From assembly GCA_011523425.1 (NCBI GenBank), contig WTGU01000032.1, positions 1 through 32,612 of the forward strand: a stretch of 32,612 bases of DNA, written 5' to 3'. Shown here piece after piece: positions 1 to 32,612 of the stretch. Each line of letters starts with the position of its first letter. Position 1 is the stretch's first letter. The stretch comes from Alphaproteobacteria bacterium (GTDB lineage Bacteria > Pseudomonadota > Alphaproteobacteria > UBA828). The translations under genes and the position numbers were made by a program. Under the pieces are notes generated by a model. The model saw only the letters and a list, made by a program, of their open reading frames with translations. It was not told the origin of the DNA and searched no databases.

Positions 1-5
1 GCTCT

Positions 6-33
6 CCCTCTCCGCCCCCGGGGGCGGAGAGGG
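6..33. repeat. Perfect 28-bp palindrome, REP-like intergenic repeat
   Basis: Two 14-base arms (6-19 and 20-33) are exact reverse complements with no spacer, and a G-rich tail follows to about position 50. Palindromes of this CCCTCTCC/GGAGAGGG type are common interspersed intergenic repeats in GC-rich proteobacteria. It lies just beyond the stop of the leftmost permease gene. It could act as a transcript-end hairpin or mRNA stabiliser for that minus-strand operon. No T-tract is seen. Confidence 0.6.
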
Positions 34-126
34 CCGGGGTGAGGTGGGGGAGTCTTCAGCCGCACCGCATCCGGACGGGAGGAGCGTGCGACAACCGAAC
101 GCGACCCCGTCCGGTCAGAATTTGCT

Positions 127-1182
127 CTAGGCTCGAGAGCGGCCGGGGATGCGATCCACCAGGCGGGTGTAGAGGTTGCGCAGCTGGGCGGTAACCCCTT
201 CCGGCACCGCGAGCACGAACAGCACCAGGATGACGCCGAGGATCAGGTTGACGTCGACGCTCTGCTGCGTGCCGAGCTCGATGGTCACGAAGCCGAGGAT
301 CATCGCGCCCACCAGCGGCCCCACCAGGGTGCCGAGCCCGCCGACGACGACCCAGATGATGATCTGCGCGCTGAAGCCGAGGTCGAAGACGGTGGGGCTG
401 ACGTAGGAGTTCCAGTTGGCGTAGAGGACGCCCGCGAGCCCCGCCACCGCGCCGCCGATGCCGAAGGTCGCCATCTTGTAGAGCCGCGTGTCGTAGCCGA
501 GCAGCTCGGCCCGCAGCTCGTTCTCGCGCACCGCCGCCACTGCACGGCCGAAGCTGGAGTACATGGTGAGGCGCAGCCCCACATAGACCAGCAGCAGGCA
601 GATCCCGGTGATGAGGAACATGTCCTCGGGCCAGATCATGCGCATGGGATCGCCCGGCGTGTTGATGGGGGGAAGCGCCGGCATGCCGTTGAAGCCGCCG
701 AGATGGGCGGTGCCGATGGTGTACTCGTAGCCGGCCGTGTGGCCCAGGAACTTGTAGAAGATCAGCGACACCACGAGGGTGATGACCGCCACGTAGACGG
801 TGCTGATGCGGCCGTAGAACATGAAGTAGCCGAGGAAGAGGGCGAAGGCCGCGGGCACGGCCACGCCGGCGAAGAGCGCGGTCGTGCTGCCCCCCATGTT
901 GATGGAGACGACGGCGTAGGTGTAGCCGCCGAGGCCGTAGAACGCGGCCTGGCCGAAGCTGAAGATGCCGCCGTAGCCCCAGACCCAGCCGAGGCTCATG
1001 GCGAGGATGCCGTAGGCCATGAAGAGCGTCAGCTGCAGCAGGATGAAGATGTCGGAGACCACCAGCGGCAGGATGCCGATGACGAGTGCGATCGCCACCA
1101 CCAGCGCGATCGGCCCGGTGAGCGCCGGCGACAGCCGCCCGACCGTGATGCCGTCGGAATTGAAAGTGACGTTCAGAGCCAT
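127..1182 (-). CDS. ABC transporter permease, LivM/UrtC type (urea, amide or branched-chain amino acid uptake)
   Basis: This 351-residue polytopic inner-membrane protein has the LivM/UrtC layout: many hydrophobic segments, the conserved stretch GYGGIFSFGQAAFYGLGGY near residue 70, and AVRENELRAELLGYDTRLYK near residue 215, the cytoplasmic loop that docks the ATPase. It would form the translocation pore with the LivH-type permease encoded just upstream, whose end overlaps this start by 10 bases. The binding-protein gene heads the same operon. No ATPase gene is visible on this side; in this family they normally follow and may lie beyond the left window edge. The family is clear. The substrate is inferred from the binding protein and is not certain. 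Confidence 0.9.
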   Translation of the reverse strand: MALNVTFNSDGITVGRLSPALTGPIALVVAIALVIGILPLVVSDIFILLQLTLFMAYGILAMSLGWVWGYGGIFSFGQAAFYGLGGYTYAVVSINMGGSTTALFAGVAVPAAFALFLGYFMFYGRISTVYVAVITLVVSLIFYKFLGHTAGYEYTIGTAHLGGFNGMPALPPINTPGDPMRMIWPEDMFLITGICLLLVYVGLRLTMYSSFGRAVAAVRENELRAELLGYDTRLYKMATFGIGGAVAGLAGVLYANWNSYVSPTVFDLGFSAQIIIWVVVGGLGTLVGPLVGAMILGFVTIELGTQQSVDVNLILGVILVLFVLAVPEGVTAQLRNLYTRLVDRIPGRSRA

Positions 1183-2039
1183 CGGCGGAAGAACCGGCCG
1201 GTGATGCCCTGCGGCAGCAGGCGGAGCAGGATGACGGCGGCGATCAGCAGCGCGACGTCGCCCATGACCGGCGTCGTCAGGAAGGTGGTGACCTGGTTCA
1301 CGGTGCCGAAGAGCGCGGCTGCAGACGAGGTGCCGGTGACGATCGCCTCGCCGCCGCCGATCACGGTGATGAAGGCCTTGGCGATGAAGGTGACGCCCAT
1401 GGTCGGCAGGAGCCCGCTCACCGGCGCGAGCGCTGCGCCCGCGAGCCCGGTCAGCGCCGCGCCGACGCCGAAGGTGATGGTGTAGACCCGCTGCGGGCTG
1501 ATGCCGAGCGCGGCGGCCATGTCGGCGTTCTGCATCGTGCCGCGGGCGATCAGGCCGGCGCGCGTGTAGCGCAGCACGGCGAAGATCACCGCGATCACGA
1601 GGACGCCGAGGAAGATGATGTAGAGCCTGTACTGGCTCTCGACGAACTCGCCGATCTCGAAGCTGCCGAGGGGGGAGACCACGCTCTCGGTCGCGTTGCC
1701 GAAGATCGTCGTGATGACGCCGATGAAGAGCAGCGAGAGCCCCCAGGTCGCGATCAGGGTGTCCATCATGCGGCCGTAGAGGAAGCGGACGATGAAGCGC
1801 TCGACGATGACGCCGACGAGGCCGACGAAGAGCGGCGCGATGACCAGCATCGACACCCAGAAGTTGATGCCCGCCTTGGTCGAGACGACGACCGCGTAGG
1901 CGCCGAGCATCAGGAACTCGCCGTGGGCCAGGTTGATGACCCGCATCATGCCGAAGATGACCGCCAGCCCCGCGCTGATGAGCGCGAGGCTGGCGACCGT
2001 GTAGCCGATCTGGACGGCGATGATGCCGGCGAGGTCCAT
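1173..2039 (-). CDS. ABC transporter permease, LivH/UrtB type
   Basis: This 288-residue integral membrane protein carries LivH/UrtB hallmarks: GMMRVINLAHGEFLMLGAY near residue 30, the loop GTMQNADMAAALGI near residue 167, and a C-terminal LRLLPQGITG. It would pair with the downstream LivM-type permease to form the channel of an importer. It follows the binding-protein gene by 26 bases and overlaps the next gene by 10, so the three genes read as one minus-strand operon. No good Shine-Dalgarno sequence precedes the ATG at 2039, so the exact start is less certain, though it matches the usual family N-terminus. Confidence 0.9.
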   Translation of the reverse strand: MDLAGIIAVQIGYTVASLALISAGLAVIFGMMRVINLAHGEFLMLGAYAVVVSTKAGINFWVSMLVIAPLFVGLVGVIVERFIVRFLYGRMMDTLIATWGLSLLFIGVITTIFGNATESVVSPLGSFEIGEFVESQYRLYIIFLGVLVIAVIFAVLRYTRAGLIARGTMQNADMAAALGISPQRVYTITFGVGAALTGLAGAALAPVSGLLPTMGVTFIAKAFITVIGGGEAIVTGTSSAAALFGTVNQVTTFLTTPVMGDVALLIAAVILLRLLPQGITGRFFRRWL

Positions 2040-2065
2040 GATCGGTAACTAAGGCTCGGTCGGGG

Positions 2066-3307
2066 TCAGTCGACCTCGATCCTGTACTGGGTCGCCTGAT
2101 CCGGGTTGCTGATCAGGTCGCAGACCGTGGCGGTATCATCGGGCGTCCTGTTCTCGGCCACCTCGACGATGTTGAAGTTGCCGCCGTTCAGCTCGGCAAT
2201 CGCCGCGCTCATGATGGTGTGGTGGGTCGGCGGATCCATCGTCACCGTGCCGCCCGGCCCCTCGACCGAGATCCCGGTCTCCAGCGCCTCGATCACCGCC
2301 ATGCGGTCGATGGTGCCGGCCTGCTCGACCGCCTTCTTCCACATGTTGACCGAGTTGTAGGTGCAGATCGCGAGCGTGCCGATCTCCGCCGCATCGGCGC
2401 CGTAGCGGGCGCGCCACTTCTCCAGGAACGCGTGGTTCGCCGGCGAGTCGATGCTCTGGAAGTAGTGGTAGGAGCACATGATGCCCTCGGACTCCTCGGC
2501 CGAGACGAAGGCGTTCTCCCACGGCCCGAACACGGTGGAGGCCACCGGGATCTTGTCCTGCATGCCGGCTGCCGGCCACTGCCGGTAGAAGCCGATGTGG
2601 TTGCCGCCCACCAGCGCCGAGACCACCAGGTCCGGGTCGGCCTGCTGGATCTTGGTGATGGTCGAGGCGAAGTCGCCGACATCGAGGGGGAAGAACTCCT
2701 CGGCGATCACCTCGCCGCCGAAGTCCTTCGCGTACTTCTTGATCCAGTCGGCGGTGATCTGGCCGTAGATGTAATCGGCGGCGATGGTGTAGACGGTCTT
2801 CGCGCCGAACTTGTCCATCGCGTACTTCAGCAGCGGGCCGTTGATCTGGGCCGGCGTCTCCGCGTTGCAGAAGACGGTGCGGTCGCAGACGCCGCCCTCG
2901 TAGAAGGTGCTGTAGAAGTAGAGCTTGCGGAAGCGGTCGAAGACCGGGCGAATGGACTCGCGGGACGCGCTGGTGATGCCGCCGAAGATCACGTCGGCCT
3001 TGTCGGCCGTCGCCAGCCGCTGCGCGTACTGCGAGTAGTTGGCCATCGTCGACTGGGCGTCGTACTCGATCAGCTCGAGCTGCTGCCCGAGCACGCCGCC
3101 GCCGGCGTTGATCTCGTCGACCGCGAACACGAGGGCGTCGGCCATCTCGTTGCCGTAGATGCCGATCACGCCGGTGCGGTCGTGCAGTCCGCCGACCCTG
3201 ATGGTGTCGGCGCGGGCCGGCTTCACGATCACGGTCGGCACCGCGGCCACCGCAGCGCCGCCGATCCCGGCCGCCTTGAGGAACGTTCGGCGATTGACCT
3301 TGCTCAT
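2066..3307 (-). CDS. Periplasmic substrate-binding protein of a urea/short-chain-amide type ABC importer
   Basis: This 413-residue protein belongs to the Leu/Ile/Val-type periplasmic binding family, in the subgroup with UrtA, AmiC and FmdD. The start at 3307 is chosen because GGGAGG lies a few bases upstream and because translation then begins with a twin-arginine leader (R6-R7, RRTFLK, hydrophobic stretch, cleavage probably after ARA at 31-33). An open frame extends 57 codons further upstream but lacks family similarity. The mature part starts DTIRVGGLHDRTG and contains YFYSTFYEGG, corresponding to the amide/urea-binding YEG region. It heads an operon with two permeases and diverges from a TetR gene. 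The ligand (urea, amide or other) cannot be fixed from sequence. Confidence 0.88.
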   Translation of the reverse strand: MSKVNRRTFLKAAGIGGAAVAAVPTVIVKPARADTIRVGGLHDRTGVIGIYGNEMADALVFAVDEINAGGGVLGQQLELIEYDAQSTMANYSQYAQRLATADKADVIFGGITSASRESIRPVFDRFRKLYFYSTFYEGGVCDRTVFCNAETPAQINGPLLKYAMDKFGAKTVYTIAADYIYGQITADWIKKYAKDFGGEVIAEEFFPLDVGDFASTITKIQQADPDLVVSALVGGNHIGFYRQWPAAGMQDKIPVASTVFGPWENAFVSAEESEGIMCSYHYFQSIDSPANHAFLEKWRARYGADAAEIGTLAICTYNSVNMWKKAVEQAGTIDRMAVIEALETGISVEGPGGTVTMDPPTHHTIMSAAIAELNGGNFNIVEVAENRTPDDTATVCDLISNPDQATQYRIEVD

Positions 3308-3397
3308 CGTTATCCTCCCTGTCTCGGTGCATCCTGCCGCCCGTGCCGGACGCGGCGCGGCCGGGCGCCGGCGTCCTCGCGCGGCGCAGTGGGAGCG

Positions 3398-3426
3398 ATG
3401 GTAGCCACCTTGCCGCCGCGCCACAA
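3398..3426 (-). promoter_or_regulatory. Possible sigma70-type promoter for the first ABC operon
   Basis: Read on the minus strand, TTGTGG (3421-3426) and TACCAT (3398-3403) are 17 bases apart. They match the -35 and -10 consensus at 3 and 4 of 6 positions. This would give a leader of about 80 bases before the binding-protein gene. The match is modest and the assignment is tentative. Confidence 0.25.
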
Positions 3427-3475
3427 TCGGCAGCGGCGCGGGCGACGCTCCCCCGCGGCGAGAGGCGGAATCGAA

Positions 3476-3500
3476 CAAACGCTTGCCCGAACGCGCTCGG
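3476..3500. promoter_or_regulatory. Candidate TetR operator: two adjacent imperfect palindromes
   Basis: CCGAACGCGCTCGG (3487-3500) reads the same on both strands at 12 of 14 positions. CAAACGCTTG (3476-3485) does so at 8 of 10. Both lie between the divergent transporter and TetR genes and overlap the proposed TetR promoter, where an autorepressor would be expected to bind. This is inference from position and symmetry only. Confidence 0.35.
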
Positions 3501-3511
3501 TCAGAAATTAT
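3483..3511 (+). promoter_or_regulatory. Candidate promoter for the TetR gene, giving a leaderless transcript
   Basis: TTGCCC (3483-3488) and AATTAT (3506-3511) are separated by 17 bases, and each matches consensus at 4 of 6 positions. Transcription would begin at about 3518, two bases before the GTG start at 3520. This agrees with the absence of any Shine-Dalgarno sequence there. Confidence 0.35.
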
Positions 3512-3519
3512 CGTGAGCC

Positions 3520-4104
3520 GTGGCCACGTCCGACGCGAAACGCAGGGACAACCGGCGGGGGCGCATCCTCGATGCCGCCGCCGTGCAGTTCGCGCGCTCC
3601 GGCTACAGCGCCACCTCGGTCCGCGACATCGCCGCGGCCGCCGGAATCCTCCCCGGCTCGATGTACTACCACTTCGCGTCGAAGGAGGACCTGCTGGCGG
3701 CGGTTCACGAGACCGGAATCCGGCGGATCAAGGAGCGGGTGCTCGCGGCCGTCGAGACGGCGGACGACCCCTGGGGCAGGCTCGAGGCCGCCTGCGCCGC
3801 CCACGTCGAGACCCTGCACCAGAGCAAGGAGTACGGCTCGGTCATCGCCACCGAGTTCCCGCGCCGCCATTCGCCGAAGCTGCGCCAGCGCATGATCGAG
3901 GAGCGGGACGACTACGAGAGCGTCTTCCGCCGGCTGATCGACGAGCTCCCGCTGCCGCCCGGCATCAGCCGCAAGTATTTCCGCCTCGCGCTGATCGGCG
4001 CCATGGCCTGGTCGATCGCCTGGTACAGGCCGGGCGAGGATTCGGCGGAGGAGATCGCGCGCCAGATCGTCAACCTGTTCCGCCCGGCGGCCGATCCGGG
4101 ATGA
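3520..4104 (+). CDS. TetR/AcrR-family transcriptional regulator
   Basis: This 194-residue protein has a classical TetR N-terminal DNA-binding domain: RRGRILDAAAVQFARSGYSA, then helix-turn-helix TSVRDIAAAAGILPGSMYYH at about residues 32-51 and FASKEDLL. The C-terminal two thirds is the helical ligand domain. Translation starts at GTG 3520 with no visible Shine-Dalgarno sequence. The stop overlaps the start of the next gene (ATGA), so it is co-translated with the first short-chain dehydrogenase. It probably controls that pair and perhaps the divergent ABC operon. The inducer is unknown; TetR members near dehydrogenases often sense acyl-CoA or related metabolites, but nothing here proves that. 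Confidence 0.92.
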   Translation: MATSDAKRRDNRRGRILDAAAVQFARSGYSATSVRDIAAAAGILPGSMYYHFASKEDLLAAVHETGIRRIKERVLAAVETADDPWGRLEAACAAHVETLHQSKEYGSVIATEFPRRHSPKLRQRMIEERDDYESVFRRLIDELPLPPGISRKYFRLALIGAMAWSIAWYRPGEDSAEEIARQIVNLFRPAADPG

Positions 4105-4877
4105 GGCTCGCGGGCAAGGTCGCGGTGGTGACCGGGGCGGCCCGCGGCATCGGCGCCGCCTGCGCCCGGCGCTTCGCCGCCGAGGGGGCGGACGTCGTGC
4201 TCGCCGACATCCTGGAGGACGACGGCGAGGCGACGGCCGAGGCGATCCGCGCGGGCGGCGGTGCCGCCGCCTTCCTCGCCTGCGATACGGGCGACGGCGC
4301 GCAGGCGCGCGCGCTCATCGAGCGCACGCTCGCGCGCCACGGGCGCATCGACGTGCTGGTGAACAACGCCGCCATCTTCACCGTGCAGGACTTCCTCGAC
4401 GTGAGCGAGGAGGACTTCGACAGCGTGCTGAGGGTCAACCTGAAGGGCTACTTCCTGGTGGGGCAGGCGGCGGCGCGGGCGATGGCGGCGGCAGGCTCCG
4501 GCAGCATCATCAACATGTCCTCGGTCAACGGGGTCATGGCGATCGAGACGATCGCGCCCTACGTCGTCAGCAAGGGCGGGGTCAACCAGCTCACCGCGGT
4601 GATGGCGCTGGCGCTGGCGCCCAAGGGCGTGCGCGTGAACGCGATCGGTCCGGGCACGATCCTGACCGAGTTGTCTGGTACGCTGCTGACCGACGAGGCG
4701 GCGCGGCGCCGCGTGCTCTCGCGCACGCCGATGGGCCGCATCGGCCGGCCGGAGGAGATCGCGGGCATCGCCGTCTTCCTGGCGAGCGAGGATTCGTCCT
4801 ATGTCACGGGCCAGGTGATCTACGCCGACGGCGGGCGCATGCGGCTCAACTACACCGTGCCGGTGGCGGAGGGGTAG
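4101..4877 (+). CDS. Short-chain dehydrogenase/reductase, FabG-like
   Basis: This 258-residue classical SDR is a cytoplasmic NAD(P)(H)-dependent oxidoreductase. The cofactor motif TGAARGIG is at about residues 12-19, VLADI follows with an acidic residue at the end of beta-2 (favouring NAD(H)), and VNNAA is the structural motif. The catalytic residues are Ser141, Tyr154 and Lys158 (YVVSK). The end, GQVIYADGGRMR, is typical of the family. The start at 4101 overlaps the TetR stop by four bases, which chooses it over a longer upstream frame. The substrate is not deducible; a second SDR follows after 44 bases. Confidence 0.92.
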   Translation: MRLAGKVAVVTGAARGIGAACARRFAAEGADVVLADILEDDGEATAEAIRAGGGAAAFLACDTGDGAQARALIERTLARHGRIDVLVNNAAIFTVQDFLDVSEEDFDSVLRVNLKGYFLVGQAAARAMAAAGSGSIINMSSVNGVMAIETIAPYVVSKGGVNQLTAVMALALAPKGVRVNAIGPGTILTELSGTLLTDEAARRRVLSRTPMGRIGRPEEIAGIAVFLASEDSSYVTGQVIYADGGRMRLNYTVPVAEG

Positions 4878-4921
4878 GGGACGGGCAGCCGTCCCGCCGG
4901 CGCAGGACAGGGAGCGCAGCC

Positions 4922-5659
4922 ATGGCGGACGAGCGGAGGACGCTGATCCTCACCGGCGCGAGCCAGGGGATCGGACACGCGACGGTCAAGCGCTTCAGCG
5001 CGGCCGGCTGGCGGGTGATTACCGCCTCGCGCCGGGCCTTCTCGGAGGATTGCCCCTGGGAGGCCGGGCCCGAGGACCATATCCGGATCGACCTCGCCGA
5101 TCCCGAGGACGTGAAGCGCGGCATCGAGGAGATGCGCGCCCGCCTCGATGGCGCGCCGCTGAGCGCGCTGGTGAACAATGCGGGGATCTCGCCCAAGAGC
5201 GGAGACGGCGCGCGCCTCGACAGCCTGAGCACCGATCTCGACCTCTGGCGGGAGGTCTTCCAGGTCAATTTCTACGCGCCGCTCGCGCTGGCGCGCGGCC
5301 TCTTCGAGGAGCTGAAGCAGGGTCAGGGCAGCGTCGTCAACGTGACCTCGATCGCGGGCGGCCGGGTCCACCGCTTCGCCGGCAGCGCCTATGCCACCTC
5401 GAAGGCGGCGCTCGCTTCGCTCACCCGCGAGATGGCGGCGGATTTCGGCCCTCTCGGCATCCGCGTCAACGCCATCGCGCCGGGCGAGATCGACACGCCC
5501 ATCCTCTCGCCGGGCAGCGACGATCTGCTGCCGGCCATTCCCATGGCCAGGCTGGGCAAGCCCTCGGAGGTGGCGTCGGCGATCTACTTCCTCTGCTCGG
5601 ACACCGCCGCCTACATCACCGGCGGCGAGCTGCACGTGAACGGCGGCGAGCACGTCTGA
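4922..5659 (+). CDS. Short-chain dehydrogenase/reductase
   Basis: This 245-residue classical SDR has the cofactor loop TGASQGIG near residue 12, LVNNAGISP, catalytic Ser143 and Tyr157-x3-Lys161 (YATSK), then NAIAPGEIDTPIL and the C-terminal ITGGELHVNGG. ASRRAF at the end of beta-2 carries basic residues, which favours NADP(H), unlike the SDR upstream. The ATG at 4922 follows GGGAGC at a workable distance. It probably forms an operon with the TetR gene and the first SDR. The two reductases could work on successive intermediates, but this is inference. Confidence 0.92.
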   Translation: MADERRTLILTGASQGIGHATVKRFSAAGWRVITASRRAFSEDCPWEAGPEDHIRIDLADPEDVKRGIEEMRARLDGAPLSALVNNAGISPKSGDGARLDSLSTDLDLWREVFQVNFYAPLALARGLFEELKQGQGSVVNVTSIAGGRVHRFAGSAYATSKAALASLTREMAADFGPLGIRVNAIAPGEIDTPILSPGSDDLLPAIPMARLGKPSEVASAIYFLCSDTAAYITGGELHVNGGEHV

Positions 5660-5681
5660 GTGGGCATGGCGCCCGAGAGTG

Positions 5682-5758
5682 TGGCGCGCCCGGCAGGATT
5701 CGAACCTGCGACCCCAAGCTTAGAAGGCTCGTGCTCTATCCCACTGAGCTACGGGCGC
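5682..5758 (-). tRNA. tRNA-Arg (anticodon TCT)
   Basis: Read on the minus strand, a full cloverleaf folds. The 7-bp acceptor pairs GCGCCCG with CGGGCGC. The D-arm is GCTC/GAGC. The anticodon stem CGAGC/GCTTG holds loop CTTCTAA, giving anticodon TCT (5722-5724 on the plus strand), which reads AGA and AGG. The T-arm is GCAGG-TTCGAAT-CCTGC. Discriminator G and the 3' CCA are encoded. It sits in the gap between the second SDR and the aminotransferase. No duplicated 3' end or integrase is seen nearby, so there is no sign that it is used as an attachment site. Confidence 0.96.
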
Positions 5759-5841
5759 CCGTCGCCCGCCGTTCCTAGCACGATCGGCGCCAAATGTGAC
5801 CGACCATCGGCGCGCCGGCCGCCGCGCTGCCGTCGGCCCGC

Positions 5842-7023
<1,182 letters not shown>

Positions 7024-7095
7024 GCGCGCCTCCCTTTCCGGCCCCGTCGTGAGCGGCGCGCATCATGCCACCAAAGCACGGTGTGCGGAACCTGA

Positions 7096-7503
<408 letters not shown>

Positions 7504-7572
7504 GCGCGCGAGCGCGCCGGCGCGGGCGTCGGGCGCCGCATGCGCAGACCGAGAGGCCGATGGAGCGGACAG

Positions 7573-8982
7573 ATGAGCGATAGCGACAGCGTCCTGGAGA
7601 TGATCGAGAAGAACGAGGTCCAGTTCGTGGACTTCCGGTTCACCGACCCTCGCGGCAAGTGGCAGCACATGACCCAGGCGGTGCGCACCGTCGACGAGGA
7701 GGTGCTCGACGACGGCATCATGTTCGACGGCTCCTCCATCGCCGGCTGGAAGGAGATCCACCAGTCCGACATGGTGCTCAAGCCGGACCCGGCGAGCGCG
7801 GTGATGGACCCGTTCTCGGCGCTGCCGCAGATGATCCTGACCTGCGACGTGATCGAGCCGTCGACCGGACAGGCCTATGACCGCTGCCCGCGCTGCGTGG
7901 CCAAGAAGGCGGAAATCTATCTCGCCTATTCCGGGCTGGGCGATACGGCCTTCTTCGGGCCGGAGGCGGAGTTCTTCGTCTTCGACGACGTGCGCTACAA
8001 GGTCTCGATGAACGAGACCTACTACATGCTCGACCAGGAGGAGGGGCCCTACAACACGGGCCGCGCCTACGAGGAGGGCAACGTCGGGCACCGCCCGCCG
8101 ACGAAGGGCGGCTACGTGCCGGTGCCGCCGATCGATTCGATGAACGACATGCGGGCCGAGATGGTCACCCACCTGGCGGGCATGGGCGTCAAGGTGGAGA
8201 AGCACCACCACGAGGTCGCGCCCAGCCAGAACGAGCTCGGGGTCGAGTTCGGCACTCTGCTCCAGGCCGCCGACCAGCTCCAGATCCAGAAGTACGTGGT
8301 GCATATGACCGCGCACAGCTACGGCAAGAGCGCGACCTACATGCCCAAGCCCGTCTTCGGCGACAACGGCTCCGGCATGCACGTGCACCAGTCGATCTGG
8401 AAGGACGGCAAGCCGCTGTTCGCGGGCGCGGGCTACGCCGACCTGTCGGACATGGCGCTCTACTATATCGGCGGGGTGATCCGCCACGCGCGGGCCATCA
8501 ACGCCTTCACCAACCCGACGACCAACAGCTACAAGCGGCTGGTGCCGGGCTACGAGGCGCCGGTGCTGCTGGCCTATTCGGCGCGCAACCGCTCCGCCTC
8601 GTGCCGCATTCCCTACGCGGCGAGCCCCAAGGGCAAGCGGGTCGAGGTGCGCTTCCCCGATCCCTCGGCCAACCCCTATCTCAGCTTCGCCGCCATGCTG
8701 ATGGCGGGGATCGACGGCATCGAGAACAAGATCCATCCGGGCGACGCGATGGACAAGAACCTCTACGACCTGCCGCCGGAGGAGCTGAAGGACGTGCCGA
8801 CCGTGTGCGGCAACCTGGGCCAGGCGCTGGACGCGCTCGACGCGGACCGCGACTTCCTGAAGAAGGGCGACGTCTTCACGGACGACCTGATCGACGGCTA
8901 TCTCGAGCTCAAGCGGGAGGAGCAGACGGCCTTCCTGATGTCCCCGCATCCCATCGAGTTCGAGATGTACTACTCCGTCTGA
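7573..8982 (+). CDS. glnA: Glutamine synthetase, type I (GSI-beta)
   Basis: This 469-residue enzyme is full length for dodecameric bacterial GSI. It makes glutamine from glutamate, ammonia and ATP. The beta-grasp signature FDGSSIAGW is near residue 55, metal and ATP residues lie in [16 protein letters not shown], and the substrate loop NRSASCRIP is present. The adenylylation tyrosine is Tyr398 in NLYDLPPEE (position 397 in mature numbering), so the enzyme should be controlled by GlnE adenylylation, in turn governed by the adjacent PII. GGAG lies eight bases before ATG 7573. An in-frame ATG 11 codons earlier would add a tail foreign to the family. Confidence 0.97.
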
Positions 8983-9002
8983 CCGGCCGGCGCGCGGGCC
9001 GG
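8983..9002 (+). terminator. GC-rich hairpin directly after glnA
   Basis: CCGGCC (8983-8988) and GGCCGG (8997-9002) can pair around an 8-base loop immediately after the glnA stop. No T-tract follows. It may attenuate transcription into the small genes downstream or simply protect the glnBA message. Confidence 0.35.
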
Positions 9003-9045
9003 CGGGCGCGGGCCATCCGCGCCTGCCGCCCGCGCCCCGCCGCCC

Positions 9046-9258
9046 GTGCCGGAGCGCTCGTCCGCCGTGCCGATCCAGATCGCCGTCGGCCTCGTATTCG
9101 GGGCGCTGCTGTTCTACCCCGCCTTGCGCATCTGCCGGCGTGCCGGGGTGCGCTGGCCGCTCGCGCTGGTGGTCTTCGTGCCCCTGATCGGGCCGCTCGT
9201 CCTGCTGGCGCTGCTCGCCTTCATGGTCTGGCCCAACGATCCCTACGGGAAGCGCTGA
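9046..9258 (+). CDS. Small two-helix membrane protein, unknown function
   Basis: This protein of up to 70 residues has two hydrophobic segments: about residues 8-27 (VPIQIAVGLVFGALLFYP) and 38-62 (WPLALVVFVPLIGPLVLLAL). They are separated by a short basic loop CRRAGVR, and the tail is WPNDPYGKR. It starts at GTG, either 9046 or the in-frame GTG at 9067. GGAG at 9051-9054 precedes the second, though at a long distance. The layout resembles the protein encoded four bases downstream, suggesting two related small inner-membrane proteins. It lies between glnA and argG. No function is known to me. Confidence 0.6.
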   Translation: MPERSSAVPIQIAVGLVFGALLFYPALRICRRAGVRWPLALVVFVPLIGPLVLLALLAFMVWPNDPYGKR

Positions 9259-9261
9259 GCC

Positions 9262-9628
9262 GTGATCGGCGTTCTGCAGTACCTCGCGGTCGTGGTCATC
9301 GCGATGTGGATGTTCTGGCGCATCTTCAACAAGGCCGGCCGCTCGCCCTGGTGGTCCCATCTCATGCTGATTCCCATCGTCGGCCTGTTCACGCCGATCC
9401 ATATCGGGATGGGCCTTCTGCTCGGCGTGCCGCTGGCGATGATCTGGGTCTTCGCCTTCTCGCCCTGGCCCTCGATCGACAATCCGCCCCCGGTCTCCGA
9501 CAGGCCGGGCTACGAGCCGCCCGCGCCGGAGCGCTTCAGGGGCCCGTTCAGATGGACCAGGCGGCCGGGCGCCCAGGGCGGCCGCAGGAGCCGAGGGGTC
9601 ACCCGCGTGCGGGAAAGGAGACGCGACG

Positions 9629-9636
<8 letters not shown>
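9262..9636 (+). CDS. Small membrane protein with Pro/Arg-rich tail, unknown function
   Basis: This 124-residue protein starts at GTG 9262. It has two hydrophobic segments: residues 1-20 ([19 protein letters not shown]) and about 33-67 ([20 protein letters not shown] onwards). They are separated by [11 protein letters not shown], which parallels the CRRAGVRWP loop of the preceding protein. The C-terminal half is proline- and arginine-rich and probably cytoplasmic. Its stop overlaps the argG start by eight bases, so the two are likely co-transcribed. Such short proteins with a KAGxxxWW-type loop recur in bacteria without assigned function. Confidence 0.65.
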
Positions 9637-10840
<1,204 letters not shown>

Positions 10841-10865
10841 GCCCGCCGCCGCGCGCGACAACCGG

Positions 10866-10890
10866 GCCGGCCGTGCTATGCTCGGCCGGC
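10866..10890 (+). terminator. Hairpin after argG, possible terminator
   Basis: GCCGGCCG (10866-10873) pairs perfectly with CGGCCGGC (10883-10890) across a 9-base loop, 25 bases beyond the argG stop. No run of T follows. It would separate argG from the next gene, which has its own ribosome site. Confidence 0.45.
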
Positions 10891-10911
10891 GGCGCAACGG
10901 GGGATGGAGCC

Positions 10912-11535
10912 ATGAGCGGGGCCGACTGGCACATCAGGGGCGACTATTACGAGACCTGCAGCTGCGACTATCTCTGCCCCTGCATCTACACCAACATGAC
11001 CGCGATGCCGACCGATGGCGTCTGCAAGGTGGCGATCGTGCTGGACATCGCCGAGGGGCACTACGGCGACGTGCGCCTCGACGGTATCGCCTTCGTCACG
11101 GCGGCCATGGTGGCGGGGCCGATGGGCGACGGGAACTGGACCGTGGGGCTGATCATCGACGAGCGCGCGAGCGACGCGCAGGTGGATGCCATCGGCCGCA
11201 TCTGCTCCGGCGACGAGGGCGGCCCGATGGCGCTGATGGCGCCGCTGATCGGCACCTTCGCCGGGGTCGAGCGGGCGCCGATCGCGATCGAGCGGCGGGC
11301 CATGGGCTTCTCGATCACCGCCGGCGATCTGCTCAGCCACGGCGCAGAGGGCGTGCCCAGCCTGCCCGATCCGTCCGAGACCATCATGATCGACAACACC
11401 GGCCACCCCGCCAACAAGCGCCTGCATCTGGCGCGCGGGACCCACAGCCACCTCAACGCCTTCGGCATCGACTGGAATGATGCGGCGGGCGGTCACAACG
11501 GCCACTACGCCCCCTTCGACTGGCGCCCGAACTGA
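10912..11535 (+). CDS. DUF1326-family protein
   Basis: This 207-residue protein shows the DUF1326 pattern: a short N-terminal WHIRGDYYETCSCDYLCPC with Cys16, Cys18, Cys22 and Cys24, then alternating hydrophobic strands and IDNTGHPANKRLHLARGTHSHL near the end. The clustered cysteines suggest metal or redox binding, but no biochemical role is established. GGATGGAG stands just upstream of ATG 10912, which decides the start. There is no signal peptide or membrane segment, so it is probably cytoplasmic. It stands alone between the argG hairpin and the convergent ArsP-type permease. Confidence 0.85.
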   Translation: MSGADWHIRGDYYETCSCDYLCPCIYTNMTAMPTDGVCKVAIVLDIAEGHYGDVRLDGIAFVTAAMVAGPMGDGNWTVGLIIDERASDAQVDAIGRICSGDEGGPMALMAPLIGTFAGVERAPIAIERRAMGFSITAGDLLSHGAEGVPSLPDPSETIMIDNTGHPANKRLHLARGTHSHLNAFGIDWNDAAGGHNGHYAPFDWRPN

Positions 11536-11584
11536 TCGCGCGCCCGCAGGCGCGCTCCCCTCACACCATGGCCGGCCCACGGCT

Positions 11585-12565
11585 CTAGACGATCCAGGCG
11601 GCCACATAGCCGGCCGCGCAGGCGCCAACCATCGCGATTGCCACATAGAGCACGAAGACCCGGATGCGGACGATCGAGGCGACCGCCACCGCGACGTAGA
11701 GGCTCACCGCGGCGCCGGAGATCATCAGCGCAAGGGCGGCGCCGAAGCTCATCCCCTTCTCCATCAGCCCGCGCACCAGCGGCAGGGCCGCGTAGCCGTC
11801 CAGGTACATCGGCGCGCCGACGATCGCGGCCAGCGGAATGGAGGCGCCCGCGTCGTCGCTGAAGAGCGAGGCCACCCACGCGTCGGGTACGAAGCGTTGC
11901 AGGAACACCTCGAGGACGAGCGCCAGGACCAGCCAGCGCAGAACCAGCCGGACGCTGCCCCAGACCTCCGGCCAGAAGCGGGCACGCCGGACGTCGCAGC
12001 CGTACTGCTCCAGCAGGCCGGGGCGCATCAGGTGGTGAGCGGCGCCCCGATGGCCGGGCAGGGCCCAGGTGAGCGCGCCGGCGAACACGCCGATCCCGAA
12101 CGCGGCGACCGTCTTCGCGACGGCGAACGGGACCCCGATGATGCCGGCGGTGATGACCAGCATGCTTGGGTCGGTGATTGGAGACGCGACCCAGAACGCC
12201 ATGATGGGCGGGAGCGGCAGACCGCGGCGCAGGAGGGTCGCAATGAGGGGAAGCACGCCGAGACCGCAGACCGGGGTGACGGCCCCGACGAAGCTCGCGA
12301 TCACCACCGCGCGGGCCGGGCTGCCCGAGAGCCAGGCGAGCGCTCGGTCGGACCAGTTGCCGAGGGTCAGGGCACCGGCGAGAACGGCGGCGATCGCGAC
12401 CACCGGCAACAGCGCGAGCAGATCCCAGCCCAGCGCGATCAGCATCCCGGTATCGGCTTCGGGCAGCAGCGAGCCCACGACGAGCAGGGACGCAGTCACG
12501 AGCCACGTCAGCGCCTCCGCGCTCGGGCGCTGGAATCGAAACGGGCGGACCGCGGTGAGTTTCAT
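11585..12565 (-). CDS. UPF0718/ArsP-type permease, probable arsenical efflux
   Basis: This 326-residue polytopic membrane protein is built as two related halves, as in the UPF0718 (DUF318) family that includes the trivalent organoarsenical exporter ArsP. The first half has TPVCGLGVLPLIATLLRRGL followed by FWVASPITDPSMLVITAG. The second has IPLAAIVGAPMYLDGYAALP and EKGMSFGAALALMISG. Its ATG overlaps the stop of the ArsR-type gene (ATGA), which implies shared control by that sensor. The canonical cysteine in the first motif is kept as PVCG, but the usual second cysteine is leucine, so the substrate may differ from that of studied ArsP proteins. Family assignment is firm; arsenical export is inferred. 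Confidence 0.8.
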   Translation of the reverse strand: MKLTAVRPFRFQRPSAEALTWLVTASLLVVGSLLPEADTGMLIALGWDLLALLPVVAIAAVLAGALTLGNWSDRALAWLSGSPARAVVIASFVGAVTPVCGLGVLPLIATLLRRGLPLPPIMAFWVASPITDPSMLVITAGIIGVPFAVAKTVAAFGIGVFAGALTWALPGHRGAAHHLMRPGLLEQYGCDVRRARFWPEVWGSVRLVLRWLVLALVLEVFLQRFVPDAWVASLFSDDAGASIPLAAIVGAPMYLDGYAALPLVRGLMEKGMSFGAALALMISGAAVSLYVAVAVASIVRIRVFVLYVAIAMVGACAAGYVAAWIV

Positions 12566-12945
12566 GGCGTCGGGTCCTCGAGAGCCGCCCGCGCGGCACG
12601 GGCCCTGGACGACGGCCGGGCATCGGCGCAGCACTCCTCGAGCAGGAAGACCGCGAGGGCCTCGAGGCGCGGGTAGGCGGCGCGGCTGATCACGGTGCGG
12701 CCGCGCCGCTCCTGCTCGACCAGTCCGCCCGCGGTGAGGAACCCGAGGTGGTGGGCCAGGGTGGAGGCCGGCAACCCGGAGCGGTCCTTGATCTCGCCGA
12801 CCGAGAGCCCTTGGTCGCCGGCGCGCACGAGCAGGCGCAGCACCGTGAGCCTCGGTTCGGAGCCGCACGCGGCAAACGCCTGCGCTGCTTCTTCGAGTGC
12901 CGGGGCGGGCGCCGGGGGCGGCGCATGGCGGTGTTTGATATCCAT
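12562..12945 (-). CDS. ArsR/SmtB-family metalloid-responsive repressor
   Basis: This 127-residue winged-helix protein has the core EPRLTVLRLLVRAGDQGLSV at about residues 30-49, with recognition helix LPASTLAHHLGFLTAGGLV and wing QERRGRTVISR. A vicinal cysteine pair, Cys105-Cys106, ends the last helix (LLEECCADA), with Cys27 near the first. This resembles ArsR proteins that sense As(III) through C-terminal cysteines, as in Acidithiobacillus, rather than the classical ELCVCDL site, which is absent. The start at ATG 12945 is chosen because it adjoins a promoter and operator-like dyad and removes an upstream extension. It precedes and overlaps the permease gene it probably represses. Confidence 0.85.
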   Translation of the reverse strand: MDIKHRHAPPPAPAPALEEAAQAFAACGSEPRLTVLRLLVRAGDQGLSVGEIKDRSGLPASTLAHHLGFLTAGGLVEQERRGRTVISRAAYPRLEALAVFLLEECCADARPSSRARAARAALEDPTP

Positions 12946-12948
12946 AAA

Positions 12949-12962
12949 ACTAGATATATAGT
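12949..12962. promoter_or_regulatory. Candidate ArsR operator dyad
   Basis: ACTA (12949-12952) and TAGT (12959-12962) form an inverted repeat around AT-rich GATATA, in a local AT island within GC-rich DNA. The dyad covers the proposed -10 box and the start site, where ArsR-family repressors typically bind. The symmetry is short, so this is a position-supported guess. Confidence 0.5.
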
Positions 12963-12981
12963 TACATAGTTCTGCCGTCAA
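12953..12981 (-). promoter_or_regulatory. Promoter of the arsR-permease operon, predicted leaderless
   Basis: On the minus strand TTGACG (12976-12981) and TATATC (12953-12958) are exactly 17 bases apart and match consensus at 5 and 4 of 6 positions. The predicted start near 12946 is one base before the ATG at 12945. No Shine-Dalgarno sequence exists upstream, as expected for a leaderless message. Confidence 0.6.
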
Positions 12982-13200
12982 CTGCCGGTGCACGGCGAAC
13001 CGTGTGCGCTCCGATTCACGCCGATGAGGAGCACATTGAATTTGGAGTCCTTCGGGTGGTCGTCGATCGAGCGCTCGACCCCTCTGCGCTGTCGCGCGCC
13101 TCCGTTGCGCGTGGGACCCGCTTTTGCGCTCGCGACCTTCGTGTGCCGCGCCCGCGACCTTGCAGGCACGACCGACTCAGGCGCGCGACTCTATCTTCCG

Positions 13201-13226
13201 CGCGCGGGACCTTTCAGGCCCGCGCG
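13201..13226. repeat. Intergenic hairpin
   Basis: CGCGCGGG (13201-13208) is the exact reverse complement of CCCGCGCG (13219-13226) across a 10-base loop ACCTTTCAGG. There is no T-tract. It lies in the gene-free interval and overlaps the second copy of the imperfect 18-base repeat. Confidence 0.4.
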
Positions 13227-13353
13227 ACCCCGGACCATGGTGCGGTGCACGGCGCGCGGCGCCTGCGCCAGACTCGCGCCATGCAGCGCGTGAGAGAACG
13301 GGGCGGGGCAGACGGGGCGACGGGGGAGCCGCCCGGCGCCATCTCGCGGTCGC

Positions 13354-13478
13354 GGGATTCATCCCGGATAACCCGCCCGGATATCCCGGCGGAATCCCAC
13401 CTTCTTCGGAAAATGTCCCGCGTCGAATCCCTTGCGATCCCGGCGAATCCCGGCAAAGGGGGGGCACTGCCGAATCCC
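13354..13478. repeat. Cluster of GAATCCC short repeats
   Basis: GAATCCC occurs at 13392-13398, 13425-13431, 13445-13451 and 13472-13478, with one inverted copy GGGATTC at 13354-13360. Related ATCCCGG words are scattered between them. The spacing (33, 20 and 27 bases) is irregular, so this is neither a CRISPR array nor a simple tandem repeat. It could be a decayed repeat family or a set of protein-binding sites. Confidence 0.5.
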
Positions 13479-13666
13479 ACTTTCGCGCCCCGCGTCCGGG
13501 TTCGCCGCGCGCACTCCGTCACCGCCGCCGTTCGACCCCCGCTGTGCCGCTTTGTGCCGGGTTGTCCCGGGACATCCCGCATAAAAAACGAGGGGGGTGT
13601 GCCACGTTGCGTCCCCGCTGCCCGGCCGCGCGGCGCGCCGGCCATGACCCTGGTGAGATGCGCGGG

Positions 13667-14167
13667 CTAGCGCTTCAGGCCGGCGAGGTCCCAGCCCACC
13701 TGGTTGTACATGTCCGGCGCGTTCCAGAGCCCGCGCAGGTACTTGATCCTGCCCTGCTCGACGAAGCAGATCTGGGAGAACTGGCAGTCGAAGCGGCGCC
13801 CGGTGCCGCGCAGGCCGAAATAGTCCTTGGTGATGGTGCCGCTCATCCAGCCCATGTCGCACACGACATCGCCCTGGACGCAGAACGCCTCGATGTAGAG
13901 CGAGAGGTCCGGCACCGCCTCCAGCCAGCCGCCGCCGAATTCGCGGATCGCGGCGTGGCCCACCGCCGGCGGCAGGGTGATGTCGTGATAGACCCCGTCG
14001 TCCGCCATGACGGCGACGACCTCGTCGATGTCCTGGCTCGACCAGCCCCGGCACTGGCGCCAGAGGAGCGCCAGATTGTCCCGCTCGGCCTCGCTCAGGT
14101 CGCCAAAACTCTCGATCGGCTCGTCCAGCAGGTTTCGGTCGCTCATCAACCAGTCGCGCGTGTCCAT
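13667..14167 (-). CDS. SnoaL-like (NTF2-fold) protein
   Basis: This 166-residue protein fits the SnoaL/NTF2-like fold. It has an N-terminal helix (WRQCRGWSSQDIDEVVAVMA), then DDGVYHDITLPPAVGHAAIREF and a curved sheet ending in KYLRGLWNAPDMYNQVG. Members are small cytoplasmic proteins that act as isomerases, hydrolases or ligand-binding modules on small hydrophobic molecules. The substrate cannot be guessed here. GGGAG stands about eight bases before ATG 14167. A second ATG seven codons in is possible but has no better ribosome site. It is a single gene flanked by the gene-free interval and a divergent outer-membrane protein gene. Confidence 0.8.
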   Translation of the reverse strand: MDTRDWLMSDRNLLDEPIESFGDLSEAERDNLALLWRQCRGWSSQDIDEVVAVMADDGVYHDITLPPAVGHAAIREFGGGWLEAVPDLSLYIEAFCVQGDVVCDMGWMSGTITKDYFGLRGTGRRFDCQFSQICFVEQGRIKYLRGLWNAPDMYNQVGWDLAGLKR

Positions 14168-14328
14168 GCGTCACTCCCTTATCCGCCCCGCCGTGCGGCC
14201 CGCCGGCCGGAGCGCGCCTCACTAGACACGATATTCCGGGTCCCTGCACGGCGAATCGCCGCATTGTACCGGGGGGTTGTCCGAAATAGGCTTGAGGCTG
14301 TGGTGCAGCGCCACAGGGAGGACGTCAC

Positions 14329-15207
14329 ATGATTACAATGAGAACCCGTGTGCTCCGACTATGCGCGGCCGCCGCGCTCGCCGGTGCGGCCTTCGGCGGC
14401 GTGCCGGCGGCGCAGGCGGAGGACGGCAACTGGTACATCGGGGCCACCATGCCCCTCATGTTCATCGACGATTCAAAGGCGATCTCCGAGGGGAGCTTCA
14501 CGCTGCCCGATCCAAGAACCGGGCAACCGGCGACGACCGACTATCGCGCGCAGGTCGAGACCTCGCACGATACGGGCTTCAAGCTGGGCGGCATGCTCGG
14601 CTACGAGTTCGGCGACGGCCTGCGCGTGGAGGGCGAGCTCTTCTTCGCCAGGGCCGACGTCAGCACGCTGACTCACAGCAGCATCACGGTGCCCGCGCTC
14701 TCCCTCACCCTCCAGGACGAGGTCGCCATTCCCGTGACCGGCTCGGGCGAGCAGCTCGGCGCCATGGTGAACGTCTGGTACGACATCGAGACCGACGACG
14801 CCTGGACCCCCTTCATCGGCGGCGGGCTGGGCTTGATCCGGATCGACCAGAGCGACCTGAAGTACGACACCGGCGCGGTGGCCGGAGCGGTGGCGACGCA
14901 CCTGAAGCTGCTCGGGGCCCAGCAGGCGGCCCTGGCGATGGGCCTGCCGCCGCCACAAGAGGTGGACCCGGTCCAGCTTCCGCCGGGGCTCGTGCCGTCG
15001 ATCTCCTCGGCCGACACGGCGCTCGCCTGGCAGATCGGCATGGGCGTCGGCTATGCGCTGTCGGAGACCGCGACGCTCCAGTTCGGCTACCGCCTGCAGG
15101 CGCTCAATGGCCTGAACTTCAGGGGCAGCAACGCCATGGCGTCGGTGAACGCCGAGACCGACCTGCGGATCCACTTCCTCGAGATCGGCATCCGCCAGCG
15201 CTTCTGA
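14329..15207 (+). CDS. Outer-membrane beta-barrel protein
   Basis: This 292-residue protein has a Sec signal peptide: basic start MRTRVLRL, hydrophobic core, then cleavage probably after AQA at residues 28-30. The mature chain begins EDGNWYIGATMPLMFIDD, has alternating strand patterns with glycine and aromatic residues (LGGMLGYEFGDGLRVEGELFF, WTPFIGGGLGLIRIDQ), and ends in phenylalanine (LEIGIRQRF), the signature of outer-membrane barrels. It resembles opacity/OmpW-like 8-stranded porins. A loop at about residues 185-225 is proline-rich. GGGAGG lies a few bases before ATG 14329. Its role (adhesion, small-molecule permeability) is unknown. Confidence 0.8.
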   Translation: MITMRTRVLRLCAAAALAGAAFGGVPAAQAEDGNWYIGATMPLMFIDDSKAISEGSFTLPDPRTGQPATTDYRAQVETSHDTGFKLGGMLGYEFGDGLRVEGELFFARADVSTLTHSSITVPALSLTLQDEVAIPVTGSGEQLGAMVNVWYDIETDDAWTPFIGGGLGLIRIDQSDLKYDTGAVAGAVATHLKLLGAQQAALAMGLPPPQEVDPVQLPPGLVPSISSADTALAWQIGMGVGYALSETATLQFGYRLQALNGLNFRGSNAMASVNAETDLRIHFLEIGIRQRF

Positions 15208-15224
15208 GGTGCCGGCGCGCGCCG

Positions 15225-15250
15225 CCCGGGCCACCCCGTCACGGCCCGGG
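15225..15250. terminator. Bidirectional terminator-like hairpin between convergent genes
   Basis: CCCGGGCC (15225-15232) pairs perfectly with GGCCCGGG (15243-15250) across a 10-base loop. It falls between the outer-membrane protein stop (15207) and the stop of the convergent TPR gene (15252). No T-tract is seen on either side. Confidence 0.5.
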
Positions 15251-15251
15251 A

Positions 15252-16544
15252 CTACGGCTCGGGGTAGGCGTCGAAGGCGATGCCGATGCGCTCGCCCGGC
15301 CCCTCGAAGGGCAGGGTGCCGTGGAAGACGTATGACGGGAAGAGCAGCGCCGTGCCGGCACGCGGCGGGTGGCTGACGCAGCGAACCTCGCTGCCCTCGG
15401 GCAGGTCGTGGTCGGGCCGGCCGAACTCGAGCCAGCCGCCCCGGTCGCTGCCGTCGTTGGCGTCGTCGCTGCCGTCTCCGGCGACCTGTGCCGGCACCGC
15501 CACGTAGCAGACCCCGCTCAGCCACGCGCCCTCGTGGATATGCGGCGGGTGCCGGCCGCCTTCCTTCAGGATCGAGGCGATGAGCGTGAGCCGGTAGCGG
15601 CGGGGGATGCGGGCGAGGAAGGGGCTCTCTGGCTCGGGCCGGAGCGTCTCCCGCCAGGCGTCGATGGCGGCACGCAGCGCGCGTTCCAGGTCGCGGACGG
15701 GCGGGCTCGGCGCGGCCAGCAGGTCCTGGGTCACCGCCCCGTTGCGGGTGACGCGGTTGGGCGGCTCCCAGACGAGGGAGGGTGCCTCGCGCACCGCCCG
15801 CGCCAGCGCCTCGTTGAAGGCCGCGCCGTCGCTATAGCCGGGCGGCGGGGCGAGCGAGACCCGGGTGACGAAGCGCTCGAAGTCGTAGAGGCGGAGCCCT
15901 GCCTCCCGATCGCCGCCGATCTGCTCGGCGAGCGCCCGGGTCGCCAGCGCGTTCTGGCAGAAGGGATCGAGGGCGAGCGCCGCGGCGCAGGCCTCCAGCG
16001 CGCCCGCCACCGCGCCGAGGGCGAGACGGGTCCGCGCCAGCCGGTAATGCGCCTGCAGGGCGCCTGCATCGAGGGCGATGGCGCGCAGATAGGCCGCCTC
16101 CGCCTCCGCCCAGGCCCCCGCCGCGCTCATGGCGTTGCCGAGATTGGTGTGGGCGTTGGCATAGTCGGGCCGGAGCGAGACGGCGCGTTCCAGCGCGCCG
16201 CGGGCCTCGGCGGTGCGCCCGGTCTCGAGCAGGAGGAGGCCCAGGCTGTTGTGCGCCTCGGCGTATTCTGGCGCCGCCTCGGTCGCCTGGCGTAGCAGCA
16301 CCGCCGCGTCCTCGAAGCGGCTGCAGCGATAGCGGGCGACGCCGGCATAGTGCAGCACGCTCGGATCGCCCGCACCCTCGCCCGCCAGCAGCCGGGAGAG
16401 GAGCTGGTCCGCCCGCTGCGGCCTTCCCTCCTGCATGTGCCGCACCGCGCGGGCGAGCACGTCGGCCCGCCCGTCCTCCCGGCCCTTGCGCTTCGCGGTG
16501 CCGGCGCTGGCGGCCGAGTGCCGTCGTCTCGCTTGCCGGTTCAT
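15252..16544 (-). CDS. TPR-repeat protein fused to a putative 2-oxoglutarate/Fe(II) oxygenase domain
   Basis: This 430-residue protein has two parts. Residues about 28-195 are TPR units (AEAHNSLGLLLLETGRTAEA, ANAHTNLGNAMSAAGAWAEA). Residues about 205-430 match the 2OG-FeII_Oxy_5 type: HPPHIHEGAWLSGVCYVAVP gives candidate iron ligands His335 or His337, with distal His408 in YVFHGTLPF and a 2-oxoglutarate-binding Arg419 in GERIGIAFD. Such fusions are thought to hydroxylate unknown substrates. An acidic DGSDDANDGSD insertion (around 15440-15477) is encoded by a 12-base word repeated at a 21-base offset, suggesting local duplication. The start at 16544 is the first ATG giving a normal basic N-terminus; upstream codons look non-coding. 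Confidence 0.8.
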   Translation of the reverse strand: MNRQARRRHSAASAGTAKRKGREDGRADVLARAVRHMQEGRPQRADQLLSRLLAGEGAGDPSVLHYAGVARYRCSRFEDAAVLLRQATEAAPEYAEAHNSLGLLLLETGRTAEARGALERAVSLRPDYANAHTNLGNAMSAAGAWAEAEAAYLRAIALDAGALQAHYRLARTRLALGAVAGALEACAAALALDPFCQNALATRALAEQIGGDREAGLRLYDFERFVTRVSLAPPPGYSDGAAFNEALARAVREAPSLVWEPPNRVTRNGAVTQDLLAAPSPPVRDLERALRAAIDAWRETLRPEPESPFLARIPRRYRLTLIASILKEGGRHPPHIHEGAWLSGVCYVAVPAQVAGDGSDDANDGSDRGGWLEFGRPDHDLPEGSEVRCVSHPPRAGTALLFPSYVFHGTLPFEGPGERIGIAFDAYPEP

Positions 16545-16648
16545 CCTGCCCGCCGCCGGCCCGTCCGGGCGACTGTGCGCCTCTCCGTCCGGCGCGGCGT
16601 CGCGGCCGCTGCCGGCCCCTGGGTCCTGCCCGTTTCGCCCGGCGGCGC

Positions 16649-16780
16649 TCAGCGGGCCGTCAGGCCCACGTTGATGAGCGGCGTTTCCAGGGCGGAGCCG
16701 AGAATGATCATCAGGGCCAGGAAGACCCAGAACACGTTGTCGGCGCAGAGCCGGAGGATGCGCTTCATCTGTGGGTTCAT
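16649..16780 (-). CDS. 43-residue single-helix membrane protein
   Basis: MNPQMKRILRLCADNVFWVF begins a 43-residue product with a basic N-terminus and one hydrophobic helix (about residues 16-32). It ends PLINVGLTAR. GGGGAG stands eight bases before ATG 16780, a strong ribosome site, so translation is plausible although the frame is short. It could alternatively start at an upstream codon and be up to 66 residues. It lies between the TPR-oxygenase gene and the divergent amide-type ABC operon. The helix vaguely resembles the first segment of sugar ABC permeases, so a decayed remnant is an alternative. Function unknown. Confidence 0.5.
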   Translation of the reverse strand: MNPQMKRILRLCADNVFWVFLALMIILGSALETPLINVGLTAR

Positions 16781-16900
16781 CGCCGCCGCTCCCCTGTCGC
16801 CGCCGGTGCCGGCAGGAGCCATGATTCCAAGTGCAGGGGCGGAACGCAACCGCCCGTCGCGATACTCCCGGGCAGGCCCAACCTAACAAATGACCGACAG

Positions 16901-16929
16901 TTGACACCGCTGCCGCGCGCGGGGAATAT
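16901..16929 (+). promoter_or_regulatory. Sigma70-type promoter for the amide-uptake/hydrolase operon
   Basis: A perfect TTGACA (16901-16906) is followed after 17 bases by GAATAT (16924-16929), a 3-of-6 match to the -10 box. Transcription would start near 16936, giving a leader of about 100 bases before the binding-protein gene at 17035. No sigma54 motif with correct spacing was found, although nitrogen control would have been expected. Confidence 0.45.
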
Positions 16930-17034
16930 CGCCGGCACGAATGCATAGGTTTGCCTTATCGTCGTGACGGCGGCGGCTTCCGCGTCGCCCGTCGCGGGTG
17001 AGGGCATCGGGAGAAACCAACGGAGGTCACTAAC

Positions 17035-18378
17035 ATGCGTGTCAACCGGCGTACCATCCTCAAGGGCGCTCTCGCGGGGACGGCCGGCATCGCCGCCACG
17101 TTCCCCCACATCTACGTCAAGGACTTCGGCCAGGCCTGGGGCGCGAAGCCCTGGATCTACAACGACGAGCCGATCAAGGTCGGCATGCTGTGGTCGCAGA
17201 CCGGCAACCTCTCGGTCGTCGAGAACGATTCCACCCAGGTCTCGCTCTACGCGGTCGACGAGATCAACGCGGCGGGCGGCATCGCCGGCAAGATGGTCGA
17301 GCCGGTGGTGGTCGACGCCAAGTCCGACATCAAGGTCTACTCGGAGAAGATCACGCAGCTCATTCTCCGCGACCGCGTGGTCTCGGTGCACGGCAGCTAC
17401 ACCTCGGCGAGCCGGCGTGCGGTCATGCCGATCGTGATGAAGTGGGACCACCTCTACTACTACCCGACCTGCTACGAGGGCCGGGAGTGCATGCAGAACA
17501 TCATCAACACCGGGCCGCTGGCCAACCAGCATTCCTTCGACCTGGTGCCGTTCATGGTGCAGAATTTCGGCCCCAAGACCTACCTGGTCGGCTCCAACTA
17601 CATCTGGCCGAAAGAGTCCAACAAGAACGTCAAGGTCTGGCTGGAGCGGGCCGGCGGCGAGGTGCTGGGCGAGGACTACATCCCCCTCGGCGGTTCCGAG
17701 TTCGCGCCGGTCTTCAACAAGATCCGCCAGCAGCAGCCGGACTGGATCATGTCGACCGTGGTTGGCGATTCCGACATCGCCCTGCACCGGCAGTTCCTGC
17801 AGGAAGGCTTCAAGTCCGACAAGACGCCGATCGCATCGCTTACCACCGGTGAGATCGAGACCCGCGCCATGGGCAACGAGGCCGGCGCCGGTCACTTCCT
17901 GTCCGCGCCCTACTTCCAGACGCTGCAGAACCCGACCAACGAGAAGTTCGTTGAGGGCTATCTCTCGAGCCAGTATGGCGGCGGCGGCGTCACCCACTAC
18001 AACATGGAAGAGACCTACCTCGGCATCTACGTGTGGAAGAAGGGTGTCGAGCGCGCTCTCGAGGAGACCGGCGGCGACTGGGAAGCCATCACGCCGCGCA
18101 TGATCCGCGACGTCAGCGGCAACTGGCGCGACCAGGGCCCGGTGGGGCTCACCGACGAGGAGAGCCCGGAGGGCAAGGTCTGGATCGATCCGGACAACTT
18201 CAACATCTGGCTCAAGCCCAAGATCGGCCAGTGCGGTGCGGACGGGCAGTTCACCATCGTGCGCCAGGCCGACGACCACGTCGGGCCAGATCCCTTCGCG
18301 ATCTATCCCGAGCGCGGCGTCTGCAAGGCCGACGGGCTGCACCGGCCCGACGGCTCGATCCAGAAGGACGTTCTGTAA
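17035..18378 (+). CDS. Substrate-binding protein, UrtA/FmdD-like (urea or short-chain amide)
   Basis: This 447-residue periplasmic binding protein starts with a twin-arginine leader (Arg5-Arg6 in NRRTILKGALAG). The mature part has IKVGMLWSQTGNLSVVE, VDEINAAGGIAGK, then YYYPTCYEGRECMQN and LVGSNYIWPKESNKN, the pattern of UrtA, AmiC and FmdD binding proteins for urea and short amides. It is longer at the C-terminus than typical LivJ proteins, as in UrtA. GGAGGT lies seven bases before ATG 17035. It is first in a ten-gene operon, followed by a stable hairpin and then permeases. A formamide or N-alkyl amide ligand is suggested by the downstream dimethylformamidase-like genes; this is inference. 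Confidence 0.9.
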   Translation: MRVNRRTILKGALAGTAGIAATFPHIYVKDFGQAWGAKPWIYNDEPIKVGMLWSQTGNLSVVENDSTQVSLYAVDEINAAGGIAGKMVEPVVVDAKSDIKVYSEKITQLILRDRVVSVHGSYTSASRRAVMPIVMKWDHLYYYPTCYEGRECMQNIINTGPLANQHSFDLVPFMVQNFGPKTYLVGSNYIWPKESNKNVKVWLERAGGEVLGEDYIPLGGSEFAPVFNKIRQQQPDWIMSTVVGDSDIALHRQFLQEGFKSDKTPIASLTTGEIETRAMGNEAGAGHFLSAPYFQTLQNPTNEKFVEGYLSSQYGGGGVTHYNMEETYLGIYVWKKGVERALEETGGDWEAITPRMIRDVSGNWRDQGPVGLTDEESPEGKVWIDPDNFNIWLKPKIGQCGADGQFTIVRQADDHVGPDPFAIYPERGVCKADGLHRPDGSIQKDVL

Positions 18379-18403
18379 GGGGCCTGTTCGATCTGGTAGT
18401 GTC

Positions 18404-18429
18404 GGGGCGGAGGGCACATCCTCCGCCCC
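18404..18429 (+). promoter_or_regulatory. Intercistronic hairpin after the binding-protein gene
   Basis: GGGGCGGAGG (18404-18413) pairs perfectly with CCTCCGCCCC (18420-18429) around loop GCACAT. It sits 26 bases beyond the binding-protein stop, in a 152-base gap. Without a T-tract it is better read as an mRNA-stabilising or attenuating element that lets the binding protein be made in excess over the membrane components. Confidence 0.6.
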
Positions 18430-18530
18430 GCCGCTCCCCGGCGGGGGCGGCGGCCGGCTGACCTTTCGGGCACGCACCCGCAGGGCACCGCCGGCAGGGC
18501 CGTAAGAGGGAGAGAGGCGGGACTCAGTTC

Positions 18531-19433
18531 ATGAGCGTCCACGATTTCTGGACACCCTTCGCCGCTGAACCGTTCATTAATGCGCTGATCATCGGCCTCA
18601 GCCTGGCCAGCATCTGGCTGGTCGCGGCGCTGGGGCTCACCATCATCTACGGCACCATGGGCGTCATCAACATGGCCCATGGCGAGTTCATCATGCTGGG
18701 CGCCTACTTCACGTGGATCCTGCAGTATTTCGGCGGGTTCCCCTGGCTGCTCTGCCTGCCCATCTCCTTCATTGTCGTCGGCTTCATCGGCTGGCTGGTC
18801 GAACGCGGGCTCATACGACATTTGTACGACCGACCATTGGACACGCTCCTCGCGACATGGGGCGTCTCCTTGGTCTTCATCCAGAGCATCCGGCTGATCT
18901 TCGGCGGCGAGCCGCAATACGTCGAGGTGCCCGACTGGCTGACCAGCGTGATGACGATCGACTTCGTCCACGTGCCGTGGCTGAGGATCTTCATCTTCTT
19001 CGCGGCGCTGGCGCTGGTGGCCATGACCTGGGCGATCCTGTTCAAGACCAATATCGGCATCCAGGTTCGCGCGGTGATGCAGAACCCGCAGATGGCGGCG
19101 TCCTTCGGCATCAATTCGAGCCGGGTCTACGGCCTCACCTTCGCCTACGGGGCGGGCCTCGCGGGCATCTCCGGCTCCATGTTCGCGGGCCTCAAGACGA
19201 TCTTCCCGGACATGGGGCTCGGCTACGTGGTCGAGGCCTTCCTCGTGGTGGTGACGGGCGGCGGCGAGCTCTTCGGCAGCCTGGCGACCGCCGGCATCAT
19301 GGGCGAGATGTTCTCGATCTTCTCCTACTTCACCAACGACACGTTCGCCCGCTTCGTGCTGTTCATCCTGATCGTGATCTTCCTCAGGTTCCGGCCGCAG
19401 GGCATCTTCGCGCCCAGCATGGCGCGGCGCTAG
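18531..19433 (+). CDS. ABC transporter permease, UrtB/LivH type
   Basis: This 300-residue polytopic protein has LivH/UrtB hallmarks: TIIYGTMGVINMAHGEFIML near residue 40, LATWGVSLVFIQSIR near residue 107, and RAVMQNPQMAASFGI, the ATPase-docking loop. It ends LRFRPQGIFAPSMARR. With the next gene it forms the channel for the substrate delivered by the binding protein upstream. The ribosome site is weak (purine-rich GGGAGAGAGG too far from the ATG at 18531), which would keep its level below that of the binding protein. The next gene starts 16 bases after its stop. Confidence 0.92.
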   Translation: MSVHDFWTPFAAEPFINALIIGLSLASIWLVAALGLTIIYGTMGVINMAHGEFIMLGAYFTWILQYFGGFPWLLCLPISFIVVGFIGWLVERGLIRHLYDRPLDTLLATWGVSLVFIQSIRLIFGGEPQYVEVPDWLTSVMTIDFVHVPWLRIFIFFAALALVAMTWAILFKTNIGIQVRAVMQNPQMAASFGINSSRVYGLTFAYGAGLAGISGSMFAGLKTIFPDMGLGYVVEAFLVVVTGGGELFGSLATAGIMGEMFSIFSYFTNDTFARFVLFILIVIFLRFRPQGIFAPSMARR

Positions 19434-19449
19434 GAGCGGGGCGCACGTC

Positions 19450-20592
19450 ATGCTGTTGGAACGGTTGAGGCTGGAGCCGACGGCGCAGCGGCAGAACCTC
19501 TACCACGACAAGCGCGCACAGTGGGCGATGTACGTCGTCGCCTTCGGCGCGCTCGCCACCATCCCGCTGTTCATGGGCGACGACCCCTTCGCCCTCAACC
19601 AGTTCGCGCGCTACGGCGTCTTCGGCATGCTGGCGCTCTCGGTCAGCCTGGTGTGGGGCTTCGGCGGCATCCTCAGCCTCGGCCAGGGGATCGCATTCGG
19701 CATGGCGGCCTACGGCATGGGCGCCACCATGCAGATGCAGTACCAGGATCCGGAATACGACCCGATCCCGAGCTTCATGCTGACCAACGAGCTCGAGAAG
19801 CTGCCGACGGTCTGGGAGCCGTTCTGGCATACCGAGGTCGGGCTGATCCTGGCGCTCGGAATCCCGACGCTCTTCTTCGTCATCTTCGGCATCCTGATGT
19901 TCCAGGCGCGGCTCGCCGGCGCGTTCGTCGCCATCATGACGCTCGCCATGCTCGGCGCCTGGTACAACATGGCCTACGACATGCAGCCGTTTACGGCGGG
20001 CTTCAACGGCATCTCGCCGCCCAACTCGTTCCAGGCGTTCGGCGTCGACGTCGACCCCTACAGCAGCATGATCTACTGGGTGGCGCTCGGCGTGCTCGCC
20101 GCACTCACCCTCGGAACCAAGGCGCTGCTCGCCAGCAAGTTCGGCACCATCATCCAGGCGATACGGGACGACCCCGAACGAGCGCGCTTCCTCGGCTACA
20201 ACGTCGCCTTCTACCAGGTGACGGTGTTCACGATCTCCGGCCTGATCGCGGCGATCGCGGGCATCGTCTGGGTGATGATCGTCCAGTACGTCTCGCCGAC
20301 GTCGCTGGAGATCTTCTTCAGCATCACCATGGTGATCTGGGCCGCCGTCGGCGGCAGGCTATCGCTCTTCGGCGCGATCTTCGGCGCCATCTTCATCAAC
20401 ACGATCCAGAGCTACGTGGGCGACGAGTTCCAGGCCGCCTGGTTCGTGATCCTCGGCACGATCTTCATCGTCGTCGTGCGATTCCTGCCGAAGGGGATCG
20501 CCGGCCTGTTCGAGATGATCGTCGGCCTCGTCCCCTATCGCGGCCGCGCGCCGGTCCAGCCGTCGCTCGGCCCGCGGCGGGCGTCGGACTAG
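19450..20592 (+). CDS. ABC transporter permease, UrtC/LivM type
   Basis: This 380-residue protein is the second permease. Besides the LivM core (WGFGGILSLGQGIAFGMAAY near residue 75, IRDDPERARFLGYN near residue 238), it carries a long hydrophilic insertion at about residues 95-130 (QMQYQDPEYDPIP to TVWEPFWHTEVG). This insertion is characteristic of UrtC-type urea/amide permeases and absent from amino-acid LivM. That distinguishes this cassette from the shorter permease at 127-1182. The next gene begins within about 12 bases of its stop, and an AGGAGG ribosome site overlaps the TAG. Confidence 0.92.
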   Translation: MLLERLRLEPTAQRQNLYHDKRAQWAMYVVAFGALATIPLFMGDDPFALNQFARYGVFGMLALSVSLVWGFGGILSLGQGIAFGMAAYGMGATMQMQYQDPEYDPIPSFMLTNELEKLPTVWEPFWHTEVGLILALGIPTLFFVIFGILMFQARLAGAFVAIMTLAMLGAWYNMAYDMQPFTAGFNGISPPNSFQAFGVDVDPYSSMIYWVALGVLAALTLGTKALLASKFGTIIQAIRDDPERARFLGYNVAFYQVTVFTISGLIAAIAGIVWVMIVQYVSPTSLEIFFSITMVIWAAVGGRLSLFGAIFGAIFINTIQSYVGDEFQAAWFVILGTIFIVVVRFLPKGIAGLFEMIVGLVPYRGRAPVQPSLGPRRASD

Positions 20593-20604
20593 GAGGGCGT
20601 GGAG

Positions 20605-21360
20605 GTGGCTGCCATCCTGGAGGTCACGGACCTGACCAAGGCCTATGACGAGTACAAGGTCGTCGACGGCTTCAGCTTCCAGGTCGAGGAGGGCGAGCTG
20701 CGCTGCCTGCTCGGGCCCAACGGTGCCGGAAAGACCACGACGATGGACCTGATCACCGGTCGCCAGAAGGTGACGGGTGGCAAGATCATGTTCCAGGGCC
20801 GCGACATCACGGGCCTGACGGAGCACCGGATCGTCAAGCACGGGATCGGCCGCAAGTTCCAGGTGCCGGCGGTGTTCAGGGACCTCACCGTGCGCGAGAA
20901 CCTGCAGGTCGCCAACACGCAAAACACCAACCCCTTCATCAACATGATCACCTACCGCCAGCGGGCGGGGCGCGAGAGGCTCGGCGAGATCGCCGAGCTG
21001 GTCGGGCTGGAGGAGCGGCTGGACGAGCTCGGCGGCAACCTGAGCCACGGCGAGACCCAGTGGCTCGAGATCGGCATGGTGCTTACCCAGGATCCGCGGC
21101 TCCTGCTCATGGACGAGCCCACCGCCGGCATGACCGAGCAGGAGACCCACCGCACCTCCGAGATCTTCAACCGCCTCAAGGGAACGCACACGCTGGTGGT
21201 GGTCGAGCACGACATGGCCTTCGTGCGCGAGATCGCCGACATCATCACGCTCATGCACCTGGGCAAGACCCTGGCGGAGGGCCCCATGCACGAGGTGGAA
21301 AACGATCCGAAGGTGCGCGAGGTCTATCTCGGCGCCGAGGGCATCAGCGATGCTGCTTGA
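20605..21360 (+). CDS. ABC transporter ATP-binding protein, UrtD/LivG type
   Basis: This 251-residue ATPase has Walker A GPNGAGKTT near residue 40, signature LSHGETQWLEIGM (the LSHG variant typical of UrtD rather than LSGG), Walker B LLLMDEPTAGM and the switch histidine in VVEHDM. FQVPAVFRDLTVRENL follows the Q-loop. Two in-frame GTG codons are possible. GTG 20605 is preferred because AGGAGG ends eight bases before it, whereas GTG 20599 is only two bases from that site. It powers import together with the next ATPase, whose start lies 11 bases inside this gene. Confidence 0.92.
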   Translation: MAAILEVTDLTKAYDEYKVVDGFSFQVEEGELRCLLGPNGAGKTTTMDLITGRQKVTGGKIMFQGRDITGLTEHRIVKHGIGRKFQVPAVFRDLTVRENLQVANTQNTNPFINMITYRQRAGRERLGEIAELVGLEERLDELGGNLSHGETQWLEIGMVLTQDPRLLLMDEPTAGMTEQETHRTSEIFNRLKGTHTLVVVEHDMAFVREIADIITLMHLGKTLAEGPMHEVENDPKVREVYLGAEGISDAA

Positions 21361-22048
21361 GCTCGAAGGCGTCACTTCCTACTACGGGAAGACGCCGATC
21401 CTGCAGAACGTGAGCCTGGGCGTGCAGCACGGCCACTGCATGGCGGTGCTCGGGCGGAACGGAGTCGGCAAGACGACGCTGGTGCGCACCATCATGGGGC
21501 TGACCACGCGCATGACCGGCACGCTCAGGATCGCCGGCGAGGACGCGAGCAACATGCCCACGCATCAGCGCTCCGAGATCGGCATGGGATACATCCCGCA
21601 GGGGCGCGGCATCCTGCCCAAGTTCTCGGTGCGCGAGAACATCCTGCTCGGGACCTTCGCCCGCAACGACAAGCGCCGCAAGATCCCCGACATGTGCCTC
21701 GACCTCTTTCCCTATCTCGCCGAGAACCTGGACAAGCGGGCGGGGCAGCTCTCGGGCGGTCAGCAGCAGCAGCTCGCGATCTCGCGGGCGCTCGCGACCG
21801 ACCCGAAGATCCTGCTGCTGGACGAGCCGACGGAGGGCATCCAGCCCAACATCGTGCAGGAGCTCGAGGCCACGATCATGCGGCTCAACACCGAGGTCGG
21901 GCTCACGCTCGTGCTCACCGAGCAGCACATCAAGGTCGCGCGCGAGCTCTCGCACGAGTTCGTCATCATGGACAACGGTCTGGTCGTGGAGGGTGGCCCC
22001 ATCGACCAGTTGACCGACGAGGTCGTCGACAAGTACCTGACGATCTAG
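21350..22048 (+). CDS. ABC transporter ATP-binding protein, UrtE/LivF type
   Basis: This 232-residue ATPase is the normal LivF/UrtE length. It has Walker A GRNGVGKTTL near residue 37, GYIPQGRGILPKFSVRENIL, signature LSGGQQQQLAISRALA, Walker B ILLLDEPTEGIQPNI and switch TEQHIK. PTEGIQPNIVQE is typical of UrtE. It overlaps the UrtD-like gene by 11 bases and completes the five-component importer. The amidase-subunit gene starts 43 bases after its stop with its own strong ribosome site, so transport and hydrolysis genes are in one operon. Confidence 0.92.
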   Translation: MLLELEGVTSYYGKTPILQNVSLGVQHGHCMAVLGRNGVGKTTLVRTIMGLTTRMTGTLRIAGEDASNMPTHQRSEIGMGYIPQGRGILPKFSVRENILLGTFARNDKRRKIPDMCLDLFPYLAENLDKRAGQLSGGQQQQLAISRALATDPKILLLDEPTEGIQPNIVQELEATIMRLNTEVGLTLVLTEQHIKVARELSHEFVIMDNGLVVEGGPIDQLTDEVVDKYLTI

Positions 22049-22091
22049 GCATTCGAGGGCCGAGAGTGAACACGCGAGGGGGAGACCCAGA

Positions 22092-22532
22092 ATGATCCGC
22101 ATCCCGCCGAAAGGTAGTCCCGAACGGGACCGTCTCATCGAAGAGCACCAGGCATGTATCGAGTCCATGAAGGGCGTCGCCGGATGCTCGATCCTGCGTT
22201 GCGCGACGCAGGGCGACACCACCGAGATCAGCGGCGGCATCCACGAGGACTTCCAGCTCAACCGCGTGCTGCTGCGGATGCGGGCACAGCCGGCGAAGGG
22301 CAAGCTCGTGGTGGTCTGCACCAAGATCGAGAAGGAATGGCGCATCGCCCGCTGTTCCGGCATCCGCGGCGTGCCGCCGGAGTTCGTCTCCGACAAGGTG
22401 TACGACAACGAGCAGGATCCGCAGCACGACATCTTCCTGATGCGGCTGGACGAGTTCCCGGAGACCGACGGTTTCCCCGAGCACTTCCACCAGGGCTGGA
22501 AGCGTCGCGACGACAACTGGGCCGCATCCTAG
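22092..22532 (+). CDS. Probable small subunit of an N,N-dimethylformamidase-like enzyme
   Basis: This 146-residue cytoplasmic protein lies directly before the large-subunit gene. From memory of the DMFase small subunit (about 132 residues), the same spaced pattern is visible here: LNRVLLRMRAQP, then G and a hydrophobic strand, EWRIARCSGIRGVPPEF, and FLMRLDEF. The order small then large subunit matches dmfA1-dmfA2. GGGGGAG lies seven bases before ATG 22092. The N-terminal 50 residues, including CIESMKGVAGCSILRCATQG with four cysteines, look unlike the characterised subunit. Similarity is partial and recalled rather than computed, so confidence is moderate. Its role would be to support the iron-containing large subunit. 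Confidence 0.6.
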   Translation: MIRIPPKGSPERDRLIEEHQACIESMKGVAGCSILRCATQGDTTEISGGIHEDFQLNRVLLRMRAQPAKGKLVVVCTKIEKEWRIARCSGIRGVPPEFVSDKVYDNEQDPQHDIFLMRLDEFPETDGFPEHFHQGWKRRDDNWAAS

Positions 22533-22620
22533 GACGCGCCCCGACGCGAGGACCCCACGCGGTAACCGAACACGGCGCGCGAGCGGTCGATCAAGCCCGC
22601 GCGATAAGGAGACACAGTCG

Positions 22621-25026
22621 ATGGCTTGGATGAGACTGACGGGATATGCGGACAAGTTCGGCGTCCATCCCGGCGATACGATCCGCTTCTACGTGAATTG
22701 CGATGGGCCGAAGAAGTACGACGCCCAGCTCGTGAAGATGATCAACGGCGACACCAACCCGCGCGGGCCGGGCCTGATCGAGCGCAGGCGGCGGGCGGCG
22801 CTCAACGGCACCTACAAGGGCCGCCGTCAGGTCATCCACAGCGGCTCCTACGGCTTCGTGGAGGACTGCTCCCAGCTCCGCGCGCAGAGCTTCACGCTCC
22901 AGTGCTGGGTGTGGCCGACGACGCCGAAGACTCATCCGAAGTACTGGAAGCACGGCGCCCAGGGCCTGGTCACCAAGTGGCACAGGAACAAGGGCTACGG
23001 CCTCTTCATCAACGAGGACGGCTGCGCCGAGCTCCGCATCAACGGGAAGAAGGTCACGACCGGCGCGCCGCTCCGCGACCATGCCTGGCACTTCCTCGCC
23101 GCGACCTACGACGCCGAGTCCGGGCAGGCGATCCTCTATCACGAGCCGCAGGTGGTCTACGCCCTCGACCCGGTGATCAGACCCGCGAAGGAGAAGATCG
23201 CAGGGCCGGTCCGGCACGACGCGAGCCCCGCGGTCATCGCAGGCTATACCGGCGCGCACAGCGACGATCCCACCGCGCGGTCGTCGGTGCCGGCGGGCAT
23301 CGTCATCAACGGCCACTACAACGGGAAGATCGACGGCCCGCGCATCTGCAACCGCGCGCTCAGCCGCGAAGAGATCGAGACCATGAAGCTCGGCGCCCAG
23401 CGCGGCATGACCGAGCGGCGCAACTCCGGCCCCACCGGCGCGCTCTCCGAGACGATCGTCGCCGCCTGGGACTTCTCCGACGGCATCGACACCATCGTCG
23501 GCAAGGACCACGGGCCCTATCTGCTGGATGCGCAGATCGTCAACTGCCCGACCCGGGCCATGACCGGCCACAACCACTCGGGCGACAACTTCGACTGGAA
23601 GCACGCGCAGAGCGAGTACGGCGCCATCCACTTCCACGACGACGACGTGGACGATGCGCGCTGGGAAGTCGACTTCGAGTGGACCGTCCCGGCGAACTAC
23701 GAGAGCGATTCCTACTGCGTGAAGCTCACCACGGACGAAGGCGACGAGGACTACATCCCCTTCTTCGTGGTGCCGCGCCCCGGCGAGGAGCAGGCCAAGA
23801 TCGCGGTGATGATGCCGACGATCAGCTACATGGCCTACGCCAACGAGCATCTCGCCAACAACGCCGGCGGGGCGGAGCTGCTGGTCTACCGCGTGCCGAT
23901 CATGCAGCACCAGAACATGTTCCTGGCCGAGCACCGCGAGTATGGCGGCTCGATCTACGACACCCATACCGACGGCAGCGGCCTCTGCCTCTCGTCCCGG
24001 CTCAGGCCGATCCTCAGCATCCGGCCGCAGTACGACCACTTCCTGATGCAGGCGCCGTGGCAGTATCCCGCCGACCTGCACCTGATCTACTGGCTCAATC
24101 AGCTTGGCTACAAGTACGACGTCATCACCGACGAGGACGTGAACTATGACGGCCTCGCGCGGCTGGAGAACTACAACGTCGTGATCACGGGCTCGCATCC
24201 GGAGCACAACTCCGGCCCGCAGCTCGACGCGATCCACGACTACACCCAGCGCGGCGGCCGCTTCATGTACATGGGCGCGGACGGCTTCTACTGGATCCAC
24301 TCCTACCATCCGGCCTACGACCATCTCGGCCGCGGCATCATCACCGAGATGCGCCGATGCGAATCCGGCATCAGGACCTGGCGTGCCGATCCCGGCGAGT
24401 ACTACCACCAGTCGACCGGCGAGCTCGGCGGCATGTGGCGCTATCGTGGGCGCTACCTGCACTCGGTCGCCGGCACCGGCATGTCGTCGGAAGGCTTCGA
24501 CATCTCCAGCTACTACTCGCGCACGCCGGAGAGCAACGATCCGCGCGTCTCGTGGGCCTACGAGGGCATCGGCTACGACGAGAAGATCGGCAACTTCGGC
24601 CTGGTCGGCGGCGGTGCCGCCGGCACCGAGCTCGACATCGTCGACACCCTGCTCGGCTCGCCGCCGCACACGCTGATCACCGCGACCTCGGCGGGCCGCC
24701 ACACCGAGGGCTACCTGCTGGTGATGGAGGACTTCGGCTTCAACCAGCAGGGCCTCGACGGCACCCAGCACCCGCGCGTGCGCTCGGACATCGCCTATCA
24801 CGAGACGCCCAACGGCGGCGCCTGCTTCGCCTTCAGCTCGATCGCCTTCTGCGGCTCGCTGCCGTGGAACAACGGCGATCCCGAGAAGAACAACATCTCG
24901 CGGCTGGTGAAGAACGTGCTCGACCGCTTCTCGCAGGACGGCCCGCTGCCGCCGCCGCCGCGCAGCGCCATCCAGCATCGCGGTCGCGCCGATTACGATC
25001 CGCCGCTCAACAAGAAGCGGAAATAG
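22621..25026 (+). CDS. N,N-dimethylformamidase-like large (catalytic) subunit
   Basis: This 801-residue protein resembles the DMFase large subunit (about 762 residues), which hydrolyses N,N-dimethylformamide to dimethylamine and formate at a mononuclear iron held by two tyrosines and a glutamate. Residues about 85-260 form a LamG/concanavalin-like domain (SFTLQCWVWPTTP, HAWHFLAATYDAES). The C-terminal half holds TISYMAYANEH, GGSIYDTHTDGSGL and ITGSHPEHNS. If the Paracoccus ligands are Tyr399, Tyr440 and Glu521 as I recall, the counterparts are Tyr406 (or Tyr403), Tyr446 and Glu528. AAGGAG precedes ATG 22621 by nine bases. The proline- and lysine-rich tail is extra. There is no signal peptide, so it is cytosolic. 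The actual substrate may be another N-substituted amide. Confidence 0.85.
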   Translation: MAWMRLTGYADKFGVHPGDTIRFYVNCDGPKKYDAQLVKMINGDTNPRGPGLIERRRRAALNGTYKGRRQVIHSGSYGFVEDCSQLRAQSFTLQCWVWPTTPKTHPKYWKHGAQGLVTKWHRNKGYGLFINEDGCAELRINGKKVTTGAPLRDHAWHFLAATYDAESGQAILYHEPQVVYALDPVIRPAKEKIAGPVRHDASPAVIAGYTGAHSDDPTARSSVPAGIVINGHYNGKIDGPRICNRALSREEIETMKLGAQRGMTERRNSGPTGALSETIVAAWDFSDGIDTIVGKDHGPYLLDAQIVNCPTRAMTGHNHSGDNFDWKHAQSEYGAIHFHDDDVDDARWEVDFEWTVPANYESDSYCVKLTTDEGDEDYIPFFVVPRPGEEQAKIAVMMPTISYMAYANEHLANNAGGAELLVYRVPIMQHQNMFLAEHREYGGSIYDTHTDGSGLCLSSRLRPILSIRPQYDHFLMQAPWQYPADLHLIYWLNQLGYKYDVITDEDVNYDGLARLENYNVVITGSHPEHNSGPQLDAIHDYTQRGGRFMYMGADGFYWIHSYHPAYDHLGRGIITEMRRCESGIRTWRADPGEYYHQSTGELGGMWRYRGRYLHSVAGTGMSSEGFDISSYYSRTPESNDPRVSWAYEGIGYDEKIGNFGLVGGGAAGTELDIVDTLLGSPPHTLITATSAGRHTEGYLLVMEDFGFNQQGLDGTQHPRVRSDIAYHETPNGGACFAFSSIAFCGSLPWNNGDPEKNNISRLVKNVLDRFSQDGPLPPPPRSAIQHRGRADYDPPLNKKRK

Positions 25027-25098
25027 CGGCTCGCTTCGGGCGCGGACGGGGCGGGTGGCGCACCCGCCCCGGCGCGGCGCGGCCGAGGGTCTGGCCCG

Positions 25099-26220
25099 AT
25101 GACGATGCGGCCCGATCTCGACTACATGGACGAGGGCGTCGATCTCCAGGATCCTGCCCTCTACAAGCCGTCGCGCGGGCCCTTCGGCAGGGCCCGCATC
25201 CTCACGCCCATCGCCTATCGCTCCAAGGTCTTCGCCGACCTTGAGGACGAGAAGATCTGGACGCGGAGCTGGATCTGCATCGGCTCCCATCGCGACATTC
25301 CGAACGTCGGCGACCTCCTGCCCTACACCGTCGGCAATCACGGCGTTCATGTGCAGCGCGGCAGCGACGGGCTGATCGGGCGCTACAATCTCGCCCAGCA
25401 CGGCGGCTGCCGCTTCGTGCCGGCCCAGTGCCAGACCGGCTCCAAGACGAAGTGCTCGTTCACCTCGTGCGGCTACAGCCGCGATCGCGGGGTGATCGCC
25501 GCCGACGAGCTCGGCGACGACACGCCGACCATGCGCCAGTATCTCGGCTTTCGGCCCGAGCGCCTGCTGCCGGTCACGGTGGAAAGCGAGGGGCCGCTCC
25601 TCTTCGTCAATCTCGACCCGGAGGCCGCCCCGCTCGCCGACCGGCTGGGCGACGTGGCCGATACTCTCGCCCTCGAGGACGCAGAGGCCGGGGACGACGC
25701 CGAGAGCTTCCGGGTGGAGTACGACGCCAACTGGAAGCTCCTCGGCCGCGCGCTGCTGCGCTCCCTCGCGCCCGAGGCCAGGCCTGCGAAGAAGGGAAAT
25801 GCCGACGCGATTGTTCTCGACACGGCCTCCGATTTTTCCGGCGCGCCCGCGACCGTCCACTGGCTCCTGCCTAACCTGATCCTGCTGCGGGGCGAGGGCC
25901 ATCTGTTGAGCATCGTGCTGCAGCCCACCGCGCTCGAGGAGACGCTGGCCCGGGTCAGGCTCGCCGCCGCAGGGCCCGTCGATTCCGGCACGCTCGCGGC
26001 CTTGCGCGCCGCCCTCGACGAGGCCGGCGCCACGGCGGCGGCGCTGCAGGAGGAGCTGGGGCGCTTCGGCACGCCGTCGCGGCCCCGCACCAGCCTGAAG
26101 AAGCTCCCCCTCGAGCGGGACCGCGCCGCCCTTCTGCTGCAGGCCTACGTGATCGGGCGCGTGCTGAAGCGTCACGAGCTCCACTGGTCGGCCCCGCTCT
26201 ACGCGGCCGCCGCGCGCTGA
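25099..26220 (+). CDS. Degenerate Rieske-type ring-hydroxylating oxygenase homologue, probably not an oxygenase
   Basis: This 373-residue protein has the fold markers of Rieske oxygenase alpha subunits: EKIWTRSWICIGSHRDIPNV, GDLLPYTVGNHGVHVQRG, LLFVNLDPEAAPLADRLGD and DANWKLLGRALL. The cluster motif C-x-H-x17-C-x2-H is broken: Ala99 replaces the first cysteine and Thr122 the last histidine, while His101 and Cys119 remain at the right spacing. Extra cysteines (Cys104, Cys111, Cys124) crowd the site. The catalytic His-His-Asp triad normally after NWK is also missing. It may bind another metal or serve as a scaffold. GAGGGT lies eight bases before ATG 25099. Its stop overlaps the next ATG by one base (TGATG), so it is coupled within the amidase operon. 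Confidence 0.8.
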   Translation: MTMRPDLDYMDEGVDLQDPALYKPSRGPFGRARILTPIAYRSKVFADLEDEKIWTRSWICIGSHRDIPNVGDLLPYTVGNHGVHVQRGSDGLIGRYNLAQHGGCRFVPAQCQTGSKTKCSFTSCGYSRDRGVIAADELGDDTPTMRQYLGFRPERLLPVTVESEGPLLFVNLDPEAAPLADRLGDVADTLALEDAEAGDDAESFRVEYDANWKLLGRALLRSLAPEARPAKKGNADAIVLDTASDFSGAPATVHWLLPNLILLRGEGHLLSIVLQPTALEETLARVRLAAAGPVDSGTLAALRAALDEAGATAAALQEELGRFGTPSRPRTSLKKLPLERDRAALLLQAYVIGRVLKRHELHWSAPLYAAAAR

Positions 26221-26525
26221 TGGTCTACAGCGTTCAGCAGATCAAGTACGAGATCCTCGCCTACATCAGGGAGTTCGGCGGGGACTTCGGCGACTACTAC
26301 GTGGGAATAGCGGCCGACCCGAAGAAGACCCTGCGCGACGTCCACAAGGTGGACGAGGCCGCCGATCCCTGGCTCTACAAGCAGGCGCTCACCTTCTACG
26401 CCGCGCAGACGGTCCAGGACTACTTCCTGCGCCGGCTCAAGGCCGACGGCGAGCCGGTGCGCGACGGCGACGAGGACATGGACTGCGTCTATGTCTACAA
26501 GAAGAGCGAGCGGACCGTCCCGTAG
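26220..26525 (+). CDS. Small conserved protein, unknown function
   Basis: This 101-residue protein has an N-terminal helix (YSVQQIKYEILAYIREFGGD), then DYYVGIAADPKKTLRDVHKV, and ends MDCVYVYKKSERTVP. The YVGIAxDP stretch recalls short bacterial proteins with a GIY-YIG-like start, but the nuclease residues cannot be recognised, so no activity is claimed. The ATG uses the last base of the preceding stop codon (TGATG), which ties its translation to the degenerate oxygenase. It is not the DMFase small subunit: it lacks that pattern, which is found at 22092-22532 instead. Confidence 0.75.
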   Translation: MVYSVQQIKYEILAYIREFGGDFGDYYVGIAADPKKTLRDVHKVDEAADPWLYKQALTFYAAQTVQDYFLRRLKADGEPVRDGDEDMDCVYVYKKSERTVP

Positions 26526-27252
26526 CGGGCGGCGCCGGGCGAAGGCCGGCGAGGCCGGCGCGAGGGCTGCGCGCGCGGAGCGCGAGGCCGAAGCGATCGA
26601 GGAGGGGCGCCGCGCCTACATGGCCCGCGACTTCGAGCGGGCGCGGGCTCTCTGGCTGCCGCTCGCCGAGGCGGGCAACGCCGAGGCCCAGGCCTGGGTC
26701 GGCTCGCTCCATGCCAACGGGGACGGCGTCGAGGCCGACGCGGCGGCGGCCTTCGCTTGGTATCTCAAGTCGGCCGAGGGCCGGAACGTGCTGGCCCAGA
26801 GCAACGTCGGCGCGATGTACGCCATGGGCAGCGGCGTCGCCCAGGACATGGCGGAGGCGGTACGCTGGCTGCGGCGCGCGGCCCGCGGCGGCGACGCCAA
26901 CGCCCGCTTCAACCTCGGCGTGCTCTACGGCCAGGGCAACGGCGTGCCCCGGAACAACGCCCGCGCCGCCGAGTGGTACCGCAAGGCGGCGGAAACGGGG
27001 CACTACCAGTCCCAGGCCCGTCTCGGCCACATGTACCTGGCAGGCGAGGGCGTGAAGAGGGACCGCGTGCAGGCCTTCCTGTGGCTCTCGCTCGCCGCCC
27101 GGCACGGCATCGGCAGCGCGCTCACCGCCCTCGAAGCGGTGGTCAAGGAGATGTCATCGGACGAGAAGGCCGCGGGCATGCGCCTCGTCGCCCAGTGGCG
27201 CGGCAGGGCGGACAGCGAGGCCGACGTGCTCATCGATCCAGTGCCCGTCTGA
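26491..27252 (+). CDS. Sel1-repeat protein
   Basis: This 253-residue protein has four Sel1-like repeats of 36 residues starting at about residues 66, 102, 138 and 174 (for example LGVLYGQGNGVPRNNARAAE and LGHMYLAGEGVKRDRVQAF). The preceding EGRRAYMARDFERARALWLP is a TPR/Sel1-type capping helix pair, which argues against a start at ATG 26620 inside it. The ATG at 26491 overlaps the previous gene by 35 bases. The first 30 residues are basic, without a signal peptide, so it is probably cytoplasmic, unlike many Sel1 proteins. Sel1 repeats mediate protein-protein contacts. It may be the last gene of the operon or a read-through neighbour. Confidence 0.82.
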   Translation: MSTRRASGPSRSGRRRAKAGEAGARAARAEREAEAIEEGRRAYMARDFERARALWLPLAEAGNAEAQAWVGSLHANGDGVEADAAAAFAWYLKSAEGRNVLAQSNVGAMYAMGSGVAQDMAEAVRWLRRAARGGDANARFNLGVLYGQGNGVPRNNARAAEWYRKAAETGHYQSQARLGHMYLAGEGVKRDRVQAFLWLSLAARHGIGSALTALEAVVKEMSSDEKAAGMRLVAQWRGRADSEADVLIDPVPV

Positions 27253-27272
27253 GGCGGCGGCGGCCCGTATCC

Positions 27273-27770
27273 TCAGCCGGCCGGCGCCGGCGCGGCGCAG
27301 GCGAAGCGGTCGATCACCCCGGTCTTGTCGTTCACCTCGATCTCGAAGGTCCGCTCGGCGAGCTCGCCCCAGAGGCCCGATTCCCCGGTCGGGCAGGCAT
27401 TGTGCGGCCCGATCTCGCGGGGCCGTGCCGCCTCGCCGTGGCGGCGGGAGCGGATGCCGGGGGAGAAGTGGAGCGTCACCTCCGCCGCGCCCGTCTCGCC
27501 GCGGATGATGTCGCCGGTCTCCCAGCCGCCCGGCAGGTCGTGGCTCCGGTAATAGCGCCTGAGCCGGCGCAGGGTGTCCTCGGGATCGGCTGCCTCTTCG
27601 GCGCCGGTCTCCGTCGTCTGCCCCTCGGTGCCTGCGCCGCCGCGGCGGAGCTGCTGTCCGGTCTCGTAGACGATCACGAACAGCAGAAGAATCCCGACGA
27701 TGATGCCGTAGCGAAGCCACCGCCGCTTCGATGGCGCCTTGGCTGCGCCGCGTCCGCCGCGTCGTCCCAC
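27273..27770 (-). CDS. Membrane-anchored hypothetical protein
   Basis: This 165-residue protein starts at GTG 27770. A basic N-terminus (GRRGGRGAAKAPSKRRW) precedes one membrane helix at about residues 20-38 (YGIIVGILLLFVIVY), followed by an acidic linker and a globular part with HDLPGGWETGDIIRG and FEIEVNDKTGVIDRFACAAP. The topology is N-in with the C-terminal domain in the periplasm. Two cysteines there (in NACPTG and RFACAA) might pair. I do not recognise the family. The Shine-Dalgarno sequence is weak. It converges with the Sel1 gene (stops 21 bases apart) and diverges from the small helical protein at 27847. Confidence 0.65.
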   Translation of the reverse strand: MGRRGGRGAAKAPSKRRWLRYGIIVGILLLFVIVYETGQQLRRGGAGTEGQTTETGAEEAADPEDTLRRLRRYYRSHDLPGGWETGDIIRGETGAAEVTLHFSPGIRSRRHGEAARPREIGPHNACPTGESGLWGELAERTFEIEVNDKTGVIDRFACAAPAPAG

Positions 27771-27846
27771 GATGTTTCCGTCGCTTTCGAGTAAGATCGC
27801 CGTCTCTCGGGCGCAGGATAGCGGTCGCGGTCAGGGGAGTGAAACG

Positions 27847-28122
27847 ATGCCGATCCCGCGGAACATTCAGGAGGAGCTCGACAAAAGGGACGAGCTGATC
27901 CTGGCTCTGGAACTGCTGGTCGTCGATCAGGCCTGCCGCCTGCTCGCTGCGGAGGCGGTGCTGCGCGAGCTCGTCCCGGCCAAGCGGAAGCCCTCGCAGG
28001 AAAAGATCGAGGCCCACATCGCCGAAGCCGCCGAGCGCTTTCGCCAGCGCTTCGAGGGCGAGAGCGTGGCGGGCTTCACCGACCGCGCGAAGCGCATCGC
28101 GGCCGATCTGGTCGGGCGATAG
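27847..28122 (+). CDS. Small helical hypothetical protein
   Basis: This 91-residue protein is predicted to be almost all alpha-helix (IQEELDKRDELILALELLVV, then KIEAHIAEAAERFRQRFEGE), with a charged surface and no signal or membrane segment. GGGGAG lies seven bases before ATG 27847, which is preferred to an ATG 36 codons upstream that would overlap the divergent gene's start. No family is recognised. It converges on the tlyA gene. Confidence 0.6.
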   Translation: MPIPRNIQEELDKRDELILALELLVVDQACRLLAAEAVLRELVPAKRKPSQEKIEAHIAEAAERFRQRFEGESVAGFTDRAKRIAADLVGR

Positions 28123-28155
28123 CGCGCTCCGCCCCCTCGCCCCCGCCGCCCTGCC

Positions 28156-28908
28156 TCAGGGCGCGCGGCGCGCGGCGATCAGAAACTCGGTGTTGCCGTC
28201 GCGTCCCGTGATCGGGCTTTCGACGAGGCCCGTGACCGGCCAGCGCGCGGCCTCCAGCCAGTCGCGGATGGTGGCACAGACCTCTTCGTGAACCGCCACG
28301 TCGCGAACGATGCCGCCCTTGCCCACGCGGCCCCGGCCCGCCTCGAACTGCGGCTTGATGAGGACGACGAGGCGCGCGCCCGGCGCGGCCAGCGCGAGCG
28401 CGGCCGGCAGCACCGTGCGCAGGCCGATGAAGCTCGCGTCGCAGACGATGAGGTCCACCGGCTCCGGCACGTGGGCGGCGGTGAGGTGGCGGGCGTTGGT
28501 CCGCTCCAGCACCGTGACGCGCGAATCGTTCCGCAGGCTGTCCGCGAGCTGGCCGTAGCCGACATCGACCGCGTAGACCCGCCGCGCCCCGCGCTTACAC
28601 AGCACGTCAGTGAAGCCCCCGGTCGACGCGCCGATATCGAGGGCCGTGAGCCCCTGCGGATCGATGCGGAAGCAGGTGAGCGCGTGATCCAGCTTCACCC
28701 CACCGCGCGAGACCCAGGGATGCGCCGCGCCCTGCACCGTAAGCGCGAGGTCGGACTCGACGCGGAGGCCGGGCTTGTCGAGGCGCCGCTCGCCCGAGAA
28801 CACGCGGCCTGCCAGCAGAAGCGCCTGCGCCTTGGTCCTGGTCTCGGCCAGGCCGCGCGCAACCATCAGGGTGTCGAGCCGCTCCTTGACCTGCGTCTGG
28901 CGGCTCAG
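28156..28908 (-). CDS. tlyA: TlyA-family rRNA 2'-O-methyltransferase (possible CTG start)
   Basis: This protein of about 250 residues has an N-terminal S4 RNA-binding domain (KERLDTLMVARGLAETRTKA) and an FtsJ-like methyltransferase domain: ALDIGASTGGFTDVL for S-adenosylmethionine, VDVGYGQL, CDASFIGL and LIKPQFEAGR. TlyA enzymes methylate ribosomal RNA ribose; some were called hemolysins. The first ATG (28865) would cut off the first S4 strand and has no suitably placed ribosome site. A CTG at 28908 overlaps the ispA stop (CTGA), is preceded by GTGGAG eight bases upstream, and restores the S4 domain, so it is given as the start. Confidence in the gene is high; the start is uncertain. Confidence 0.85.
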   Translation of the reverse strand: MSRQTQVKERLDTLMVARGLAETRTKAQALLLAGRVFSGERRLDKPGLRVESDLALTVQGAAHPWVSRGGVKLDHALTCFRIDPQGLTALDIGASTGGFTDVLCKRGARRVYAVDVGYGQLADSLRNDSRVTVLERTNARHLTAAHVPEPVDLIVCDASFIGLRTVLPAALALAAPGARLVVLIKPQFEAGRGRVGKGGIVRDVAVHEEVCATIRDWLEAARWPVTGLVESPITGRDGNTEFLIAARRAP

Positions 28909-29792
28909 TGGCGCCGCTCCACGATGTAGCGGGCGACGGCGCGGAGCGGCTCGGCCCTGTCGTCGAAGCGGCCGAGCGCGGCGATGGCGTCGTCCGCCAG
29001 AGCGCCCGCCCGCCGGCGTGCCTCCTCGGCGCCGAGCAGGCCGACGAAGGTCGCCTTGCCGGCGGCGGCATCCTTGCCCACGGCCTTGCCGAGATCCGCC
29101 TCCGAGCCCTCGTGATCGAGCAGGTCGTCGGCGATCTGGAAGGCGAGACCGATGCGGGCGGCGTAGTCGCGAAGCGCCACGCGGGCCGCGCCGTCCTCGC
29201 GGGCGAGAATGGCGCCGGCCTCGCAGGAGAAGCCGAACAGCGCCCCGGTCTTGAGCTGCTGCAGGCGGACGATCTCGTCGAGACCGAGCTCGCGGGTCTC
29301 CGCCGCCAGGTCGATCGCCTGGCCGCCGGCCATCCCGTCGGCGCCGGCGGCGCGTGCGAGCGCGCAGGCGAGCGCTGCGCGCACGCCTGCGTCCGGATGG
29401 CCCGAGGGCGCCGTGACCGCCTCGAAAGCGAGCGTCAGCAGCGAATCGCCGACCAGGATCGCCGTCGCCTCGTCGAAGGCGACGTGGCAGGTGGGCTTGC
29501 CGCGCCTGAGGTCGTCGTCGTCCATTGCCGGCAGGTCGTCGTGGACGAGTGAGTAGGTGTGCACCATCTCGATGGCGGCGGCGGTGTTGACCGACCAGGC
29601 GCGCGGCACGTCGAAGAGGTCGGCGCCCGAGAGGACCAGGAAGGGGCGCAGCCGCTTGCCGCCGGCAAAGAGCGAATAGCGCATCGCCTCGTAGAGGCGT
29701 CCGTTCTCGCCGTTGGTCAGGGGAACCAGTGAATCGAGCGCCGTGTCCACGGCCTCCGCTGCCTCGCGGAGCGCTTCTTCCAGCGTCGTCAC
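28905..29792 (-). CDS. ispA: Farnesyl diphosphate synthase (polyprenyl synthetase)
   Basis: This 295-residue all-helical cytosolic enzyme condenses isopentenyl diphosphate with allylic diphosphates. It has the first aspartate-rich motif DDLPAMDDDDLRRGKPTCH near residue 87, with the two-residue insertion typical of bacterial farnesyl synthases, and the second QIADDLLDHEGSE near residue 222. GGKRLRPFLVL near residue 45 binds the isopentenyl substrate. It follows xseB by 11 bases and overlaps tlyA. In many alphaproteobacteria dxs lies between ispA and tlyA; here it does not. Confidence 0.95.
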   Translation of the reverse strand: MTTLEEALREAAEAVDTALDSLVPLTNGENGRLYEAMRYSLFAGGKRLRPFLVLSGADLFDVPRAWSVNTAAAIEMVHTYSLVHDDLPAMDDDDLRRGKPTCHVAFDEATAILVGDSLLTLAFEAVTAPSGHPDAGVRAALACALARAAGADGMAGGQAIDLAAETRELGLDEIVRLQQLKTGALFGFSCEAGAILAREDGAARVALRDYAARIGLAFQIADDLLDHEGSEADLGKAVGKDAAAGKATFVGLLGAEEARRRAGALADDAIAALGRFDDRAEPLRAVARYIVERRH

Positions 29793-29803
29793 CCGGGCGC
29801 CTC

Positions 29804-30052
29804 TCAGCCGGTCTCGAACGGCTCGGTCCGGACGGCGCCGGCCGCATCGCCGTCGATCTTCTCGACGCGGAGCTCGGCCTGCCGGAGCTTCTCCTCGCAG
29901 AACTTCTTCAGCCGGACGCCGCGTTCGTAGGCGGCAATCGCCGCTTCGAGGCCGGTATCGCCCGCCTCCAGCTCATGCACGATCCCCTCAAGCTCGCTCA
30001 TCGCGCTCTCGAAGGTCTGTGCCTCGCCGTCCTTCTCGTCGCCCTCGCCCAT
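29804..30052 (-). CDS. xseB: Exodeoxyribonuclease VII small subunit
   Basis: This 82-residue protein matches XseB: FESAMSELEGIVHELEAGDT, then LEAAIAAYERGVRLKKFCEE and AELRVEKI. It forms a helical hairpin that associates with the XseA catalytic subunit in a nuclease acting on single-stranded DNA ends. It is first in the xseB-ispA-tlyA operon on the minus strand. xseA is not in the window. Confidence 0.95.
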   Translation of the reverse strand: MGEGDEKDGEAQTFESAMSELEGIVHELEAGDTGLEAAIAAYERGVRLKKFCEEKLRQAELRVEKIDGDAAGAVRTEPFETG

Positions 30053-30092
30053 GGGCCGAGTCTAGGGTGTGCCCGCACCCGCGGCAAGCAGG

Positions 30093-30112
30093 GCGCCCGG
30101 CCGCCGGGGCGC
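30093..30112 (-). terminator. Hairpin after the GST gene
   Basis: GCGCCC (30093-30098) and GGGCGC (30107-30112) can pair around an 8-base GC-rich loop, immediately beyond the GST stop on the minus strand and before xseB. No T-tract follows. It may end the amidase-GST transcript. Confidence 0.4.
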
Positions 30113-30114
30113 GG

Positions 30115-30744
30115 CTAGCCCGCGATGCTGGGGCGGGCGGAGACCTCCGCGTGCCAGCGCATCGCGTTGGCGCAGTCCTCCGGCAGCCCGGCCTTGGCGG
30201 CCTTGGTCGCGAAGTCGACGACGCAGAGCGCGGTAATATCGGCGACGCTGAAGCGCGGCCCGGCGATGAAGCGGTTGTCCGCAAGCTGTCGGTCGATGCG
30301 TCGATAGAAGCGGGCGAGGCGTTGCCTGCCGCGCTCGACCAGGGCCGGGATCTGCTCGATCGGCTCTTCGAAGGCCGGCAGGCCCCGGCCGGCGAAGGCG
30401 GGAGTGGCATTGCGGAACACCTCGGCCGCGCCGGCGAAGCCCTCGGTCTCCGCGCGCCGCTCCCACATGTCGACGCGGGCGCGGTCGACGCGGTTCACGC
30501 CGAAGAGCGGCGGCGCCGGGTACGCCTCCTCCAGATAGCGGCAGATCGCCATCGCCTCGCCGATCTGCGTGCCGTCGTCGAGCTCCAGCATCGGCACCAT
30601 CCGCCCCTCGTAGCGGGCGAGATAGTCGTCGTTCAGGTGTGCGCCCTCGCCGGCTTCCACCACCTCGAGCTCGATGTCCTTCTCGGCGACGTAGATCAGG
30701 ACCCGGCGCGGATTGGGCGCGCGCCCCCACGTGTAGAGCTTCAT
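30115..30744 (-). CDS. Glutathione S-transferase family protein
   Basis: This 209-residue cytosolic GST has an N-terminal thioredoxin-fold domain (MKLYTWGRAPNPRRVLIYVA, then GRMVPMLELDDGTQIGEAMA with the cis-proline and the Glu-Ala pair that holds glutathione) and a C-terminal helical domain with the folding motif GPRFSVADITAL. GGGGAG before ATG 30744 decides the start. It follows the amidase gene by 17 bases and is probably in the same operon. The substrate and the activating residue (Ser, Tyr or Cys) are not evident; the Trp6-Gly7 region lacks an obvious one. Confidence 0.9.
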   Translation of the reverse strand: MKLYTWGRAPNPRRVLIYVAEKDIELEVVEAGEGAHLNDDYLARYEGRMVPMLELDDGTQIGEAMAICRYLEEAYPAPPLFGVNRVDRARVDMWERRAETEGFAGAAEVFRNATPAFAGRGLPAFEEPIEQIPALVERGRQRLARFYRRIDRQLADNRFIAGPRFSVADITALCVVDFATKAAKAGLPEDCANAMRWHAEVSARPSIAG

Positions 30745-30761
30745 CGGAACTCCCCTGCGGG

Positions 30762-32189
30762 CTAGATCGCGGGCCGCCTGCCCTGCCAGGGCTGCGTCGC
30801 GCCCTCGAAGGCGGCGGCGGCGCGGAACACGGCGTGATCGTCGTAGGGCCGGCCCACAATCTGCATGCCGGTGGGCACGCCATAGGAGGAGAAGCCGGTC
30901 GGCACGCTCATCGCCGGACACTGGCTCATCAGGTTGAAGGGGTTGGTGCAGACCCAGCCGACATAGGCCGGCAGGCGGACGCCGTTGATCTCGAAATCGG
31001 GGTCCGCGTCGTCATGGTCGGCCTTGACCGCTGGCACCGCGAGGGTCGGGCAGATCAGGATGTCGTAGGACTTGAGGATCGGCTGCAGCTGCTGCCACAT
31101 CCAGCCGCGGAACACCTGGCACTGGTAGAGGCGCGCGGCGCTGTGGCCCAGCCCGCTCTCGAGCAGCCTGACGACGAACGGGTCCATCTCGTAGCGCCAG
31201 CGGGGCAGCAGATGGCCGGCGATCCCGGCGAAGAGGCCCTCCCACCAGGTCATCCAGCAATCGAGGACACCGAAGTTCCAGCCGATGTCGACCTCCTCCA
31301 CGGTGCACCCGAGCGAGCGCAGCGTCTCGGCCGCGCGCCGCGTGTTCGCCTGCACCTCCGGGTCGATCTGCAGGTAGCCGAGGTCCATGGAGAAGGCGAC
31401 CTTCCAGCCGCGGATGTCGTCGTAGGTGGTCGGCAGCCGCACCTTGTTGGGGAGGCTACTGAGATCGTCCGGATGCGGCCCCGACATGACGTTCTGCATG
31501 AGCGCGGCGTCGGCGACGCTGCGGACCATGGGGCCGTAGTGCAGGATCGTCTCCAGCGGATGGTCCCGGTCGAGCGGATTGCGGCCGAAGGGGGGCTTGT
31601 AGCCGAAGAGACCGCAGGCGGACGAGGGGATGCGGATCGAGCCGCCGCCGTCGGTGCCGTCGGCGAGCGTGGTCATGCCGCCGGCGACCGCCGCGCCCGC
31701 GCCGCCCGATGAGCCGCCCGAGGTGTACTCCAGGTTCCACGGATTGGGCGTGATCCCCCAGAGCGGGCTGTGGGTGGCGCCGGAATAGGCGAACTCCGGC
31801 GACGTCGTGCGCATGTGCATGATGGCGCCGGCGCGCAGCAGCCGGTCCACCGTCGCAGCGGTGTAGTCGGGGCGGAAGTCCTCGAAGATCTTCGAGCCGA
31901 AGGTGGTGATCTCGCCCTTGACCGGGTGGAAGTCCTTGATCGCCACCGGCACGCCCTCGAGCGCGCGCAGCCGGCCGTCGGTCTTTCCGTACTTGGCCTC
32001 GGCCTTCTTCGCCTGCTCGCGCGCCCGGTCGAAGAAGTCGTAGGTGATGGCGTTGACCTTGGGATTGATCGCCTGCGCGCGCGCGATCTGCGCGTCCAGC
32101 AGCTCCACCGGCGATAGCGTGCGCGCCTTGAAGCGTGCTAGCGCCTCGCTCGCCGTCAGGTAGCAAAGCTCGAGATCGGCCGATGCCAT
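30762..32189 (-). CDS. Amidase signature family hydrolase
   Basis: This 475-residue amidase-signature enzyme carries the Ser-cisSer-Lys triad: Lys85 in GVPVAIKDFHP, Ser160 in TSGGSSGGAGAAVAGG and nucleophile Ser184 in GTDGGGSIRIPSS. The 24-residue spacing between the serines equals that of fatty-acid amide hydrolase. It hydrolyses a C-N bond in an amide, but the substrate is open; GatA is less likely since no gatB or gatC lies nearby. GGGGAG precedes ATG 32189 by seven bases, favouring it over an upstream codon. It is co-directional with a GST and follows an oxidoreductase gene by about 70 bases, suggesting a small catabolic operon. Confidence 0.92.
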   Translation of the reverse strand: MASADLELCYLTASEALARFKARTLSPVELLDAQIARAQAINPKVNAITYDFFDRAREQAKKAEAKYGKTDGRLRALEGVPVAIKDFHPVKGEITTFGSKIFEDFRPDYTAATVDRLLRAGAIMHMRTTSPEFAYSGATHSPLWGITPNPWNLEYTSGGSSGGAGAAVAGGMTTLADGTDGGGSIRIPSSACGLFGYKPPFGRNPLDRDHPLETILHYGPMVRSVADAALMQNVMSGPHPDDLSSLPNKVRLPTTYDDIRGWKVAFSMDLGYLQIDPEVQANTRRAAETLRSLGCTVEEVDIGWNFGVLDCWMTWWEGLFAGIAGHLLPRWRYEMDPFVVRLLESGLGHSAARLYQCQVFRGWMWQQLQPILKSYDILICPTLAVPAVKADHDDADPDFEINGVRLPAYVGWVCTNPFNLMSQCPAMSVPTGFSSYGVPTGMQIVGRPYDDHAVFRAAAAFEGATQPWQGRRPAI

Positions 32190-32259
32190 GATGTGTCTCC
32201 CCTTGGGCTCCCTTGGCCTTCCCATGAACGTCCCGTCGAATCGCTGCGCCCGTCAGGCG

Positions 32260-32612
32260 TTAGGCGAGATGCACGACCTCCCGCCGCTTGATGCTCTCGT
32301 CGGCCGCGATGACGATGCGCAGGCTGTTGACCGCGCTATCCATGTGCTCCGAGAGGTCGATGTCCTCGCGGATCGCCTTGAGCAGGAACGCCTGCTCCCG
32401 GTCGCACAGCTCCTGATGGCTCGGCTCGTCGGCCATGTCGACCCACTCGTCCTCGTGCACGAAATTGTTGGCCTCGTCGATCTCGCTCGAATGGCAGAGC
32501 AGCGCGTTGGTCTTGGTGTGGGAATCGATGTCGTCGGAAGCGGCGTGGTCCTGCCCTTCCTGCGGCATGACGATGCTGACGCAGCCCTTGGGCCCGACCA
32601 CGTCCTTCACGA
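32260..32612 (-). CDS. Oxidoreductase C-terminal fragment, Gfo/Idh/MocA type (cut by window edge)
   Basis: At least 116 residues of a C-terminus are present, and the frame runs off the right end of the window, so the N-terminal cofactor domain is not visible. The tail HMDSAVNSLRIVIAADESIK is typical of the last helix of Gfo/Idh/MocA family NAD(P)-dependent sugar or polyol dehydrogenases. The stretch GCVSIVMPQEGQDHAASDDI fits a strand of their C-terminal domain. The GTG at 32610 is internal rather than a real start. It is probably the upstream gene of the amidase-GST operon. Confidence 0.65.
   Translation of the reverse strand, partial: VKDVVGPKGCVSIVMPQEGQDHAASDDIDSHTKTNALLCHSSEIDEANNFVHEDEWVDMADEPSHQELCDREQAFLLKAIREDIDLSEHMDSAVNSLRIVIAADESIKRREVVHLA

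Follow-up and report, generated by a model that had tools for sequence, protein, structure and literature searches.

Annotation of Rieske oxygenases routinely goes by overall similarity, and the protein considered here is a relative of theirs encoded beside an amidase of the dimethylformamidase (DMFase) type. The canonical DMFase, that of Paracoccus, consists of alpha and beta subunits and binds Fe(III) in a Tyr-Tyr-Glu site, its small subunit shapes the substrate entrance, and the recombinant enzyme from E. coli has kinetics similar to those of the native one, the large subunit alone being inactive (PMC7686228). In Paracoccus aminophilus pAMI2 is required for growth on DMF, and a dmfA1-dmfA2 pair on pAMI5 (34% and 40% identity) is not linked to DMF use (PMC4543880). 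A search of open-licence papers for Rieske pseudoenzymes, and for dimethylformamidase together with Rieske, found no account of the protein described below.

The window, meaning the whole stretch of DNA analysed, has 32,612 nucleotides and is from an Alphaproteobacteria bacterium (UBA828; GCA_011523425.1, contig WTGU01000032.1, positions 1 to 32,612, forward strand). An operon on its plus strand encodes a UrtA-like substrate-binding protein (Peripla_BP_5, 17035-18378, under the UrtA cut-off), permeases and ATPases of the UrtB, UrtC, UrtD and UrtE types (18531-22048, each over its NCBIfam equivalog cut-off), a DmfA1-like small subunit of 146 aa (22092-22532), a DmfA2-like large subunit of 801 aa (PF20254, 22621-25026), the 373-aa protein of rewired Rieske-oxygenase fold, with neither Rieske cluster motif nor mononuclear iron triad, that is the main subject here (25099-26220; hereafter the Rieske-fold protein), a 101-aa cassette-specific protein (26220-26525) whose ATG overlaps the preceding stop (TGATG), and a Sel1-repeat protein of 253 aa (26491-27252). 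None of the annotated genes of the operon was found to encode a ferredoxin or reductase, though many Rieske oxygenases use distant partners. Elsewhere in the window a minus-strand ORF pair (127-2048) groups with the permease genes of the operon, a protein of the amidase signature family (PF01425, E 2e-91) is encoded close to the operon on the minus strand (30762-32225), and three long ORFs, some of which may not be genes, are without a Pfam match at 1e-5 (7105-9402, minus; 11477-12676 and 13124-14332, plus).

That the Rieske-fold protein descends from Rieske oxygenases had been claimed in a sequence-only reading of this DNA, which was also exact about the intact frame and about Ala99, His101, Cys104, Cys111, Cys119, Thr122 and Cys124. 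The ancestry is upheld by sequence matches and by the predicted fold. NCBIfam GbcA matches with E 1.8e-13, phthalate dioxygenase 9jp5 with E 1e-11 and the PDB profile 1uli with E 6e-15, the Cys-His box 'nqcrHRG' of the last aligning to 'nkAqHGG'; the Pfam Rieske model leaves the protein undetected and, in a scan of its own genome, scores 19 other places. An AlphaFold2 model built with 18 homologues (mean pLDDT 74.8, pTM 0.82) resembles CntA and other Rieske oxygenases in both domains (Foldseek E 1e-12 for CntA; against CntA 6zgp, VIA gives Z 24.4 and rmsd 3.6 over 292 aligned residues). The monomer prediction, proposed earlier as a check, recovers the two-domain fold of Rieske oxygenases; pLDDT is below 50 across most of residues 100-127, the rewired loops, where the cysteine geometry is not confidently predicted. 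In prediction, then, the whole Rieske plus START-like catalytic domain fold is retained with metal-site loops of low confidence, and the protein is a genuine but diverged Rieske-oxygenase homologue.

How widely are its peculiarities shared? Homologues come from six of the eight genomes of the genus, the window's included (the other five are 78-83% identical), from the GTDB genome set (17 loci), from 16 of the 21 genomes of the same family, from another genome of the same class (L095) and from P. aminophilus, where the gene is on the plasmid/chromid pAMI5. The alignment has 28 homologues (20 after 80% identity filtering), with a lowest pairwise identity of 29%. The C-x-H-x15-22-C-x2-H [2Fe-2S] motif of Rieske oxygenase alpha subunits is missing in all 28. 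The old ligands are uniformly lost, since position 99 is Ala (Val once) and position 122 is Thr (Leu once) throughout. As a control, every canonical Rieske locus retrieved from the window's genome has an intact C-x-H...C-x2-H. An intact motif in homologues of the same context would have made the window's copy a simple mutant, and none of them has one.

The second metal site has fared no better. The iron triad said to be absent after NWK is indeed so: [DE]-x2-H-x3-5-H occurs in none of 10 homologues and in 11 of 11 canonical oxygenases, the E/D-x2-H-x4-H motif is missing from the window's own protein, and the C-terminal domain has no invariant His in the 28-sequence alignment, which leaves a 2-His-1-carboxylate site wanting. 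In a tree with canonical oxygenases the rewired proteins form one clade (support 0.94). Loss of the Rieske sites is no single-genome oddity, as the whole subfamily has it, and judged by motif the Rieske-fold protein is not an oxygenase, both metal sites being gone in every homologue.

What has been gained is as conserved as what has been lost. Cys104, Cys111, Cys119 and Cys124, whose conservation the sequence-only reading had made a test, are invariant in all 28 homologues, as are His101, His81 and His84; there is no other invariant Cys or His. The first five of these residues named lie in a block at residues 99-130 (25393-25488, plus strand), AQHGGCRxxPxQCQTGxKTxCSFTSCGYSRDR, ahead of which His81-Gly-x-His84 (25339-25350, plus strand) provides, in the alignment, two extra histidines that are as invariant as the cysteines and were absent from the earlier reading. 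Of 40 invariant positions in total, 17 fall among the 32 of the block and 23 among the 341 elsewhere (Fisher p 2e-10). In comparison with five congeners, dN/dS is lowest across residues 40-130, at about 0.05-0.15, against some 0.28-0.45 in the C-terminal part and some 0.22-0.33 over the gene as a whole. Purifying selection acts on the gene, with the tightest constraint in the rewired Rieske domain, so the earlier impression of a gene maintained rather than decaying was right.

The amidase next door retains what its iron would need. Aligned to 6lvb, Tyr406, Tyr446, His526 and Glu528 of the large subunit correspond to DMFase Tyr399, Tyr440, His519 and Glu521, so that the 2-Tyr-1-Glu iron ligands and the catalytic His are present, and both Tyr are found in 22 of 22 members of the cassette clade described below. 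Beside the Glu ligand these cassette amidases have His529, against Tyr in all 30 other DmfA2 examined, and they have Asp554 where DMFase has Asn547, Asn being the residue in most of the 30; the two changes suggest a substrate other than DMF. The 22092-22532 product is probably the amidase's true small subunit: no Pfam or NCBIfam model matched it and its best match, to 6lvb_B, is weak, and a search with its profile picks up the small subunits at syntenic positions in Aminobacter (4e-9) and Halalkalicoccus (3e-9). In eight sequences of this small subunit Cys22, Cys37 and Cys76, with His19, His51 and His112, are invariant.

The 101-aa product of 26220-26525 had itself been a candidate for the small subunit, dropped once the DmfA1-like ORF was found upstream of the large subunit; it is a separate family, seen solely in genomes with the cassette, one copy in each. 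No Pfam or NCBIfam model matched it, and comparisons of its AlphaFold model, with a pLDDT of 94.5, gave nothing convincing by way of a similar fold (E 0.28 at best in Foldseek, Z 3.3 at best in VIA). The family has an invariant S-x-QQIK-x-E motif, and may bear some resemblance to GIY-YIG-like small proteins.

Every motif-bearing homologue whose neighbourhood was read lies in a single type of cassette, in the order DmfA1-like small subunit, DmfA2-like iron amidase, Rieske-fold protein and 101-aa protein, usually with a Sel1-repeat protein and a urea-type ABC transporter. The first four genes are present at all 16 loci compared in detail, the Sel1 gene at 15, and transporter genes are near most. 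The hosts are Alphaproteobacteria, including Hyphomicrobium, Methyloligella and Paracoccus, and also a Burkholderiales MAG in which the 101-aa gene is displaced. In the window's family the 16 genomes (of 21) with a Rieske-fold protein each have it directly beside one DmfA2 copy, and no Rieske-fold or 101-aa neighbour was found within the flanks examined at 30 other DmfA2 loci. With one to nine DmfA2_C matches in each genome, iron-amidase-like genes are markedly expanded in this family. Cassette amidases are monophyletic (22 of 22 tips, support 0.91) against the 30 other DmfA2, DMFase and N-acetyl-(R)-beta-phenylalanine acylase. Synteny, co-occurrence and this monophyly give strong support to the suspected link between the Rieske-fold protein and the iron amidase, and in the genomes searched the association is exclusive to one amidase clade.

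In a plasmid search with the large subunit pAMI5 alone reaches 71% identity, the next being at 42%, and the two plasmid-borne relatives inspected (Aminobacter and Halalkalicoccus) have a small subunit and no Rieske-fold gene. On plasmid pcAMD1 of the metformin-degrading Aminobacter niigataensis MD1 the operon runs LuxR regulator, small subunit, DmfA2-like subunit and a 130-aa ORF; the paper on this strain mentions neither dimethylformamide nor dimethylformamidase. The thought that the cassette might stand in for a missing urease was dropped, as a urease-alpha match above the cut-off is present in each of the 21 family genomes, and is strong in all except one that is 62% complete.

What might a dismantled oxygenase do for an amidase? 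Probably it serves the amidase as a dedicated helper or subunit and is neither an oxygenase nor a broken gene, and a Rieske non-heme iron oxygenase may have been recruited just once as the accessory of one DmfA1/DmfA2-type amidase clade. Since His101 and Cys119 are kept at old ligand positions, one in each loop, with Cys104 and Cys124 beside them and Cys111 between, a new two-loop metal site (Fe-S or Zn) could have been built from the first four, perhaps with Cys111. We put at about even the chances that the protein is a former oxygenase turned amidase-specific accessory with a rebuilt putative metal site of this kind, although the invariant cysteines could instead serve in a disulfide or in catalysis. 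Because the accessory genes are fixed to one amidase, maturation or a larger complex is suggested: with less confidence, the Rieske-fold, 101-aa and Sel1-repeat proteins might mature or load the buried 2-Tyr-1-Glu iron site, or else the Rieske-fold protein might sit in the amidase holoenzyme as an extra subunit. Given the Urt-type transporter and, in Paracoccus, an AmiS/UreI channel as neighbours of the amidase, the operon would serve to take up and hydrolyse a small amide or a compound like urea, probably not DMF.

In a more ambitious version, the former Rieske loops would carry a new Cys/His-ligated iron or Fe-S site that can be handed on, and the protein, together with the 101-aa and Sel1-repeat ones, would build the iron centre of a specialized amidase for a urea-like substrate, as a metallochaperone or cofactor-assembly factor. 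This is rather unlikely, and we are similarly reserved about amidase iron loading by the Rieske-fold protein as such. As the canonical two-subunit DMFase made in E. coli is functional (PMC7686228), a loading factor is not generally required for DMFase chemistry. The suggestion that metal delivery or a scaffold was what the amidase needed is weakened as a general need of this class.

An extra structural subunit, its cysteines holding structural zinc or simply its loops, that tunes substrate access or oligomerization and delivers no metal, is a possibility we would entertain tentatively. There is precedent in the entrance-shaping small subunit of canonical DMFase (PMC7686228), the start-stop overlap with the 101-aa gene is in keeping with it, and so are two substitutions specific to the cassette, close to the active site of the amidase, His529 in place of Tyr and Asp554 against DMFase Asn547. 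However, the catalytic-like domain has changed much more rapidly than the one with the Cys/His set, which makes a large conserved interface in the former unlikely.

It is improbable that the cysteines form disulfides as a redox or thiol switch sensing oxidants for the amidase. Their invariance in 28 homologues would suit a switch, and Cys104 is at the position of a disulfide cysteine of the bc1-type Rieske protein, A-x-H-x2-C matching C-T-H-L-G-C of high-potential Rieske proteins, a likeness of value as a lead only. Yet the second disulfide cysteine is away from the bc1 position, three invariant histidines are left unexplained, and the protein has no obvious signal peptide, the cytoplasm being reducing. 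Less probable still is a separate new enzyme that uses a thiolate-ligated metal on the product or substrate of the amidase. The invariant block rich in Cys, His and Arg and the amide-type operon are what one might expect of it, and C-S-F-T-S-C is, we presume, like the nitrile hydratase claw C-S-L-C-S-C with its middle Cys changed to Thr, but the likeness is six residues long, the middle Cys is missing in all homologues, and occurrence solely beside the amidase better fits an accessory. An ordinary decaying or mutated Rieske oxygenase, for which the loss of both metal sites would speak, is refuted by the invariance of the new motif, by the low dN/dS, and by the intact frames and conserved operon found in every homologue, and has next to no probability left.

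If the Cys/His site binds metal, the amidase accessory favoured here would be a clear case of a fold from which two metal sites have been dismantled and in which another has been installed for a partner role. In any event the function of an uncharacterized clade of iron amidases becomes testable through its Rieske-fold gene.

With Rieske non-heme iron oxygenases (CntA carnitine monooxygenase, GbcA, stachydrine demethylase and the biphenyl dioxygenase alpha subunit) the Rieske-fold protein has in common a two-domain fold, N-terminal sequence and the residual features NWK, His101 and Cys119. Unlike them it has no C-x-H/C-x2-H and no His-His-carboxylate site, it has a new invariant Cys4His3 set, and no electron-transfer genes were found in its operon. 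Its P. aminophilus homologue, annotated as 'biphenyl 2,3-dioxygenase', belongs to a conserved subfamily that by its motifs cannot be an oxygenase. This homologue comes directly after the pAMI5 dmfA1-dmfA2 pair, the part of the locus that PMC4543880 covers, its account not extending to the rest of the cassette. The locus (JCM7686_pAMI5p063-064) is a true cassette of small subunit, large subunit, Rieske-fold protein and a 108-aa protein, after which comes an AmiS/UreI channel gene; the stretch read contains neither a Sel1 gene nor a Urt operon. With the DMFase DmfA1/DmfA2 of Paracoccus (6lvb, PMC7686228) the cassette amidase shares the Tyr, Tyr and Glu iron ligands and the essential His; where that enzyme makes do with alpha and beta subunits, the cassette clade has three further proteins, Rieske-fold, 101-aa and Sel1, as well as altered residues around the iron site.
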